64,000 nucleotides of DNA from Gemmobacter aquarius (GTDB lineage Bacteria > Pseudomonadota > Alphaproteobacteria > Rhodobacterales > Rhodobacteraceae), in the NCBI RefSeq assembly GCF_003060865.1, contig NZ_CP028918.1, positions 2,406,001 to 2,470,000 on the forward strand. Reading direction: 5' to 3'. The notes below the pieces were generated by a model, which saw only the letters and a program-made list of their open reading frames with translations, did not search any database and had not been told where the DNA came from. Position numbers and translations under genes: made by a program. Positions 1-64,000 of the stretch are shown one piece after another (position 1 is the first letter of the stretch; every line of letters begins with the position of its first letter).

Positions 1-615
1 ATAAGGCGCGGGCGTGGTATCGCCATTGCCGTTCTCGTCGCCCTGCGAATGGTCGTGGTCATGCCCATGATCGTTGGCGTGGTCGTGATCATGCGAGTGA
101 TCCTGCGCCTCATGCGTCTCGACCACCGCAGCTTCGGCCTCGACCGGCGTGACCAGCGCATCCGCGCCCGTCTCGTCGCCCAGATCGACGACATCCATCC
201 CGCCGATCTCCGACGATCTCACCGCATCGCGGCGCTGCCCTTCAGGGCGGGGCCGCGAATTGCCGTTGCCGTTGCCGTTGCTGCGCGGCCGGCTGCGACG
301 ATTGTCCTCCTCGTCCTCGGCCCGGTTCAGCGCCCGCTCTTCCTCAAGCAGCGCTTTGCGGTCGGCGACGGGGATCTGGTAATAATCCGGATGGATCTCG
401 GCAAAGGCCAGAAACCCGTGCCGGTTTCCGCCGTAATCCACGAAAGCCGCCTGCAACGACGGCTCGACGCGCGTCACCTTGGCGAGATAGATGTTTCCGG
501 CGAGCTGCCGCTTGTTGACCGTCTCAAAGTCGAATTCTTCGACCTTGTTTCCGTCCACCACCACAACGCGGGTCTCTTCCGCATGGGTGGCATCGATAAG
601 CATTTTCTTGGTCAT
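1..615 (-). CDS. rne: Ribonuclease E/G, N-terminal part (runs off the left edge)
   Basis: Endoribonuclease for mRNA decay and rRNA processing, cytoplasmic or membrane-associated. Translation from the ATG at 613-615 begins MTKKMLIDATHAEETRVVVV and continues through NKRQLAGNIYLAKVTRVEPS and AFVDYGGNRHGFLAF, the S1-type RNA-binding start of RNase E/G. The S1 fold is then broken by a low-complexity insert: an Arg/Gly/Asn tract (about residues 98-118), an acidic segment, and a His/Asp-rich run (about residues 165-190, HDHDHANDHGHDHDH). Rhodobacterial RNase E proteins usually carry an insert at this point, though I cannot judge its length here. The catalytic DNase I-like domain and zinc-link lie outside the window. 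All 205 visible codons are open. Family assignment is secure. Confidence 0.93.
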   Translation of the reverse strand, partial: MTKKMLIDATHAEETRVVVVDGNKVEEFDFETVNKRQLAGNIYLAKVTRVEPSLQAAFVDYGGNRHGFLAFAEIHPDYYQIPVADRKALLEEERALNRAEDEEDNRRSRPRSNGNGNGNSRPRPEGQRRDAVRSSEIGGMDVVDLGDETGADALVTPVEAEAAVVETHEAQDHSHDHDHANDHGHDHDHSQGDENGNGDTTPAPY

Positions 616-1023
616 GGTGTTCCAATGCACCCCGCGCCAGCGGTGGCGGCCCCGCTACGGGTCCGTCATCGGCAGGGAAAGGGCGGCTTGTTCGGGCAAG
701 ACGGCGCGCGGCGAAGGGAGGGGTCCTGCCCTGTGGGCAGCCCTCTCCCGTCGTCATTGCATTCGCACGCGTCATCGCGGTTCTCTCTAGAACCCCTCAC
801 AGGGCTCTGCTGATAAAAGCCCGCTTGCGTCAAAGACTTGGCCGGGCAAACTGACGACCTTTCGGCCGATCCGACTGTCCCCTCGCGGCGCGACATGCGC
901 GACCTGCAAGGGCACAGAGAATTCTACTGCGGGCTGTAGACCCGTGTCCTTCGACCCTAGCGGGAAACACCCGGCAAACACAATGGGAGATTTAACTCCA
1001 GTGACCGCCGCCCGCCGCCCAAG
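616..1023 (-). promoter_or_regulatory. Long non-coding leader upstream of rne
   Basis: About 400 bases without a credible gene separate rne from the repeat array next to dctD. On either strand it can form small hairpins: arms CTGCCC/GGGCAG at 726-740 around TGT, and GGTTCT/AGAACC at 779-794 around CTCT. In other proteobacteria the rne mRNA has a long 5' leader through which RNase E limits its own synthesis. A similar role here is inference from length and structure only. Confidence 0.4.
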
Positions 1024-1140
1024 CGTTTTCTGACGCAGAAAACGGAGCGGAATTTGACGCAAATTCCGCCCCCCGCCCTTCCCGCGCCAGCCACCGTTTT
1101 TTGCGTCAAAAATCGACGCGAAATCTGCGTCAGATTTCGC
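1024..1140. repeat. Four-hairpin TG(ACG/CGT)CA array, copy 1
   Basis: Four short inverted repeats follow each other. Hairpin 1 (1024-1044) has arms CGTTTTCTG/CAGAAAACG around ACG. Hairpin 2 (1047-1069) has GCGGAATTTG/CAAATTCCGC around ACG. Hairpin 3 (1095-1115) has CGTTTTTTG/CAAAAATCG around CGT, with one T-T mismatch. Hairpin 4 (1118-1140) has GCGAAATCTG/CAGATTTCGC around CGT. Only the TG-loop-CA core is constant; the arms differ between hairpins but stay complementary within each. The array ends 5 bp before the dctD stop codon. A second copy with the same order lies at 25615-25726. Confidence 0.9.
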
Positions 1141-1145
1141 CCGGC

Positions 1146-2474
1146 TCAGACGTAATCCCCCCGGCTCAACCCGTATTTCGCCATCTTCTCGTTCAGCGTC
1201 CGCCGCGGCAGGCACAGCTCGTCCATCACCGCCACGATAGACCCCTTGTGCCGCCGCATCGTGTTGTCGATCAGCATCCGCTCGAAAGCTTCCACATATT
1301 CCTTCAGGGGCTTGCCCTCGGTCGTCATCGCAGGCCCCGTCGCCTCGTTGTCGGCCATCAGCAGGCTGGCAATCGACCCCGACCCGCGCCGGTTCTGCAA
1401 CACCGCCCGTTCGGCAATGTTCACCAACTGGCGCACATTCCCCGGCCAGGGCGCCTGCAACAGTTGCGCCGCCTCTTGCGCCGTCACCTGCGGCGCGTCG
1501 CAGCCGTATTCTTCCGCGAACTGCTCGGACATCCGCGTGAACAGCGTCAGGATATCCTCGCCCCGCACCCGCAAGGGCGGGCACAGGATCGTCATCGCCC
1601 CCAGCCGGTAATAAAGGTCCGACCGCAGCACATCCTCCAGCGTCTTGTCCGGCGCATGTTCGTTGCAGATCGCGATGATCCGCGTCTCGGGCGGCATCCC
1701 CTGCTCGTTGATCAGCGTCAAAAGCCGCGCCTGCAAGGGCTGGCTCATCGCCTCGATATCTTCCAGACACAGCGTCCCGCCCCGCGCCTCCTCGACCAGC
1801 GGGATCGTCCCCTCTTCCGAAGGCCCGAACAGCTTGGCCACCAACTGGTCCTCGCTCCACGCCGCACAGGAAATCGTCACGAACTTCTTCGACGCCCGCG
1901 GCCCCACCGCATGCAGCGCATGGGCCACCAGCGTCTTGCCCGTCCCCGTCTCGCCATCGATCAGCACATGGCTGTCGGCTTGACCAAGATCGAGGATATC
2001 CTCGCGCAGCCGCTCCATCGCGGGCGATCCGCCGATCAGCTTCTTCATCAGGATAGAGCCGTCCGAAAGCTCCTTCCTCAGCGCGCGGTTGTCCAGCGTC
2101 AGCCGCCGCGTCTGCGTCGCCTTCTTGGCAAGCTCGGTCATCCGGTCCGGGTTGAACGGCTTTTCCAGAAAATCGAACGCCCCCACCCGCATGGCTTCCA
2201 CCGCCATGGGCACATCGCCATGCCCGGTGATCAGAATGACCGGCAGCCCCGAATCCATGCTCATCAGCCGCTTGAGAAACGCCATCCCGTCCATCCCCGG
2301 CATCTTGATGTCGCTGACCACGACACCCGGAAATTCCGGCCCGATCCCCTTGAGCGCATCTTCGGCGCTGGCATAGGTCTCGGTATCAAAGCCCGACAGG
2401 GCCAGCCACTGGCTGATCGACTGGCGCATATCCGCCTCGTCATCGACAATCGCAACCTTCATCGCACGGGCCAT
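1146..2474 (-). CDS. dctD: DctD-like C4-dicarboxylate response regulator (NtrC family) lacking the GAFTGA loop
   Basis: Response regulator paired with the upstream sensor DctB (18-bp gap, same strand), expected to control C4-dicarboxylate transport genes, which are not in this window. Domains in order: receiver (phospho-acceptor Asp55 in VVVSDIKMPG), AAA+ ATPase (Walker A GETGTGKT near residue 175, Walker B region GGTLCLEDIE), and a C-terminal Fis-type helix-turn-helix ending RRTLNEKMAKYGL. The loop that normally reads GAFTGA and contacts sigma-54 is replaced by LFGPSEEGTIPLVEEA around residues 212-227. Sigma-54 activation is therefore unlikely. Rhodobacter capsulatus NtrC, which also lacks GAFTGA, works with the housekeeping sigma factor. 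Start could also be Met5. Confidence 0.85.
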   Translation of the reverse strand: MARAMKVAIVDDEADMRQSISQWLALSGFDTETYASAEDALKGIGPEFPGVVVSDIKMPGMDGMAFLKRLMSMDSGLPVILITGHGDVPMAVEAMRVGAFDFLEKPFNPDRMTELAKKATQTRRLTLDNRALRKELSDGSILMKKLIGGSPAMERLREDILDLGQADSHVLIDGETGTGKTLVAHALHAVGPRASKKFVTISCAAWSEDQLVAKLFGPSEEGTIPLVEEARGGTLCLEDIEAMSQPLQARLLTLINEQGMPPETRIIAICNEHAPDKTLEDVLRSDLYYRLGAMTILCPPLRVRGEDILTLFTRMSEQFAEEYGCDAPQVTAQEAAQLLQAPWPGNVRQLVNIAERAVLQNRRGSGSIASLLMADNEATGPAMTTEGKPLKEYVEAFERMLIDNTMRRHKGSIVAVMDELCLPRRTLNEKMAKYGLSRGDYV

Positions 2475-2492
2475 TTCAGCTCCTATTTCTTT

Positions 2493-4253
2493 TCATTCCG
2501 CTGCCTCGATCTCTTTGCCGATCAAGGGCAACTGCATCTCGAACACAGCCCCGCCCTTTTCGGCATTGCGTGCCGTCAACCGACCCCCAAGATCGGTGAC
2601 GATCCCCGAACTGATCGCAAGGCCAAGCCCCACGCCTTCGCCCGGCTTCTTTGTCGTGTAGAAAGGCTCGAACAGGTTATCGAGATCCGTGATCCCGTGC
2701 CCGTTGTCGCGCACCGCCAGCATCGCCACCTCGCCCGATGACAGCAAAAGGTCGATCTGCGGATCGACCGTATCCCGCGTTGCATCCAGTGCGTTCCGCA
2801 AAAGGTTGATGATCACCTGTTCCAGACGGATCCTGTCGGCCATCACCATCACGGGTTGGCGCGGCAGGGTCCGCGTGATCTTCACAACCCGCAACTTCAG
2901 CTGCGGCTCCATCATCGACAGCGCCCCCGACAGCGCCTGTCGCAAATCGACCGGCTCGAAGGCCTCGCCGCCCTTCCTCGCATAGCTCTTGAGCTGCCGC
3001 GTGATCGCCCCCATCCGCTCGATCAGATCATCGATCCGCTGGAACGACGACAGCGCCTCCTCGGGGCGCTTCCTCTGCAACAAAAGCCGCGCTCCGGCCA
3101 GATAGGTCTTCATCGCGGCAAGCGGCTGGTTCAGCTCATGGCTCACCGCCGCCGACATTTCGCCCAGCGCCGCCAGTTTGGATGATTGCGCCAGCGTCAG
3201 CTCCGCCACGGCCAAGTCCTTCTGCACCTTCTCGCGTTCCGCGATTTCCCGCTGCAAGCGCGCATTCAGCAGGCGCAGTTCCGCCGATTCCCGCTGGAAA
3301 CTGATGGTTTGTGACCATGCCTTGCGCGAGAGCGCATAAAAAGCCCCCGCCATCAGGATCGCAAAGCCCATGATCTCGAGCGCGAGGATGCCGTTCACCC
3401 GCTCGCGCACGGAATCGTAGGCGGTGAATGTCATCATGCGCCAGCCGCGGAACGGAACCCGAGCTTCCGTCTTCATCACCGCCTCGCCACGCACATAAGC
3501 GTCGGGCGGATTCTGCGCCCAGTCGGCGGTGGCCTGCAAGGCACGGCCGAGCGCGCCGCTCACATCCCGTGCGGCCAACGCCTCGGCCATCGGCAGGCCC
3601 CGCCAGCGCGGTTCGGTGGCCAGAATGACCGTCCCCTCGCTGTCGGTCACCAGCACGGCATCCTGCAACCCCGACCAGGCGCGCTCGTATTTCATCAGAT
3701 CGACCGCGACGACAATCACCCCTGCAGGCTTGCCGTCAACCTCGACCGACCGCGAATAGGTGAACTCGAACCCGCCACCCTCGCGCTTTTGCGCGGTAAA
3801 CACCGTGTCCTTGGTCCGCTTGGCATCGACGAAATAGGCCGATCCGCGGTGGTTCGTGCCCAGAAGGTTCCGGTTCGTCGCCCCCACCGTGCGCCCGTCG
3901 GCATCCAGAAGCACGATCGACGCGACCCCGATCTCGGATTGCACCCGGATCAGCTTTTGCGACGTGCCGGAAAAATTGCCTCCCTGCAACGCATCCGCCA
4001 GCGCCGGATCACCCGACAGCAACAAGGGCACCACGCTCGTGCGCTGCAATTCCGAAACCATATTGCCCGAATAAAGCGCAAGCCGCAGCTCGGCCCGGTT
4101 GCGCGTCGTCTCGGTGAACCGTTCCGACAGCCAGCGGTTGGTGACCAGCACCACCCCCGAAGCCATAAGCACCAAAAGCACCACCACCAGCTTGACGCGC
4201 CATGAAATGGCACGCCCCGCTTCGGCCTCATCCTGAAGATCGTTGTCCTGCAT
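2493..4253 (-). CDS. dctB: DctB-like C4-dicarboxylate sensor histidine kinase
   Basis: Inner-membrane sensor kinase. Visible architecture: transmembrane helix at about residues 20-41, periplasmic double-Cache-type sensing region, second transmembrane helix at about 287-310 (ILALEIMGFAILMAGAFYAL), a short coiled coil, then the dimerisation/phosphoacceptor helix ALGEMSAAVSHELNQPLAAM with the phosphorylated His at 372. The ATPase domain has an N box (IINLLRNALDAT), a G1 box (VRDNGHGI) and a GVGLGLAIS segment. Length (586 aa) and NQPL next to the histidine are typical of DctB. It forms an operon with dctD, 18 bp downstream. The ligand (succinate, malate or fumarate) is inferred from family only. 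Confidence 0.88.
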   Translation of the reverse strand: MQDNDLQDEAEAGRAISWRVKLVVVLLVLMASGVVLVTNRWLSERFTETTRNRAELRLALYSGNMVSELQRTSVVPLLLSGDPALADALQGGNFSGTSQKLIRVQSEIGVASIVLLDADGRTVGATNRNLLGTNHRGSAYFVDAKRTKDTVFTAQKREGGGFEFTYSRSVEVDGKPAGVIVVAVDLMKYERAWSGLQDAVLVTDSEGTVILATEPRWRGLPMAEALAARDVSGALGRALQATADWAQNPPDAYVRGEAVMKTEARVPFRGWRMMTFTAYDSVRERVNGILALEIMGFAILMAGAFYALSRKAWSQTISFQRESAELRLLNARLQREIAEREKVQKDLAVAELTLAQSSKLAALGEMSAAVSHELNQPLAAMKTYLAGARLLLQRKRPEEALSSFQRIDDLIERMGAITRQLKSYARKGGEAFEPVDLRQALSGALSMMEPQLKLRVVKITRTLPRQPVMVMADRIRLEQVIINLLRNALDATRDTVDPQIDLLLSSGEVAMLAVRDNGHGITDLDNLFEPFYTTKKPGEGVGLGLAISSGIVTDLGGRLTARNAEKGGAVFEMQLPLIGKEIEAAE

Positions 4254-4310
4254 GGGGCCTATCTAGGCGCAGCGCCCCGCCCGCTTCAAGCCGCCCCGCC
4301 GTAACCGGCC

Positions 4311-4979
4311 TCAGGCAAGCGCCATACCGCCCAGAAGCGAAGCGAACAGCGCAGCCCCGTCCGTTCCGCCATGCATCCGGTCCACCACCCGCTCGGGATG
4401 CGGCATCATCCCCAGAACGCGCCGGTTTTCCGAAAGGATCCCCGCAATATCGGCCATCGACCCGTTCGGGTTCGACGCATAGGTGAACGCGACCCGGTCC
4501 TGATCGTGCAAAGCCCGCAGCCCCTCGGCATCGATGGTAAAATTCCCGTCATGATGCGCCACCGGCACCTGAATGGCCGCCCCCTTGCCGTAACCGGCAG
4601 TAAAGGCGCTGTCCGCCGTCGCCACGTTCAGGGTCAGCATCTTGCAGATGAACTTCAGCCCCGCGTTCCGCATCAAGGCACCGGGCAGCAGCCCCATCTC
4701 GGTCAGCACCTGAAAGCCGTTGCACACCCCCAGCACATAACCGCCGCGCCCCGCATGGGCCTTGACCGCCGCCCCGATGGGCGATTGCGCCGCAATCGCC
4801 CCGCAGCGCAGATAGTCACCGAACGAAAACCCGCCCGGCACGCCCACGACATCCACCCCCGCAGGCAGGGCGGTGTCCTTGTGCCAGACCCGCACCACCT
4901 CGAACCCCGCCCGCTCGAAGCCAAGCGCAAGATCACGGTCGCAATTCGACCCCGGAAAGGTGACGACGGCGGCTTTCAT
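4311..4979 (-). CDS. purQ: Phosphoribosylformylglycinamidine synthase subunit PurQ
   Basis: Glutaminase subunit of the three-part FGAM synthase (PurL-PurQ-PurS) in purine synthesis, cytoplasmic. The 222-aa protein is a class I glutamine amidotransferase: [16 protein letters not shown] at the start, oxyanion region [16 protein letters not shown], nucleophile Cys in VLGVCNGFQ, and the His/Glu of MMPHPER near the C-terminus. The ATG at 4977-4979 follows AGGAG at a good distance. The frame stays open far upstream (to 5657), but that part only reads antisense through the GlxA-type regulator. purS and purL are not adjacent, so this copy is separated from the usual purS-purQ pair. Confidence 0.95.
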
Positions 4980-5090
4980 GGGCGCTCCTGCATGACAAGG
5001 AATTTCCCGCCCCCTTACCCCAACTCGCCCGCCGCTTCCAGCCTCAAACAGGCAAGCGCGATCCCCGCTTGCAACAAGGCTCCGGGGGGG

Positions 5091-5135
5091 GCCGCGCCCA
5101 AAGGCGCGGCAAGGGGGGGCCATTACGGCCCCCCC
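5091..5135. terminator. Two GC-rich hairpins, probable terminator
   Basis: GCCGCGCC/GGCGCGGC (5091-5110, loop CAAA) is followed at once by a 9-bp stem GGGGGGGCC/GGCCCCCCC (5113-5135, loop ATTAC). They lie between the stop of the GlxA-type regulator and purQ and probably end the upstream minus-strand operon. No T-tract follows, so the mechanism is uncertain. The sequence resembles the GGGGGG hairpin repeats seen at 32.3, 54.8 and 59.6 kb. Confidence 0.5.
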
Positions 5136-5149
5136 ACCCCCCCCGGTTC

Positions 5150-6259
5150 TCACGCCCCCGCCTTGCGCCGCGTCACCACCGGCGCGTGTCCGTAGCGCAG
5201 CCGGAACGCCTTGGAAAACGTGTTCACCGTCTGGAACCCGCAGGCATAGGCCACCGCCGAAACGCTCATATCCGTCTCCGACAACAGCCCCCGCGCCCGC
5301 TCCAGTCGCAACCCGTTCAGGTATTGCTTCGGGCTCACCCCAACGTGCTTTTCGAACAACCGCTCCACCTGCCGCCGCGAAACCCCCAACTCGGCAGATA
5401 GCGCAACCAGATCGACCTCGCCCGTCACATTCGCCTCGAAGGCCTCGATCACCGCCACCAGCACCGGATTCCTGATCCCGATGGTCGACGATACACTCAT
5501 CCGCTGCCGCAGATGCGCGGGCCGTTGCTGGCCATGCAGACACATCCGCAAGACGGCATCGCCCAGCTTTCCGCCAAAACTCCGCGCGATGATCTCGATG
5601 AACAGATCGGTCGCCGCAGCCCCGCCGGCACAGGTGAAAATCCGGTCGTCGATGCAATAAAGCTGCTCGACCGGCTTCAGCTTGGGATACGTCTCCACGA
5701 ACGGCGGCAGGTTCTCCCAGTGCAGCGTGAACTGCCGCCCTTCAAGTATCCCCGCCCGCGCCAGCGCATAGGCCCCCGTGCACAGGCCCCCGACCACCGC
5801 CCCCTTGCGCCATTCCGCCCGCAGAAAATCGGCCACCCGCTTTGACGCGCTTTTCTCCGGCTCCACCCCCGCGCAAACGAACACCATCGACCGCGCCTTC
5901 GGCTCGCCAAGCGCGCGGTCCACATTCACCTCCAACCCGTTGGAACAGCGCACAGGCAGCCCGCTTTCCGACATCACCTCCCATTCGAACAGCGCCTGCC
6001 CCGAAAGCTGGTTCGCGATCCGCAAGGGTTCGATGGCCGATGAAAAGGCGATCAGGCTGAAATCGGGCAGCAGCACGAAAGCAAGCCGCAAGGGTTCCGC
6101 AACCCGCGCGACAGGCACATGCGCTACGCCCTTCGGGACGAAATTGCCTGCAACCTTCTCCACCGGACCCCCGCGAACAGATGAACCGATCTTAACGCTT
6201 CTTCGCGTTTCATATGCATCGGTCGTGCATCGGTTGTGCATCGCACGATCTTTGGTCAC
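5150..6259 (-). CDS. GlxA-family transcriptional regulator (DJ-1/PfpI plus AraC domains)
   Basis: Transcription regulator with an N-terminal DJ-1/PfpI-type domain (from about residue 58, [28 protein letters not shown]; elbow region [14 protein letters not shown]) and a C-terminal AraC DNA-binding domain with two helix-turn-helix motifs ([23 protein letters not shown] and [22 protein letters not shown]). The layout resembles GbdR/ArgR-like regulators of amine and amino-acid use, but the ligand cannot be read here. The GTG used overlaps the stop of the aldolase gene as GTGA, making it the last gene of the iolC-iolB-aldolase string. An ATG at 6239-6241 is an alternative, and the first 50 residues align poorly with the fold. 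Confidence 0.82.
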
Positions 6260-7065
6260 AACCCCCGAATAACCGCCCGCGCCGCCTCGGCCAGCGGGGT
6301 CACCGTCTCGGAAAGAATCTCGATACGATCATATCGCCCCGCATCCCGCGCCACCGCCTCGCGCAAGGCAGACCCCCAGACCTGCCGCAGCTCGGTCCCG
6401 ATGTTGAACTTCCGCACCACCGTCTCGGCCACGATCCGCGCCCGCATGGCAGGCGCGATTCCCGACCCGCCATGCAGCACCAAAGGCAGGCCCGGCACCG
6501 CCTTCCCGATGGCCTGCAAGGCGGGAATGTCGATTGCCGCCACCCGATCCGTCATCAGATGCACATTCCCGACCGATACCGCCAGCGCGTCGATCCCCGT
6601 CGCCGCCATCGCCACCGCCTCGGCCGGATCGGTCACCACCGACCGCTTGCCCCCCGCATAGCCCACAACCCCCAACTCCGCCTCGACCGATACGCCCGCC
6701 GCATGGGCCATCTCGACAACCCGTTGCGTAATATCAATATTTTCGGCCAAGGGCAGCGCCGACCCGTCATACATCACCGATGAAAACCCCGCCTCGACCG
6801 CTTGACGGCAAACCTCGAACCCCTCGCCATGGTCCAGATGGCACACGACCGGAACACTCGCCCCCTCGGCCAGAACCCGAAACATGGCGCCAAGCACCCG
6901 GAGCGGCGTATAGGCCCGCGCCCCCGGCCCCGCCTGCAAGATCACCGGCCGCCCTTCGGCCTCGGCGGCCAAGACATAGGCCCGCGCATCCTCCCAGCCC
7001 AGCACGACCAGACCCGCCACAGCGCGCGGCCCGTCCAGCACATCCGCAAGCGTCGCAACCGTCAT
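6256..7065 (-). CDS. iolJ: Class II aldolase, probable 6-phospho-5-dehydro-2-deoxygluconate aldolase
   Basis: Metal-dependent class II (FbaA/GatY/IolJ-type) aldolase, 269 aa. Metal and catalytic residues are recognisable: HLDHG (residues around 79-83), EAELGVVG, a His in VGNVHLMTD, VLHGGSGI, and the phosphate-binding NIGTEL. It lies between iolB and the GlxA regulator with 4-bp overlaps on both sides. In this context the likely reaction is cleavage of 2-deoxy-5-keto-gluconate 6-phosphate into malonate semialdehyde and dihydroxyacetone phosphate, the step after IolC in inositol breakdown. Specificity is inferred from neighbours; the fold alone also fits fructose or tagatose bisphosphate aldolases. 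Confidence 0.8.
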   Translation of the reverse strand: MTVATLADVLDGPRAVAGLVVLGWEDARAYVLAAEAEGRPVILQAGPGARAYTPLRVLGAMFRVLAEGASVPVVCHLDHGEGFEVCRQAVEAGFSSVMYDGSALPLAENIDITQRVVEMAHAAGVSVEAELGVVGYAGGKRSVVTDPAEAVAMAATGIDALAVSVGNVHLMTDRVAAIDIPALQAIGKAVPGLPLVLHGGSGIAPAMRARIVAETVVRKFNIGTELRQVWGSALREAVARDAGRYDRIEILSETVTPLAEAARAVIRGL

Positions 7066-7901
7066 TTGAACTTCGCGATCATATCCTTGATCCCCGGAAT
7101 CGTCTCGATCTGGTCGGCATGCGACGGCTGGAAATACTGCACCAGTGGCCGCTGCGTCAGCCCGCCCAGAATGGTGAAATAATACATCTCATACCCCGGC
7201 AACACCGCGCAAGGGTGGTATCCCTTGTCCACGCAAACCGTTGATCCGTCTACGATATGATAGGCATCGCCCGGTTTTCCCTCCTCGCGCTGCATCATCT
7301 GCAACCCCGATCCGTGGGGTGGATTGAAGCGGAAGTTGTAAACCTCGTCATGTCGCGTCTCGACCGGCAGGCGTTCGGTGTCATGCTTGTGCGAAGGAAA
7401 GCCCGACCAGCCCCCCGCGCCCACCGTGTAAAGCTCCGACACCAGCAACCGCCCGACTCGCCCGTGGTATTTCTGCCCCAAGATGTGCTTGATCTTGCGA
7501 TGCGTCTTGGTCTCGTCCGACCCGTATTGCACGGGGTCGATATCCGCTTCGCGCACCGCAAAGGGCGCAAAGACCTCGTCGCACTTCGCACCGGCGATGA
7601 AACATTCGGTTTCGGCGTCAGCGACGATTCGCGCCACTGCGCCCACCGGCACGTAAACCCCCTCGGGTTCCGCGTCCCAGACATTCGCCCGCCGCTTGCC
7701 GATGCCGGAAAATACCTCTTCCCCCACCGTCACGCTGACCGTTCCGGTTGCCGCAACGATGCAGGTCTCATAGCCCGGAACGTCCGAGACAAAGGCCTCA
7801 CCTGCTCTCAATCTGACAATGTTAAAGTAGCAAAGCGGCACCAAAGGGTGATCCACCCCCACGATCGGCATATTCCCGTTGTCACGGGGCGCGATGTGCA
7901 T
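7062..7901 (-). CDS. iolB: 5-deoxy-glucuronate isomerase IolB
   Basis: Cytoplasmic cupin enzyme that converts 5-deoxy-D-glucuronate to 2-deoxy-5-keto-D-gluconate in myo-inositol catabolism. The 279-aa protein has the IolB hallmarks: the metal-binding stretch GGWSGFPSHKHD, then TRHDEVYNFRFNPPHGSGLQ, and DKGYHPCAVLPGYEMYYF with the third metal His. It overlaps iolC upstream by 20 bp and the aldolase downstream by 4 bp (ATGA), indicating one transcript and probable translational coupling. Assignment is secure from both motifs and context. Confidence 0.95.
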   Translation of the reverse strand: MHIAPRDNGNMPIVGVDHPLVPLCYFNIVRLRAGEAFVSDVPGYETCIVAATGTVSVTVGEEVFSGIGKRRANVWDAEPEGVYVPVGAVARIVADAETECFIAGAKCDEVFAPFAVREADIDPVQYGSDETKTHRKIKHILGQKYHGRVGRLLVSELYTVGAGGWSGFPSHKHDTERLPVETRHDEVYNFRFNPPHGSGLQMMQREEGKPGDAYHIVDGSTVCVDKGYHPCAVLPGYEMYYFTILGGLTQRPLVQYFQPSHADQIETIPGIKDMIAKFK

Positions 7902-8859
7902 CTTCCAACTCCTTGATAAAATTCAATAAACTGCCCAACATCGGCATCGCCGGTGCACACCCGACACCCGAGACCACCAAAGCCGCCACCGCCGACCCTT
8001 GCCGCACCGCGACCTCGACCCCCTCGCCCCGCGCCAGCGCCGCCAGCATTCCGGCCATGAACCCGTCCCCGGAACCCAATGGTTTCAACGCCTTGACCGC
8101 GAATATTCCACAGCGGAACGAGGCCCCTCCGCAAAAAGTTTCCGACCCCGCAGCCCCCATCTTGTAGACCGCCCAAGGCAACCCCGCCGCAAAATCCCGG
8201 CCCCGCTCGACCTCTCCCGCAAGCAACCCGAACTCCTCGTCATTGCCCACCGTCAGATCACACAAAGCCACCGCCTCGCCGCAAACTGCGCGTGCCTCAG
8301 CCTCGCTTTGCCAGCTGTAGGCGCGCCAATCCACGTCCAGCACACATACCGTTCCCGCCATTCGCGCCCGCTCCAAGGCGGCGAACACCGCGTCGCGCGA
8401 CGGGCTGGCGGCAAGCGCGGTTCCCGTCACGATCAAAGCGCCAACCCCTTGGAAATCAACCGCTTCCGCCTCTGCAACCGACAGCGCGAAGTCGGCCGCA
8501 TGGTTGCGGTAAAGCACCCCCTGCAGGCCTTCGACCCGGCTTTCGGTGACGGCAAGCGACGTTCGCCGCCCGTCCCGCACCACCGAAACGTGCTTCGCGC
8601 CAATCCCGTAATCGGCAAGCTGCGCCATCACGAAGCGCCCGATGGCATCGTCTGACACAGCGCCCAGCAGATCTACCCCGGCCCCCAGACGGGCCAGCCC
8701 TGCCGCGATATTCCCCGCCGAACCGCCCAAGGCCGCCACGAACCGCTCTGCCCGCTCGACCGCCTCACCCGGCGGGTCGGCATAGAGGTCCATCCCGGCC
8801 CGCCCCAGAACGACAAACCGGTTCCGCTTCAGCCGCTTGGCAATTCGCTCGTCCAGCAT
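7882..8859 (-). CDS. iolC: 5-dehydro-2-deoxygluconokinase IolC
   Basis: PfkB-family sugar kinase that phosphorylates 2-deoxy-5-keto-gluconate. RNRFVVLGRAGMDLYADP at the N-terminus and GGSAGNIAAGLARLG are characteristic of IolC. The C-terminal PfkB signature LKPLGSGDGFMAGML carries the catalytic Asp. I chose the ATG at 8857-8859 (MLDERIAKRL, 325 aa), preceded by GGGG; an ATG at 8880 is possible. Starts further upstream would lie inside the LacI-type operator at 8900-8917 and are rejected. First gene of the minus-strand iol operon and divergent from the dehydrogenase at 8935. Confidence 0.93.
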   Translation of the reverse strand: MLDERIAKRLKRNRFVVLGRAGMDLYADPPGEAVERAERFVAALGGSAGNIAAGLARLGAGVDLLGAVSDDAIGRFVMAQLADYGIGAKHVSVVRDGRRTSLAVTESRVEGLQGVLYRNHAADFALSVAEAEAVDFQGVGALIVTGTALAASPSRDAVFAALERARMAGTVCVLDVDWRAYSWQSEAEARAVCGEAVALCDLTVGNDEEFGLLAGEVERGRDFAAGLPWAVYKMGAAGSETFCGGASFRCGIFAVKALKPLGSGDGFMAGMLAALARGEGVEVAVRQGSAVAALVVSGVGCAPAMPMLGSLLNFIKELEDAHRAP

Positions 8860-8899
8860 CGCTACCCCGTTGCCTTCCATGGCGCGGAGGATTAACCAG

Positions 8900-8917
8900 A
8901 TTGCAACCGGTTGCAAT
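8900..8917. promoter_or_regulatory. LacI-type operator in the divergent iolC / dehydrogenase promoter
   Basis: ATTGCAACCGGTTGCAAT is a perfect 18-bp palindrome with the central CG typical of LacI-family operators. It lies between the divergently transcribed iolC and Gfo/Idh/MocA genes. A near-identical palindrome stands in front of the lacI gene at 13067-13083. The pairing of operator and regulator is inferred from this match. Confidence 0.85.
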
Positions 8918-8934
8918 CATTCTCGGGGCACCCC

Positions 8935-10041
8935 ATGCGCAGCATCGGAATCGGCATTATCGGCGGTGGCTACATGGGCAAGGCCCATTCGGTCGCCATG
9001 GCCTCGGTCGGAGCGGTTTTCAACACCGCGCTCCGCCCGCGTCTCGAAATGATCGCGGCGACCACGCCGGAAAGCGCCGAGCGGTACCGCGCCGCCTACG
9101 GCTTCGCCCGCGCCACCGCGGAATGGCGAGAACTGGTTAACGACACGTTAATCGAGGCCATCGTGATCGCCTCGCCGCAGGAATTGCACCGGGAAATCGC
9201 GCTTGCCGCCTTTGCCGCAGGCAAGCCGGTGCTCTGCGAAAAGCCCCTCGGAGCCAGCCTTTCAGACGCCATCGCCATGACCGAAGCCGCTGAAAAAGCA
9301 CGTCTTCCCAACATGGTAGGCTTCAACTACATCCGCACCCCCGCCAGCCAATACGCCCGCCATCTGATCTCCAGCGGTGCCATCGGACAGGTCGTCTGGT
9401 TCCGCGGCGAACATACCGAAGACTTCGACGCCGATGCCACCAAACCCGCCGCATGGCGCAACCAAGGCATGGCCAACGGCACCATGGGCGACCTCGCCCC
9501 TCACATGATCAACGCGGCCCTCGCCCTGATCGGCCCGATCGCGACCCTCGTTTCCGACATCGACACCGTCCATAAAACGCGGCCATCGGTCGACGGCCCC
9601 GTGACCGTCACCAACGACGATCAGGCGCAATTCCTGTGCCGTTTTGCCAATGGCGCGATGGGGCACCTGTCGTTCAGCCGTATCGCGACAGGCCGCAAGA
9701 TGGGCTATGCCTATGAAATCACGGGAACAACCGGCGCGATACGCTTCGACCAGGAAGACCAGAACGCGCTCTGGCTCTACAAATCCGAAGGCCCCGCGGC
9801 CGAACGGGGTTTTCGCAAGATCCTGACCGGACCTGACCACCCCGATTACCTGCCCTTCTGCCAAGGCCCCGGCCATGGCACCGGCTACCAGGACCAGATC
9901 ATCATCGAGGCCCGCGATTTCCTGACCGCCATCGAAACCGGCAAACCCGTCTGGCCGACATTCCGCGACGGTCTCGCCGTGATGCAGGTGATCGATGCCG
10001 CCCACCGTTCACATGCTTCAAAACAATGGGTAACCCTATGA
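8935..10041 (+). CDS. Gfo/Idh/MocA-family sugar or inositol dehydrogenase
   Basis: NAD(P)-dependent oxidoreductase, 368 aa. The N-terminal Rossmann domain shows IGIGIIGGGYMGKAHS (dinucleotide binding) and the EKP motif in VLCEKPLG (Lys contacts substrate). The C-terminal domain contains GDLAPHMINAALAL, with the catalytic-type His. I chose the ATG at 8935 because an earlier in-frame TTG lies inside the operator. It is the first gene of a three-gene plus-strand operon beside iolBC, so a scyllo- or myo-inositol-type or related polyol substrate is likely but unproven. Its stop overlaps the next start as ATGA. Confidence 0.85.
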   Translation: MRSIGIGIIGGGYMGKAHSVAMASVGAVFNTALRPRLEMIAATTPESAERYRAAYGFARATAEWRELVNDTLIEAIVIASPQELHREIALAAFAAGKPVLCEKPLGASLSDAIAMTEAAEKARLPNMVGFNYIRTPASQYARHLISSGAIGQVVWFRGEHTEDFDADATKPAAWRNQGMANGTMGDLAPHMINAALALIGPIATLVSDIDTVHKTRPSVDGPVTVTNDDQAQFLCRFANGAMGHLSFSRIATGRKMGYAYEITGTTGAIRFDQEDQNALWLYKSEGPAAERGFRKILTGPDHPDYLPFCQGPGHGTGYQDQIIIEARDFLTAIETGKPVWPTFRDGLAVMQVIDAAHRSHASKQWVTL

Positions 10042-10922
10042 TCCAGATCGGAAACGCCCCCTGCTCATGGGGTGTCGAATTCGCCGACGACCCGCGCAAT
10101 CCCTCGTGGCAGCAAGTCCTCTCGGATTGCGCCGCCGCGGGCTACAAGGGCATCGAACTCGGCCCCATCGGCTTCATGCCCGAAGACCCCGCCACCCTTG
10201 CCGACGGGCTTGCCCGACACGACCTTACCCTGATCGGCGGCGTCGTCTTCCGCCCTTTCCACGACCCCGCCAAATGGCCCGAGGTGCAAGACGCCGCCCG
10301 CCGCACCTGCGCCTCGCTCACCGCGCACGGGGCCAAACACCTCGTGCTGATCGATAGCATCGCCCCCGCCCGCGCCCCGACCGCAGGGCGCGCCGCCGAG
10401 GCCGTGCAGATGGACAAGGCCGAACGGACCGCCTTTGCCGACCGCTTCCGCGAGATCGCCAAGATGGGCACCGACCACGGGCTGACCGTCGGCATCCATG
10501 CCCATGCCGCGGGCTTCATGGATTTCGAACCCGAACTCGAACGCCTGCTTGACGAGATTGACGAAGCCTTGCTGAAAATCTGCTTCGACACCGGCCACCA
10601 TTCCTATGCCGGTTTCGACCCCGTGGCCTTCATGCGCCGCCACATCGGGCGCATTTCCTACATGCACTTCAAAGACATAGACCCAGCGGTCAAAGCCAGC
10701 GCCATCGCAAACCGCACCGGCTTTTACGACGCCTGCGGTCAGGGCATCTTTTGCAACCTGGGCCAGGGCGACGTCGATTTCCCCGCCGTGCGCCAAACCC
10801 TGCTTGACGCAGGGTATCAGGGATGGTGCACCGTCGAACAAGATTGCGATCCCGCTGGCACCACATCGCCCGTCGATGACGCCCGCGCAAACCGCGAATA
10901 CCTCGCCTCCATCGGCTTCTGA
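10038..10922 (+). CDS. TIM-barrel sugar isomerase/epimerase, inosose dehydratase-like (IolE-related)
   Basis: AP-endonuclease-2-fold TIM-barrel protein, 294 aa. It begins MIQIGNAPCSWGVEF and has GYKGIELGPIGFMP early in the barrel. Metal-ligand type residues appear in GIHAHAAGFMD, CFDTGHHSYAG, YMHFKDID and WCTVEQDCD. IolE (2-keto-myo-inositol dehydratase) and the related IolI/Hyi epimerases share this fold. Placement between two Gfo/Idh/MocA dehydrogenases next to iolBC suggests a dehydratase or epimerase acting on an oxidised cyclitol. The start at 10038 uses the ATGA overlap with the preceding gene; an in-frame ATG at 10026 is less likely. Confidence 0.8.
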   Translation: MIQIGNAPCSWGVEFADDPRNPSWQQVLSDCAAAGYKGIELGPIGFMPEDPATLADGLARHDLTLIGGVVFRPFHDPAKWPEVQDAARRTCASLTAHGAKHLVLIDSIAPARAPTAGRAAEAVQMDKAERTAFADRFREIAKMGTDHGLTVGIHAHAAGFMDFEPELERLLDEIDEALLKICFDTGHHSYAGFDPVAFMRRHIGRISYMHFKDIDPAVKASAIANRTGFYDACGQGIFCNLGQGDVDFPAVRQTLLDAGYQGWCTVEQDCDPAGTTSPVDDARANREYLASIGF

Positions 10923-10934
10923 AAGGACAAGAAC

Positions 10935-12089
10935 ATGCGCCTCAACTGGGGAATGATCGGCGGGGGTGAGGGCAGCCAGATCGGCCCGGCCCACCGCATC
11001 GCAGCCGGAATGGACGGGCTTTTTACCTTTGCCGCAGGTGCGCTTGACGCCGATCCCGCGCGCGGGAAAGACTTCGCCCAACGCCTCGGCGTCAGCGCCG
11101 ACCGCGCCTATGGCAATTGGCAGGACATGCTCGAGGGCGAAAGAAACCGCCCCGACCGCATCGAACTCGTCACCGTCGCAACCCCGAACGCCACACACTA
11201 CCCCATCGCCAAGGCGTTCCTGCAGGCCGGTTTCCACGTCCTCGTCGAAAAGCCGATGACCGTCACGGTCGAAGACGCCGAAGACCTCGTCCGCACCGCC
11301 AAAGCGGCCAACCGTATCTGCGCGGTGAACTACGGCTACACCGGCTATGCCCTTGTGCGGCATATGAAAGCCATGGTCGCACGTGGCGATATCGGCAAGG
11401 TCCGCCTTGTCGTAGCAGAATTCGCCCACGGCCACCACGCCGACGCCGCCGATGCCGACAACCCGCGTGTGCGCTGGCGTTATGACCCGGCGCAAGCCGG
11501 CGTTTCCGCGCAATTCGCCGATTGCGGGATCCACGCCCTGCACATGGCCAGCTTCGTCATCGGACAAGAAGCCGACAAACTCCAGGCAGACTTCGCATCC
11601 TGCCTGCCGGTCCGCACGCTGGAAGACGACGCCATGGTCAACTTGCGTTTCTCGGGCGGCACCGTGGGGCGGCTTTGGACCTCGTCGGTCGCCATCGGTC
11701 GCCAGCACGGGCTGACGCTTCAGGTCTTTGGCGAAACCGGCGGCCTCCGCTGGGCGCAGGAACAACCCAACCAGCTCCACTACATGCCGCTCGGCAAACG
11801 CCTGCAGATCATCGAACGCGGCGAAGGCAATCTCTCACCCGAAGCCGACCGCGCCTCCCGCGTCACTGTGGGCCACGCCGAAGGGATGCCCGAAGCTTTT
11901 GCCAACATCTACCGTGACTTGGCCGACACCATCACCGCGCAGAACGCAGGCAAGACCCCCGATCCGGCCGCCAACCTGTTCCCGAAAGCCGAAGACGGCC
12001 TGCGCTCCATTGCAGCAATCCACGCCGCCGTCACATCGGCAGCGGCGGGCGGCGCATGGACCGACGCCCGCCCCCCGATGTTCCGCTAA
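10935..12089 (+). CDS. Second Gfo/Idh/MocA-family dehydrogenase
   Basis: 384-aa NAD(P)-dependent oxidoreductase of the same superfamily as the gene at 8935 but only distantly similar to it. Visible elements are MIGGGEGSQIGPAHR (nucleotide binding), VTVATPNATHYPIA, VLVEKPMTV (EKP motif) and QFADCGIHALHMASFVIG (catalytic region). The GEGSQIG start and the FRFSGG-like tail region resemble dehydrogenases from cyclitol or sugar-acid operons. It follows the IolE-like gene after 12 bp, with AAGGAC ahead of its ATG, and ends with a 4-bp convergent overlap with lacI. Confidence 0.85.
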   Translation: MRLNWGMIGGGEGSQIGPAHRIAAGMDGLFTFAAGALDADPARGKDFAQRLGVSADRAYGNWQDMLEGERNRPDRIELVTVATPNATHYPIAKAFLQAGFHVLVEKPMTVTVEDAEDLVRTAKAANRICAVNYGYTGYALVRHMKAMVARGDIGKVRLVVAEFAHGHHADAADADNPRVRWRYDPAQAGVSAQFADCGIHALHMASFVIGQEADKLQADFASCLPVRTLEDDAMVNLRFSGGTVGRLWTSSVAIGRQHGLTLQVFGETGGLRWAQEQPNQLHYMPLGKRLQIIERGEGNLSPEADRASRVTVGHAEGMPEAFANIYRDLADTITAQNAGKTPDPAANLFPKAEDGLRSIAAIHAAVTSAAAGGAWTDARPPMFR

Positions 12090-13056
12090 GGGCGCAGCGT
12101 GCCGCGCTCGACCAGAGCGCAGGGATAAACCCGCACCTCCGGCGCCTTGTCGGGGGTGCGCAACACCTGACCAAGCATCTCCAAAGCTCCGGCCACGATC
12201 TCGGCAAAAGGCTGGCGGATCGTGGTCAGCCCAAAGCAATCCCACCCCGCCATTGTCATGTCGTTCAACCCGATCAAGCCCACATCATCAGGCACCCGCA
12301 GCCCCGCCCCTGCACCGCAGTCAGCGCACCGATCGACAGCACATCGTCACCGCAGAAATAGGCGTCCGCCAGATCGCCCAACTCGGCCCGCATCGCATCG
12401 CGCCCGGCCTCGAAGCTGTAGGCGGCGGCAAAGCGATGTCGCACATCGCCCGCCACGTCACGAAACCCGGCAAAACGGTCCACCGTAGTCGTCGCCCCCT
12501 CGGGTCCGCCCAGAAATCCCAACCGCCGATAGCCCCGCGCCAAAAGCGTGCTGGCGGCAAGCCGCCCTGCCGCCACGTTGTCTATGGCGGCAACGTCCAC
12601 TCCCGACTCTCCCGCCACACGCCCGAAGGCCAGCACCGTTGGCAAACCCGCCTCGCGGAACGCACGGGAGAATGCGGTCGGCAGGGTCGACGACGCTACG
12701 ATCACCCCATCTACCGAATACTGCCGCAGCAACCCGACCGACCGCGCCGGATCGACCTCATCCGTCAGGTTCACCAAAAGGGGCCGCATCCCCCGTTCTT
12801 GCAGCCCGCGCGTGAACAGATCGAAGATTTCAAGGAATGCCGGGTTGCGAAAGTTGTTCGAAACCAGCCCGATCAACCCTGTCGTCCGCGTCGTCAGGCT
12901 GCGCGCCAAAAGGTTCGGCCGGTAGCCCAACGCCTCGGCCGCCAGCATTACCTTTGCCCGCGTCGCAGGAGCAACCGACGCGCCTTCGGTAAAGGCCCGA
13001 GACACCGCCGAGCGCGACACGCCCGCTTGTTCGGCCACGTCTTTCAGCGATACCAT
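12086..13056 (-). pseudogene. LacI-family repressor with a one-base frameshift
   Basis: The first frame (13056 down to 12274) gives a typical LacI N-terminus: helix-turn-helix MVSLKDVAEQAGVSRSAVSR, hinge region RPNLLARSLTTRTTGLIGLV and a periplasmic-binding-type core ending DAYFCGDDVLSIGALTAVQGRG. It then runs into CGCLMMWA and a stop. The rest of the family's C-terminus (LRVPDDVGLIGLNDMTMAGWDCFGL...) continues in the next frame to a TAG at 12086. One extra base in the C-run at about 12302-12310 would restore a 323-aa protein. A copy of its presumed operator lies 11 bp upstream of its ATG. It is either a consensus error or a very recent loss of the repressor. Confidence 0.85.
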
Positions 13057-13066
13057 AACCCTGTCC

Positions 13067-13083
13067 TTGCAACCGCTTGCAAA
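13067..13083. promoter_or_regulatory. LacI-type operator upstream of lacI
   Basis: TTGCAACCGCTTGCAAA is an imperfect palindrome matching the perfect operator at 8900-8917 at all but a few positions. It lies 11 bp upstream of the LacI start codon, as expected for autorepression. Confidence 0.78.
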
Positions 13084-13232
13084 TTCATGCAGCGGGTTTA
13101 CTGTTATTTCCAGTGCTTGATGATTCAGCCCTTGTTTCGCAAGGAAATTTTATTCCCGCACGAAGCGAAACGCAGGGAACCGATGCCCACGGTCAGCGTT
13201 TTCCTGACATCCTCAGCCCAAAGGAGCGCATC

Positions 13233-13628
13233 TTGCCGCCTGCCCGCATACTGATCGTCGAAGATGAATTCCTGATCGCTCTGACGACCGAAGCCGAGCT
13301 TGTCGATGCAGGATTCATCGTCGTAGGCAAGGCAGCAAATTACGAAAAAGCCTTGGAGATCGCGCGCACTACCCGTCCGGATCTGGCGCTGATGGATGTC
13401 CGTCTCGGGGCGGGGCGCGACGGGATCGAGGCTGCCATAGCCCTCAGGGCGGAACTGGATTTACCGGCCATAATCGCAACTGGAAGCATGGATGATGAAA
13501 ACCGCCGCCGGGCAATACCTGCGGCCCCTCTCGCCTGGCTGCCCAAACCTTATACCGGCGAAGAACTGGTGGTCACAGTGACCCAAGCTTTGGACGCGCT
13601 TCACCCCGTCGTCCTCGATCCTTTGTGA
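13233..13628 (+). CDS. Single-domain response regulator (receiver only)
   Basis: A lone CheY-type receiver of about 131 aa: ARILIVEDEFLIALTTEAEL (acidic pair), phosphoacceptor Asp in LALMDVRLG, a Thr/Ser position in IIATGSMD, and the conserved Lys of WLPKPYTGEEL. I start at TTG 13233, six bases after AAGGAG at 13221-13226; the longer open frame upstream has no homologous character. It has no output domain, so it probably acts by protein contact or in a phosphorelay. No kinase is adjacent; the closest is the hybrid kinase about 3 kb downstream, across the insertion sequence. Confidence 0.8.
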   Translation: MPPARILIVEDEFLIALTTEAELVDAGFIVVGKAANYEKALEIARTTRPDLALMDVRLGAGRDGIEAAIALRAELDLPAIIATGSMDDENRRRAIPAAPLAWLPKPYTGEELVVTVTQALDALHPVVLDPL

Positions 13629-13699
13629 CCGGGGCCAACTAAGCAGGCAGGAACCTCTCTGCTGCGCCAGCGTTGCCCCTTACCCAAAAGGAGGCCGCT

Positions 13700-13942
13700 A
13701 TGGAAATGATCGTTGCACTTATCGTGTTCGGAGCGCTGCTGGCGATTGCGCTTTTCGGACTCGCCATCTCGAACCGTCAGGCACGGCTGAACAACGCTTC
13801 GCGCAATGCAGGCGGAAACACGGTTCATCCACACGACCAGCGACTGGCACACGACCAGCGACTGGCCCACGACCAGCGACTGGCGCACGACCAGCGGCCG
13901 GGTCAAGTGGCCCCCGCAGCGCGCATCCGCGAAACCCTCTGA
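13700..13942 (+). CDS. Small single-pass membrane protein with HDQRLA repeats
   Basis: 80-aa protein starting at ATG 13700 behind a strong AAAAGGAGG site. Residues 2-26 (MIVALIVFGALLAIALFGLAIS) form one hydrophobic helix. A hydrophilic tail follows with four copies of HDQRLA (the last one degenerate), encoded by 18-bp tandem repeats. I recognise no family. Strong ribosome binding and a clean membrane helix favour a real gene. The repeat tail has the look of recent slippage and could vary in number between strains. Confidence 0.6.
   Translation: MEMIVALIVFGALLAIALFGLAISNRQARLNNASRNAGGNTVHPHDQRLAHDQRLAHDQRLAHDQRPGQVAPAARIRETL
13832..13903 (+). repeat. 18-bp tandem repeat, four units, inside the small membrane protein gene
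   Basis: Four consecutive 18-bp units of the form CACGACCAGCGACTGGCN, the last diverging at its 3' half. Each unit encodes His-Asp-Gln-Arg-Leu-Ala, so unit loss or gain keeps the reading frame. Confidence 0.9.
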
Positions 13943-13978
13943 AGCCAGATATCGATCACGATCATACGGCACCGCGCC

Positions 13979-14209
13979 TCAGGCGCGGTCGACCGTAACC
14001 TTACCCGTCGCGAAATCCACAAGGACCCCGAGACGCGACAACTCCTCGTTCATTGCCAGCGTCGCAGCACGCGCGGCCAACAGGCGGGCATGTCCGCAAA
14101 GCACGCTCTGCTCGAAATAATGTCCGATATCGCGCGAACGGTCCCGCTCGCGTGCGTCAGGCTTTTCACCCGTCGTCACCGTGAAAAGATCGCGCGATTC
14201 AAACGACAT
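13979..14209 (-). CDS. Hypothetical small protein
   Basis: 76 aa from ATG 14207-14209 (MSFESRDLFTVTTGEK), preceded by CCGGAGACGGC with a usable GGAG. It contains a likely amphipathic helix (HYFEQSVLCGHARLLAARAATLAMNEELSRL) and ends LVDFATGKVTVDRA. I recognise no family. Its upstream region is cut short by the left end of the IS1380 element about 85 bp away, so its native promoter may have been displaced. Confidence 0.5.
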   Translation of the reverse strand: MSFESRDLFTVTTGEKPDARERDRSRDIGHYFEQSVLCGHARLLAARAATLAMNEELSRLGVLVDFATGKVTVDRA

Positions 14210-14295
14210 GCCGTCTCCGGAAGCAAACAGCGGCCCCTGCCGCACGCGATGCCATGCGCCCAACCCTGTGTGGGGTCAACAATATCCGCTCCCCA

Positions 14296-15981
14296 CCTTT
14301 GGACCTGCATTCCCCAAGTGGCGTGTCGTTTGAGGTGAAGATCGCCTGTATCCGAGCGCTAGACAAGGATTTTCTGCCGCAAGCGGCACCTGCGGTCGCG
14401 CAGACTGCTGGATCTGGACGGATCAGACCGCGAAGCCGCTGTTTCCTTGCCCAGGGGCGGCGTTTTTCAGCGCAGCGGACAGATCTGTCCAGCCGCTTTC
14501 GTTCAGTTTGAGCGTGGATCGCGATCATGCGCATAGCGGTGGCGCTCGCAATCGGCGGATAGCGGCGAGGATGGCGCGTACCATCGTGCCGGTGACAGCG
14601 ACCTCGGCCAGCTGGAAGGTGATGGTGCGGGCGTGACGGACCACACGTGCCCCGATCTTGATCAGCTTCAGTTGCAGGCTGGTCAACGACCAGTCGGCCA
14701 TGGCCTCGGGCAGCTCGATGCAGTGCAAGAAGGTGGCCAGGTTGTACGCCAGGGCGTGCAGTTGCAGCCGCACCTCATTGTCGCGGAACTTCCGGCACGA
14801 CAGCCGCGTCCAGCGAAAGGCGTATTTGCCCTCTTTGATGTGCTGCTCGGCGGTGCCGCGCTGGTTGTAGAACCGCACCACCCAGTCCGGCTCCATCGGC
14901 AGGTTGGTGACGATGAAGCCGACACGCGGGAACAGTTCGCCCGGATGCCATTCGATCTTGGCGATCACCCGGCGTTCCTTGTCCCAGGACGCCGCCTGAT
15001 ACTCGAATTCCTCGAAGAACCGCTTGACCTTGGTCAGTGACGGCCGCCCGACAGGGCGCGTTAGCCGATGCGCGATCTTGTCCTTGAGGACCGCGTTTGC
15101 GGGCAGCCGGATGGCGTAGAAGAACCGCGCTTCTTCCAATCGCTCATAGATCGCCGGGATCGCGTAGGCAGCATCGGCCCGGAAGAACCTGCCACCAAGG
15201 TCGCGCTCCGCGTAGCGCGCAATGACGGGGTCGAGAACATCACGCCAGCCATCGGCGCTGTGGACGTTGCCATGGCGCAGGGCGCAGCGTTCCAGCATCC
15301 CGAACTGGTTGAACAGAAAGTTGGGGTGATAGCAGCTACAGTCGAAATGGCCATTCCAGGCGGACCCTTCCTGGTCGCCATGGGTCGGGCTGACCGAGCT
15401 GTCCATGTCCAGAACGATGTACTTCAGCCCGTTACGGTCATGGAACCGGTCGATCCATTGCCCGTTCAGGTCGGCCAGCGCGGCACGGTTCCCGGCCAGA
15501 GCCAGCGTCTCGGTCTCGAACCGTCCCATCTGCGATGCCGAGGCCGCTTGTGCATCGACCGCTCTGCCGCCGACAACTTGGCGCATGACCGGATCGCAGG
15601 CGAGACGGTTGGCGTCGTTGACATCCTCGTATCCGGCCAGCCGCCCAAAGACTGATTGCCGGAACAGGCCGTCGAGCCGATGGACCGTGTTCTTGCCAGA
15701 GCGAGTATCGCGCAGCGCCGCTGACGCCAAATCGGACAACCCGAGCGCGTCATCAAGCTCGCGCATCACCAGAAGGCCGCCGTCGGAACTGAGCTGCGTG
15801 CCGCGAAATTCCAGCCGCACGCGAGGGTCGAAATCCACCCGATCTGCCCGTTGCAAGCCCGCACCCTCTGGGTGATCCATGAAACGCGCCCCTCGCAGCC
15901 TTCAACACCATGTTTTATATAGGAAATATAATGGTCAGGACAGCGAAATCAGCGCCTTACTTGGGAAATGTGGGTTGGAGG
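14296..15981 (-). mobile_element. IS1380-family insertion sequence
   Basis: About 1.69 kb with one transposase gene. Imperfect terminal inverted repeats are visible: left CCTTTGGACCTGCATTCCCC-AAGT (14296-14319), and the right end read inward as CCTCCAACCCACATTTCCC-AAGT (15981-15959), agreeing at about 14 of the inner 17 positions. Total length and CC termini fit the family. No convincing 4-5 bp target duplication is present (CCCA on the left, CGAT on the right). The exact ends are therefore tentative, or the copy has been rearranged since insertion. Confidence 0.72.
14525..15880 (-). CDS. IS1380-family transposase
   Basis: 451-aa DDE transposase. Family landmarks are the N-terminal FRGTQLSSDGGLLVMRELDDALGL, IVLDMDSSVSPTHGDQEGSAWN with the first catalytic Asp, FFRADAAYAIPAIYERLEE with the second Asp, and FYNQRGTAEQHIKEGKYAF with the catalytic Glu, followed by LQLHALAYNLATFLH. 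The reading frame is full length and uninterrupted, so the enzyme could be active. It occupies most of the element. About 200 bp of non-coding element sequence lies between its stop and the left terminal repeat. Confidence 0.93.
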   Translation of the reverse strand: MDHPEGAGLQRADRVDFDPRVRLEFRGTQLSSDGGLLVMRELDDALGLSDLASAALRDTRSGKNTVHRLDGLFRQSVFGRLAGYEDVNDANRLACDPVMRQVVGGRAVDAQAASASQMGRFETETLALAGNRAALADLNGQWIDRFHDRNGLKYIVLDMDSSVSPTHGDQEGSAWNGHFDCSCYHPNFLFNQFGMLERCALRHGNVHSADGWRDVLDPVIARYAERDLGGRFFRADAAYAIPAIYERLEEARFFYAIRLPANAVLKDKIAHRLTRPVGRPSLTKVKRFFEEFEYQAASWDKERRVIAKIEWHPGELFPRVGFIVTNLPMEPDWVVRFYNQRGTAEQHIKEGKYAFRWTRLSCRKFRDNEVRLQLHALAYNLATFLHCIELPEAMADWSLTSLQLKLIKIGARVVRHARTITFQLAEVAVTGTMVRAILAAIRRLRAPPLCA

Positions 15982-16259
15982 CGATACGGACTTAAGGATA
16001 TATAACTACAGACGAAAGACGAATGACTTATCGTCAAACGTGCCGCGCGGGCCGTTGCTCGCCCTATGGTATAGTTGTATGTGGCTTTAATGATATCGAC
16101 TTAATAAAGATAAATGACTTGATCTAAAACAAAGATGATTGCTGCACATCGGATTAACCGGACTACGGCACCATCGGTAAAGATCGCGCCATTGCCATTA
16201 TACCCTTTGTTAGAACCCCTGTTTTGAATTGGCGGGCGCGCGTGGAAGCAAATTTCCCC
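15982..16259. other. AT-rich non-coding stretch beside the IS
   Basis: About 280 bases between the right end of the IS and the hybrid kinase, clearly richer in A+T than the rest of the window, with no credible gene. It probably holds the kinase promoter. Stretches such as TAAGGATATATAAC and TGGTATAGTTGTATG could serve as promoter elements, but I cannot define one. Confidence 0.5.
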
Positions 16260-19200
16260 ATGTTTTGTCGGGCTTTCAGCCTCGCAATGGCGTTTTGCTT
16301 CGGTCCGGTGCCGATGGCATGCGCCCAGAATACACTCACCGATGCCGATCCCGCACGCGCAGGCGTAACAGTCGTCCTGCCCGACGATTTCCCACCCTAT
16401 GTGTCGGTCGATAGTGCAGGCGAACCAGAAGGCGAACGCATCGACATGTGGGCGCTCTGGTCCCGCACCACAGGCATTCCCGTAACGATCATCCAGCGTC
16501 CATGGCCGGACGTGCTGGCTACGGTGGCTCGCAAGGAAGCGGATGTCGCCGACGCGATCGGTATCACGCCCGAGCGGCTTATAGGCCTCGACTTCGGCCC
16601 GTCCCACGGGCACGCCGATGTGGCAATCTTCACCGCCAAGGACCTGCCCGCCGTCAATGATATTGCGTCTGCACGCGGCCAGACGGTAGGTGTCCTTGAA
16701 AACAGCCAATGCCTGGACCGCTTGCAAAGTGCCGACGTGGAAACCCGCAGTTTCGGATCGTCGCACGATCTGATCTATGCCGCCGTCATCGGAGAGCTGC
16801 CGGTCTTTTGCTTCCAGACAGCGCCCGCCGCCTATCTGCTCGCCCAGGCCGGGATCGAGGATACCTACCGCGCCTCGGCCCCGATCTTCACCACGACGCT
16901 GCACTGGACCGTGCGTAAGGGTGAAAAGATACTCTTTGACCGCATCAGCGATGGTTTTCGCCTGATCGCGCCGTCCCAAACTGCCGCAATCGCAGCCCGG
17001 TGGTCCGGTCAGGCGGCGCCCGTTCTCGGCTCGTTCCGGTCCGGAGCGGTCCTTCGCCTGCTCGCCATCCTTGTTGTTTTTCTGGCCTTCGCCCTGTCAC
17101 TTGCGGCCGTCCTTCGCAGCCGTCTGGCCAAAGCCCTGCACGCCAGAAGCCAGATCGAAGAAAAGCTTCGCCAACGCATCCGCGAGCAATCCTGCCTCTA
17201 CGAGGTCTTTCTTGCGACCGACAACATGCAACGGGCGACCGAAGAAATCCTGCGCGATGTGGCCGAAGCCCTTCACAAAGGCTGGCCCGGAGCAGAGTCG
17301 CCATTGGTCCGCGCAGAACTCATGGGCCATATCCACGACGAGATCGGATCACGCGACGCATCCGCTGCCCTGACGACACCGATCATGATGGAAGGCAAGG
17401 AACGCGGCCGGATCACACTGCTTCTAGCGTCCGGCTCATCCGACGATGGTAGCGGACGGATGCTCCTCGGCCTTGCCGCATCACGCATCGCGGGCCGGAC
17501 CTTGGGTGCTACCGCTCTCGTCATGCTCAAGAAAAGCGAAGAACGTTTCCGCCGCACCTTCCAGCATTCCGCGCAGGCTACGGCCATCATACAAGAGGGC
17601 AGGTTCGTCAACGCCAACCGCGCAGCGCTCGATCTGCTGGGCTACCGGGGCGACGAAACCTTTCTCGGCCTGACCCCCGGTGAAATCTCGCCGCGGTTTC
17701 AACCTGACGGCGAGGTCTCCGCGCAAAAGGCGCCCCGCATGACCGACGACCTGATGCGAGGCGGTGCGTCGCGTTTCGAATGGGAACACCTCAAGCGCAA
17801 CGGCGAATCCGTGCTGGTCGAGGTTTTGCTGACGGCGGTGGCGGAAGACGGACGGACCGACATTTTCGTGCTGTGGAACGACATCACGGTAAAGCGTCAG
17901 GCCGAGGCGGCGCTTGCCGCCTACCAGCAGACCCTCGAAGCGCAGGTTGCCAAGCGCACGCAGGAATTGACCAACCTTTACGACGAATTGCAGGCCATCT
18001 TTGCCACGGCAAAGGCAGGTATCGCCCTCGTCCGCGATGGCTGCATCGTGACGTGCAACCCCTCGCTGGCCTCGCTTTTGCTCTGGCCGCACAACGAACT
18101 GATCGGTCGCACCACGCGCGCCTTTTTCTACAATGACGCCGCATCCGAAGACAGCCGCATCGCAGCCTACAAGGCGATGGACAACGGGGAAGTCTACGAA
18201 GCCACGACCGAGCTCGTCCGCCTCGACGGATCGAAGGTCTGGGTGCGGATACGCGCCACCGCGGTCGAGCCGCAGAATCCGGCCAAAGGCACCGTCTGGG
18301 TATTGGAAGACATCTCGAACGAATACGCCGCCCGTTGCCAGCTTGCCGAAGCCCGCGATCTGGCGGTGCAGGCCGCTCGGTTGAAGTCCGAATTCCTCGC
18401 CCATATGAGCCACGAATTGCGCTCGCCCATCAACGCGGTGCTTGGATTTACCGAGCTTCTGTCTGGCACCGACCTGGCCGAACACCAACGCAACTTCGTG
18501 CAAAAGGTCCAGGCCTCGGGTCGGCATCTTCTGTTGATCCTGAATGACGTTCTCGACCTGTCCAAGGTCGAAGCAGGCAAGCTGCGGATCGAACACTGCC
18601 AATTCGCCCTGCCTTCGGTCTTGCGAAACGCGGTCGACACGGTCTCGAAAGGTGTTGCCGACAAGAACATTGAACTGCTGGTCGAAATGGATCCGGCCGT
18701 TCCCCGCACGCTGATCGGCGACCCGCTGCGTATCAGCCAGATCCTGATGAACTACTTGTCCAATGCGCTGAAATTCACCCCCGCAGGTACGATCCGGCTT
18801 GCCATCACACCCGAACCGGCGATCGCGGGCGATCAACCCGATACCTGCCGCCTGCGGTTCTCGGTTGCGGACAGCGGGGTAGGCATGACGCAAGAACAGG
18901 TCGCGCGCATGTTCCAGAGCTTCTCGCAAGCCGAGGATTCCACCGCAAGGCTTTACGGTGGCACCGGCCTTGGCCTGTCGATCTCGCGCCAACTTGCCAC
19001 GCTGATGGGCGGCGAAGTGGGCGTCAGCAGCGTCGAAGGCAATGGCAGCACGTTCTGGGCCGTCCTGCCCCTGCGTTCGGTCGCATCCGTTCCCGCCGAA
19101 CCCGAACCTGACAGGCGGCTTGCAGGCCGCCGGATTCTTCTGATCGACGATCACCCCGGCGCGCTCGGGCAGACCGCCGCAGCCCTCGGAGAAAGCGGTG

Positions 19201-19973
19201 CGAATGTCATTTGCGCCGCCTCTGGCAGCGAAGCCCTTGCCGCTGTCGCGCAAGCGGATGCCGATTTGCCCGACGCCGTGGTCGTCGATCTGAAGATGCC
19301 CGGAATGAACGGTATCGCCGCGATCCGCAATTTGCGCGAGAAACTGGGCGAGGCCATGCCACCGGCCATCCTGATGACGAAACAGGGCGGTCAGGAAACC
19401 GTCCAACTGACGCTGGCCGAAGGGATCGAGGATCTTGTGATAAAGCCCGTAGATTTCGACGCGCTGGTGGACAAGCTTTCCGTGATGCTCAAAACCGGCG
19501 CGGCGCGCCTGTCGGGTCGACACCTCGACACCCGCGTGTCGATCCGGCGGGCCAGACCCGGCAGCGGGCCGAAGCAGAGCCTTGGCAAACGCGCCCTCGT
19601 CGTCGACGACAATCCGATAAACCGCGATCTGACCGCCGCCATGCTGGGTAAGCACGGGCTGTCGGTCGAGACCGCCGAAAACGGAGCAGACGGCTTGGAA
19701 CGCTTGCTTGACCAACATTTCGATGTCGTATTCATGGACAATCAGATGCCGGTCATGGGCGGGCTGGAAGCTACGCGCCGCATCCGCGCCCTTCCCACCG
19801 AAAAAGGCCAGATCCCGATCATCGGCTTGACCGGGCGCGCTACGGCGGAAGACCATCAAGAAGGCATCGACGCCGGCATGAACGATTACCTCGTGAAACC
19901 CGTCACGCCCGAAGCCCTGCACGAGGTGCTCGCGCGCTGGCTCTTGCTCGGGGTGCCTGACCCGACCGAATGA
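16260..19973 (+). CDS. Hybrid sensor histidine kinase with periplasmic solute-binding domain, two PAS and two receiver domains
   Basis: Large membrane kinase of 1237 aa. Order: signal peptide (MFCRAFSLAMAFCFG...ACAQN); bacterial extracellular solute-binding family 3-type periplasmic domain (about residues 30-250); transmembrane helix at about 263-285; PAS at 424-550; coiled coil with TLEAQVAKRTQELTNLYDEL; PAS at 575-690; HisKA (FLAHMSHELRSPINAVLGF, His near 716); ATPase domain (LMNYLSNALKFTPAG, ADSGVGM, YGGTGLGLSIS); receiver 1 (VVVDLKMPG) and receiver 2 (VVFMDNQMPVMGG). It resembles BvgS/EvgS-type sensors but has no terminal Hpt domain, so a separate Hpt protein is expected. An upstream TTG at 16224 is an alternative start. 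Confidence 0.87.
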   Translation: MFCRAFSLAMAFCFGPVPMACAQNTLTDADPARAGVTVVLPDDFPPYVSVDSAGEPEGERIDMWALWSRTTGIPVTIIQRPWPDVLATVARKEADVADAIGITPERLIGLDFGPSHGHADVAIFTAKDLPAVNDIASARGQTVGVLENSQCLDRLQSADVETRSFGSSHDLIYAAVIGELPVFCFQTAPAAYLLAQAGIEDTYRASAPIFTTTLHWTVRKGEKILFDRISDGFRLIAPSQTAAIAARWSGQAAPVLGSFRSGAVLRLLAILVVFLAFALSLAAVLRSRLAKALHARSQIEEKLRQRIREQSCLYEVFLATDNMQRATEEILRDVAEALHKGWPGAESPLVRAELMGHIHDEIGSRDASAALTTPIMMEGKERGRITLLLASGSSDDGSGRMLLGLAASRIAGRTLGATALVMLKKSEERFRRTFQHSAQATAIIQEGRFVNANRAALDLLGYRGDETFLGLTPGEISPRFQPDGEVSAQKAPRMTDDLMRGGASRFEWEHLKRNGESVLVEVLLTAVAEDGRTDIFVLWNDITVKRQAEAALAAYQQTLEAQVAKRTQELTNLYDELQAIFATAKAGIALVRDGCIVTCNPSLASLLLWPHNELIGRTTRAFFYNDAASEDSRIAAYKAMDNGEVYEATTELVRLDGSKVWVRIRATAVEPQNPAKGTVWVLEDISNEYAARCQLAEARDLAVQAARLKSEFLAHMSHELRSPINAVLGFTELLSGTDLAEHQRNFVQKVQASGRHLLLILNDVLDLSKVEAGKLRIEHCQFALPSVLRNAVDTVSKGVADKNIELLVEMDPAVPRTLIGDPLRISQILMNYLSNALKFTPAGTIRLAITPEPAIAGDQPDTCRLRFSVADSGVGMTQEQVARMFQSFSQAEDSTARLYGGTGLGLSISRQLATLMGGEVGVSSVEGNGSTFWAVLPLRSVASVPAEPEPDRRLAGRRILLIDDHPGALGQTAAALGESGANVICAASGSEALAAVAQADADLPDAVVVDLKMPGMNGIAAIRNLREKLGEAMPPAILMTKQGGQETVQLTLAEGIEDLVIKPVDFDALVDKLSVMLKTGAARLSGRHLDTRVSIRRARPGSGPKQSLGKRALVVDDNPINRDLTAAMLGKHGLSVETAENGADGLERLLDQHFDVVFMDNQMPVMGGLEATRRIRALPTEKGQIPIIGLTGRATAEDHQEGIDAGMNDYLVKPVTPEALHEVLARWLLLGVPDPTE

Positions 19974-20151
19974 TATGGCGGCCTCTGTTTAGCCGCGTTT
20001 GCGCTCTTTCCCTTCGCTGGGCTTCGTTTCGGACGATCGGAAACAAAGCCGTTTTGCTCCATAGCAACTTCCCGCGACTCCCTCCCCTTCGGCATGCAAC
20101 TCCGCCCAACCCCGCCAGTTGGATCCGGAACACAGCCCGTCCGGAGGAGCC

Positions 20152-21318
20152 ATGGCAATCCTTTCCCGCCCAATCCTTTCGTGCAGCGCGGCACGCGCCG
20201 CAAACCGCGCCATACCCGCCCCCGACTTACCCTTCGCCCTGCTTGCCGCCCTGCCCGTTGCACTGTGGCTCGCCCTACCTGCCCACGCGCAGGACACGCC
20301 CGAAAGCGTGCGCGAAGGCGAGGCAACCTTTGACATGCGCGTCGTCGCAAAGGGGCTCGAGGGCCCTTGGGAAGTGACATACGGCCCGACGATAAGCTTT
20401 GGGTCACCGAACGCACCGGCAAGCGCATCGTACAGATCGACCTTGTGACAGGTGAAAAGACCGTGCTTGCGACCATCGGCGAAGTCGAAGCGCCCGGGGG
20501 TCAAGACGGGTTGCTTGGCCTCGCGTTGGACCCCGAAATGCTCAAGGGCACCGGCAAGGATTACGTCTACGCCGCCTATACCTACACAGATACCAACCGC
20601 CCGCCCGACGAGACTGTGCAAGACATGGCCACCGCAACATGCAAGGCATCGCCTTCGGCCCCGACGGCACACTCTATGCGTCCGAACAAGGGCCGAAGAC
20701 CGATGACGAAATCAATATCCTGAAAGCAGGCGGCAATTACGGCTGGCCGAATGTGGCAGGCTTTGCAGACGACATGGCCTATGTCTATGCCCGTTGGGCC
20801 GACAGTAAGAACCCCTCCTGCACTGACCTGTCTTTCTCGGATATCGAAATCCCCCCCAGCGTGCCCTTTGACCGCGAAACCGACTGGAAGGGCGCAAAGT
20901 CGATGACCCCGCCGCTTGTCACCATGTTCACCGTGCCGAACGAGTGGAATTTCCAGGACCCGGCCTGCGGCGGCATGGATTTCCCTTCACCGACGAACAG
21001 GTCAACGACGGCAAACGCAGCTACAACAGCGCCTGTTCGACCTGCCACGGCAATACCTTGGCCAACGGCACGATGGGTCCGCATCTCGCGGGGCAGGTTT
21101 TCGATGCAAAATGGAAGGACAAAACGGTTGCTGACCTGTTCACCTACAGCCGCGACCACATGACCCCGTCCCGCCCCCATTCCTTGCCAGACGAAACCTA
21201 TGCCGCAATCACCGCCTATATCCTGCGGATGAACGGCAACGAACCGGGCGACCAGCCGCTCCTGACCGACCCGGATGCTTTGGCGAACCAGCAGATCCTC
21301 GTTCCGAGCGCCGATTGA
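20152..21318 (+). pseudogene. Decayed PQQ-type sugar dehydrogenase fused to a cytochrome c domain
   Basis: Starts at ATG 20152 behind GGAGGAG with a signal peptide (LLAALPVALWLALPAHAQ). Pieces of a glucose/sorbosone dehydrogenase beta-propeller follow in three frames: VTERTGKRIVQIDLVTGEK, GGQDGLLGLALDPEML, then HRNMQGIAFGPDGTLYASEQ and GGNYGWPNVAGF. The end is a cytochrome c domain with haem motif CSTCH. The frame breaks at about 20385 (one C missing) and about 20982 (one T or C missing). A real internal deletion near 20627 joins the end of blade 1 directly to the GHRNMQGI segment, removing an estimated 100-plus residues. The single-base breaks could be consensus errors; the deletion could not, so the product is probably inactive. 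Confidence 0.82.
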
Positions 21319-21349
21319 ACGATTGCGGCGGGATCACATACCCGCCGCA

Positions 21350-22111
21350 TCAATCCTCGTAAGGCCAAGGCGCGCGGCTGAACACACCGCCATCGACCCA
21401 CAAGGTCTGCCCCGTCACGAAATCTGCCGCAGGCGAACAGAAGAACAGCACCGGCCCCGCAATATCGGCCGGCGTGCCCACACGGCGCAGCGGTGTCACC
21501 TTGCTCCAGGTTCCGGCATAGTCCCCCGCCTCGGCCGCCGTCCGCTCGGTCGCCACAGCCCCCGGCGCCACGCAGTTGACCCGGATGCCATGCGGCCCCA
21601 GTTCGCTTGCCGCGACCTTGGTGAATTGCTCGATGCCACCCTTGGACGTGGTGTAGTCCACCAGTTTCGGAAAGGCCAACTTGTTGCACCCCGACCCGAG
21701 GTTCACCACCGCCCCCTTCACCCCGCCTGCGATCATCAGCCTTGCCGCAGCTTGCGTGTTCAGGAACGTGCCGCGCAAGTTCGTACGCATCACCGCGTCC
21801 CACTGATCCGCCCGCAGATCCAGAAGCGAGGCCCATGTCTGGATGCCGGCATTGTTCACCAGAACCGACGGCGCTTCGCCCGCCCAGTCCGCAGCCCTTG
21901 CATGGAACTCCGGCACAGCTGTCTCGCAGCCTGCATCCACCTCGGCCGCCCAGGCGCGCCGACCCAGTGCCTCGACCTGACGGCAGACCGTTTCCGCCGC
22001 CTCTGCGCTTGCCAGATGGGTCAACGCCACATCGTAACCGGCACCGGCCAGCGCCGTCACCAGATGCCGCCCTATGGCCGAAGTCCCGGCCGTAACCACC
22101 GCCAAAGCCAT
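21350..22111 (-). CDS. Short-chain dehydrogenase/reductase (SDR)
   Basis: 253-aa classical SDR. Nucleotide-binding site VVTAGTSAIGRHL is a variant of TGxxxGIG with Ala before Ile. NNAG is present in SVLVNNAGIQTW, the catalytic Ser is in VNLGSGCNKL, and the catalytic Tyr and Lys are in VDYTTSKGG. The C-terminal VTGQTLWVDGGVF is typical. Substrate cannot be predicted. It overlaps the end of the upstream TauE/SafE gene by 40 bp on the same strand, so the two are probably co-transcribed. Confidence 0.85.
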   Translation of the reverse strand: MALAVVTAGTSAIGRHLVTALAGAGYDVALTHLASAEAAETVCRQVEALGRRAWAAEVDAGCETAVPEFHARAADWAGEAPSVLVNNAGIQTWASLLDLRADQWDAVMRTNLRGTFLNTQAAARLMIAGGVKGAVVNLGSGCNKLAFPKLVDYTTSKGGIEQFTKVAASELGPHGIRVNCVAPGAVATERTAAEAGDYAGTWSKVTPLRRVGTPADIAGPVLFFCSPAADFVTGQTLWVDGGVFSRAPWPYED

Positions 22112-22968
22112 CCCTTATCCCCCAGAATGTCCCAGATGAACCGCCCCGCCGTCAGCAGCAGGAAAATTCCGAACCCGGTCTCCAGCTTGCGGCGCGACCA
22201 GCTATGCGCCAGCCGCACGCCCAGACGCGTCGTGAGCAATGTCGTCGGCACGGTCAGGGCAAAGGTCAAAAGGCTCACATAGCCCAGCGCATCGGCGGGC
22301 AGCCCAGGCTTGCCCCAGCCCGCATAGACATAGCCCAGCGCGCCGGGCAGCGCGATCAGCACGCCAACCCCCGCCGCCGTCGAAATCGCCCGCCGGATGT
22401 CATAGCCGTGCAGCGTCAGCAACAGGTTGGTGATCGCCCCGCCACCGATCCCCATCAGCGCCGAGGCCAGACCGATCACCGCACCATAGCCGCGCATCAC
22501 GCCTTTGCCGGGCAAGCCGTCGCGCAACCTCCAACCAGCACCGCCGAGCAGCAGTTTCGCCGCATTGATCAAAGCCACCGCGACAAAGACGAGCTGGAAG
22601 ACGATCTTGTCGGCGTGCCGCGCAATCTCGGCGCCCGCGAGCACCCCCAGTATCACCGGCACCGCCCATAGCCGCAGCAATGCCATATCCACCGTGCCAC
22701 GCTTGAAATGACCCCGCGCCGAATTCAGCGATGTCGGAATGATAACCGCAAGCGAGGTCCCCACCGCCATGGGCATCCGCAGGTCGTCCATGTATCCGAG
22801 CAGACCGAACAATTCGTAAAACACCGGAACCGATATCGCCCCGCCACCGATCCCGAACAGCCCCGCCAGCAGACCAATCGCGGCACCTGCGACGATCAAC
22901 GTTCCGACCATCGGCAAAAAAGCCATCAGATCAGCGTAGCTCATCGCAAAGATGATATCCTGATGCAT
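22072..22968 (-). CDS. TauE/SafE-family membrane transporter (anion exporter)
   Basis: 298-aa integral membrane protein with about eight hydrophobic helices. The two family repeats are visible as GLLAGLFGIGGGAISVPVFYELF and GLASALMGIGGGAITNLLLTLHGY. Members export sulfite, sulfoacetate or other small anions. Its 3' end overlaps the SDR gene. A second, unrelated-looking family member lies in the xsc operon at 29667-30409. The substrate of this copy is unknown. The start may be a few residues downstream (MSYADL). Confidence 0.82.
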   Translation of the reverse strand: MHQDIIFAMSYADLMAFLPMVGTLIVAGAAIGLLAGLFGIGGGAISVPVFYELFGLLGYMDDLRMPMAVGTSLAVIIPTSLNSARGHFKRGTVDMALLRLWAVPVILGVLAGAEIARHADKIVFQLVFVAVALINAAKLLLGGAGWRLRDGLPGKGVMRGYGAVIGLASALMGIGGGAITNLLLTLHGYDIRRAISTAAGVGVLIALPGALGYVYAGWGKPGLPADALGYVSLLTFALTVPTTLLTTRLGVRLAHSWSRRKLETGFGIFLLLTAGRFIWDILGDKGWLWRWLRPGLRP

Positions 22969-23103
22969 CGCTTTTCCCGGACGAAACGGGGCCTGCGCGC
23001 CCGCCAGACCGTCTTAGGCCCCGGACGACCCAAGGACAACCGCCCCAAAAGCAAAACGCGTCCCCTTGCGGGAACGCGCCAACTGCCCGTCTGAAATCCT
23101 ATG

Positions 23104-23736
23104 TCAGACCATGCCGGACGACAGTGCGATGATAGCCGCCTGGGTCCGGTTATTCGCTTTCAGCTTGGTGCAAACCGAACGCACGTACATCTTGACCGTG
23201 ACCTCGGTCAGTTGCAGATCATGCGCGATATCCTTGTTGGTCGCCCCTTCGCAGATGCCGCGCAGCACCTGCAACTCACGCTGCGAAAGCTGCACTTCGG
23301 CCTGTGCATCGGCTTGCTTGCTGCGGCCCATGTTCGACTGAAAATAGATTTCGCCAGCGGCAACGAAGCGCACGGCAGTCGCCAGCGACTTTGGCGACAA
23401 CGTCTTTGGAATGAACCCTGCCGCACCCATCTCGATCGCCCGCAGCGCCACATCCTGACGTGCCTGCCCCGAGAACAGCACGACCCGGCCGCCTGCGTTC
23501 GCGGAAATGGCCTTTTCCAACCCCTGCAAGCCGCCCATACCCGGCATGTCGAGGTCAAGCAGCACCACGTCGAACGCTCCATGCTCTTCGATCTTGGCCA
23601 AGGCCCGATCCAGCGTTTCCGCGCGCTCGGTCGAAAAGTCGCCATCCGCCCGAAGATACAATTCGAGGGACTCGGCCAGAAGCGTGTGATCATCGGCGAC
23701 CAAAATCGAAATCGTCGGTGTGGTGTTGTCTTTCAT
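23104..23736 (-). CDS. NarL/FixJ-type response regulator
   Basis: 210 aa. N-terminal receiver with acidic pair LVADDH, phosphoacceptor Asp61 in VVLLDLDMPGMGG, and the conserved Lys in FIPKTLSP. C-terminal LuxR-type helix-turn-helix: LSQRELQVLRGICEGATNKDIAHDLQLTEVTVKMYVRSVCTKLKANNRTQAA. No kinase gene is adjacent, so the signal is unknown. The gene stands alone, with non-coding sequence on both sides. Confidence 0.87.
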   Translation of the reverse strand: MKDNTTPTISILVADDHTLLAESLELYLRADGDFSTERAETLDRALAKIEEHGAFDVVLLDLDMPGMGGLQGLEKAISANAGGRVVLFSGQARQDVALRAIEMGAAGFIPKTLSPKSLATAVRFVAAGEIYFQSNMGRSKQADAQAEVQLSQRELQVLRGICEGATNKDIAHDLQLTEVTVKMYVRSVCTKLKANNRTQAAIIALSSGMV

Positions 23737-23994
23737 GCGGCAGTCCCCTTACGGCATCGGTATCTTACTGGCGGTCGACGCCATGCTTCCGACTGCCGTT
23801 TACCGCCGACCGCACCGTCTGGTCTATGCCGCCATCAGGCATAAAACCCCACCCCCTCGCATCCGCCTACCACCTTATGATACGAAACATTATCATTTTG
23901 GGGTAGAATTCATTCCATCACCGCGCGCCCGCAACGCCCGCTTCAGGCCGCGTTGACAACGGGTAAATCCAGCCTCGGGAGCGAATGTCACGCC
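23737..23994. other. Non-coding stretch upstream of the NarL-type regulator
   Basis: About 260 bases with no credible reading frame. It includes a locally AT-rich part (around 23878-23912) that probably holds the promoter of the minus-strand regulator gene and, beyond it, the 3' end of the sulfite dehydrogenase operon. I see no clear terminator. Confidence 0.4.
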
Positions 23995-24867
23995 TCAGCG
24001 TTGGCCATAATACAGGCCCACCACATGCTCGGCTTGTGCAAAGAAAAGCCAGCGCACGACGAACATGCCACAAAGATGGAACGCTGCTGCAACCGGCACC
24101 GCCAGCATGACCGGCAGGAAGATCAGCGCCAATACCGGCACCAGCCCGACGGCAACCAACGAGATCTGGCGCAGCCGCGTCCCATGTTTGCGGCCCACCA
24201 CATGGATCATCTCGCGCATCAGATAATTGCTGCCCGTATGGGGTTGCTCGAACACCGCGACACGCCCGATCGGCCCTAGCCCCGTCGCGCTTTCCATCGT
24301 GCTGCCTGCTTGGGTAAACCGCCGGTCCCCGATGCGCCAGCCCACGACCAGCAGCACCGAAAGCAGCGCCGAAGCCAGCGCCGGAAGCAGGCCCGCCCCG
24401 GCAAGCACCAGCCCACCCGTCAGTGCCGCCCACAGGAACTGCAGCGGCACGATCCGGTGGTTCCAGCGCGGCACCGCCTTGATCTGTGCATATATCATCG
24501 ACGTGCAGCCAACGGTCACGAAACACATCACCCCGCCCGCCACGCCAAAGCCCCGGCCCCAGCCGAACCCCAGCCAATCGGCCAGCGCCTGCGGTGCCAG
24601 AAGCAAAAGCGTGGCAACCGAAGCCCAGGCCTCGCGGCTCAGCCAGCTTGTGCGCCATTGGCTAAAGGCCAAAAGGGCGCGCTGCGGGTTGCCCAGATGC
24701 AGGGTCGAGGCCAGCAACCCGCCCACCGCCAGCGCATAGCCCAACCCCCATGCAAGGAAAGCCGTCACGCCATCGACCGGCGCAATCCCGAAGCCGAGCA
24801 TCGCAAGATAGCCGAACCCCATCCCCGAAATGACAGTGAACACGATGACCGATGGTGCAGGATTCAT
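23995..24867 (-). CDS. soeC: Sulfite dehydrogenase membrane anchor subunit (DmsC/NrfD-like)
   Basis: 290-aa integral membrane protein with about eight helices of the DmsC anchor family (GFGYLAMLGFGIAP, ASTLHLGNPQRALLAFSQWRTSWLSREAWA). It carries electrons from the iron-sulfur subunit to quinone. Its start overlaps the soeB stop by 4 bp. Together with SoeA and SoeB it forms the cytoplasm-facing sulfite:quinone oxidoreductase. The Roseobacter-type placement in a taurine/xsc operon supports SoeC over DMSO reductase DmsC. Confidence 0.85.
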   Translation of the reverse strand: MNPAPSVIVFTVISGMGFGYLAMLGFGIAPVDGVTAFLAWGLGYALAVGGLLASTLHLGNPQRALLAFSQWRTSWLSREAWASVATLLLLAPQALADWLGFGWGRGFGVAGGVMCFVTVGCTSMIYAQIKAVPRWNHRIVPLQFLWAALTGGLVLAGAGLLPALASALLSVLLVVGWRIGDRRFTQAGSTMESATGLGPIGRVAVFEQPHTGSNYLMREMIHVVGRKHGTRLRQISLVAVGLVPVLALIFLPVMLAVPVAAAFHLCGMFVVRWLFFAQAEHVVGLYYGQR

Positions 24868-25604
24868 CCGATCTTCCCCAGCACACGGTCAAGCCATCCG
24901 GCAAACCCCGTCGCCTTGATGTCCAGCAGCGGGGCCAGCAGGCTCGCATCCTGCGGGGCATCCTTCTTGCGCGGCGGCAGGTAGCGGTTCACCGGCTTGG
25001 TTCCCATTTCCGGCATCAGCGCATAGCCGCCGCGCTCGGCGGTCAGGCGGCTGACCTTGCTGTCTGGGTCGGCGAAGTCACCGAAATGCCGCGCACCGGT
25101 CGGACAGGTCCGCACGCAGGCGGGCTCACGGTCCTCCTCGGGCAGGGTCTCGTTGTAGATGCGGTCCACGCAGAGCGTGCATTTCTTCATCACCCCCGCC
25201 GCCGCATCCATCTCGCGCGCGCCGTAAGGGCAGGCCCATGAACACAACCCGCAGCCGATGCAGGCGTCCTCGTTCACCAGAACGATCCCGTCTTCCACGC
25301 GCTTGTAACTGGCCCCTGTCGGGCAGACGGTGACGCAAGGCGCATCCTCGCAATGCAGGCAGGACCGCGGAAAATTGATGGTCTGCGCCGGTCCCGCCTC
25401 GGGCTGTACCGAATAGCTGTGAACACGGTTCAGAAAGGTGCCGGACGGATCGGCGCCGTAAGGGTTCTGATCCGACAGTGGCGCACCATAGCCCTGATCG
25501 TTCCAGCCCTTGCAGGCAGTCACGCAGGCATGACACCCCACGCAGGTATCAAGATCGACGACAAGGCCGAGCTTTTTTTCGGTATGACTTGGCAAAGCCG
25601 TCAT
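24864..25604 (-). CDS. soeB: Sulfite dehydrogenase iron-sulfur subunit (four 4Fe-4S clusters)
   Basis: 246 aa with four ferredoxin-type cysteine groups: CVGCHACVTAC, CLHCEDAPCVTVCP, CIGCGLCSWACPYG and CTLCVDR...CVRTCP. This is the electron-transfer subunit between the molybdenum subunit SoeA and the anchor SoeC. It lacks a signal peptide, so the complex faces the cytoplasm. Downstream it overlaps soeC by 4 bp. Upstream it is separated from soeA by 142 bp filled by a hairpin array, the only sizeable gap in the operon. DmsB is the close alternative; context decides. Confidence 0.88.
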   Translation of the reverse strand: MTALPSHTEKKLGLVVDLDTCVGCHACVTACKGWNDQGYGAPLSDQNPYGADPSGTFLNRVHSYSVQPEAGPAQTINFPRSCLHCEDAPCVTVCPTGASYKRVEDGIVLVNEDACIGCGLCSWACPYGAREMDAAAGVMKKCTLCVDRIYNETLPEEDREPACVRTCPTGARHFGDFADPDSKVSRLTAERGGYALMPEMGTKPVNRYLPPRKKDAPQDASLLAPLLDIKATGFAGWLDRVLGKIG

Positions 25605-25614
25605 TCTACGCCCC

Positions 25615-25726
25615 CGTTTTCTGACGCAGAAAACGCGCCGGAATTTGACGCAAATTCCGGATTGCCCCGACGTCGCACCCCGAATTCTGCGTCAGAATTC
25701 GTCGCGATTTCTGCGTCAGAAATCGC
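25615..25726. repeat. Four-hairpin TG(ACG/CGT)CA array, copy 2
   Basis: Same architecture as 1024-1140. Hairpin 1 (25615-25635): CGTTTTCTG/CAGAAAACG around ACG. Hairpin 2 (25638-25660): CCGGAATTTG/CAAATTCCGG around ACG. Hairpin 3 (25681-25701): CGAATTCTG/CAGAATTCG around CGT. Hairpin 4 (25704-25726): GCGATTTCTG/CAGAAATCGC around CGT. All four stems are perfect. Hairpin 1 has the same arms as hairpin 1 of copy 1; the others differ. It fills the soeA-soeB gap, so it will be transcribed. Confidence 0.92.
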
Positions 25727-25746
25727 TTTTTTCCCGTGATGCGCTG

Positions 25747-28527
25747 TCATGCCCGTTCCCCCCCTTGCGGCACGACCCTCGGCACAGCCGCAAATTCCGG
25801 CTCCGAATGATCCCTCGGCCCCACGCGCTCGACCCTTACCCGCAGATCGAACCACGCCGCCTGCCCCGTCACCGGATCGCTGTTGCTCCAGCGGTGCCCG
25901 TCACCCTTTTCCGGCAGCAGTTCCGAAATCAGATGGTTCAGCAAAAACCCTTCAGTCGCCTCGGGTCCGCCTTCGTCCAAAGCCCACGCGCCTTTGCGCT
26001 TGCCGATCGCATTCCACGTCCAGACAGTGTTTTCATTCAACGCCGCCATATGCGCGACCGGCACCACGATCTCGCCGTTGGGCGATGTCACGCGCGCGTA
26101 ATCCCCTTCGGCAAAGCCCTCGCCCTGCCAGATCTTCGTTGGCACATAGAGGTAATTCTTCCCGTGAATCTGGCGCAGCCACGCGTTCTGGCTGCCCCAG
26201 GAATGATACATCGCCATCGGCCGCTGCGTCAGCGCATGCACCGGATAGCCCGCCGCCGCCTCGTCGCCAAACGGCGGATACCAAACCGGCAACGGGTCCA
26301 TAGCCAGTTTCAACTGTTCACGCAGATGGTCGGGCGGCTGGATGAAGCCTTGCCCTTCGGCGGCAAGCTGGAACTTCCGCATCGGCTCGGACCAGATCGA
26401 AAACAGGTAAGGCTGCGGCGATTCGTAAAACGAGGTTTGCACCGCCCAATCCTGATAGGCCGCGTTCCAAGGTTTGTAATACTGCGCCCCCTCCGGCACA
26501 TGCGCCTGATAGAAGCCGCCATTGTCGATATAACGCTGCATCTGGTCGGGGTTCGGATCACCCCGCCCTTCCGCCTTGCCGTCGCCGCGAAACCCGATCA
26601 GCGGCCCCACTCCGGGCCTGCGCTGGTGGTTCACGATGTAATCGGCGTAATCCCTGAACTTCGCCGTCCCGTCGGGGTTCGTCATCCCGGGCAGACCCAG
26701 CCGCACCCCCAGATCGAGCAAGACCGACTGGAACGGCCGCACATCGCGGTCCACGTCAGCCACCGGCCAGCGGATGGCATCGCCCGCAGCATCGGGTTCC
26801 GAAATCGGGCGATCCAGCAACGAAATGCAGTCATGCCGCTCAAGATAGGTCGTATCGGGCAAGATCAGATCGGCATAGGCCACCATCTCGGACGCATAGG
26901 CATCGCTATAGATGATCCGCGGAATCACATATTCCCCGTCCGCGCCCTTGTCTGTCAGCATCTCCATGACACGGCCCGAATTCATCGACGAATTCCACGA
27001 CATGTTCGCCATGTAAAGAAACAGCGTGTCGACCTTGTAGGGGTCGCCCGCATGGGCGTTGGGGATCACCATATGCATCAGCCCATGCGCCGAAAACGGG
27101 TTCTCCCACGTGAACGCCTTGTCGATCCGCCAAGGTGTTCCGTCCTCTTTCAGCGCCAGATTCTCTGGCCCGCGCACATAGCCCAAGTGCGGCCCGCTCA
27201 GCGGCTTGCCCGCAGCCGCCACGAAATGCGGCGTCGGATGCGCCTCGACGGGCTTGGGGTATGGCGGCTTCAGCCGGTATCCCCCCGGCACCTCGACCGT
27301 GCCGAGGATGATCTGCAACAGATGCAGCGCACGCGCCGTCTGGAACCCGTTGGAATGCGCCGAAATCCCGCGCATCGCATGAAAGGACACCGGCCGCCCC
27401 GTCATGGTCGCATGCTTGTCGCCGCGAAAATCCGTCCACTCCACCGGCAGATCGAACGCCTCGTCGAACGCCACCCGCGCCAGTTCCGCCGCCAGCGCCC
27501 TTATCCGCGCCGCCGGAATGCCGACCCGCCCCGCCACCGCCTCGGGCGCGTATTCCTCGGCCAGATACCGCTCGGCCATATGCTGGAACACCGTCCGGTG
27601 CCCCTGCCAGACCGCGCCGAGATCAGGCTGCACCCCCGCCCCGTCCCATGGCGCAGGCATCCCCGTGCGCTTGTCGATCACGAAGGGCTGGCTTTCGGCG
27701 TTCTTGAGGATCAGCCCCTTCTCGGCCCCCTCCGCCTCGTTCACCAGCAAAGGCGCATTGGTCCAGCGCGCCAGATAATCCAGATCGATCTTCCCCGCCG
27801 CCAACAGGCAGTGGATCAGCGACAGGATCAGCAACCCGTCCGTCCCCGGCGTGATCCCCAGCCAGTCGTCGGCGACCGCATTATACCCGGTGCGGATCGG
27901 GTTGACCCCAATCACCCGCGCGCCCCGCGCCTTCAGCTTGCCCAAACCGATCTTGATCGGGTTGCTGTCATGATCCTCGGCCACGCCGAACATCACGAAC
28001 AACTTCGTATGCGCCCAATCCGGCTGCCCGAACTCCCAGAACGCGCCACCGATCGTGTAAATCCCCGCCGCCGCCATGTTCACCGAACAGAACCCGCCAT
28101 GCGCCGCATAGTTGGGCGTTCCGAACTGCTGCGCCCACCAGCCCGTGAAACTCTGGCTCTGATCACGCCCCGTGAAAAACGCCAGCTTCTCGGGTGCCTC
28201 CTCGCGCAACGGCTTCATCCATGAAACCGCCAGCGCCAACGCCTCGTCCCAGCTGATCTCCTCGAACGCCCCCGACCCCCGCGGCCCGACCCGCCGCAGC
28301 GGAGCGCGCAACCGGCTCGGCGCCGTCACCTGCATGATCCCCGACGCCCCCTTGGCGCAGAGAACCCCCTTGTTCACCGGATGGTCGCGGTTCCCCTCGA
28401 TATAGGTGACCTTGCCGCTGTTCATATGCACGTTGATCCCGCAGCGACAGGCGCACATGTAGCAGGTGGTCTTGCGAACCTCGTCCGAGACGGGCCGTTG
28501 CGTGTCGACCTTCGGTTGTCCCATCAC
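25747..28527 (-). CDS. soeA: Sulfite dehydrogenase molybdopterin subunit
   Basis: 926-aa molybdopterin oxidoreductase of the DMSO reductase superfamily. N-terminal 4Fe-4S site CYMCACRCGINVHM...GVLCAKG, then a bis-MGD binding core and a C-terminal dinucleotide-binding domain (YPVHALTQRPMAMYHSWGSQ). There is no twin-arginine signal, so it is cytoplasmic. SoeABC oxidises sulfite released by Xsc to sulfate and passes electrons to quinone. It overlaps ackA by 4 bp and precedes soeB. The family also includes thiosulfate and polysulfide reductases; the xsc-tauE-ackA context makes sulfite dehydrogenase the best call. Confidence 0.87.
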   Translation of the reverse strand: MMGQPKVDTQRPVSDEVRKTTCYMCACRCGINVHMNSGKVTYIEGNRDHPVNKGVLCAKGASGIMQVTAPSRLRAPLRRVGPRGSGAFEEISWDEALALAVSWMKPLREEAPEKLAFFTGRDQSQSFTGWWAQQFGTPNYAAHGGFCSVNMAAAGIYTIGGAFWEFGQPDWAHTKLFVMFGVAEDHDSNPIKIGLGKLKARGARVIGVNPIRTGYNAVADDWLGITPGTDGLLILSLIHCLLAAGKIDLDYLARWTNAPLLVNEAEGAEKGLILKNAESQPFVIDKRTGMPAPWDGAGVQPDLGAVWQGHRTVFQHMAERYLAEEYAPEAVAGRVGIPAARIRALAAELARVAFDEAFDLPVEWTDFRGDKHATMTGRPVSFHAMRGISAHSNGFQTARALHLLQIILGTVEVPGGYRLKPPYPKPVEAHPTPHFVAAAGKPLSGPHLGYVRGPENLALKEDGTPWRIDKAFTWENPFSAHGLMHMVIPNAHAGDPYKVDTLFLYMANMSWNSSMNSGRVMEMLTDKGADGEYVIPRIIYSDAYASEMVAYADLILPDTTYLERHDCISLLDRPISEPDAAGDAIRWPVADVDRDVRPFQSVLLDLGVRLGLPGMTNPDGTAKFRDYADYIVNHQRRPGVGPLIGFRGDGKAEGRGDPNPDQMQRYIDNGGFYQAHVPEGAQYYKPWNAAYQDWAVQTSFYESPQPYLFSIWSEPMRKFQLAAEGQGFIQPPDHLREQLKLAMDPLPVWYPPFGDEAAAGYPVHALTQRPMAMYHSWGSQNAWLRQIHGKNYLYVPTKIWQGEGFAEGDYARVTSPNGEIVVPVAHMAALNENTVWTWNAIGKRKGAWALDEGGPEATEGFLLNHLISELLPEKGDGHRWSNSDPVTGQAAWFDLRVRVERVGPRDHSEPEFAAVPRVVPQGGERA

Positions 28528-29666
28528 ACGCCCTCCCCGGCAGTCTCGGTGGCCATGACGCCCATAGCCTCGCGCGCAATCTGGCGCTCTTCGCAGGCCT
28601 GCACTGTCCAGATAGCGACACGGGAACCCGCCCCCGTCAACTCTGCTCTGCCCGCATCATTCGCGGCCTTGTCATAGCCGACACCCGCCCAAGCAAGCCC
28701 GTCCAATATCCCCGCCCGCACCGCAACATCGTTCTCGCCGATCCCGCCTGTGAACGCGATCCCGTCAAGCCCCCCCATCGCCGCGATCATGCTTCCCGCA
28801 TGGCGCACCGCCCAATAGATGAAATGCTCTCGCGCAAACCGCGCCCGCGCCGTGCCCATGCGGCTCAGCTCGCGCATGTCCGACGCGCCACCCAAACCCA
28901 GCAACCCGCTCTCGCGGTTCAAGATCGCCCCAGCCCGCGCCACCCCGTGCACTTCGGCCAGACGCAACACCGCATTCCCGTCGATGCTCCCCGTCCGCGT
29001 TCCCATCGTAAGCCCGTCAAGCGGCGAATACCCCATCGTCGTCGCCACCGATGCCCCGCCCCGAATGGCACAAAGCGAGGCCCCGTTGCCCAGATGCAGC
29101 GCCAAAAGCCGCTCGGGCAACCGCTCCCCCAGCGACCGCACCAAGCCCGCATAGCTGATCCCGTGGAACCCGTAACGCCGCAGCCCCAATTCCTCGGCCT
29201 CGGGCGGCAGCGCATATCGCACTGCGACCTCGGGGATCGTCGCGTGAAACGCCGTGTCGAAACTCGCAAACTGCGGCAGTTCCGGCACCAGCCGCCCCAG
29301 CGCCCGCATCGCGGTCAGGTTCGCCGGATTGTGCAGAGGTGCCAGCGGCACAACCGCCTCGATCCCCGCCAGAACCCGTGGCGTCACGCGGCACGGCACC
29401 ACAAGCCCCGCCCCGCCATGCACCACGCGATGCGCGGCAGCAGCCAATCGGTCCAGCCCCCAGCCCCGCTCGGCCAGCGCCTCAAGGCACAGCGCCAAAG
29501 CCGCCGCATGGTCAGGCACTGGCCGCGCCCCGCGCAAGTCACCGACCTCGACCCGCGATGCCCCGCCAATCTCGGTCACGCGCCCCGATGCCACCTCGGT
29601 CAACGCCTCGTCGAACACCGCGATCTTGATCGACGAAGACCCCGCATTGACCACAAGCACCGCCAT
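28524..29666 (-). CDS. ackA: Acetate kinase
   Basis: 380-aa ASKHA-fold kinase making ATP and acetate from acetyl phosphate. Signatures: VLVVNAGSSSIK at the N-terminus, RRYGFHGISY, LHLGNGASLCAI, GTRTGSIDG and IAFTGGIGEND. It is slightly shorter than the usual 395-400 aa. Its ATG directly abuts the stop of the TauE-type gene, and its end overlaps soeA by 4 bp. Xsc produces acetyl phosphate, so AckA gives substrate-level phosphorylation. The more usual neighbour of xsc is pta (phosphotransacetylase), which is absent here. Confidence 0.94.
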   Translation of the reverse strand: MAVLVVNAGSSSIKIAVFDEALTEVASGRVTEIGGASRVEVGDLRGARPVPDHAAALALCLEALAERGWGLDRLAAAAHRVVHGGAGLVVPCRVTPRVLAGIEAVVPLAPLHNPANLTAMRALGRLVPELPQFASFDTAFHATIPEVAVRYALPPEAEELGLRRYGFHGISYAGLVRSLGERLPERLLALHLGNGASLCAIRGGASVATTMGYSPLDGLTMGTRTGSIDGNAVLRLAEVHGVARAGAILNRESGLLGLGGASDMRELSRMGTARARFAREHFIYWAVRHAGSMIAAMGGLDGIAFTGGIGENDVAVRAGILDGLAWAGVGYDKAANDAGRAELTGAGSRVAIWTVQACEERQIAREAMGVMATETAGEGV

Positions 29667-30409
29667 TCAAAGCACCGCCTTCAACAGCCCGAGCGTGGCC
29701 AGCACAGCCAGCAGCACGATGGCAAACCGCCGGAACTCTTGCGGATCGCTCGCAAAGAAATGCCGTCCCCCAGCCAGTTGCCCAGAAACGTCAGCGGCAA
29801 GGCGATCACCGAAGCCCAGATCGTGTCCCATGATACCAGCCCGTGATACCAGTAAAGCGGCGCGGAATAGATATCGAGCAGCGGAAAATAGGCGATCAAC
29901 GTGGCGCGAAACACATTCGCCGGTATCGCCTGCGCCGCAAAGAAAGCCGCAATCGGCAGTCCCCCCATCCCCGGCGCATTGGCCAGCCCCGACACGATGC
30001 CGGCGGCGAAATTGCTGCCCCCCCGCCATTCGCCGCTGAGCTGCCAGCCCGCAAGCAGCACCAGACACATCACCAGCACATAAGCGGAAATGATCGCCCG
30101 CGCCGCATCCTCCGATATCCCCGTCAGCGCCCACAAGCCAAGCGGCAGCCCGACAGCCGCCCCCGCCAGCAAGAACCCCACGCGCCGCCAGTCGACATCG
30201 CGCCCGACACCCCGCCACGCCTGCAACGACATGGCGGTTTCCAGTATCACGACCACCGCGACCATGTTCAGCGGGTTCATCACCAGCGACGACGCCGCAA
30301 TCACCAGCGCCGAATAGCCGAACCCCGAATAGCCCCGCACCAGCGCGGCGACCAGAACGGCAACCGCCATCCAGACCGCCCCGCCAAGCCCGAGGTCGAA
30401 GGGCATCAA
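29667..30409 (-). pseudogene. TauE/SafE-type sulfite/sulfate exporter, frameshifted near the C-terminus
   Basis: Membrane carrier of about 245 aa with several helices (ALVRGYSGFGYSALVIAASS; GIVSGLANAPGMGGLPIAAFF). As sequenced, the frame ends at 29681 with a Cys/Trp-rich tail (GLPSCCWLCWPRSGC) unlike a membrane protein. If one base is added to the C5 run at 29767-29771, it continues NWLGGRHFFASDPQEFRRFAIVLLAVLATLGLLKAVL, a normal last helix. It then stops at 29667, exactly one base before the ackA ATG. The perfect operon spacing shows the second frame is ancestral. Probably a consensus error and a working exporter. It overlaps xsc by 4 bp. Confidence 0.8.
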
Positions 30410-32181
30410 ACCACCTGCGGGCGCATGTCAGCCGCGGAAATCCCCGCCACCGCCACCGGCTTCTTCATCGCATCGCGGCGGAACGGCTCGCCCAGCTCCT
30501 GATTGATCATCGCCTCGATCAGCGTGGTCTTCCCGTGCTTCATCTGGTCGTCGATCGCGCGGGCCAACGCCTCGCGCAATTCGTCCATCGTGCGCGCCTG
30601 CACGCCCTGCAACCCGCAAGCCTTGGCGATACCGGCATAAGACACCTGCTCGTCCAGCTCGGTGCCCACGAAATTGTCGTCATACCACAGGGTCGAATTC
30701 CGCTTCTCGGCCCCCCACTGGTAATTGCGGAACACGACCATCGTGATCGCAGGCCACTCGGGCCGGCCAATCGCCGTCAACTCCGTCACCGCAATCCCGA
30801 AAGCCCCGTCCCCCGCAAAGCCCACGACCGGAGTATCCGGGCAGCCGATCTTGGCCCCCACGATGCTCGGCAAGCCATAGCCACAAGGCCCGAACAGCCC
30901 CGGCGCCAGATACTTCCGCCCGGCTTCAAAGGTAGGATAGGCGTTCCCGATCGCGCAGTTATTCCCGATGTCGCTGGAAATGATCGCCTCTTTTGGCAGT
31001 GCAGACTGGATCGCCCGCCACGCCATGCGCGGGCTCATCCATTCCGGCTTGTCCGCCCGCGCCCGCTGGTTCCAGCTGGTGCCGACATCATCCTCCTCAT
31101 GGTCCATCGACGCCAGTTGCTGCGCCCAACGGCTTTTCGTGGTGCCGATCACATCGCGCCGCGCATCGCGCCCAGCGTCCCCTGCACTGCCCGACAGCCG
31201 CGCCAAAAGCGCCTCGGCCACCTTCTTGGCATCCCCCACGATCCCGACCGTGACCTTCTTGGTCAGCCCGATCCGGTTGGGGTTGATATCGACCTGAATG
31301 ACCTTCGCTTCCTTCGGCCAATACTCCATCCCGTAGCCCGGCAAGGTCGAGAACGGGTTGAGCCGCGTCCCCAGACACAACACAACATCCGCCTGCGCGA
31401 TCAACTCCATCCCCGCCTTGGACCCGTTATAGCCAAGCGGCCCCGCAAACAGCGGGTGCGACCCCGGAAACGCGTCATTGTGCTGATACCCCACACAAAC
31501 CGGCGCGGTCAGCCGTTCCGCCAAAGCCATGCTGGCCGGAATCGCACCCGCCAACACCACGCCCGCGCCGTTCAGAATGACCGGAAACTTCGCTGCCGAC
31601 AGCAGCGCCGCCGCTTCCGCAATCGCCGTCTCGCCACCAGCAGGCCGCTCGAACTCGACCATCGCGGGCAGATCGATGTCGATCACCTGCGTCCAGTAAT
31701 CGCGCGGCATGTTGATCTGGGCGGGTGCCGAATGGCGCTTGGCCTGCAAGATGACGCGGTTGAGCACTTCGGCCACCCGCGCCGGATCGCGCACCTCTTC
31801 CTGATAGGCGACCATGTCCTTGAACAACGCCATCTGCTCGACCTCTTGGAAACCGCCCATCCCGATGGTCTTGTTGGCCGCCTGCGGCGTGACCAGCAAC
31901 AACGGAGTATGGTTCCAATAGGCCGTCTTCACCGGCGTGACGAAGTTGGTGATCCCCGGCCCGTTCTGCGCGATCATCATGCTCATCTTGCCGGACGCGC
32001 GGGTATAGCCATCCGCCATCATCCCGCCCGACCCTTCATGCGCGCAGTCCCAGAACGTGATGCCCGCCTTGGGGAACAGGTCCGAAATCGGCATGAAGGC
32101 CGAGCCGATGATCCCGAACGCATGCTCGATGCCATGCATCTGCAACACTTTGACAAAGGCTTCCTCGGTGGTCATCCGCAT
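30406..32181 (-). CDS. xsc: Sulfoacetaldehyde acetyltransferase
   Basis: 591-aa thiamine-diphosphate enzyme that splits sulfoacetaldehyde with phosphate into acetyl phosphate and sulfite, the key step of taurine dissimilation. Diagnostic stretches are TTEEAFVKVLQMHGIEHAFGIIGSAFMPISDLF, FWDCAHEGSGGMMADGYTRA, AQNGPGITNFVTPVKTAYWNHTPLLLVTPQAANKTIGMGGFQEVEQM, and the ThDP motif GDGAFGIAVTELTAIG...NYQWGAEKRN. First gene of the six-gene operon xsc-tauE-ackA-soeA-soeB-soeC. Upstream is a TauR-type box. Taurine transaminase, dehydrogenase and transporter genes are not in the window. Confidence 0.96.
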   Translation of the reverse strand: MRMTTEEAFVKVLQMHGIEHAFGIIGSAFMPISDLFPKAGITFWDCAHEGSGGMMADGYTRASGKMSMMIAQNGPGITNFVTPVKTAYWNHTPLLLVTPQAANKTIGMGGFQEVEQMALFKDMVAYQEEVRDPARVAEVLNRVILQAKRHSAPAQINMPRDYWTQVIDIDLPAMVEFERPAGGETAIAEAAALLSAAKFPVILNGAGVVLAGAIPASMALAERLTAPVCVGYQHNDAFPGSHPLFAGPLGYNGSKAGMELIAQADVVLCLGTRLNPFSTLPGYGMEYWPKEAKVIQVDINPNRIGLTKKVTVGIVGDAKKVAEALLARLSGSAGDAGRDARRDVIGTTKSRWAQQLASMDHEEDDVGTSWNQRARADKPEWMSPRMAWRAIQSALPKEAIISSDIGNNCAIGNAYPTFEAGRKYLAPGLFGPCGYGLPSIVGAKIGCPDTPVVGFAGDGAFGIAVTELTAIGRPEWPAITMVVFRNYQWGAEKRNSTLWYDDNFVGTELDEQVSYAGIAKACGLQGVQARTMDELREALARAIDDQMKHGKTTLIEAMINQELGEPFRRDAMKKPVAVAGISAADMRPQVV

Positions 32182-32256
32182 ATTCGTCGCTCCATGATCG
32201 GCGGCCCGAACCGGCCGCGCTTTGCCAGTCTTCTATCCCCGCCCCCGCCTTCGCCT

Positions 32257-32289
32257 ATAGGGCCAGAGCGCAAAGCCGCTTAAGTCCAG
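32257..32289 (-). promoter_or_regulatory. TauR-type binding site upstream of xsc
   Basis: On the minus strand the sequence reads CTGGACTTAA (32289-32280), then, 23 bp further towards xsc, the weaker repeat CTGGCCCTAT (32266-32257). As I recall, the Rhodobacter capsulatus TauR site is a direct repeat of CTGGACYTAA. The first copy is exact, the second matches about 7 of 10. It lies about 100 bp upstream of the xsc start, and tauR is the next gene upstream on the same strand. Confidence 0.75.
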
Positions 32290-32297
32290 CCTGCCCT

Positions 32298-32351
32298 TTC
32301 ACCTTTGCCAAAATACTCTGCAGGGGGTGCGGGGGACGCAAAGTCCCCCGC
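32298..32351 (-). repeat. GGGGGT-type dispersed hairpin repeat, probable tauR terminator
   Basis: The segment TTCACCTTTGCCAAAATACTC (32299 onward) is followed by GGGGGTGC and a 9-bp stem GCGGGGGAC/GTCCCCCGC (32329-32351, loop GCAAA). Related copies occur at 54.7-54.9, 57.56-57.61 and 59.57-59.62 kb. It lies just past the tauR stop, so the hairpin could end the tauR transcript. Confidence 0.65.
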
Positions 32352-32376
32352 TTCGCCAGCGCAAGCAGCGCAATGC

Positions 32377-33831
32377 CTACCCGATCGCCCGCGCGATCCG
32401 CGCGATGCCCTCGCCGATCCGCGCGGGCGCAATCGACGAATAGGCCAACCGGTAGAAATTCCGCCGCTCCGCTTCAGGCGCAAAGAACACGCGCCCCGGT
32501 TCGATCAGCACGCCCTCGCCCCGCAACCGCAGCGCCAGCGCCTCGGTATCCACTCCCTCCGGCGCCTCCATCCAGAACGAAGACCCGCCAAAGCCGCCCT
32601 GCCCCGCCACCGTCAGCCCGTTCGCACCAATCGCCTCGTCCATCGCCATGCGCCGCTTGCGGAAGGCCATCTTCATCCGGTTCACCAGCGCATCGTAATG
32701 CCCGAGCGACAGGAAATACGCCGCCGTGCGCTGCATATGCCCCGGCGGATGGCGCAGCACCTGCCCCCGCAGCGCCCGCGCCTCGCGGATGAACCCCTCC
32801 GACCCCACCAGCCAACCCAGCCGCAACCCCGGAAAGATCGACTTCGAAAACGACCCCGCATGCACCACCCGCCCTTCGGAATCGAGCGATTTAAGCGAAG
32901 GCGACACCGGCCGCAGAAAGCTCATCTCGAATTCGTAATCATCCTCGACCACGATGAACCCGCGCTCTGACGCCGCTTTCAAAAGCGCATTGCGCCGCGC
33001 AAGCGGCATCGTCGCGTTGGTCGGGCAATGATGGCTTGCGGTCAGAAACACGACATCCACCCCCGCGGGCAAAGCCTCGGGCGGCAAGCCGTCGGCATCG
33101 ACATCCACCGCCATGATCCGCGCGCCGGTCTGTGCCACCATGCCCCGAAACGCCGGATAACATGGGTTTTCCAGCGCAACCGCCTGCCCCGGCCGCAAAA
33201 GCACCTGTGCCGCCAGCCACAGCGCATTCTGCGCCCCCATCGTCACCAGCACCTCCGAAGGTCGCGCCGAAATCCCCCGCCGGGGCAGGATATTCCGCAG
33301 GATGTATTCGATCAGCATCGGATCGTCCTGCTCGTAATAATCTGCCGTCAATGTCTCGAAATCACGCCGCCCCAGCGCCTGAACCGCACAAAGCCGCCAG
33401 TTCTGGTGGTCAAACAGGCTCGCATCCGCCTGCCCATAGATAAACGGGTACGGATAAGACCGCCAATCCTCGGGCCGCTCCAGCCGCGGCTGCCGCGAGA
33501 ACCGCCCCCCCGTAACCGCCGCCCAATCCACCCGCTCCTCGCGCCGCGCCACCGGCTGGAATGCAGGCTGCACCGGCACGCCCTCGCTGACATAATACCC
33601 CGACCGTCCCCGTGCTGTCAGATAATCCGATGACACCAGTTCGGTATAGGCCAGCGTCACCGTGATCCGGCTCACCCCCAGATGCAGCGCCAGTCCGCGG
33701 CTCGACGGCATCCTGTCCCCCGCACGGAACCGGCCCGACAATATCCCTTCCGACACCATCTGCCGGATGCGCTGCTGCAAGGTGCCCGCAGCCCCCTGCG
33801 GCAGAAAGAAGCTCTCGACCGGTATCGCCAT
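32377..33831 (-). CDS. tauR: TauR, MocR/GntR-type regulator of taurine use
   Basis: 484-aa MocR-family regulator: N-terminal GntR winged helix (TLQQRIRQMVSEGILSGRFRAGDRMPSSRGLALHLGVSRITVTLAYTEL) fused to an aminotransferase-like domain that binds pyridoxal phosphate (internal aldimine Lys in HAGSFSKSIFPGLRLGW). TauR activates taurine genes in Rhodobacter capsulatus. The assignment here rests on the family, on being adjacent to xsc, and on the CTGGACTTAA box upstream of xsc. The start is set at ATG 33829-33831 (MAIPVESFFL), where similarity to the family begins; the open frame extends further but without homologous character. Confidence 0.88.
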   Translation of the reverse strand: MAIPVESFFLPQGAAGTLQQRIRQMVSEGILSGRFRAGDRMPSSRGLALHLGVSRITVTLAYTELVSSDYLTARGRSGYYVSEGVPVQPAFQPVARREERVDWAAVTGGRFSRQPRLERPEDWRSYPYPFIYGQADASLFDHQNWRLCAVQALGRRDFETLTADYYEQDDPMLIEYILRNILPRRGISARPSEVLVTMGAQNALWLAAQVLLRPGQAVALENPCYPAFRGMVAQTGARIMAVDVDADGLPPEALPAGVDVVFLTASHHCPTNATMPLARRNALLKAASERGFIVVEDDYEFEMSFLRPVSPSLKSLDSEGRVVHAGSFSKSIFPGLRLGWLVGSEGFIREARALRGQVLRHPPGHMQRTAAYFLSLGHYDALVNRMKMAFRKRRMAMDEAIGANGLTVAGQGGFGGSSFWMEAPEGVDTEALALRLRGEGVLIEPGRVFFAPEAERRNFYRLAYSSIAPARIGEGIARIARAIG

Positions 33832-34056
33832 CTGGCCTGATCCCCCACCACATCTGGCACTATCATCCCCGCGCGCGATGCCAAAGACAAGCCAGGGCGC
33901 TCTCAAATCGGGAAAAATTCCACGCTCGGGATCGGCACACAAACAGCCCCGCAGCAATCCACGCTGGAAAACGCCACCGGCAGAAAATCCCGCCGGAACG
34001 CCGTTTCGTCCCGCAGGCAGCAAGCCCGCTTTCCCCGCGCCTCGCTTGGCCGTATC

Positions 34057-35376
34057 ATGCCGGCGTCAATGACAGGTTGTCCGATTATGCGAGTGTCCGG
34101 CACAGGCCGCCAGTTCCTGCTCCTCCAGGGCCCCCACGGCCCGTTTTTTGCACAACTCGCAGCAATGCTGCGTGCCTCGGGCGCAACCGCCCTGCGCGTC
34201 GGCTTCAACAGGGGCGACCGGGCTTTCTGGCCCGACAGGGACAGCTACATCCCCTATCGTGGCACAGTCGAAGATTGGCCCGCCGCCGTCGCAGACCTGC
34301 TCACCCGCCATGCCATCACCGATCTGGTGCTTTATGGCGATACCCGGCCGCTCCATACCGCAGCCGTCGCGGCGGCCCGCGCCGCCGGTATAACGGTCCA
34401 CGTCTACGAGGAAGGCTATCTGCGCCCCTATTGGATCACCTACGAACGGGGCGGGTCCAACGGCAACTCGCGCCTGATGGAGATGACCGTAACCGACATG
34501 CAATCGGCCCTCGCCCGCAGCGATGGCAGCCAACCCGACGCCCCGGCGCATTGGGGCGACATGCGCCAGCACATGTTCTGGGGTGCGCTCTACCACTGGT
34601 TCGTCTTTGCCGGCTTCTGGGATTACCGCGCTTACCGCCCGCACCGCCAGATCACCGTCTGGGACGAGGCAAAGCTGCACCTGCGCAGCCTGCTCTTGCA
34701 GCCGCTGCACCGCTGGGAGCGGATGCTTGCCACCGCCCGCATCCGCCGCGCGGGCTTTCCCTATCACATCGTCCTTCTGCAACTTGAACACGACGCCAGC
34801 TTCCGGGCCCATTCCCCCTTTGCCAGCATGCCGGAATTTATCGCCGAGGTGATCTCGGCCTTCGCCAAAGGCGCCCCGCCGCACCACCACCTCGTCTTCA
34901 AGGCCCACCCGCTCGAAGATGGCCGCGCGCCGTTGCGCCAATCCATCCGCCGCATCGCTGCCGGGCACGGCCTTGCCGACCGCGTCCATTTCATTCGCGG
35001 CGGCAAACTCGCGCAATTGCTCAATCAGGCCCGCAGCGCCGTCACCGTGAATTCCACTGCAGCCCAACAGGCTCTCTGGCGCGGACTTCCGCTCATGGCC
35101 TTCGGACAGGCGGTCTATGCCAAGCCCGAATTCGTCTCGACCCAGTCCCCCGCCGAATTCTTCGTAGCCCCGACCCGCCCCGACAGCCGCGCCTATCGTG
35201 ATTTCCGGCGCTATCTGCTTGAAACCTCGCAAATTCCGGGCGGCTTCTATTCGGCCAACGGACGCCGCGCCCTGTTGCGGCAAGTGGTCGACCTGATGCT
35301 CGCACCGCACGACCCATACGACGCGCTCTCCTCGGGCAACGCGTCCCCACGGCAACAGTTGCACGCCGTCGGCTGA
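34057..35376 (+). CDS. kpsS: Capsule polysaccharide biosynthesis protein KpsS-like
   Basis: 439-aa cytoplasmic or membrane-peripheral protein of the KpsS/LipB capsule family (beta-Kdo linker transferase). FLLLQGPHGPFFAQLAAMLRASGA with GFNRGDRAFW at the N-terminus is characteristic. VHVYEEGYLRPYWITYE, HHLVFKAHPLEDGR and AVTVNSTAAQQALWRGLPLMAFG follow the glycosyltransferase-like fold. It begins the cluster kpsS-wza-kpsC. The start is uncertain: ATGs at 34057, 34069 and 34087 are all possible and none has a strong ribosome site; homology begins after the third. Confidence 0.87.
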   Translation: MPASMTGCPIMRVSGTGRQFLLLQGPHGPFFAQLAAMLRASGATALRVGFNRGDRAFWPDRDSYIPYRGTVEDWPAAVADLLTRHAITDLVLYGDTRPLHTAAVAAARAAGITVHVYEEGYLRPYWITYERGGSNGNSRLMEMTVTDMQSALARSDGSQPDAPAHWGDMRQHMFWGALYHWFVFAGFWDYRAYRPHRQITVWDEAKLHLRSLLLQPLHRWERMLATARIRRAGFPYHIVLLQLEHDASFRAHSPFASMPEFIAEVISAFAKGAPPHHHLVFKAHPLEDGRAPLRQSIRRIAAGHGLADRVHFIRGGKLAQLLNQARSAVTVNSTAAQQALWRGLPLMAFGQAVYAKPEFVSTQSPAEFFVAPTRPDSRAYRDFRRYLLETSQIPGGFYSANGRRALLRQVVDLMLAPHDPYDALSSGNASPRQQLHAVG

Positions 35377-35477
35377 CCTTTTGGTCACAACCGATCAAGT
35401 CGCTTGGCAAAATACCCCGTCATCCTGTAGCCTTACAGGCAAAACTTGAGGCAAACTCCATCCAAGGAGCCCGAGCA

Positions 35478-36605
35478 GTGGCAATGTCGGTATCTAACGG
35501 GGCCAAATTGGTGGTCCTCTCCCTGCTTTGTGCAGGTATCGCAGGCTGCGGCCTGCCGCGAAGTGGTCCGAACAAATCCGAAATCTTCAAAGGCTCGGTG
35601 CTCAAACAGGGCGACGCCTTCATCGTGCAGGTCAACAGCCGCGTCACGCAGGCAACGTCGGTCATGCCGTCCTACGGGTTTTCCAACAGCTTCATGAATG
35701 CGGGCGTCATAGGCTCCGACATGATCGCGGCGGGCGACAAGCTGTCGCTCACGGTCTACGAAAACGTCAAGGATGACCCGCTTCTCGGAAACTCGGGCCA
35801 GCGCCTGTCGCAACTGAACGAACTCGAGGTCGACGGCCAGGGATCGATCTTCATCCCCTATGCCGGCCGGATCAAGGCCGCGGGCAAATCGCCCGAGCAA
35901 CTTCGCAACGAGATCGCGGCCAAACTCGACAGCCAGACCCCCGACCCCCAAGTCATCGTCCAGCGCGTTGCCGGAGACGGCTCGACCGTGACCGTTGCAG
36001 GCGAAGCAGCGTCACAGGGCATCTTCGCGATCGAACGCCCGACCCGCACGCTTTCGGCCATGCTGGCCCGCGCAGGCGGGGTCAAGATCGAACCGGGTCA
36101 GGCGATCATCCGCGTCACCCGCAACGGGCAGACCGGCAAGGTCTGGCTGCAAGACCTCTACCAGAACCCCGCGCTCGACATCGCCCTGCGTCCGGGCGAC
36201 CAGATCGTGGTCGAGAAAGACAGCCGCTCTTTCACCGCGCTTGGTGCAACCGGCTCGCAAAGCCGTGTTCCATTCGACACCCAAACTCTTTCCGCAATCG
36301 AAGCGATTGCCATCGTCGGAGGCCTTTCTACCAATATCGCCGACCCGACAGGCGTCTTCGTATTCCGCAACGAACCCTCGGAAATCGCCAACGCCGTCCT
36401 CGGCCGCAACGACCTCGTCGGCGCCCAGCGCATGGTCTACGTGCTCGACCTGACCCAGCCGACCGGCATGTTCGAGGCCCGCGATTTCCTCGTGCGCGAC
36501 GGCGATACGGTCTACGTGACCGAAGCACCTTACGTGCAGTGGCAGAAATCCATCGGCGCGATCACAGGCACCGCCGGAGCGGCAACCGCGCTTACCGGAC
36601 AGTAA
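35478..36605 (+). CDS. Outer-membrane polysaccharide export lipoprotein (Wza/KpsD family)
   Basis: 375-aa lipoprotein. The signal peptide ends in the lipobox AGIAGC, giving a lipidated Cys at about residue 24. A polysaccharide export domain (GDKLSLTVYENV, GQGSIFIPYAGRIKAAGKSPEQLRNEIAAKL) and SLBB-type domains (VTVAGEAASQGIFAI, RTLSAMLARAGGV, LRPGDQIVVE) follow. It forms the outer-membrane channel for capsule. I start at GTG 35478, 8 bp after AAGGAG; the ATG two codons later is too far from that site. kpsC follows after 2 bp. Confidence 0.9.
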   Translation: MAMSVSNGAKLVVLSLLCAGIAGCGLPRSGPNKSEIFKGSVLKQGDAFIVQVNSRVTQATSVMPSYGFSNSFMNAGVIGSDMIAAGDKLSLTVYENVKDDPLLGNSGQRLSQLNELEVDGQGSIFIPYAGRIKAAGKSPEQLRNEIAAKLDSQTPDPQVIVQRVAGDGSTVTVAGEAASQGIFAIERPTRTLSAMLARAGGVKIEPGQAIIRVTRNGQTGKVWLQDLYQNPALDIALRPGDQIVVEKDSRSFTALGATGSQSRVPFDTQTLSAIEAIAIVGGLSTNIADPTGVFVFRNEPSEIANAVLGRNDLVGAQRMVYVLDLTQPTGMFEARDFLVRDGDTVYVTEAPYVQWQKSIGAITGTAGAATALTGQ

Positions 36606-36607
36606 CA

Positions 36608-38659
36608 ATGTCCGGCCTTGCGCCAAACGCCGCCGAGGGCCTTCCCCGGCGGCTGTACTTTTACAACGGCGGATTCCTGAATCCCCGCCTGCGCCGCATC
36701 CTGTCGCTTGCGGGGCACGAACTTTGTCTGGGCCTGCCGCGCCCCGGCGATGGCGTCACCGTCTGGGGCAAATCCCCCACCGCCAAACGGGGCGAGGCGG
36801 TCGCCCTTCGCCACAACGCCCCCCTCATCCGCGTCGAAGACGCTTTTCTGCGCTCGCTCCGCCCCGGCCGCGCGGGCGACGCCCCGCTCGGCCTGCTGAT
36901 CGACCCTTACGGCCTGCATTTCGACCCCTCGGCCCCGTCGCTGATCGAACGCATCGCTGCCACGCACCCGCTCGACGATACGGCCCTGCTTGCCCGCGCG
37001 CGTGACGGCATCGCGCGCCTGCAAGCCTCGGACCTGTCGAAATACAACCTGCACGACCCGGCACTTGCGGCCCCCGCGCCGGGCTATGTGCTGGTGATAG
37101 ACCAGACCCGGGACGACGCATCGATCCGCCATTCGGGGGCCACCGCCCAGACCTTTGCCGAGATGCTCGCCACAGCCATGGCCGACCATCCCTCTGCCCG
37201 CATCCTTGTCAAATCGCATCCCGAAACCTCGCTCGGCCTGCGCCGCGGTCATTTCGACGCCACAACCCTGCCCGCCAATGTCACGCTCCTGTCCACCGCC
37301 GTCTCGCCTTGGGCGCTGCTTCAGGGGGCAATCGCCGTCTATGCCGTCTCGTCGCAACTGGGCTTCGAGGCGATCCTTGCCGGCCATCGCCCGCGCCTAT
37401 TCGGCGCGCCCTTCTACGCAGGCTGGGGCCTGACCACCGACAGCCACGCCTTCCCCCGCCGCAAGCGGAACCTCACCCGTGCCCAGCTTTTCGCCGTGGC
37501 GATGATCCTTGCGCCCAGATGGTATGACCCCTGCCGCGATCGCCTATGCAGCTTCGAGCAAGTGCTCGACCAACTCGAAGCCGAAACCCGCGCCTTCCGT
37601 CAGGACCGCAACGGCCATGTGGCCCTTGGCATGCGCCTTTGGAAGCGCAGCCGCCTGCAACAGGTTTTCGGCCGTGAAATCCCCTTGATCTTCGCCGCCA
37701 CCCCCCAATCCGCAGCCGCAAAGGCGCGCAAGACAGGCCGCCCCCTGCTCGTCTGGGCCAGCAAGGCCACCGGCCTGCCGCCCGACCTGCCCACCCTGCG
37801 GGTCGAAGACGGTTTCCTGCGCTCGCGCGGCCTCGGGGCCGATCTGGTGGCCCCGCTCAGCCTTGTGACCGACGATCTGGGCATCTACTACGACCCGACC
37901 CGCGAAAGCCGCCTTGAACGCCTGATCATGGCCCCCCCGCCCCCCGGCGGCCTGCAACGGGCCAAAGCACTTGTCGATGCGGTCACCCGCCTGAACCTGA
38001 CCAAATACAACCTGTCCGGCACCCGGCCCGACCTGCCGCCGCAAGGTGGCCGCCGCCGCATCCTTATCGTCGGTCAGGTCGAGGATGACGCATCGATCCG
38101 TCTGGGTACGACAGGCATATCGACCAATCTCGCCCTGCTGCATGCCGCCCGCAGCGCAAACCCCGAAGCCATTCTGATCTTCAAGCCGCACCCCGATGTC
38201 GAAGCGGGCCTTCGTTCGGGCGCAGTGCCGCCCGAAAGCCCCGCCGATATCACCGCAGCCCACGCCGACCCCACAGCCCTGATCGACGCCTGCGACGAGG
38301 TCTGGACCATGACCTCGCTTCTCGGCTTCGAAGCCCTTTTGCGCGGCAAACCCGTCACCTGCCTTGGCGCGCCCTTCTACGCGGGCTGGGGCCTGACCCG
38401 CGACCTAGGCGACATTCCCGCCCGCCGCCTGCGCCTGCCGGACGGCAGCCGCCGCCAACCCGTCCCGCTTTTGCATCTGGCCCATGCCGCCCTCATCGCC
38501 TATCCGCGCTATTACGATCCGGTCTCGCGCCGTCCCTGCCCGCCCGAGGTTGCCATCGACCGCCTCGCATCGGGCACTTTGCCCAAAGCGGGGCCGCTCA
38601 ACCGCGCGCTCGCCAAGGCACAGGGCGCCTTGGCCCGCTACCCGTGGCTCTGGCGCTAG
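36608..38659 (+). CDS. kpsC: Capsule polysaccharide biosynthesis protein KpsC, tandem Kdo-transferase domains
   Basis: 683 aa with two homologous halves. Each half has RVEDAFLRS/RVEDGFLRSRGLG, LIDPYGLHFDPS / LVTDDLGIYYDPT, LVIDQTRDDASIR / LIVGQVEDDASIR, ILVKSHPE / LIFKPHPDVEAG, and the paired FYAGWGLTTD / FYAGWGLTRD. KpsC builds the poly-Kdo linker on the lipid anchor of group 2-type capsules together with KpsS. Start at ATG 36608, 2 bp after the wza stop, implying coupling. The 3' end overlaps the convergent MarR gene by 4 bp. ABC exporter genes (kpsMTE) are not in the window. Confidence 0.93.
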   Translation: MSGLAPNAAEGLPRRLYFYNGGFLNPRLRRILSLAGHELCLGLPRPGDGVTVWGKSPTAKRGEAVALRHNAPLIRVEDAFLRSLRPGRAGDAPLGLLIDPYGLHFDPSAPSLIERIAATHPLDDTALLARARDGIARLQASDLSKYNLHDPALAAPAPGYVLVIDQTRDDASIRHSGATAQTFAEMLATAMADHPSARILVKSHPETSLGLRRGHFDATTLPANVTLLSTAVSPWALLQGAIAVYAVSSQLGFEAILAGHRPRLFGAPFYAGWGLTTDSHAFPRRKRNLTRAQLFAVAMILAPRWYDPCRDRLCSFEQVLDQLEAETRAFRQDRNGHVALGMRLWKRSRLQQVFGREIPLIFAATPQSAAAKARKTGRPLLVWASKATGLPPDLPTLRVEDGFLRSRGLGADLVAPLSLVTDDLGIYYDPTRESRLERLIMAPPPPGGLQRAKALVDAVTRLNLTKYNLSGTRPDLPPQGGRRRILIVGQVEDDASIRLGTTGISTNLALLHAARSANPEAILIFKPHPDVEAGLRSGAVPPESPADITAAHADPTALIDACDEVWTMTSLLGFEALLRGKPVTCLGAPFYAGWGLTRDLGDIPARRLRLPDGSRRQPVPLLHLAHAALIAYPRYYDPVSRRPCPPEVAIDRLASGTLPKAGPLNRALAKAQGALARYPWLWR

Positions 38660-39153
38660 TAGATATAGCGGATCTGTTCGCCCCAGAAGCGTTCCAGCCG
38701 ACGCAGATACAGGTTCACATCCTCAAGCCCCGCGACCGAGATCCCCGCCTTGACCGCCAGGATACCGGCATGACGGCGGAACAGGTCGGCGATCTGCGCA
38801 CGCAACGCCCGCCCCTTGTCGGTCAGCTTGACCCGCACCGACCGGCGGTCGACGTCTGACCGCTGATGATGCATATACCCCATCTCGACCAGCTTTTTCA
38901 GGTTATAGCTGACGTTCGACCCCTGATAATAGCCGCGCGATTTCAATTCGCCCGCCGTCACCTCGTGCTCGGCGATGTTGAACAGCAAAAGCGCCTGCAC
39001 CGGATTGATCTCGTCCACCGCCAATCGCTCGAATTCATCCTTGATCACGTCAAGCAGCAAGCGGTGCAACCGCTCGATCATCGCCAGACTGTCAAGATAC
39101 CCTTGCAAAACCATCGTTTCCGATCCGTCACGGATCGCACCCTGAACCGTCAT
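38656..39153 (-). CDS. MarR-type winged-helix regulator
   Basis: 165-aa regulator with a MarR-like winged helix: helices around QALLLFNIAEHEVTAGELKSRGYYQGSNVSYNLKKLVEMGYMHHQRSDVDRRSVRVKLTDKGRALR. The GSNVSYNLKKLVEMGY recognition segment and HQRSDVDRRSVRV wing match the LdtR-like group of alphaproteobacterial regulators. Targets are unknown. It is convergent with kpsC (4-bp overlap) and separated from sdhE by about 70 bp. Confidence 0.8.
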   Translation of the reverse strand: MTVQGAIRDGSETMVLQGYLDSLAMIERLHRLLLDVIKDEFERLAVDEINPVQALLLFNIAEHEVTAGELKSRGYYQGSNVSYNLKKLVEMGYMHHQRSDVDRRSVRVKLTDKGRALRAQIADLFRRHAGILAVKAGISVAGLEDVNLYLRRLERFWGEQIRYIY

Positions 39154-39222
39154 TCCGCCCTCCTGTCCGGCAATCTACCGGCGCAGAATCAACGCAAAGT
39201 CCCAAGATCAGGTAAACGCCGC

Positions 39223-39498
39223 TCAGGCTTTCGGCACCAGCCGCGCACGGGCATAGGCGGCAATCTCGTCCAGCAACGCAGCCAGTTCCGGCGGGGGCAC
39301 AGCTTGCCCGAAGACCCAAGCCATCAGGTCCTGGTCATTCTCGGCCAGAAGCGCCTCGTATGTTTCCAGCCGCGCCGCATCCAGTCCCGTCAGATGCATG
39401 TCCGACCAAGGCCCAAGGATCAGGTCCATCTCCTTGGTCCCGCGCCGCCAGCTTCGCATCGACATCCGCTTCAAGCGTGCCTCCGCCGTCTCGATCAT
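39223..39498 (-). CDS. sdhE: Succinate dehydrogenase assembly factor SdhE (FAD insertion)
   Basis: 91-aa YgfY/SdhE-family protein that helps attach FAD to the succinate dehydrogenase flavoprotein. The RGTKEMD segment (family motif RGxxE) is followed by ETYEALLAENDQDLMAWVFG, both typical. Length matches the family. Divergent from the aminotransferase gene at 39593. Confidence 0.9.
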   Translation of the reverse strand: MIETAEARLKRMSMRSWRRGTKEMDLILGPWSDMHLTGLDAARLETYEALLAENDQDLMAWVFGQAVPPPELAALLDEIAAYARARLVPKA

Positions 39499-39520
39499 CG
39501 CCTTGCCTCAACTTGCTTGA

Positions 39521-40795
<1,275 letters not shown>

Positions 40796-40806
40796 AAGGT
40801 GACTTG

Positions 40807-41223
40807 ATGTCGGGCGACCTGCCGAAGTTCTACTTCCGCATCCGCGACAATGGCGCGACGGTTTTTCGGGTCGATACCGAAAACCGCCAGCGCCGGATCG
40901 AGATGGAAGAGATCGCGGTGGTCAACGTCCGCAACGGCAACGTCAAACCCCATGGCGACCGTCCCCTGACCGATGCGGAACAGATCGCCATTGCCGACTG
41001 GATGGCCGCACGCCTTGCCGTCCTTTCCCGGCGCGACATCGACGATATCCATCGCGCCGTCGACCACATGAACCTGACCACGCAATGGGCCCAGTCCAAA
41101 GCGACCGATGACCAGCTTGAAGACGTGACCGACACCTTGCTTCTGGCAATGCACGACCTGCGCTCGGTGCTTGTGCGGAAAAAGGCCGACCGCCTGCTCA
41201 AGGCGCAAAAAGCCGCCGAATGA
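40807..41223 (+). CDS. Conserved hypothetical protein
   Basis: 138 aa from ATG 40807 (MSGDLPKFYFRIRDNGATVFRVD), preceded by AAAGGTG. The N-terminal half looks like small beta strands (FYFRIRDNGATVFRVDTENRQRRIEMEEIAVVNVRNGNVKPHG). The C-terminal half is helical and charged (RRDIDDIHRAVDHMNLTTQWAQSKATDDQLEDVTDTLLLAMHDLRSVLVRKKADRL). I recognise it only as the type of short uncharacterised protein common in Rhodobacterales. It lies 11 bp after the aminotransferase, so the two are probably co-transcribed. Confidence 0.7.
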   Translation: MSGDLPKFYFRIRDNGATVFRVDTENRQRRIEMEEIAVVNVRNGNVKPHGDRPLTDAEQIAIADWMAARLAVLSRRDIDDIHRAVDHMNLTTQWAQSKATDDQLEDVTDTLLLAMHDLRSVLVRKKADRLLKAQKAAE

Positions 41224-41265
41224 AACTCGGCACAGGCGGGGGGCCTCGGCGCTTGCCGTCCAAAG

Positions 41266-42609
41266 CTAGCGGCGCGACCAGAACCGCCACATCAGGCTGG
41301 ATGCAGCAACCGCCAGCCCGATCACCAGCCCCAGCCACAACCCCACCCCGCCCAAACCCAGCACAAAGGCCAGACCATAGCTCGACGGGATGCCGACCCC
41401 CCAATAGCTGAACGCCGCCAGAAGCATCGGCACCCGCGTGTCCCGCACACCGCGCAGCATGCCCAGCGCCATGACCTGCATCGCATCGGTGATCTGGAAC
41501 AGCGCAGCCAATGCCAGAAGCACCGTGCCGAAGGCCACGATCTGCGCCGCCTCGGGCTTCGTCATATCCAGAAAGACGCTCAGGATCGCCACGGGTGCAG
41601 CCAGAAACAGCACCACCATCGCCAGACCAAAGCCCAGCGACAACGCAACCCCCGCCAGCGCGCCTGTCCGCAATCCCGGCCCGTCACCGGCACCATCGGC
41701 AAAGCCGGTCCGCACCGTGACCGCGTTCGAAAGCCCCAGATGCACCATAAAGGCAAGTGATGCGACCTGCATCGCAATGCCATGCGCGGCCAGTTCCACC
41801 GTCCCGATCCAGCCCATCATCAGCGCGCTCGCCTGAAACATGCCGCTTTCCGCAAGCCCCGTCACCCCGATCGGCCAGCCCAAGCGGAACACCCGCCCCA
41901 AGGCCTGCCAATCGGCCCGCCAGAACCGCTGCCACAGATTGAACCGCCGCAACTCGGGCAACCGACCGGCATAGAGTGCCAGCTCGGCAAAGGTCAGCAC
42001 CTGCACCGAAAGTGACGCGATCGCCGCCCCCACCACACCCAGTTCGGGCGCGCCGCCGTTGCCAAAGATCAGGAACCAGTTGACGGCCGCATTCACCACC
42101 ACCGCCCCCAGCGTGACCCACAGCACCACCTGCGTGCGGTTCAGCGCGGCAAGGTAGCTTTTCAACGCCATGACCAACAAGGCAGGCACCATGCCCAGAC
42201 CTGCCACCCGCAGGAAATCCTGCGCCAGTCCGGCCACCTCGGGCCTTTGGCCCAGCGCCGTCAAGACCGCCCCCGAATGCCAGAACAGCGGATAGGTGGC
42301 GATCCCGAACCCCGCCGAAAGCCACAGCCCCATCCGCGTGTCGCGCCTGACCTGCGCCTCGTCCCCTTCCCCGAGCGAGGCCGCGACCATCGGCATCACC
42401 GCCTGTGCAAATCCCGAACCAAGGATGAACACCACAAAGAACGACGACGATCCGATCACCACGGCAGCCAGTTCGGTAACACCGTACCAGCCCAGCATCA
42501 CCGTATCGACCACATGCAGTGCCATCTGCGCCAGATGACTGCCGATCAACGGCAATCCCAGCGCAAGTGTCGCCCGCGCATGGGCCGGAAATGTCAGGGC
42601 TTTTGTCAT
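41266..42609 (-). CDS. MATE-family multidrug/sodium efflux pump
   Basis: 447-aa inner-membrane transporter with 12 predicted helices in two halves. The first half has GLPLIGSHLAQMALHVVDTVMLGWYGVTELAAVVIG and the second GWPIGVTGLAESGMFQASALMMGWIGTVELAAHGIAMQVASL, the typical MATE internal repeat. NorM-like pumps export cationic drugs in exchange for H+ or Na+. No regulator is adjacent. Substrate unknown. Confidence 0.9.
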   Translation of the reverse strand: MTKALTFPAHARATLALGLPLIGSHLAQMALHVVDTVMLGWYGVTELAAVVIGSSSFFVVFILGSGFAQAVMPMVAASLGEGDEAQVRRDTRMGLWLSAGFGIATYPLFWHSGAVLTALGQRPEVAGLAQDFLRVAGLGMVPALLVMALKSYLAALNRTQVVLWVTLGAVVVNAAVNWFLIFGNGGAPELGVVGAAIASLSVQVLTFAELALYAGRLPELRRFNLWQRFWRADWQALGRVFRLGWPIGVTGLAESGMFQASALMMGWIGTVELAAHGIAMQVASLAFMVHLGLSNAVTVRTGFADGAGDGPGLRTGALAGVALSLGFGLAMVVLFLAAPVAILSVFLDMTKPEAAQIVAFGTVLLALAALFQITDAMQVMALGMLRGVRDTRVPMLLAAFSYWGVGIPSSYGLAFVLGLGGVGLWLGLVIGLAVAASSLMWRFWSRR

Positions 42610-42744
42610 GCCCCAGACCTACCGCCGCTTTTTCGGGCAGACAAGCCATGACCCTCGCTGCAATGCGGCAAGCGGGCGCCGTTCCGCCCTCTCGCTTTGC
42701 CTTGTCCAAACGGTGTAGAAACGGGCAACAAACCGGAGGTTCCC

Positions 42745-43404
42745 ATGCTTACCCTATACGGCGTCTACCGTTCGCGCGCCTCGCGCCCCCTGTGGCTTTT
42801 GCACGAGACCGGCACGCCCTTTGCCCATGTGCCGGTGATTCAGGCCTATCGCCTGCCCGATGCCCAGGCCGCGGATGCTCCGGTCAACACCGCCTCGCCC
42901 GACTTCACCGCCGTGAACCCGCAGGCGCAAATCCCCGCTATGCAGGATGGTGACCTGATCCTGACTGAAAGCCTTGCCATCACGCTTTACATCGCGCGGC
43001 GTCACGGCGGCGACCTCGGCCCCCGTTCGGACGGCGAAACCGCGCTGATGGAGCAATGGGCGCTCTTTGCCGCGACCGCGATCGAGGGGCCTGCACTCGA
43101 GATGTTCTACCCCCTCGCCGCAGGTCAGCCGCTCACGCCCGAACAGCAGGCATCGGTCGATGTCTCGGCCGAAAAACTGCGCCGCCCCTTGGCGCGGTTG
43201 AACGCGCATCTGGCAACCCACCCCTTCGTGCTGGGCGAACGCTTCACTGCAGGCGACATCGTCGTGGCCGAATGCGTGCGATACGCGCAGGGCAACACGG
43301 CCCTGATGGCCGAATTCCCCGCAGTCGACGCATGGCTGAAAACCTGCCAGTCGCGCCCGGCCTTCAAGGCGATGTGGGCGGGCCGCATGGCCGAACCGGC
43401 GTAA
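42745..43404 (+). CDS. Glutathione S-transferase family protein
   Basis: 219 aa with an N-terminal thioredoxin fold (MLTLYGVYRSRASRPLWLLHETGTPFAHVPV) containing SRAS near the likely activating Ser/Arg position. The glutathione-binding QIPAMQDGDLILTESLAITLYIARRHG has the Glu-Ser pair. The C-terminal helical domain has HPFVLGERFTAGDIVVAECVRYAQ. Start at ATG 42745, 6 bp after CGGAGG. Substrate unknown. Confidence 0.88.
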   Translation: MLTLYGVYRSRASRPLWLLHETGTPFAHVPVIQAYRLPDAQAADAPVNTASPDFTAVNPQAQIPAMQDGDLILTESLAITLYIARRHGGDLGPRSDGETALMEQWALFAATAIEGPALEMFYPLAAGQPLTPEQQASVDVSAEKLRRPLARLNAHLATHPFVLGERFTAGDIVVAECVRYAQGNTALMAEFPAVDAWLKTCQSRPAFKAMWAGRMAEPA

Positions 43405-43440
43405 CAGCACGCTCCGGCCGTAACCGATCATCATACCGAT

Positions 43441-43468
43441 GGTCATCCCCGCCACGACGGGGATGACC
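43441..43468. terminator. Bidirectional terminator hairpin
   Basis: A perfect 11-bp stem GGTCATCCCCG/CGGGGATGACC (loop CCACGA) between the convergent GST and DUF465 genes. No T-run follows on either side. Confidence 0.6.
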
Positions 43469-43476
43469 AGCCTTCG

Positions 43477-43716
43477 TCAGGCGGCGCTCAGTGCACGCCA
43501 GATGTCATCCTTGAGCCGCATGCGCTTTTGCCGCAACTGCCCCTCATGCTCGGGCGTGACAGGTTCGACCAGCGTTTCGGCACGGTGAACCGCCCGGTTC
43601 ACCTCGTGATATTCGTCTACCATCTTGGCGAAATGCAGGTTTGACGCCTTCAAGGCATGGATCGCCGCGGCCTTCTGCGGAAAATCTTCGTAAAGGTCAT
43701 GGGGTGTGTTCGACAT
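43477..43716 (-). CDS. YdcH/DUF465-family small protein
   Basis: 79 aa from ATG 43714-43716 (MSNTPHDLYEDFPQKAAAIHAL), behind an excellent AAGGAGG. The segment FAKMVDEYHEVNRAVHRAETLVEPVTPEHEGQLRQKRMRLKDDIWRAL is the helical hairpin of DUF465 proteins: a HEVNRxVHR-like core and the RLKD motif. Function is unknown; members are abundant small cytosolic proteins in alphaproteobacteria. Confidence 0.88.
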   Translation of the reverse strand: MSNTPHDLYEDFPQKAAAIHALKASNLHFAKMVDEYHEVNRAVHRAETLVEPVTPEHEGQLRQKRMRLKDDIWRALSAA

Positions 43717-43785
43717 CAGATCGCCTCCTTCTCTTGCCCTGAAAGAGTAACCTGCCGCACCGCAGCCTACCTTGATTTCGGTCAA

Positions 43786-44463
43786 CTAGCGCTGTGCTTT
43801 TCGAAAGCCTGCCGCCCGCGCATCGGCCTCGGAACAGAACCACGCCTCGCCGCGCGCCTCGTTTATGCGTGTCGCCGCGTAATCCGTCTGTCCCGGCAGG
43901 TGATAGATCCGACCATGCGTCCCGACGTTTCCTTTTATCACGCAACCGCCAGCCCCGGCCCCCGATTCGGCCCCCGAGTCGCCCCCCGATTCGGCCTCGG
44001 TACCATGCCGATATGCCTCGGGCAAGACCATCTGCCCGGACCAGACCCCGAGGCGGCGCGCCCGCGCCCGCGTTTCCGCCGCAACGTAGCGCAGCGAATA
44101 CCGCCTGTAGGCAACCGCCGCCCCCTGCTCGACCAATGCTTCTGCCAGATCGGTTTCACCCGCCGCGCAGATCGAAACCGCCCGCCCGTAACGGTCGCGG
44201 TCCTGCACCTCGCACACCAACCGCGCCTTGCCGACCAAGGCGTTCAAGGCCCGCGTTGCGTCGCGCCCGCAAGCCCATGGCCGTCCGCCCCGGTCGCACG
44301 TCTGGTCACGCTCGGGCGCATCGATCCCGAACAGTCGGACATGTTCGGCTCCGATAGCCAAAGTGTCCCCGTCGACCACCCGCGCACGGCCCGAAACGGT
44401 CTCTGCCTGAACAGACCCGGCGATCAGAGCTAGAACAATAAGTGAACGAAAGATTAACGCCAT
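43786..44463 (-). CDS. Secreted thermonuclease-family nuclease
   Basis: 225 aa with a cleavable signal peptide (LIFRSLIVLALIAGSVQA). The staphylococcal-nuclease fold starts VSGRARVVDGDTLAIGAEHVRLFGIDAPERDQTC (Asp and catalytic Arg/Glu positions in RLFGIDAPE) and has DRYGRAVSIC carrying the second catalytic Arg. After a Gly/Ser/Glu linker (about residues 156-168), a small C-terminal domain follows: CVIKGNVGTHGRIYHLPGQTDY...GEAWFCSEADARAAGFRKA. This calcium-binding-like or metal-ligand module is often attached to secreted nucleases. Probably a periplasmic or exported nuclease. Confidence 0.87.
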   Translation of the reverse strand: MALIFRSLIVLALIAGSVQAETVSGRARVVDGDTLAIGAEHVRLFGIDAPERDQTCDRGGRPWACGRDATRALNALVGKARLVCEVQDRDRYGRAVSICAAGETDLAEALVEQGAAVAYRRYSLRYVAAETRARARRLGVWSGQMVLPEAYRHGTEAESGGDSGAESGAGAGGCVIKGNVGTHGRIYHLPGQTDYAATRINEARGEAWFCSEADARAAGFRKAQR

Positions 44464-44625
44464 CCCGCCTTATCGCTGGAATAAGCGAAAACTCAACCGA
44501 AACCAGCAAGTATCGTTAACTTTATCGGAACACATAAAGAACGAAAGAAAATCCCCGCTCCCCCGCGCGCAGTATCCGCGCCAAACGCTTAGATCACACT
44601 CAGACCGGTCGCCGCGGGTTGTCCC

Positions 44626-46284
44626 TTACCTCTGGGCAACCCTCCACGCCGGATTGATCCACGGCTCGAGGTTCGAGGCCGGAAGCGGTGCCTTGCCCAG
44701 CAGATGATCCGCCGCCTTTTCGCCGACCATGATCGACGGCCCGTTCAGATTGCCGTTCGTCACCTGCGGAAAGATCGAACTGTCCGCCACCCGCAAACCG
44801 TCGACCCCGATTACGCGGCACTCCGGATCGACCACCGCCATCGGGTCGTCCCGCCGCCCCATCCGCGCCGTGCCGCAGGGATGATAGGCGCTTTCGACAT
44901 GCGCGCGGATGAAACCGTCTAGCTCCTCGTCGGTCTGCACCGCCGCCCCCGGCTGGATTTCGTGCTTCATATAGGGCCTGAACGCCTCTTGCCCGAAAAT
45001 CTCGCGCGTCAGGCGGATGCAGCGCCGGAAGTCCTCCCAGTCGTCAGGGTGCGACATGTAGTTGAACTGGATGCGCGGCGCATCCGCCGGATCGCCCGAC
45101 CGCAAGGTGACAGCCCCGCGCGATTTTGACCGCATCGGACCGACATGCGCCTGAAATCCGTGGCCGTCTGCGGCCGCCTTGCCGTCATAGCGCACCGCGA
45201 TGGGCAGGAAATGATATTGGATGTCGGGATATTCCACCCCTGCCTTCGAGCGGATAAAGGCACAGGCCTCGAACTGGTTGCTTGCCCCCAGTCCCTTGCC
45301 GGTGAACAGCCATTGCGCCCCGATCCGCGCCTTGCCCCACAGGTTCCAATGCTTGAACAGCGTGATCGGCTGGCTCGAGGCATATTGCAGGTAAAGCTCC
45401 AGATGGTCCTGCAAATTCGCCCCCACACCCGGACGATCAGCCACCACATCGACACCATGCGCCCGAAGCTGCGCCGCATCGCCGATGCCCGACAGCATCA
45501 GGATTTTCGGCGTGTTGATCGAAGATGCCCCAACCACCACCTCGCGGCTGGCGCCGATCACCTCGACCCTGCCACCGCGCTCGACCTCGACCCCGACAGC
45601 CCGCCCGCCCTCGATCACCACCCGCCGCGCAAAGGCGCGGATCGTGGTCACGTTCCCCGCCTTCATCGCGGGCTTGAGATAGGCATTGGCCGCAGACCAG
45701 CGCTGCCCCTTGTAGATCGTGGCCTCCATCGGGCCAAAGCCTTCCTGCTGCTGGCCGTTGTAATCGGCCGTCACCGGATAGCCCGCCTGCTCGCCCGCCT
45801 TGATGAAGGCCCCGAACAGCGGGTTAGACCGCGGCCCGCGCGTCACATGCAACGGCCCCTTCGCCCCGCGATAGGCCCGGTCGCCGCCGTCGGAATGCCC
45901 GTGCCACTGCTCCATCCGCTGGAAATAGGGCAGGACATCGGCATAGCCCCAGCCCTGCGCGCCCATCTCGGCCCAAGTGTCGAAATCTCGCGCATGACCG
46001 CGCACATAGACCATCCCGTTGATGCTGGATGACCCGCCGATCACCTTGCCGCGCGGCGTCGCAAGCACGCGCCCGCCCAGATGCGGCTCCGGCTCGGTCG
46101 AAAAGCCCCAGTCGTAGCGCGCCATGTTCATCGGATAGGACAGCGCCGCAGGCATCTGGATGAACGGCCCGGCATCGGTGCCGCCATGCTCGATGACGAT
46201 GACCTTCGCCCCCGCCTCGCCCAGCCGGTAAGCCATGGCCGACCCTGCCGAACCGGCACCGATGATCACAAATTCCGCGTTCAT
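44626..46284 (-). CDS. betA: Choline dehydrogenase
   Basis: 552-aa GMC-family flavoprotein oxidising choline to betaine aldehyde at the membrane. FAD-binding [19 protein letters not shown] at the N-terminus, GMC signature region [24 protein letters not shown], and the C-terminal catalytic HPCGTARMG with [21 protein letters not shown]. Start at Met7 of the open frame (MNAEFVIIG, 46284). It follows betB after 18 bp in the betI-betB-betA operon, giving the complete choline-to-glycine-betaine route. Confidence 0.94.
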
Positions 46285-46302
46285 TTCCAGACCCTTATGC
46301 AA

Positions 46303-47757
46303 TCAATACGGCGCATCGACCGGACCCATCCCGACATAGACCGACTTCACCTGTGAATAATGCTCGATGGCCGCGTGCCCGTTCTCGCGCCCCACGCCCG
46401 ACCGCTTCGACCCGCCGAACGGGCTTTCCACCGGCGTCAGGTTATAGGCGTTGATCCATGTGGTCCCCGCCTGCAACTGCCCGACAACCCGATGCGCCCG
46501 CGCCAGATCGGCGGTGAAAACCCCCGCCGCGAGGCCAAATTCGGTGTCATTGGCCCGCGCAATCGCTTCGTCCTCGGTCTCGAAGTCCAGAACCGCCATC
46601 ACCGGCCCGAACACCTCTTCCCGCGCCAGCGTCATGCCGTCCGTGACATCGGCAAACACCGTCGGCTGCACATAATAGCCTGTGTTCAGCGCCGCCCGAC
46701 CGCCACCGCAGACCAGCCGCGCGCCCTCGGCCTTGGCCACCTCGATATAGCCCAAAACCTTTTCCAGTTGCACCGCCGACACCAGCGGCCCCATCTGCGT
46801 GGCCTCGTCCAGCGGATCGCCAAGCACGATTGCCGCCGTCCGCTCGGCAAGCCGTTTCAGGAACCGCTCTTTGATTCCCCGCTGCACGAACACCCGCGTT
46901 CCGTTGGAACACACTTGCCCCGCCGAATAGAAATTCCCCAGCATCGCCGCACCGACCGCATCCTCGACGCTCGCATCGTCAAAGACGACCAAGGGCGATT
47001 TCCCGCCCAACTCCATCGTTACATGCCGCACGCCCGCAGCGGCGGCGGCATAGACCTTCTGCCCGGTCGGCACCGACCCGGTCAGCGACACCTTGGCCAC
47101 GCGCGGATCGGTCACCAGCGACCCGCCCACCGCACCGCGCCCCTGAACCACGTTGAACAACCCCGCAGGCAAGCCCGCTTCCACGAAAATCTCGGCCAGC
47201 TTCAACGCCCCCAGCGGTGTCACCTCGCTGGGCTTGAACACCATCGCATTGCCCATCGCCAAGGCAGGTGCCGCCTTCCAGCAGGCAATCTGGCTTGGGT
47301 AATTCCACGCGCCTAGCCCGACGCAAACCCCCAAAGCCTCGCGCAGGGTATAAACGAAATCGCGCCCCAGCGGGATCGTCTGGCCCGTCACCGTGGGCGC
47401 AAGCCCCGCGAACCATTCCAACGCATCCGCCCCGCTCGGCCAATCGGCGACCAGCGTTTCCTGCAGCGGCTTGCCGGTATCCAGCGTCTCCAGCCGCGCC
47501 AGTTCGGGGTTGCGCGCGCGGATGATGTCCGCCGCCCGCCGCAATATCCGCGCCCGCTCGACCGGTTTCAGCGCGGCCCACGCCCCCTGCGCCGCCGCAG
47601 CCCCCGCCAACGCGGCCTCGACAACCGCAGGCGTAGCTTCGTGGACAATGGCGATCACCTCGCCCGTAGCAGGGTAGATCACCTCGACAGGCGCACCGGC
47701 CTTATCCTCGACATAGGCACCATTGACGAAATGGCTGGCCTCGGGCTGGGCTTTCAT
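46303..47757 (-). CDS. betB: Betaine aldehyde dehydrogenase
   Basis: 484-aa NAD-dependent aldehyde dehydrogenase making glycine betaine. Visible are the cofactor region [32 protein letters not shown], catalytic Glu in [13 protein letters not shown], and nucleophile Cys in [15 protein letters not shown], the form typical of BetB. The C-terminal [29 protein letters not shown] supports it. The ATG at 47755-47757 overlaps the betI stop as ATGA, so the longer upstream open frame is not used. Confidence 0.95.
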
Positions 47758-48338
47758 AGGCTGTCTTCCTTCAACTGTGCTTCCAGATAGGCGATTGCCG
47801 TCGCAACCGCCGCCGGGCCGTCTGGCAGCCCGGATTTCAAAACTTCCCGCAGGTAAAGCCCGTCGATCAACGCGCCCATCCCTTCGGCGATCTCGCGCGC
47901 CCGCACACCGCACAGCGGCCGCAGACAGGCCATCAGGTTCGACCGCAGCCGCCCCTGATAGACGGCCAGCAGCCGCTTGGCCTCGGGCACGGTCTGCGCC
48001 AGCACGTAAAAGTTCAGCCAGGCCCCGACCACCTCGCGCCGGAAGTTCCCCGCGCTGAAACTCGCGGTCAGAATCGCCTTCAGCCGCGCCTCTGGCCCCG
48101 ACACCACCGCCAGCGCGCCGCGCACCTCGGCCCCGTAAAGCGTCAGCACATGACGCATCGCGGCAAGGAACATGTCCTCTTTCGACCCGAAATAATGGTG
48201 CGCCAGCGCACTCGACATGCCCGCCCGCTTGGCGATCTGGCTGACCGTCACATCCAAAGACCCCACGCGCCCGATCTCGGTAATCGTGGCTTTGACCAGC
48301 GCGGCCTTTCGGATAGGCTCCATTCCCAGCTTCGGCAT
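47754..48338 (-). CDS. betI: TetR-family repressor BetI
   Basis: 194-aa TetR repressor of choline genes, responsive to choline. The start [19 protein letters not shown] matches the conserved BetI opening, so I use ATG 48336-48338 instead of an upstream one. The helix-turn-helix is [30 protein letters not shown]. The remainder is the ligand and dimer domain. First gene of betIBA, divergent from choX, with a palindrome between them at 48389-48402. Confidence 0.92.
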
Positions 48339-48388
48339 TTGGTTTGGTCCCAAGAAAATACTTGCCAAACCGAATAAGCGTGAAGTCT

Positions 48389-48402
48389 ATTGACTCGTCA
48401 AT
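48389..48402. promoter_or_regulatory. Probable BetI operator
   Basis: ATTGAC-TC-GTCAAT is an inverted repeat in the 90-bp divergent promoter between betI and choX, 27 bp before the choX start. BetI operators in proteobacteria are rich in ATTGA/TCAAT half sites. Role inferred from location and pattern. Confidence 0.65.
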
Positions 48403-48428
48403 CAACAAAAACCGACCGGGAGCCTACC

Positions 48429-49355
48429 ATGCTGAAATCAACCCTCCTTGCCAGCGTCGCCACGCTGGCCCTCGCCGGTGCCGTCGCCGCCGAAGGCTGC
48501 GACAAGGTCACTTTTTCCGACGTAGGCTGGACGGACATCACCGCCACCACGGCAGCCACCAGCCTCGTACTTGAAGCACTTGGCTATGAAACCGAAACCA
48601 AGGTTCTTGCCGTTCCGGTCACCTACACCGGCCTTGCCGAAGGCGACATCGACGTCTTCCTTGGCAACTGGATGCCCACGATGGAAGCCGACATCGCCCC
48701 CTACCGCGATGCAGGCACCGTCGAAACCGTCCGTACGAACCTCGAAGGCGCGAAATACACCCTTGCCACCAATGCGGCGGGTGCTGCACTCGGGATCAAG
48801 GATTTCAGCGACATCGCCAAATACAAGGACGCGCTTGGCGGCGAAATCTACGGCATCGAGCCGGGCAATGATGGCAACCGCCTGATCGCCGACATGATCG
48901 CCAGCGGCCCCTTCGGCCTTGACGGCTTCAAGATGGTCGAAAGCTCGGAACAGGGCATGCTGGCCGAAGTCGCCAACAAAGACGCCGACAACCAGCCCAT
49001 CGTCTTCCTCGGCTGGGAACCGCACCCGATGAACGCTAACTTCAAGATGACATATCTGACCGGCGGCGACGATGTTTTCGGCCCGAACTTCGGCGGCGCG
49101 ACCGTCGCCACGAACACCCGCGCAGGCTATGTCGCCGAATGCCCCAACACCGGAAAACTGCTGCAAAACCTTGCCTTCACCCTGCCCATGGAGAACGAGA
49201 TCATGGGCGCGATCCTAAATGACGGAACCGACCCGCGCGATGCCGCCAAGGCATGGCTTGCAACCAACCCCACGGTCTGGGAAGCATGGCTCGACGGCGT
49301 GACCACCAAGGACGGTGGCGACGCCAAAGCCGCCGTTACGGCAGCTCTCAAATAA
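48429..49355 (+). CDS. choX: Choline ABC transporter substrate-binding protein
   Basis: 308-aa periplasmic binding protein. Signal peptide MLKSTLLASVATLALAGAVAA; mature chain CDKVTFSDVGWTDITATTAATSLVLEALGYETETKVLAVPVTYTGLAEGDIDVFLGNWMPTMEADI. The VGWTD and GNWMP segments hold the aromatic box residues that bind quaternary amines. GWEPHPMN supplies another ligand position. Start at ATG 48429 after GGGAG. First gene of choXWV and divergent from betIBA. Confidence 0.94.
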   Translation: MLKSTLLASVATLALAGAVAAEGCDKVTFSDVGWTDITATTAATSLVLEALGYETETKVLAVPVTYTGLAEGDIDVFLGNWMPTMEADIAPYRDAGTVETVRTNLEGAKYTLATNAAGAALGIKDFSDIAKYKDALGGEIYGIEPGNDGNRLIADMIASGPFGLDGFKMVESSEQGMLAEVANKDADNQPIVFLGWEPHPMNANFKMTYLTGGDDVFGPNFGGATVATNTRAGYVAECPNTGKLLQNLAFTLPMENEIMGAILNDGTDPRDAAKAWLATNPTVWEAWLDGVTTKDGGDAKAAVTAALK

Positions 49356-49362
49356 GTTTGCA

Positions 49363-49386
49363 GGCCCTGGACAAACCTCCGGGGCC
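49363..49386 (+). terminator. Weak attenuator-type hairpin between choX and choW
   Basis: GGCCC/GGGCC arms (49363-49367 and 49382-49386) around a 14-nt loop, 8 bp after the choX stop. Hairpins here often allow more binding protein than permease to be made. The stem is short, so this is tentative. Confidence 0.35.
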
Positions 49387-49409
49387 GCTTCTCTTGCGGT
49401 GGGGCGAGA

Positions 49410-50243
49410 ATGGACTGGTTGACCTATTGGGAAATTCCCGTCGGCAAGACGGCTAAGCTGGTCTTCGACTGGCTCAAGGCCGAACATAAAGATTTCTTCC
49501 GCGCCTTGGGCAACGGCATCGAAGCTGCCATCGAAGGGTTCAGCGACACGCTACAGTTCTTGACCGCCGTGGTGATCGTCAGCCTCTTGGTCGGCCTTAC
49601 CTACGCCATCCAGCGCAGCTGGAAACGCTGTCTGATCGTGCTGTTCTGCCTGCTTTTCATCATCAATCAGGGCTATTGGGAAAAGACCGTCGAAACACTT
49701 GCCCTCATCAGCTTCGTCTGCGCGATCTGCATGGCGATCGGCGTCCCCATCGGCATCGCCGCCGCCCATCGGCCCCGCCTGTACGAGGCGATCCAGCCCG
49801 TCCTCGACATGATGCAGACCCTGCCCGCTCCCGTTTACCTGATCCCCTTCGTCATCCTGTTCGGGGTCGGTGTCGTTCCGGCGCTGTTCGCGTCGATCAT
49901 CTTCGTCGTTCCGACCTCGATCCGCATGACGCATCTTGGCGTGTCCACCACACCCACGGCCCTGCTCGAAGCGGCAACGGCCTTTGGCGCGACCAAGCGG
50001 CAGGTGCTGTGGAAAGTGGAATTGCCCTATGCCTTTCCGCAAATCATGGCCGGACTGAACCAGACCATCATGCTCTCGCTCTCGATGGTCGTGATTTCGG
50101 CCTGGGTCGGCGCGGCAGGTCTGGGCGTGCCCGTGGTCGAGGCACTGAACCGCGTCCGCCCCGACCTTGGCTTCGAATCCGGCAGCGTGATCGTCGCCCT
50201 CGCCATCGCTCTCGACCGCATGCTCCGGGTGACCCGCAAATGA
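49410..50243 (+). CDS. choW: Choline ABC transporter permease
   Basis: 277-aa inner-membrane permease of the ProW/OpuAB family: helices from about residue 48 (LQFLTAVVIVSLLVGLTYAI), a permease-type helix run (ALISFVCAICMAIGVPIGIAAAHRP), and the coupling-helix EAA motif EAATAFGATKRQVLWKVELPYAFPQIMAGLNQ. Start ATG 49410. Its TGA overlaps the choV ATG (ATGA), so the permease and ATPase are coupled. Confidence 0.93.
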   Translation: MDWLTYWEIPVGKTAKLVFDWLKAEHKDFFRALGNGIEAAIEGFSDTLQFLTAVVIVSLLVGLTYAIQRSWKRCLIVLFCLLFIINQGYWEKTVETLALISFVCAICMAIGVPIGIAAAHRPRLYEAIQPVLDMMQTLPAPVYLIPFVILFGVGVVPALFASIIFVVPTSIRMTHLGVSTTPTALLEAATAFGATKRQVLWKVELPYAFPQIMAGLNQTIMLSLSMVVISAWVGAAGLGVPVVEALNRVRPDLGFESGSVIVALAIALDRMLRVTRK

Positions 50244-51271
50244 CCGCAGTAGAATTCGACCGCGTCTCGATCGTCTTCGGCGACAACCCAGACCGCGCCC
50301 TGCCGCTGATGGACAAAGGAATGACCCGCGCCGAGGTGCAGGAACAAACCGGCCAGATCCTCGGCGTGCACGACTGCTCGCTGACCGTGGCCACGGGCGA
50401 AATCCTCGTCCTCATGGGCCTGTCCGGTTCCGGCAAATCCACCCTGCTGCGCGGGGTGAATGCGCTCAACCCCGTGGTCCGCGGCGAAGTCCGCGTCAGC
50501 GACGGCGAAAAAATGGTCTCGGTCACCAAGGCCGACCCCGAAACCTTGCGTAAACTCCGCCTGTCGCGCATCGCCATGGTGTTTCAGGCCTTTGGCCTGC
50601 TCCCATGGCGCACCGTGCGCGAAAACGTAGGCTTGGGCCTCGAACTCGCAGGCATGACACCCGCCGAAAGGCGCGGTCTGGTCGACGAGCAACTCACCCT
50701 CGTGAACCTGTCGCAATGGGCCGACCGCAAGGTGGGCGAACTTTCCGGCGGCATGCAACAGCGCGTCGGCCTCGCCCGCGCCTTTGTCACCCAAGCGCCG
50801 ATCCTGCTGATGGACGAACCCTTCTCGGCGCTAGACCCGCTTATCCGCGCCCGCCTGCAAGACGAACTGCTCGACCTGCAAGCCAAGCTCAAACGCACCA
50901 TCATCTTCGTCAGCCACGACCTCGACGAAGCCTTCAAGATCGGCAACCGCATCGCCCTGATGGAAGGCGGCCGCATCGTCCAATGCGGCACCGCGCGCGA
51001 GATCATCGCCAATCCAGTTTCGGATTACGTCGCCGAATTCGTCGCGCATATGAACCCGCTCGGCGTGCTGACCGCCCGCGACGTCATGCAGGCAGGCAGC
51101 AGCAGCGCGGCGCAATCGGTCGATGTCGACACGCCGGTCAAGCAGGTCATGTCCCTGCTGATCGACGGCATCACCGAACTCGCTGTCACCCAACACGGCA
51201 GCGCCATCGGCCTGATCCGCGCCGAGGCGGTTATGGCCAAACTGATCAACCCGCGCGGTGCGGCCGCTTAG
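50240..51271 (+). CDS. choV: Choline ABC transporter ATP-binding protein
   Basis: 343-aa ATPase. Walker A GLSGSGKST, Q-loop VFQAFGLLPWRTV, signature LSGGMQQRVGLARA, Walker B ILLMDEPFSALD, switch His in VSHDLDEA. A C-terminal region with CBS-like character (VDVDTPVKQVMSLLIDGITELAVTQHGSAIGLIRAEAVMAKLI) is typical of glycine betaine/choline importers. Start at ATG 50240 in the ATGA overlap with choW. The 3' end overlaps the convergent hypothetical gene by 4 bp. Confidence 0.94.
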   Translation: MTAVEFDRVSIVFGDNPDRALPLMDKGMTRAEVQEQTGQILGVHDCSLTVATGEILVLMGLSGSGKSTLLRGVNALNPVVRGEVRVSDGEKMVSVTKADPETLRKLRLSRIAMVFQAFGLLPWRTVRENVGLGLELAGMTPAERRGLVDEQLTLVNLSQWADRKVGELSGGMQQRVGLARAFVTQAPILLMDEPFSALDPLIRARLQDELLDLQAKLKRTIIFVSHDLDEAFKIGNRIALMEGGRIVQCGTAREIIANPVSDYVAEFVAHMNPLGVLTARDVMQAGSSSAAQSVDVDTPVKQVMSLLIDGITELAVTQHGSAIGLIRAEAVMAKLINPRGAAA

Positions 51272-51900
51272 GGTCGCTCGAAGACCAGCGCATTGCCGCG
51301 CGGCAGATAGACCAGTTCCATCCGCCCCGCATCGATGCCGACGACCGAAAAGCACAGGCTGGCCGGTTCCGCTGATCCGACCTCGAACAGCTCCAGCAGC
51401 CGACCGCCCGACGCCCCCTCGGCGCAGGTATCGCCAAAGCTGATGACCGACTGCGCCACGTCCTCGCCATCATAGACATCGCGCCAGATCAACCCGTCCA
51501 CGACCACCTTGGCCTTCGGATCATCGGTCGAAACCCAGTCGCCCTGCGCCGCCGTCACAAGATCATTGTATGGGTCAGCTTCCGGCGCTGCATCGAATGC
51601 CCCCAGCGCAAGTTCGCCATAGGAATCGAAGATATTCAGCAAATCGCCACGAAATTCTATCCACGAAAGCTTGGGCGCAGCCCGCAGCTTTGCCATAACC
51701 TCGGGCGGGGTCGGCCCGTCCGCCGGCACCACAAACTGCGATCCTCCCGCGATGATGGTGCATCCGGGCAACTCGCCGCCGTCGGTGCATCCTTGCACAT
51801 ATCCGGTGTCGCGGTAGGCATCGCCCAATGACCCCGGCTCAAAAGCCGCAGCCCTGCCCGCCGCCAAAACACCCAAGACCAGACCAGCCATAAAACGCAT
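51268..51900 (-). CDS. Hypothetical exported protein
   Basis: 210 aa from ATG 51898-51900 (MRFMAGLVLGVLAAGRAAAFEPGS), preceded by AGGGGG. A signal peptide with likely cleavage after AAA is clear. The mature part has pairs of Cys (QGCTDGGELPGCTIIAGGSQ and DTCAEG...ASLCFSV), suggesting disulfides in the periplasm. I recognise no family. It lies between choV (convergent, 4-bp overlap) and topA. Confidence 0.7.
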   Translation of the reverse strand: MRFMAGLVLGVLAAGRAAAFEPGSLGDAYRDTGYVQGCTDGGELPGCTIIAGGSQFVVPADGPTPPEVMAKLRAAPKLSWIEFRGDLLNIFDSYGELALGAFDAAPEADPYNDLVTAAQGDWVSTDDPKAKVVVDGLIWRDVYDGEDVAQSVISFGDTCAEGASGGRLLELFEVGSAEPASLCFSVVGIDAGRMELVYLPRGNALVFERP

Positions 51901-51941
51901 GGAACCCCCTAACATCGCGCCCCCTGGCGGCGCCTCACAGA

Positions 51942-54572
51942 TCACTCGGCCGCCTTGGCCTTAACAGCCTTCGGCTTCGCAGCCGCCTTGGGCTTTGCGT
52001 CGGCCTTGGGCTTGGCAGCCGCCTTCGGTTTTGCAGCCGCCTTCGGCTTGGCGGCCGCCTTCGGTTTCGCAGCCGCCTTTGCCTTGGCAGGCTTGCCCTT
52101 GCCTGCCTTCTCGACCACCAGCACCAAAGCCTCTTCCAAGGTCACCGCCTCGGGCGTCAACTCCTTTGGTAGCGTGGCATTCACCTTGCCCCACTTGACA
52201 TAAGGCCCATACCGCCCCGGCATCACCTGAACCTCGCCACCGTCAGGATGCTCGCCAAGCACGCGCAGCGGCCCCGCCACAGCCGCAGTGCCCCGCCCGC
52301 GCGTGGCCTTGTTCGCCAGGACCTCGACCGCACGGTTCATGCCGATGGTAAAGACCTCCTCGACATCGGTGATGTTGGCATAGGTCGCCCCGTGCTTCAC
52401 ATAAGGCCCGAACCGCCCGATCCCCGCCTCGACCAGATCGCCCGTTTCCGGATGCGGCCCGATCGGGCGCGGCAGATTTAGCAGTTGCAACGCCCGCTCC
52501 AGCGTAATGCTTTCCGGCGCCCACCCCTTGGGCAGACTGGCCCGCGGCGGCTTGGGCGCTTCTTCCGTCGGCTCGCCGCGCTGCACATACGGGCCGAACC
52601 GCCCCGATTTCAGGCTGATGGGCAGGCCGTTCTCGTCCACCCCAAGCACCGCATCCGCCGCGCCACCGCCTTCGTCAGTCCCACCGATAGGCCGCGTATA
52701 GCGGCACTCGGGGTAATTCCCGCAGCCGATGAAAGCCCCGCCCGACCGCGCCGTTTTCAGATGCAGCTTGCCAGATCCGCAGGTCGGGCAAATCCGCGGG
52801 TCCGACCCGTCCGCCCGCGCGGGGTAAAGATGGGGGGCAAGAAACTCGTCGATCTTGTCCAGCACCTCGCCGATCCGCAGATCGGCCGTCTCGGCAATCG
52901 CCGCCGAGAAATCGCGCCAGAACCGCGCCAGAACTTCCTTGTAATCACGCTCGCCTGCCGAAACATCGTCAAGCTGGGCTTCCAGATCGGCGGTGAAATC
53001 ATACTCCACATAACGCCGGAAATAGTTGGTCAAAAAGGCCGTAACCAGCCGCCCCTTATCCTCGGGGATCAGCCGGTTCTTGTCTTTCTTGACGTATTCG
53101 CGGTCCTGAATCGTGGTGATGATGCTGGCATAGGTCGAAGGCCGGCCAATCCCCAACTCCTCCATCCGCTTGACCAGCGTGGCCTCGGTATAGCGCGGCG
53201 GCGGCTGGGTAGAATGCTGCTCGGGCGCGACCTTGCGCTTCTCGACACCCTCGCCCTGCATGATTTGCGGCAGACGGCCCTCGTCATCCTCGCCCTCGAC
53301 CACCTGCTCGTCGCGGCTTTCGTCATAGACGGCCAGGAAACCGTCGAACGTCACCACCTGCCCGTTCGCGCGCAGACCCACCTCGCCATCGGGGCTGACG
53401 ATCTCGACCACCGTCCGCTCCAGCCGGGCCGAGGCCATCTGGCAGGCGATCGTGCGCTTCCAGATCAGATCGTAAAGCTTGCGCTGGTCAGCCTCGGCCA
53501 GACGCAACGTCTCGGCACTGGCCGCCATGTCGGTGGGGCGGATACATTCATGCGCTTCCTGCGCGTTCTTGGCCTTGTTCTTGTAAAGCCGCGGGGCATC
53601 GGGCACGTAAGCCGCCCCGAACCGCCGCTTGATCTCGGCCCGCGCCTCGGCCACGGCCTCGGGGGCCATGTCGATCCCGTCGGTCCGCATATAGGTGATA
53701 TGCCCCGCCTCATACAGCCGCTGCGCCGCGTTCATCGTGGCCTTGGCGCCAAAGCCGTATTTCCGGCTGGCCTCTTGTTGCAGGGTCGAGGTCATGAAGG
53801 GCGGATAGGGATTGCGCGTGGCGGGCTTGGCCTCGACGCTCGCCACCTTAAATGTGCGCGAAGTGACAGCCTGCACCGCCAGTTCGGCTGCAGTGCCGGT
53901 GGGAATGTCGAATTTCTGCAACTTCTTGCCGCCCAGCACGGTAAGCTGTGCTTCGAATTCCTGCCCGCGCGGCGTGGTCAGCACGGCCTTGACCGTCCAG
54001 TATTCCTGCGCGCGGAACGCCTCGATCTCCATCTCGCGCTCGACGATCAGCCGCAAGCAGACCGACTGCACGCGGCCCGCCGATTTTGCCCCCGGCAACT
54101 TGCGCCATAGCACCGGCGACAGGTTGAACCCCACCAGATAATCCAGCGCACGGCGGGCGAGATAGGCCTCGACCAAGGGCAGGTCCACATCGCGCGGTTC
54201 CTGCATCGCCTTGGTCACCGCATCCTTGGTGATGGCGTTAAAGGTGACACGCCGCACCGTCTTGCCCTTCTTCAGACTGCTGGCCAAAGCCTCTTGCAAG
54301 TGCCACGAAATCGCCTCGCCCTCGCGGTCAGGGTCGGTCGCAAGGATCAGCGTGTCATCGGTCTTGAGCGCCTCGGTGATCGCCCGGATATGTTTTTTCG
54401 ATTCGGGCGCAACCTCCCATTCCATGCGGAAATCATTGTCGGTATCGACCGATCCGTCCTTGGCGGGCAGATCGCGCACATGGCCGTAAGATGCGAGAAC
54501 CACATAGTCCGAACCAAGATATTTGTTGATTGTCTTGGCCTTGGCGGGTGACTCGACAACGACGACTGCCAT
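51942..54572 (-). CDS. topA: DNA topoisomerase I
   Basis: 876-aa type IA topoisomerase relaxing negative supercoils. Toprim domain MAVVVVESPAKAKTINKYLG...LATDPDREGEAISWHL, GAKSAGRVQSVCLRLI, active-site Tyr in HITYMRTDG, and a C-terminal zinc-finger region CPTCGSGKLHLKTARSGGAFIGCGNYPECRY with further repeats. Start at ATG 54570-54572 (MAVVVV), the family's normal start. The last ~45 residues are an Ala/Lys/Pro tail of AAAKPK repeats, resembling histone H1-like tails that bind DNA. Confidence 0.95.
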   Translation of the reverse strand: MAVVVVESPAKAKTINKYLGSDYVVLASYGHVRDLPAKDGSVDTDNDFRMEWEVAPESKKHIRAITEALKTDDTLILATDPDREGEAISWHLQEALASSLKKGKTVRRVTFNAITKDAVTKAMQEPRDVDLPLVEAYLARRALDYLVGFNLSPVLWRKLPGAKSAGRVQSVCLRLIVEREMEIEAFRAQEYWTVKAVLTTPRGQEFEAQLTVLGGKKLQKFDIPTGTAAELAVQAVTSRTFKVASVEAKPATRNPYPPFMTSTLQQEASRKYGFGAKATMNAAQRLYEAGHITYMRTDGIDMAPEAVAEARAEIKRRFGAAYVPDAPRLYKNKAKNAQEAHECIRPTDMAASAETLRLAEADQRKLYDLIWKRTIACQMASARLERTVVEIVSPDGEVGLRANGQVVTFDGFLAVYDESRDEQVVEGEDDEGRLPQIMQGEGVEKRKVAPEQHSTQPPPRYTEATLVKRMEELGIGRPSTYASIITTIQDREYVKKDKNRLIPEDKGRLVTAFLTNYFRRYVEYDFTADLEAQLDDVSAGERDYKEVLARFWRDFSAAIAETADLRIGEVLDKIDEFLAPHLYPARADGSDPRICPTCGSGKLHLKTARSGGAFIGCGNYPECRYTRPIGGTDEGGGAADAVLGVDENGLPISLKSGRFGPYVQRGEPTEEAPKPPRASLPKGWAPESITLERALQLLNLPRPIGPHPETGDLVEAGIGRFGPYVKHGATYANITDVEEVFTIGMNRAVEVLANKATRGRGTAAVAGPLRVLGEHPDGGEVQVMPGRYGPYVKWGKVNATLPKELTPEAVTLEEALVLVVEKAGKGKPAKAKAAAKPKAAAKPKAAAKPKAAAKPKADAKPKAAAKPKAVKAKAAE
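51954..52092 (-). repeat. AAAKPK-encoding repeats in the topA 3' end
   Basis: Degenerate 18-bp units encode (A/D)AKPKA repeated about seven times at the C-terminus of topA, with small variations (ADAKPK, AVKAK). The reading frame is kept by the unit length, so copy number can drift without harming the enzyme core. Confidence 0.8.
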
Positions 54573-54929
54573 GAAATACCTTGCCCTCTGACCTGTGCGA
54601 ATAGCGCGGCAACATGTGGGCGAAGGACGCGGCTTGTCAATGCGCACCGACATCGGGGATTTTTCTGCGAAAGATCCCGTGCCCCGCCCGTGCGCCTCTT
54701 CTCCGTTCCCTCGCACCGATTTAAGCGACAGGGGGCTTTCCGCCCCCTAGGGACGCGTGCCGCGTCCCCGACCCCCGAGGATATTTGAGCGAGTGTGAAA
54801 TCGCAAAGGCAGCGATCCTCTTTCACCTTCGCCCAAATATTCTCGGGGGGTGCGGGGGGCAGACAGCCCCCCGTCGCTGGCCAAGGGCAGAACGTTTACC
54901 GAAGAACTTTCGCAGAAAACCCTTCTGCC
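54573..54929. repeat. topA-dprA intergenic region with a facing pair of GGGGGT hairpin repeats
   Basis: No gene is visible. It contains small hairpins AGGGGGC/GCCCCCT (about 54730-54748) and GGGACGCG/CGCGTCCC (54750-54768). Two copies of the dispersed repeat face each other: ACCCCCGAGGATATTTGAGCG (from 54771) and its inverted partner CGCCCAAATATTCTCGGGGGG (54830-54850), the second followed by a GGGGGGC/GCCCCCC stem. A paired, inverted arrangement like this resembles bacterial interspersed mosaic elements. Confidence 0.7.
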
Positions 54930-56042
54930 TTACACCGCCCGCGACAAAAGACCGCCCGCCTGCCGCGTGATCGCGCCTTCCAGTTCAAGCGCCACCAGTT
55001 CCGGCGCGACCTTTGCCGCAGGAAGCGCCAGATCGCGGATCAGCTGGTCCTCGGCCACCGGGCTTGGTCCCAGCCGCTGCAAGATCCGGCTATGCAGGTC
55101 CGCCACCTGCGCCAGGGACCGCGCTGCGGGCATAGGCCCGGGCAAGGCTGGCCGCTCTTCGATTTCATCGTCTCCGACCGGTACCTGCACAACGCCAAGC
55201 GCCGCCAGCACATCGGCAGCCCCCCGCACCAGCACCGCGCCATCCCGGATCAGCATGTTGCAACCGCTCGCGCGGGCGTCGAACGGATGGCCCGGCACCG
55301 CCATCACCTCGCGCCCCATGTCCAAGGCGTCTTTCGCCGTGATCAAAGACCCCGACCGCGCCGCCGCCTCGACCACCACCACCGCCCGCGCCAACCCAGC
55401 CACGATGCGGTTGCGCTGTGGAAAATGCCGTGCCTGCGGTTGCAAGCCCATCGGCTGTTCCGACACAAGACAACCGCGTTCTGCGATCGCTGCAGCGAGC
55501 TTCGTGTTCTCTTCGGGGTAGACCACATCGACCCCGCCCGCCATCACAGCCACGGTCCCGCCTTCAAGCGCCGCCAGATGCGCCTCGGCGTCTATGCCAC
55601 GCGCCAGACCCGACACCACGACCTGACCGCCCTCGCCCAAAGTCAGCGCCAGACGTTTGGCCATCCGCATTCCCAGTGACGACGCGTTGCGCGCGCCCAC
55701 CATCGCCACCATCGGCCGCGACAAAAGGCCGACATCGCCGCGTGCCCACAGCACCGGCGGCGCATCAGCGAGTTCCTTGAGCAACGGCGGATAACCTGCC
55801 CCGCCATGCACCAGCATCACCGCACCGAATACCCGCGCCTGCGCCATCTCGTGCTCGGCCACCTCGGCGGGGCAAACAGAATACCCCTCGACCCCGGCAG
55901 ACCGCGCCACGTCGGGCAATGCCGCCAACGCCGCGGCCGCCGACCCGTGTTCTTCGAGCAGCCGGTGATAGGTCACCGCCCCGACCCTGCGCGACCGGAT
56001 CAGTCGCAGCCTGTCCAACGCCTCTCGCCGATCCAGCATCAT
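54930..56042 (-). CDS. dprA: DNA-processing protein DprA (Smf)
   Basis: 370-aa protein that loads RecA on incoming single-stranded DNA during transformation. N-terminal SAM-like helices (DRLRLIRSRRVGAVTYHRLLEEHGSAAAAL), the Rossmann-like core with MVGARNASSLGMRMAKRLALTLGEGGQVVVSGLARGIDAEAHLAALEGGTVAVMAGG, HFPQRNRIVAGLARAVVVVEAAARSGSLITAKDALDMGREVMAVPG, and a C-terminal winged-helix (DLALPAAKVAPELVALELEGAI). Start at ATG 56040-56042 (MMLDRREAL); an earlier in-frame start is unlikely. Confidence 0.92.
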   Translation of the reverse strand: MMLDRREALDRLRLIRSRRVGAVTYHRLLEEHGSAAAALAALPDVARSAGVEGYSVCPAEVAEHEMAQARVFGAVMLVHGGAGYPPLLKELADAPPVLWARGDVGLLSRPMVAMVGARNASSLGMRMAKRLALTLGEGGQVVVSGLARGIDAEAHLAALEGGTVAVMAGGVDVVYPEENTKLAAAIAERGCLVSEQPMGLQPQARHFPQRNRIVAGLARAVVVVEAAARSGSLITAKDALDMGREVMAVPGHPFDARASGCNMLIRDGAVLVRGAADVLAALGVVQVPVGDDEIEERPALPGPMPAARSLAQVADLHSRILQRLGPSPVAEDQLIRDLALPAAKVAPELVALELEGAITRQAGGLLSRAV

Positions 56043-56264
56043 CGCGCCCCGCTGCCCCTGCCATGTCCTTGCGACTCGCACTGTGACGGCGCAGGGTTAA
56101 CAATCGGTGAATCGGTTTAACCGCCCCGCCTGTCGCAAATCGCTGCGATCGGTGACAAAATGCACCAGACACCCGCCTGCCTTCATGATTGAAGCCTCTC
56201 GCAAAGTTTGATCAAATACGCACAAGCGACCCGACCCCCGGGTCCGACGATGGAGCCCATGATA

Positions 56265-57542
56265 ATGCTGAACGCAGAAGTTGCCCGCCGCCGCGATGAC
56301 GCCATTTCCCGTGGCGTCGGCATGATGACCCAGATCTATGCCGACCGTGCGCTCAATTCGGAAATCTGGGACATCGAAGGGAACCGTTACATCGACTTTG
56401 CAGCAGGCATCGCCGTGGTCAACACCGGCCATTGCCACCCCAAGGTCATGGCCGCCGTCACCGCCCAGATGGCGAAATTCACCCACACCTGCCATCAGGT
56501 CTTGCCCTACGAAAACTACATCCGCCTCGCCGAACGCCTCAACAGCATCGTTCCGGGCAACTTCGCCAAAAAGACCATCTTCGTCACCACCGGCGCCGAG
56601 GCCTGCGAGAACGCCGTCAAGATCGCCCGCATCGCGACGGGCCGCAACGCCGTCATCGCCTTTGGCGGCGGTTTCCACGGCCGGACTTTCATGGGCATGT
56701 CGCTGACCGGCAAGGTCGAGCCCTATAAGAAAGGCTTCGGCGCGATGATGCCCGATGTCTTCCACGTGCCCTTCCCGATGGGTCCGCATGGCATTTCCAC
56801 CGAAGATTCGATGAAGGGCATCGAGAAACTGTTCAAGGCCGACCTCGACCCGAACCGCGTCGCCGCGATCATCTTCGAACCCGTGCAGGGCGAGGGCGGC
56901 TTTTACGAAGCGCCCACCGACCTGATCCGCGCTCTTCGCGCGCTCTGTGACAAGCACGGCATCGTCATGATCGCCGACGAGGTGCAGACCGGCTTTGCCC
57001 GCACCGGCAACCTGTTTGCCATGGAAATGCACGGCGTCGCCGCCGACCTGACAACCATGGCCAAGGGCCTCGCAGGGGGTCTGCCGCTCGCCGCGGTCAC
57101 CGGCAAGGCCGAACTGATGGATGCCGCCAACCCCGGCGGTCTGGGCGGCACCTATGCCGGCAACCCCTTGGGCATCGCGGCCAGCCACGCCGTCCTCGAC
57201 GTGATCGAAGAGGAGCAGCTCTGCGCCCGCGCCAACGAACTCGGGTCGCGCCTGAAACAGCGGCTCGAACAGATCCGCTCGACCTCGCCCGAAATCATCG
57301 ACATCCGCGGCCCGGGCTTCATGGTCGCCGTCGAATTCGCCAACCCCGCGAATCACGAACCCGACGCAGGCTTCACCGGCCGCGTCCGGATGGAGGCGCT
57401 CAAGCGCGGCCTGATCCTGCTGACCTGCGGCGTCTATGGCAACGTGATCCGCTTCCTCGCGCCCATCACAATCCCCGACGCGCATTTCGCCGAGGCGATG
57501 GACATCCTCGAGGAATCGGTCGCCGCCGCACGCGCCGCTTAA
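56265..57542 (+). CDS. gabT: 4-aminobutyrate aminotransferase
   Basis: 425-aa class III PLP aminotransferase converting GABA and 2-oxoglutarate to succinate semialdehyde and glutamate. MLNAEVARRRDDAISRGVGMMTQIYADRALNSEIWD and FAAGIAVVNTGHCHP match GabT closely. FVTTGAEACENAVKIAR (phosphate binding), GGFHGRTFMGMSLTG, MIADEVQTGFARTG and the PLP-Lys in TMAKGLAGGLPLAAV follow. I chose ATG 56265, 9 bp after GGAG, from several in-frame Mets. No gabD is adjacent. A related acylornithine transaminase is less likely. Confidence 0.9.
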   Translation: MLNAEVARRRDDAISRGVGMMTQIYADRALNSEIWDIEGNRYIDFAAGIAVVNTGHCHPKVMAAVTAQMAKFTHTCHQVLPYENYIRLAERLNSIVPGNFAKKTIFVTTGAEACENAVKIARIATGRNAVIAFGGGFHGRTFMGMSLTGKVEPYKKGFGAMMPDVFHVPFPMGPHGISTEDSMKGIEKLFKADLDPNRVAAIIFEPVQGEGGFYEAPTDLIRALRALCDKHGIVMIADEVQTGFARTGNLFAMEMHGVAADLTTMAKGLAGGLPLAAVTGKAELMDAANPGGLGGTYAGNPLGIAASHAVLDVIEEEQLCARANELGSRLKQRLEQIRSTSPEIIDIRGPGFMVAVEFANPANHEPDAGFTGRVRMEALKRGLILLTCGVYGNVIRFLAPITIPDAHFAEAMDILEESVAAARAA

Positions 57543-57564
57543 GGTAGGCACCCTTGGCCACCCG

Positions 57565-57611
57565 CCGGGGTTTCACCCCGGACCCCAGAGTATTTCAGCA
57601 AGGATGAACGA
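57565..57611. repeat. GGGG hairpin repeat, copy downstream of gabT
   Basis: CCGGGG/CCCCGG stem (57565-57581, loop TTTCA) followed by ACCCCAGAGTATTTCAGCAAGGATGAA, the same block order as the copies at 32.3 and 54.8 kb read on the minus strand. Part of the dispersed family. Confidence 0.6.
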
Positions 57612-57612
57612 G

Positions 57613-57639
57613 GGGCCGTTTCTTCTGGAACGGCCCTTT
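57613..57639 (+). terminator. Rho-independent-like terminator of gabT
   Basis: GGGCCGTT/AACGGCCC stem (57613-57636, loop TCTTCTGG) followed by TTTC, about 70 bp past the gabT stop and 22 bp before bioM. Confidence 0.65.
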
Positions 57640-57660
57640 CGCTTGCGGTAATCGCGCAGC

Positions 57661-58401
57661 ATGGCAGGGACAGCAACCACAGCGTCAGGCGGCATCACCC
57701 TTTCCGGCGTCTCTTACGCCGTGACGGGGCGTGAAATCCTGTCAAACCTCAGCCTGTCGCTGACCGAAAGGCGCATCGGCATCATCGGGCGCAACGGATC
57801 GGGCAAGACCACGCTCCTGCGCCTGATGGCGGGCCTGATCGGCCCGACCAAGGGCCGCGTGTCGGTCGACGGCATCGATCCGGCGGACCGCAAGGCCATG
57901 CTGCCGCGTCTGGGTATCCTGTTCCAGAACCCCGACCACATGATCCTTTTTCCCACTGTGGCCGAAGAACTCGCCTTCGGGCTGCGCCAGATGGGCCTGC
58001 CCGAGGCGCAAGCCCGAAGCCGCGCCCTTGCATGCCTGCTGTCCGAAGGCCGCGCGCATTGGGCCGATGCGCCCACCGCATCGCTCAGCCAAGGGCAAAA
58101 GCACTATCTCTGCCTGCTCTCTGTCCTGCTGATGCAGCCCGACACAATCTTGCTCGACGAACCCTTCGCCGGTCTCGACCTGCCGACCCAGTCGCGCCTG
58201 TCGCGCCGCCTGAATGGGCTGCCGCAGCGCCTTGTCACCATCAGCCACGATCCCGCCGCCGTCGCCACCGCAGACCGCGTGCTCTGGCTTGACGCAGGCC
58301 GCATCCACGCCGATGGTCCGCCCGCCACCGTGCTGCCCGCCTTCACCGCCGAAATGGCCCGTGTCGGAGAGGCCGATGCTGACACTGACCTCGCCGGTTG
58401 A
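57661..58401 (+). CDS. bioM: Biotin ECF transporter ATPase BioM
   Basis: 246-aa ABC ATPase of the energy-coupling-factor type. Walker A IIGRNGSGKTTLL, Q-loop FQNPDHMILFPTVAEELAFG (the QNPD...FPTV region is typical of ECF ATPases), signature SLSQGQKHYLCLLSVLL, Walker B TILLDEPFAGLD, and switch His in VTISHD. First gene of bioM-bioN-bioY, as in Rhodobacter capsulatus. Overlaps bioN by 26 bp. Confidence 0.92.
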   Translation: MAGTATTASGGITLSGVSYAVTGREILSNLSLSLTERRIGIIGRNGSGKTTLLRLMAGLIGPTKGRVSVDGIDPADRKAMLPRLGILFQNPDHMILFPTVAEELAFGLRQMGLPEAQARSRALACLLSEGRAHWADAPTASLSQGQKHYLCLLSVLLMQPDTILLDEPFAGLDLPTQSRLSRRLNGLPQRLVTISHDPAAVATADRVLWLDAGRIHADGPPATVLPAFTAEMARVGEADADTDLAG

Positions 58402-58975
58402 AACCGCGCTGCACCGCCTGCCTGCCGGGCCGAAACTGCTGGCGCTTTGCGCCGTCACCGTCCTTTTGTTCCGTCTCGACCACCCGCTGCCGCTTGCTGC
58501 AAGCCTTGCCGCACTCGCCGCATTCCACCTGACCCAGGGCCGCGCCTTCGCGGCCCATGCGCTGCGTCTCATCGGCCCGCTCTGGCCCTTCGTGCTTGTC
58601 GTCGGCCTCTGGCATCTCTGGCTGCAAGACATGGCGGCAGGCACCACCATCCTGTTGCGCCTGATCACCGCCGTTGCCGCAGCAAACCTCGTCACCATGA
58701 CGACCCGCCTGTCGGACATGATCGCGGCACTGGAAACCCTCGCTTCCCCCCTCGGCCGCCTCGGCCTGAACCCGCGCACCCTCTCGCTCGCCGTAGCCCT
58801 CGTGATCCGCTTCTTTCCCGTGCTGACGGACCGGACCTCCCAACTGGCCGAGGCGTTCCGCGCCCGCTCGCCCCGCCGTCCGGGCCACCGCATCCTTGTG
58901 CCCGCCGCCCTTGCCGCCCTCGACGATGCCGACCACGTGGCCGAAGCCTTGCGCGCCCGTGGCGGCACAGGCTAA
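58376..58975 (+). CDS. bioN: Biotin ECF transporter transmembrane protein BioN
   Basis: 199-aa membrane protein with about five helices (LALCAVTVLLFRLDHPLPLAASLAALAAFHLTQG; LIGPLWPFVLVVGLWHLWLQ). It carries the cytoplasmic Ala-Arg-Gly motifs of T components: AFRARSPRR and ALRARGGTG. Start at ATG 58376 inside the end of bioM; the open frame runs further upstream but only antisense or overlapping bioM. Couples BioM to the binding protein BioY. Confidence 0.9.
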   Translation: MLTLTSPVETALHRLPAGPKLLALCAVTVLLFRLDHPLPLAASLAALAAFHLTQGRAFAAHALRLIGPLWPFVLVVGLWHLWLQDMAAGTTILLRLITAVAAANLVTMTTRLSDMIAALETLASPLGRLGLNPRTLSLAVALVIRFFPVLTDRTSQLAEAFRARSPRRPGHRILVPAALAALDDADHVAEALRARGGTG

Positions 58976-59002
58976 AGCGTCACAACCAGAACCGGAGCCC
59001 CC

Positions 59003-59545
59003 ATGGAACGCAACCTCGCCCATATCGCCCTTTTCGCCGCCCTGATTGCGGTTCTGGGCTTCGTCCCTGCCGTCACCCTGCCCTTCGGCGTTCCGATCTC
59101 GGCGCAAAGCCTCGGGATCATGCTCTGCGGCACGGTCCTCGGCGCAAAACGCGGCGCGCTTGCGGTTCTTCTGTTCCTCGCCCTCGTCGCCATCGGCCTG
59201 CCGCTTCTGTCAGGCGGGCGCGGCGGCCTCGGGGTCTTCGTCGGCCCCTCGGCGGGCTTCCTGATCGGCTTTCCGGTCACCGCCTTCGTCGCCGGGCTGA
59301 TCGTCGAACGCTGGAAAGCACCCCTTGCCATCGCCGCCTTCGCCGGCAGCGTCATCGGCGGCATTCTTGTGCTCTATGCCTTCGGCATTCCCGGCATGGC
59401 GCTGACCTTGGGCAAAACCCTGCCCGAGGCGACCCTCCTCGCCCTGCCCTTCCTGCCCGGCGACCTGATCAAATGCGCGCTGGCAGCACTTGTCACCCGC
59501 AGCATCGCCCAGATGCGCCCCGGTGCCCTGCTGTCGCGCGGCTGA
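59003..59545 (+). CDS. bioY: Biotin-binding S component BioY
   Basis: 180-aa membrane protein with six helices. Signatures are FVPAVTLPFGVPISAQSLGIMLCG and GVFVGPSAGFLIGFPVTAFVAG, and the C-terminal LPFLPGDLIKCALAALV (Asp-Lys pair near the biotin site). Binds biotin and docks with BioMN. ATG 59003 follows GGAGCC. I looked for a BioR-type TTATMKATAA box upstream of bioM and did not see one. Confidence 0.94.
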   Translation: MERNLAHIALFAALIAVLGFVPAVTLPFGVPISAQSLGIMLCGTVLGAKRGALAVLLFLALVAIGLPLLSGGRGGLGVFVGPSAGFLIGFPVTAFVAGLIVERWKAPLAIAAFAGSVIGGILVLYAFGIPGMALTLGKTLPEATLLALPFLPGDLIKCALAALVTRSIAQMRPGALLSRG

Positions 59546-59574
59546 AGGGCCGTCATCCAGCCTGACGCCCCGTT

Positions 59575-59616
59575 CCAAATAGCCTCGGGGGGTTCGGGGG
59601 GCCGATAGCCCCCCGA
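59575..59616. repeat. GGGGGG hairpin repeat between bioY and the thiolase gene
   Basis: CCAAATAGCCTCGGGGGGTTCG followed by a 9-bp stem TCGGGGGGC/GCCCCCCGA (59594-59616, loop CGATA). Same block order as the copy at 32.3 kb. It separates the convergent bioY and thiolase genes and may end both transcripts. Confidence 0.65.
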
Positions 59617-59631
59617 CCATCCCGAGGGCAC

Positions 59632-60714
59632 CTAAGACCGCAACACCAGCGCCGTCCCGATCCCGCCCGCAGCCGCGATGGCCGCAAGCCCGTGCCCGCC
59701 TTGCAGGTCCCAAAACAGCCGCACCGCCAGCACCGCACCCGATGCCCCTATCGGATGGCCCCGCGCCAGCGCCCCGCCCGCCAGATTGACGCGCAACGGA
59801 TCAAGCCCCGCCCCCTCGATGCAGGCAATCGCCTGCGCGGCATAGGCCTCCATCACCTCGCATCGCTCCAGCGACGACAGGGCAAGCCCCGCGCCTGCCA
59901 TCGCCTTGGCGATGGCAGCGACCGGGGCTGTTCCGGGTTCGGCAGGATCGCCCCCCAGCGTGGCCCCCGCCACGATCTCGACCGCCCGTGCCGCACGCCC
60001 TGCCACCCGCTCCGACACCACCACACACAGCGCAGCCCCGTCCGCAGCCACCGCCGCATTGGCCGCCGTTATCTCGCCCGCGATCCCCGTCGCCCGCGCC
60101 GCAAGCGCCGGTGTCAGCACCCGCGCAAAGGCGTCATCGCGCACCCCCGCAACCGGCACGATCTCGGCCCGCAACCGCCCGCGCGCGGCAATCGCCCGGG
60201 CATGGCTTGCCACCGCAAACGCATCCATCCGCCCGCGCGAAATCCCCAATCGCCGCGCCAGTGCATCCGCCGCCTCCGCCATATCCGGATCGCGGTCGGG
60301 CCAAGGCGTGAACGGAGCCTGCTCGTAGGGCGCGTCAGCCCAAGGCATCCGCCGCTCGGGACGGCGCGAGTAGCTCTCGGCCCCGCCCGCCACCACGACA
60401 TCGGCGCCCGCAGCCACCAAGGCGCGCGCCAGCAAAAGCGCATCCAGCCCGCCCGCGCATTGCCGGTCGATCGTCAGCCCCGCCACCCGCTCTGGCAAGC
60501 CCGCCAGCAAGGCGATCCGCCGCGCCGGATTTCCGCCCTCGCCGATGGCATTGGCGACGACCACCTCGTCGACCGCATCGCCTGCAAGACCTGCATCCAC
60601 AAGCACCGCGCGCAGCACAGCAGCCCCCAGCACATCGACCGGAACGTCACGGAACGCGCCACCCCTCGGCACGACCGCCGTGCGCCGTGCGGCGATGACA
60701 AAGGCCCGCGTCAC
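59632..60714 (-). CDS. Thiolase-family protein with altered active site
   Basis: 360-aa thiolase superfamily protein. The acylation Cys is present (Cys86 in TIDRQCAGGLDALLL), as are NLAGGALARGHPIGASGA with the catalytic His and Asn-type positions. The C-terminal motif that normally reads C-x-GGG reads AAAGGIGTAL, so the second catalytic Cys is replaced by Ala. It starts at GTG 60712-60714, overlapping the stop of the acyl-adenylating gene by 4 bp (GTGA). The two are co-expressed and face bioMNY. It could be an acyltransferase or condensing variant, perhaps for a biotin precursor; that is inference. Confidence 0.8.
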   Translation of the reverse strand: MTRAFVIAARRTAVVPRGGAFRDVPVDVLGAAVLRAVLVDAGLAGDAVDEVVVANAIGEGGNPARRIALLAGLPERVAGLTIDRQCAGGLDALLLARALVAAGADVVVAGGAESYSRRPERRMPWADAPYEQAPFTPWPDRDPDMAEAADALARRLGISRGRMDAFAVASHARAIAARGRLRAEIVPVAGVRDDAFARVLTPALAARATGIAGEITAANAAVAADGAALCVVVSERVAGRAARAVEIVAGATLGGDPAEPGTAPVAAIAKAMAGAGLALSSLERCEVMEAYAAQAIACIEGAGLDPLRVNLAGGALARGHPIGASGAVLAVRLFWDLQGGHGLAAIAAAGGIGTALVLRS

Positions 60715-61931
60715 AGCCCCGCCTCGGCAGCAAGCCGCACAAGGTCGGTCTTGCCTGACGGAAGCACCGGCCAATCCTCGCGCCAGATCACCGCCCGCGG
60801 GGACTTGAGCGACCCGAAGCGCTCGCGCCCGGCCTGCAAGATTGCCGCCTCGCACCTGCGGTCGCCCTGCACCACGGCAACCATGACGACCCCGCGCAGC
60901 GCATCGCGACGCGGCAGCACGGCCACACGCCCTACCCCGCCCAGCGTGGCAAGGCAGGTCTCGATCTCTTCGGGAAAGACGTTTTCATCGGCCACCGTGA
61001 CCATGCGACCCGCCCGCCCCGCCAGATGCAATTCGCCCTTCTGCAACCAGCCCATCTCGCCCACCGAAAGCCAGCGGCCCGACCGCTTTGCCCCGCCCGC
61101 ATCCTCTCCGGCATAGCCAAGGAACAGATAGGGCGACTGCACCCAGACCTCGCCCACCGCGCCATCCTTCAGCGGCGCGCCCTCGCGGTTGCGGATCGCA
61201 ACCCTGACGCCCGGATAGACCGTCCCGACCGAATCGACCGAAGCGGAAGCATCGGCCAGCGTGATGAAACTCGCCTCGGCCGCCCCGTAGAACTCGCGCA
61301 CCTCGCCATGCGGGGCCAGCCGCGCCAGACCCGCCCGCAACACCGGATCAAGCTTCGAGCCGCCCACCAGCACGACCCGCAGCGCCGCCAGCACCGGCCC
61401 GCCCGCATCGACCAGCATCCGCAGTTGCGACGGCGTGGCATAGACCACCTCGACAGCCTCGACCGCCAAAGCCGCCCGCTGCCGGTCAGGCCGCATGCCG
61501 CCAAGCAGATGCACCGCGCAGCCCAGACAAGCCCCCTCGAGCGCACCGTAAAGCGATAGCGAATGCACCAGCCGCCCCAGCACCGCGACCCGCACCCCGG
61601 GCCCCAGTGCAAACAATTCCGCATTGACCGCAAAACCCAGCGCCCATGACCGCTGCGTCCGCCTGATACGGCGTGGCCGACCCGACGACCCCGAGGTCAG
61701 CGTCTCGAACACCGGCAGCTTGGCATCTTCCGGCGCAGGCCCATCCTCTAGCCCGATGCGAAAGGCACGTCCCGCCTCGGCCAAGGCCAGCGCCGCCCGC
61801 AAGGCCGCCGCCGCAGGCTGGTCGGCCAGAACGGAACCCGCAAAAGCCATCTCCCCGTCCGCCGCGTCATGCAGACTTGCCGACCGATGCAGCCGGAAGC
61901 GATTCTCGACAGCCAAACGCGTGCCCCCCAA
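60711..61931 (-). CDS. Short acyl-adenylating (ANL) enzyme
   Basis: 406-aa member of the acyl-CoA synthetase/adenylation superfamily. Motifs: TSGSSGRPRRI (P-loop), FYGAAEASFIT (A5), GWLQKGELHLAGRAGRMV (A7/A8 with the hinge) and the terminal LPSGKTDLV with the catalytic Lys. It is about 100 residues shorter than typical ligases at the N-terminus, which begins close to the P-loop. It starts at TTG 61929-61931. Co-transcribed with the thiolase. Next to bioMNY it may activate a pimelate-like acid, but substrate is unproven. Confidence 0.75.
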   Translation of the reverse strand: MGGTRLAVENRFRLHRSASLHDAADGEMAFAGSVLADQPAAAALRAALALAEAGRAFRIGLEDGPAPEDAKLPVFETLTSGSSGRPRRIRRTQRSWALGFAVNAELFALGPGVRVAVLGRLVHSLSLYGALEGACLGCAVHLLGGMRPDRQRAALAVEAVEVVYATPSQLRMLVDAGGPVLAALRVVLVGGSKLDPVLRAGLARLAPHGEVREFYGAAEASFITLADASASVDSVGTVYPGVRVAIRNREGAPLKDGAVGEVWVQSPYLFLGYAGEDAGGAKRSGRWLSVGEMGWLQKGELHLAGRAGRMVTVADENVFPEEIETCLATLGGVGRVAVLPRRDALRGVVMVAVVQGDRRCEAAILQAGRERFGSLKSPRAVIWREDWPVLPSGKTDLVRLAAEAGL

Positions 61932-61996
61932 CCCTGATTTGCAGACCTAATTTGTGGGCTCTGCCTGCCGACGGTTCCGCCAACCGCAGGCCGCGC

Positions 61997-62764
61997 CTAG
62001 TCCTCGCGAAACCGCGACGAAAGCGCCCGCGCCGCCTGCGCCAGCAATACCATGTCGATGCCCACCGCCGTAAAGGTCGTGCCCCACTCCATGCAGCGCC
62101 GCGCGAAATCGAGGTCGGTCGTCAAAATGCCCGCCGGAAGCCCCGCATCGCGGATCGCATGGATCGCCCGCTCGACCATCGCCACCACGTCAGGATGGCC
62201 CATATTTCCGACATGCCCCATCGAGGCCGCCAGATCGGCAGGCCCGATGAACAGCGCGTCAACCCCGTCAACCCGCGCGATCTCGGCGATACGGTCTACC
62301 GCCTCGGCCGTTTCGATCTGCAGGATCAGGCACAGTTCCTCTTCCGCCTTGCGGTGGTAATCCGGCACCGTCTGGAACACCGAAGCCCGCATCATCCCCG
62401 CCACGCCCCGCACCCCGCGTGGCGCATAGCGGATTGCATCGACAGCCGCCTTTGCCTCGAAAGCGTTCTGCACATAGGGAATAAGCAAGGTCTGCGCGCC
62501 GAAATCCAGAAGCCGCTTGATCAGCACCTTGTCGTTGTTCGCAGGCCGCACCACCGCATGTGTGCGATAGGGCGCCATCGCCTGCAACATGGGCAGCGTG
62601 TCGGGAATGTCGGTCAGCGCGTGTTCGGTGTCGATCACAACCCAATCATAACCACAGGTCGCAAGCATCTCGGCCGTAAGCGAGCCGGGAATGGAATTCC
62701 ACAGGCCGATCTGCTGGCGTCCGGCCTTCAGCGCCTGTTTGAAACGGTTCTTGGGCAACATCAT
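61997..62764 (-). CDS. HpcH/HpaI-family aldolase
   Basis: 255-aa class II pyruvate aldolase. [43 protein letters not shown] contains the first metal-site residues. [37 protein letters not shown] carries the metal Glu and Asp. GVRGV and VRPA stretches are also typical. Cleaves 4-hydroxy-2-oxo acids to pyruvate and an aldehyde; the natural substrate is unknown. It overlaps aroQ by 4 bp downstream in the same transcript. Confidence 0.9.
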
Positions 62765-63201
62765 TTGGAAACCAGCGTTTTCATCCGGCGCAGCGCGAGC
62801 GCGTAGCCCTCGGTCCCGAAGCCCGCGATCACGCCCTCGGCCCGCAGCGACACATAGGAATGATGCCGGAACGCCTCGCGCCGGTGCACGTTCGAGATAT
62901 GCACTTCCAGCACCGGCCCCTCAAAGGCATTGAGCGCATCGAGGATGGCAACCGATGTATGCGTATAGGCGGCCGGATTTATTATGATCCCCGAAGCCTC
63001 GCCGCGCGCCTGATGGATCCAGTCGACAAGCGCGCCCTCGTGGTTCGACTGAAGGAACCGAACCGCAAGACCAAGCTCCTCGGCCAGGGTAGAGCAAGCC
63101 TCGGCAACATCGTCCAGCGTCTCGCGCCCGTAGATTTCGGGCTGGCGCAAGCCAAGCAGGTTCAGGTTGGGTCCATTAAGGACGAAAACGGGTTTCGGCA
63201 C
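62761..63201 (-). CDS. aroQ: Type II 3-dehydroquinate dehydratase
   Basis: 146-aa dodecameric dehydratase of the shikimate pathway. Active-site segments: [20 protein letters not shown] (with Tyr), [52 protein letters not shown] start at GTG 63199-63201, six bases after AGGAAG; an upstream TTG has no ribosome site. Overlaps the HpaI gene as ATGA, so it is first in that pair. Confidence 0.94.
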
Positions 63202-63354
63202 GAAAAACTTCCTGAATTCGAGCAATGCCAGACGATAGCGCCCAAGCCTGACCAGTCACAAGGGCCGAGGGCGGATTCTTGCCGGAACGCACGGTTCAGC
63301 GCCTCCGATGTTGCCCAAATCCCGCGCCACCCCTGCGCTGGGCGCTCGACCGTC

Positions 63355-63394
63355 GGTGGGTGAACCCGCGCGCTCCCGCGCGGAACCACCCACC
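63355..63394. repeat. REP-like hairpin beside the RAYT gene
   Basis: Outer arms GGTGGGTG/CACCCACC and inner 7-bp stem CCGCGCG/CGCGCGG (loop CTCC) with a small internal bulge. GTGGGTG.../...CACCC(AC)CTAC imperfect palindromes are the classic partners of REP-associated tyrosine transposases. It lies about 55 bp past the stop of the RAYT gene. Confidence 0.8.
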
Positions 63395-63459
63395 CTACTC
63401 ACCCCACTCTACTCACCCAACCCTACTCACCCCACTCTACTCACCCCACTCTACTCACC
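63395..63459. repeat. 14-bp tandem repeats CTACTCACCCCACT
   Basis: Four units (63395-63408, 63409-63422 with CAACC variant, 63423-63436, 63437-63450) and a partial fifth that supplies the last codons and TAG stop of the RAYT gene. The CCCTAC junction with the REP-like hairpin suggests the repeat grew out of the REP flank. Confidence 0.9.
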
Positions 63460-63969
63460 GAAGAAGACCGCTTTGCCTGCTCCATCGGCATCCAGACCGG
63501 TCAGCCCCGCCACATCGGCCCTGACAGACCCATACCGCCAATCCTCGGGTCGTTCGACCAGCCCGTGCCGAACCGGATCGAAGCGGCAATAGCCGATGTG
63601 CCGTGCCAGATCGTCGGGCCCGCGGATATGATGCTCCCAGTACCGCCTCTGCCAGATACCCTTCTCGCCCGTCCGTTCCTTGCTTGCCGATCGCGCCTGC
63701 GCGGGCAGGCCATGGGCGAAGCGCCCCTTGATCAATCGCCAGCGCGTTGCGAAATCGGCATCCCCTTCCGGCAGTCGCCAAACCGTGTGCAGATGGTCGG
63801 GCAGAATTACCCAGGCGAGAACCTCGAAAGACCGCTCTGCCCGCGTCTTGCCGACCGCCGACCGTAAACCTGCCAATTCGCGCAGCAGCAGATCGCCACC
63901 CCGCTGCGCGAGCGCAACGGTAAAGAAAACGGTCGCGCCGTTGCGCGAGGGGCGAAGGTAATTCGACAT
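63451..63969 (-). CDS. REP-associated tyrosine transposase (RAYT), IS200-like
   Basis: 172-aa single-strand transposase of the Y1 (HUH) superfamily. VILPDHLHTVWRLPEGDADF holds the HUH motif. KGIWQRRYWEHHIRGPDDLARHIGYCRFDPVRHGLVERPEDWRYGS matches the RAYT C-terminal pattern, with catalytic Tyr in HIGYC (the usual NPV reads DPV here). RAYTs are single-copy domesticated relatives of IS200 transposases that handle REP hairpins. Its stop lies inside the tandem repeat, next to a REP-like hairpin. Adjacent open frames on this strand are shadows. Confidence 0.9.
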   Translation of the reverse strand: MSNYLRPSRNGATVFFTVALAQRGGDLLLRELAGLRSAVGKTRAERSFEVLAWVILPDHLHTVWRLPEGDADFATRWRLIKGRFAHGLPAQARSASKERTGEKGIWQRRYWEHHIRGPDDLARHIGYCRFDPVRHGLVERPEDWRYGSVRADVAGLTGLDADGAGKAVFFGE

Positions 63970-64000
63970 GCAGCAGTGCTGACAGGACCACGTTAACGAA

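Follow-up and report, generated by a model that had tools for sequence, protein, structure and literature searches.

Arrays of four small hairpins with a near-constant loop and variable arms at gene ends in Gemmobacter aquarius and its relatives

Two four-hairpin arrays and their copies in the genome

The window, i.e., the whole stretch of 64,000 nucleotides of Gemmobacter aquarius DNA analysed here, contains two arrays, A and B, each composed of four hairpins with 3-nt loops. The initial annotation had placed them at these two positions with the loops in the order ACG, ACG, CGT, CGT, and this description was borne out. Array A adjoins the end of a gene for a sigma-54 response regulator, and array B is located between two Dms-like genes, as follows.

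1..615, minus strand: gene with a Pfam S1 match below cut-off, which we take to be RNase E-like; start 407 bp from array A
1023..1140: array A, four hairpins in the order ++--; covariance model R2, 91.4 bits (+) and 90.2 bits (-)
1024..1044, plus strand: array A hairpin 1, loop ACG, 9 perfect pairs
1047..1069, plus strand: array A hairpin 2, loop ACG, 10 perfect pairs
1094..1116, minus strand: array A hairpin 3, loop CGT on the plus strand, one internal mismatch in nine pairs
1118..1140, minus strand: array A hairpin 4, loop CGT on the plus strand, 10 perfect pairs
1146..2474, minus strand: sigma-54 response regulator gene (Pfam Response_reg and Sigma54_activat); stop 5 bp from array A
24864..25604, minus strand: 4Fe-4S (DmsB-like) gene, by Pfam; start 9 bp from array B
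25614..25726: array B, four hairpins in the order ++--; R2, 103.2 bits (+) and 102.3 bits (-)
25615..25635, plus strand: array B hairpin 1, loop ACG, 9 perfect pairs
25638..25660, plus strand: array B hairpin 2, loop ACG, 10 perfect pairs
25681..25701, minus strand: array B hairpin 3, loop CGT on the plus strand, 9 perfect pairs
25704..25726, minus strand: array B hairpin 4, loop CGT on the plus strand, 10 perfect pairs
25747..28524, minus strand: molybdopterin oxidoreductase (DmsA-like) gene, by Pfam; stop 20 bp from array B

The window hairpins are about 23 nt long, with a C-G base, an AT-rich arm, and T-A and G-C pairs beside the 3-nt loop, and seven of the eight are perfect over at least nine pairs. 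Eight perfect hairpins of 9 bp with a 3-nt loop were found in the window, seven of them inside the arrays, with three pairs at exactly 24 bp, compared with a mean of 0.3 such hairpins and no pair at 24 bp in 20 first-order Markov sequences of the same length. With a full-array covariance model, whose alignment includes array B (as L123) and excludes array A, the two arrays were the sole places in the window with E values below 1 (1e-18 or less; next best, 1). Rfam release 15 gave no match at the gathering score in the window, and a tRNA search of it returned nothing. The window also holds a lone GC-rich hairpin with ten perfect pairs and a 3-nt loop at 4779-4801, outside the four-hairpin family, and 407 bp without a called gene at 616-1022, which separate the start of the RNase E-like gene from array A.

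The two arrays are not the sole copies. A hairpin pattern with free arms matched the source genome 225 times, versus 40 for a backwards control, and three cores in array order matched 25 times versus 0. A covariance model built from the eight window hairpins gave 217 matches in this genome; among the matches listed (150), there were 50 clusters, all on the 3.69-Mb contig C1 of a 4.2-Mb genome in four contigs. In the usual unit, a pair of ACG-loop hairpins and a pair of CGT-loop hairpins, each with a 24-bp step, are joined in that order by a variable spacer. Inspection of all 50 clusters under a fixed hairpin threshold showed the exact ++-- order in 33, the others being shorter or longer versions, and in none was the hairpin order broken. 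Of the successive-hairpin distances below 30 bp in the arrays of this genome, 87 of 88 were 24 bp. Finders that require the cores or the 24-bp step overlook degenerate arrays.

In two arrays of the source genome, L091 and L113, the front pair is repeated (++++--), apparently by partial tandem duplications of 220 and 140 bp, respectively. Three further hairpins flagged by the script sit 81 to 313 bp past their arrays and appear unrelated to them.

Base pairing, letter changes and neighbouring hairpins

We assembled a set of 126 arrays (125 distinct sequences), with 44 from the source genome, 56 from a genome collection and 26 from other genomes of the genus. These arrays share ancestry, so that permutation p-values are only guides, and the reversed-sequence control has little force, since reversal removes the very core on which the finder relies. 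No fixed tetranucleotide was present in the ten bases flanking the arrays on either side. Over nine pairs, 458 of the 504 hairpins were perfect, and 46 of 4509 pairs were mismatched after three degenerate slots had been dropped. Read in a single orientation, the loops were ACG in 433 of 501 hairpins, GCG in 43, ACA in 22 and GCA in 3, and the closing pairs T-A or C.A were also found in copies elsewhere than in the window. The TG/CA core that had been described as fixed is therefore near-constant. Its letters suggested an FNR-type binding site, which was ruled out, as FNR sites are described in the part of PMC4634722 consulted as single 14-mers of another form.

The arms had been said to differ between the two window copies yet to stay complementary. 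This holds for hairpins 3 and 4 and for the base of hairpin 2; the arms of hairpin 1 are identical, hairpin 2 differs only at its outermost pair, and the hairpin at 1094-1116 has its one mismatch. In an alignment of 40 arrays, 96.9% of the cells pair, compared with 76.6% in shuffles and at most 53.3% if slid by one to three columns. Both sides were changed in 30 of the 40 pairs (307 cells), versus 19.7 in shuffles, and one-sided changes amounted to 6 cells; covariation was 0.521 versus 0.137 in shuffles.

Orthologous sites were then considered. Across 1152 pairs in 32 comparisons there were 117 two-sided Watson-Crick changes, 26 one-sided changes and 7 two-sided non-Watson-Crick changes, and 52 of the 128 hairpins were unchanged. 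The comparisons given numbered 33, one of them without an array, and they comprised 21 of 23 two-flank matches (minus L217 and L231), 8 of 9 Dms-site loci and 4 of 5 L103-site loci (minus the near-duplicates L130 and L149); since arrays of the source genome recur in them, they are not independent. Thus, orthologous arrays do not simply share letters, and simple end-to-end descent, the outcome that the initial annotation had set against selection, was not seen. Its proposal that the structure is selected is supported by the ratio of two-sided to one-sided changes, even though template switching is an alternative source of such changes (PMC8794818, consulted in part). We regard selection for structure as the likelier reading of the paired change than template switching at palindromes.

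At the Dms site, the array was kept in nine aligned genomes, with 6 pairs changed on both sides and 32 of the 40 pairs or more otherwise standard, and the middle spacer varied in both length and letters.

A third set of 40 arrays, in which L451, L456 and L464 duplicate arrays of the earlier set, showed a subtype. Thirteen of the 40 (L428, L433, L439, L440, L442, L445, L447, L453, L454, L455, L457, L460 and L463) showed a single slot in which no more than 3 of 9 pairs formed at the fixed step. Each of these arrays holds an inner hairpin whose core is TGCACGCA in position 2 or TGCGTGCA in position 3, or else TGCGCGCA in L433 and L442, and the changed loop is confined to inner slots. In a separate, post hoc observation, the canonical loop was rarer in the gene-distal hairpin (58 of 78, versus 67, 70 and 73; by subset, 20 of 26 versus 24-25, and 38 of 52 versus 42-48).

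Arms are diverse, with 52 different 7-nt arms in 121 arrays, and adjacent hairpins rarely share them. In 110 distinct arrays, identical arms were found once in hairpins 1 and 2, never in hairpins 3 and 4, and four times in hairpins 2 and 3, compared with 10.0, 9.7 and 16.9 expected from column shuffles. The same scarcity was obtained in the source genome alone (43 arrays; observed/expected, 1/4.8, 0/4.8 and 1/5.7, in the same order) and in the genome collection (50 arrays; 0/4.2, 0/4.1 and 3/8.6). It was replicated in the third set (25 arrays picked by BLAST similarity, 3 of whose 40 source arrays were already in the earlier set), with 0/3.1, 0/1.2 (not significant) and 0/4.6. Non-adjacent hairpins showed no depletion in the tests that preceded the third set (in the 110 arrays, 10/9.3 for hairpins 1 and 4, 17/9.8 for 1 and 3, 12/10.2 for 2 and 4); in the third set, hairpins 1 and 4 gave 0/2.5 (p 0.05), and the other two combinations exceeded expectation. 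Such rarity is what one would expect if every hairpin had to fold on its own, and the same outcome could equally have come from slippage that removes direct or inverted repeats.

Gene ends, site turnover and taxonomic range

Gene context was established with a codon-usage gene caller made for this analysis. The copies are mostly intergenic: by called genes, all 50 arrays of the source genome are so, save L077, which has an overlapping gene call. Twenty-two of the 50 lie between convergent genes, 23 between co-directional genes and 5 between divergent genes, and the convergent share exceeds that of neighbouring gene pairs in the window (8 of 55; p 0.001). Twenty of the 40 arrays of the third set were also convergent, and placement at facing stops was repeated there. 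In the 126-array set, distances to the facing stop codon peaked at 0 (17 cases), -1 (16) and -11 nt (16), and the median distance was 5 to a facing stop versus 77 to a facing start. At -11, the TGA of the hairpin core is itself the stop codon; 16 stop positions in this set are inside hairpin 1.

By a flank test, 23 of the 56 genome-collection arrays lie at the site of an array of the source genome, 6 match on one side and 27 on neither. Convergent placement was found for 11 of the 23 site-shared arrays and 3 of the 27 unshared ones (p 0.005); divergent placement was found for 2 of 23 and 7 of 27, a difference that was not significant (p 0.15). New copies probably land more widely and persist longest between convergent genes.

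Presence or absence of the array varies between species at the same site. At the L194 site, with flanks that are 98 and 96% identical, G018 has a quartet, and G007 has two TTCGAA-centred palindromes between two stop codons. A TTCGAA-type pair is present in four more of nine other loci of this site (G001, G008, G005 and G012), one of them with a varied centre. Among 17 loci of the Dms site, the array is found in the source genome and nine others (one with an adjoining TTCGAA pair), a TTCGAA-type pair in four and other sequence in three. At the L103 site, the strict finder detected the array in 5 of 11 other loci; decay of the array is visible in some of the rest, and in several a TTCGAA pair adjoins it or stands in its place. 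The occurrence of quartets and TTCGAA-type pairs at the same orthologous sites indicates that different hairpin families use the same places.

The TTCGAA family itself consists of paired 22-nt palindromes, some of them varied, which at several orthologous gene ends accompany the quartet or take its place (L133-L136, L147-L151, L153, L156, L397-L400 and L402). No eight-pair TTCGAA arms were detected in the window or in the source-genome loci L075-L122. In three relatives (L137-L139, Dms-site orthologues), the interval between the Dms-like genes carries other inverted repeats, which are GC-rich.

Three-core arrays were found in 15 of 19 genomes of the genus and in none of 42 others. With the full-array model, in which other letters are tolerated, and with stricter filters, matches were obtained in 29 of 295 genomes of the family (28 of 294 genera) and, in a class-wide sample, in 1 of 289 genomes, the source genome. 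We looked at one locus from each of 27 genomes of other genera: eight have a quartet (L288-L295); some of the eight carry other loops, and one has an irregular hairpin. In L291 and L289, hairpins 1 and 3 and hairpins 2 and 4 are near reverse complements (ABAB), and the genus shows the same excess for hairpins 1 and 3. Many weaker matches in other genera are doublets spaced at a 24-nt step, with loops that differ; caution is needed before they are taken as relatives.

A scan of a species collection matched 105 stretches. Among the matches listed (80 of 105), 63 have paired arms and are all labelled as Rhodobacterales (Paragemmobacter species, listed under older genus names, a Tabrizicola, metagenome-assembled genomes and three Aestuariivita stretches), and 17 lack paired arms (16 from unrelated taxa and one from a Sulfitobacter metagenome-assembled genome). 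On these listed matches, chance was rejected as the explanation. In one Aestuariivita stretch, L172, apparent stop codons adjoin the array on both sides, as read by eye with no gene call.

Scans of 400 kb in each of four other genera yielded one doublet of the quartet kind at 24 bp, together with two other close hairpin pairs, in G241, and no doublet of this kind in G310, G021 or G031 (G310 and G021 hold 5000 N each), showing that a wider class is sparse in those samples. A phage or plasmid origin found no support, as array B had no BLAST match in phage and plasmid collections, a weak test with a short and variable query. It is possible, if rather doubtful, that the arrays belong to a wider class of composite hairpin cassettes in scattered genera of the family. 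In such a class, loop and ++-- order would be read by some factor, the arms would be free but Watson-Crick on both strands and unlike the neighbour's, loop types would replace one another at gene ends, and spread would not depend on RAYT.

Possible roles and comparison with known repeats

Parasitic DNA, mRNA ends and landmarks of supercoiling have each been put forward as explanations of REP-like repeats. The best explanation of the present element is a chromosomal, non-coding REP/BIME-like composite repeat whose four 23-nt hairpins are separate and ordered ++--; the loop is constant and the arms are free. As for its role, we tentatively prefer a two-sided end-of-gene element, with a probability of about 0.4. 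The array would settle beside stop codons and last best between convergent genes, and it would be kept there because each hairpin must fold by itself. As the order ++-- is identical on both strands, a transcript coming from either side would meet ACG-loop hairpins first, and the hairpins may terminate, trim or protect transcript ends and keep the adjacent gene insulated. In favour of this role are the pairing data, the preference for stop codons and convergent genes, the convergent bias of site-shared arrays, the other hairpin families at the same spots in relatives and the terminator scan below. The data show the anatomy, the copy number, the paired changes, the avoidance between neighbours, the location and the presence of other families at these sites; formation of the hairpins in the cell, their action on transcripts and the way in which copies move are inferred. 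Several observations speak against this role: array B lies within an apparent operon, 14 of the 126 arrays are between divergent genes, some arrays of the source genome come after an ordinary GC-rich terminator-like hairpin, and no regular U-tract was found after the array.

In both window arrays, a terminator scan picked out hairpins whose tail was supplied by the T-rich arm of the hairpin that follows, with 5 sites (3 in the array) versus 0.8 expected for one and 3 (all in the array) versus 0.8 for the other; the stems are AT-rich, and there is no regular T-run after the array. A function as sense RNA should favour G.U over A.C mismatches. Where a single gene end faces the array, the mismatches comprised 13 G.U and 12 A.C, at 9:9 in the 126-array set and 4:3 in the third set; these near-equal frequencies do not favour sense-strand RNA. 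Also against the end-of-gene role, RNA folding predicted the complete set of four hairpins in only 17 of 252 array strands; two were predicted in 165 strands and no hairpin in 49. Hairpins near to and far from the gene end were equally perfect (70, 68, 73 and 71 of 78). Together, these data suggest that both strands matter, or that DNA hairpins do.

We consider it rather unlikely that the element is selfish, non-autonomous, REPIN-like DNA moved in single-stranded form by a non-RAYT enzyme that would read loop and order, with separate folding serving recognition. Site turnover argues for it, as 27 of the 56 other-genome arrays are off source-genome sites on both flanks, at L205, a divergent site, one locus of 18 has the array, and G018 has a quartet where G007, with nearly identical flanks, has another hairpin pair. 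It is also consistent with the equality of G.U and A.C mismatches, with the patchy range and, as a weak test of insertion, with direct repeats of at least 8 bases beside 5 of the 126 arrays versus 0.9 expected. However, at sites shared between species the arms remain paired, although a copy that no longer moved would be expected to decay there. Shared sites also favour convergent genes, and arrays present in G018 are mostly also at the matching place in G007. The Y1_Tnp family (PF01797) was above cut-off in none of the 19 genomes of the genus, with one sub-threshold match in G008, and was found in 5 of 14 control genomes. On this result, a RAYT-driven REPIN was rejected for these 19 genomes.

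By analogy with BIMEs, the array could be a landmark of DNA topology, bound through its hairpins or AT-rich tracts by a topoisomerase such as gyrase or a nucleoid protein such as GapR, at places where positive supercoiling accumulates. The bias to gene ends and convergent genes would suit this role, as would the location on C1 of all the matches listed and the strict Watson-Crick pairing without strand bias. Gene ends and convergent genes are also where GapR signal is reported to be high, in E. coli and in yeast (PMC8360656); the consulted part of that paper describes no palindrome requirement. AT content alone leaves the pairing constraint on the stems unexplained, and we think this role unlikely.

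Mutation bias alone, in which template switching during replication repairs one arm from the other and gives paired change without function, as reported for rRNA hairpins (PMC8794818, consulted in part), accounts for the large excess of two-sided changes and the lack of G.U bias but is improbable: loop conservation (433 of 501 ACG), the scarcity of identical neighbours and gene-end placement are left unexplained, the ++-- order is unbroken although template switching can invert loops (same source), the arms are nearly constant among the nine Dms-site genomes, and decayed arrays show that repair is not automatic.

We file the four-hairpin element as a new composite variant of the REP/BIME kind, because four of the five general points of a REP definition apply, the super-family tag is absent and no RAYT passed the cut-off. 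On the points given in the part of PMC12306157 consulted, it lies mostly outside coding regions and is palindromic, with predicted stem-loops and a 23-nt unit (about 14-40 nt in E. coli) and 50 clusters; as to a common consensus, core and frame are shared and the arms vary. The unpaired terminal GTAG or CGTC tag was not found, the CGTC letters of the core lying in the loop and closing pairs. The initial annotation could not place the arrays among known repeats, which overstates their foreignness, as placement and dispersal resemble those of REP elements (PMC3733652, consulted in part). Among the papers listed in literature searches aimed at the element or its hosts, none describing it was found.

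GTAG/CGTC REPs are described as small dispersed palindromes, often dimers, mostly intergenic and less than 20 bp from 3' ends between convergent genes. Their ends can provide a stop codon, and some dimers are heterodimers with different stems. CGTC types are said to be common in alphaproteobacteria without a transposase link; Rhodobacter is not named in the main text of that source (PMC3733652 for all these points). The element shares with them dispersal, intergenic gene-end placement, stop supply and unlike stems. It differs from the REPs of PMC3733652, as described in the consulted part, in having no terminal tag and no CCA tail, a 3-nt loop instead of the 4-5 nt of CGTC types, ++-- quartets with free arms instead of single units or dimers, and no G.T bias, whereas frequent G.T pairing is reported there. 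Compared with the REPIN/RAYT system, as far as it is set out in PMC3116915, it has the inverted arrangement around a spacer, chromosome-wide copies and paired changes (for REPINs, in the spacer hairpin). A REPIN is one long hairpin with a RAYT, whereas the units here would fold alone, identical inner partners are scarce (4 versus 16.9) and no RAYT passes the cut-off; RNA folding often leaves two of the four hairpins. Families of 3'-end stem-loops in other bacteria likewise are repeated at 3' ends and in convergent spacers; their sequences and sizes differ, and a four-unit order is not described in the consulted part of PMC1590033. Mitochondrial double-hairpin or repetitive hairpin elements, in the excerpts drawn on, are also paired small hairpins that are apparently mobile, but they are organellar.

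These precedents, namely REP heterodimers and REP-supplied stops (PMC3733652), paired changes in the REPIN spacer (PMC3116915) and the 3'-end bias of stem-loops (PMC1590033), lessen the novelty of the element, within what those partly consulted sources cover. A gyrase link of BIMEs is named in the consulted part of PMC3733652. In the present arrays, structure is parted from sequence unusually cleanly: located at gene ends, they offer hundreds of natural stem variants around a loop that hardly varies. Together with a site that is unlike between genomes whose flanks are 96-98% identical, these variants make the choice between RNA hairpin, DNA hairpin and mutation bias directly testable. The BIMEs of E. 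coli, for which binding of gyrase or IHF is characteristic, combine several palindromic units, each in a set orientation, and lie at gene ends. Like them, the element is a composite of palindromic units at gene ends, with an order, ++--, and a loop identity of its own.
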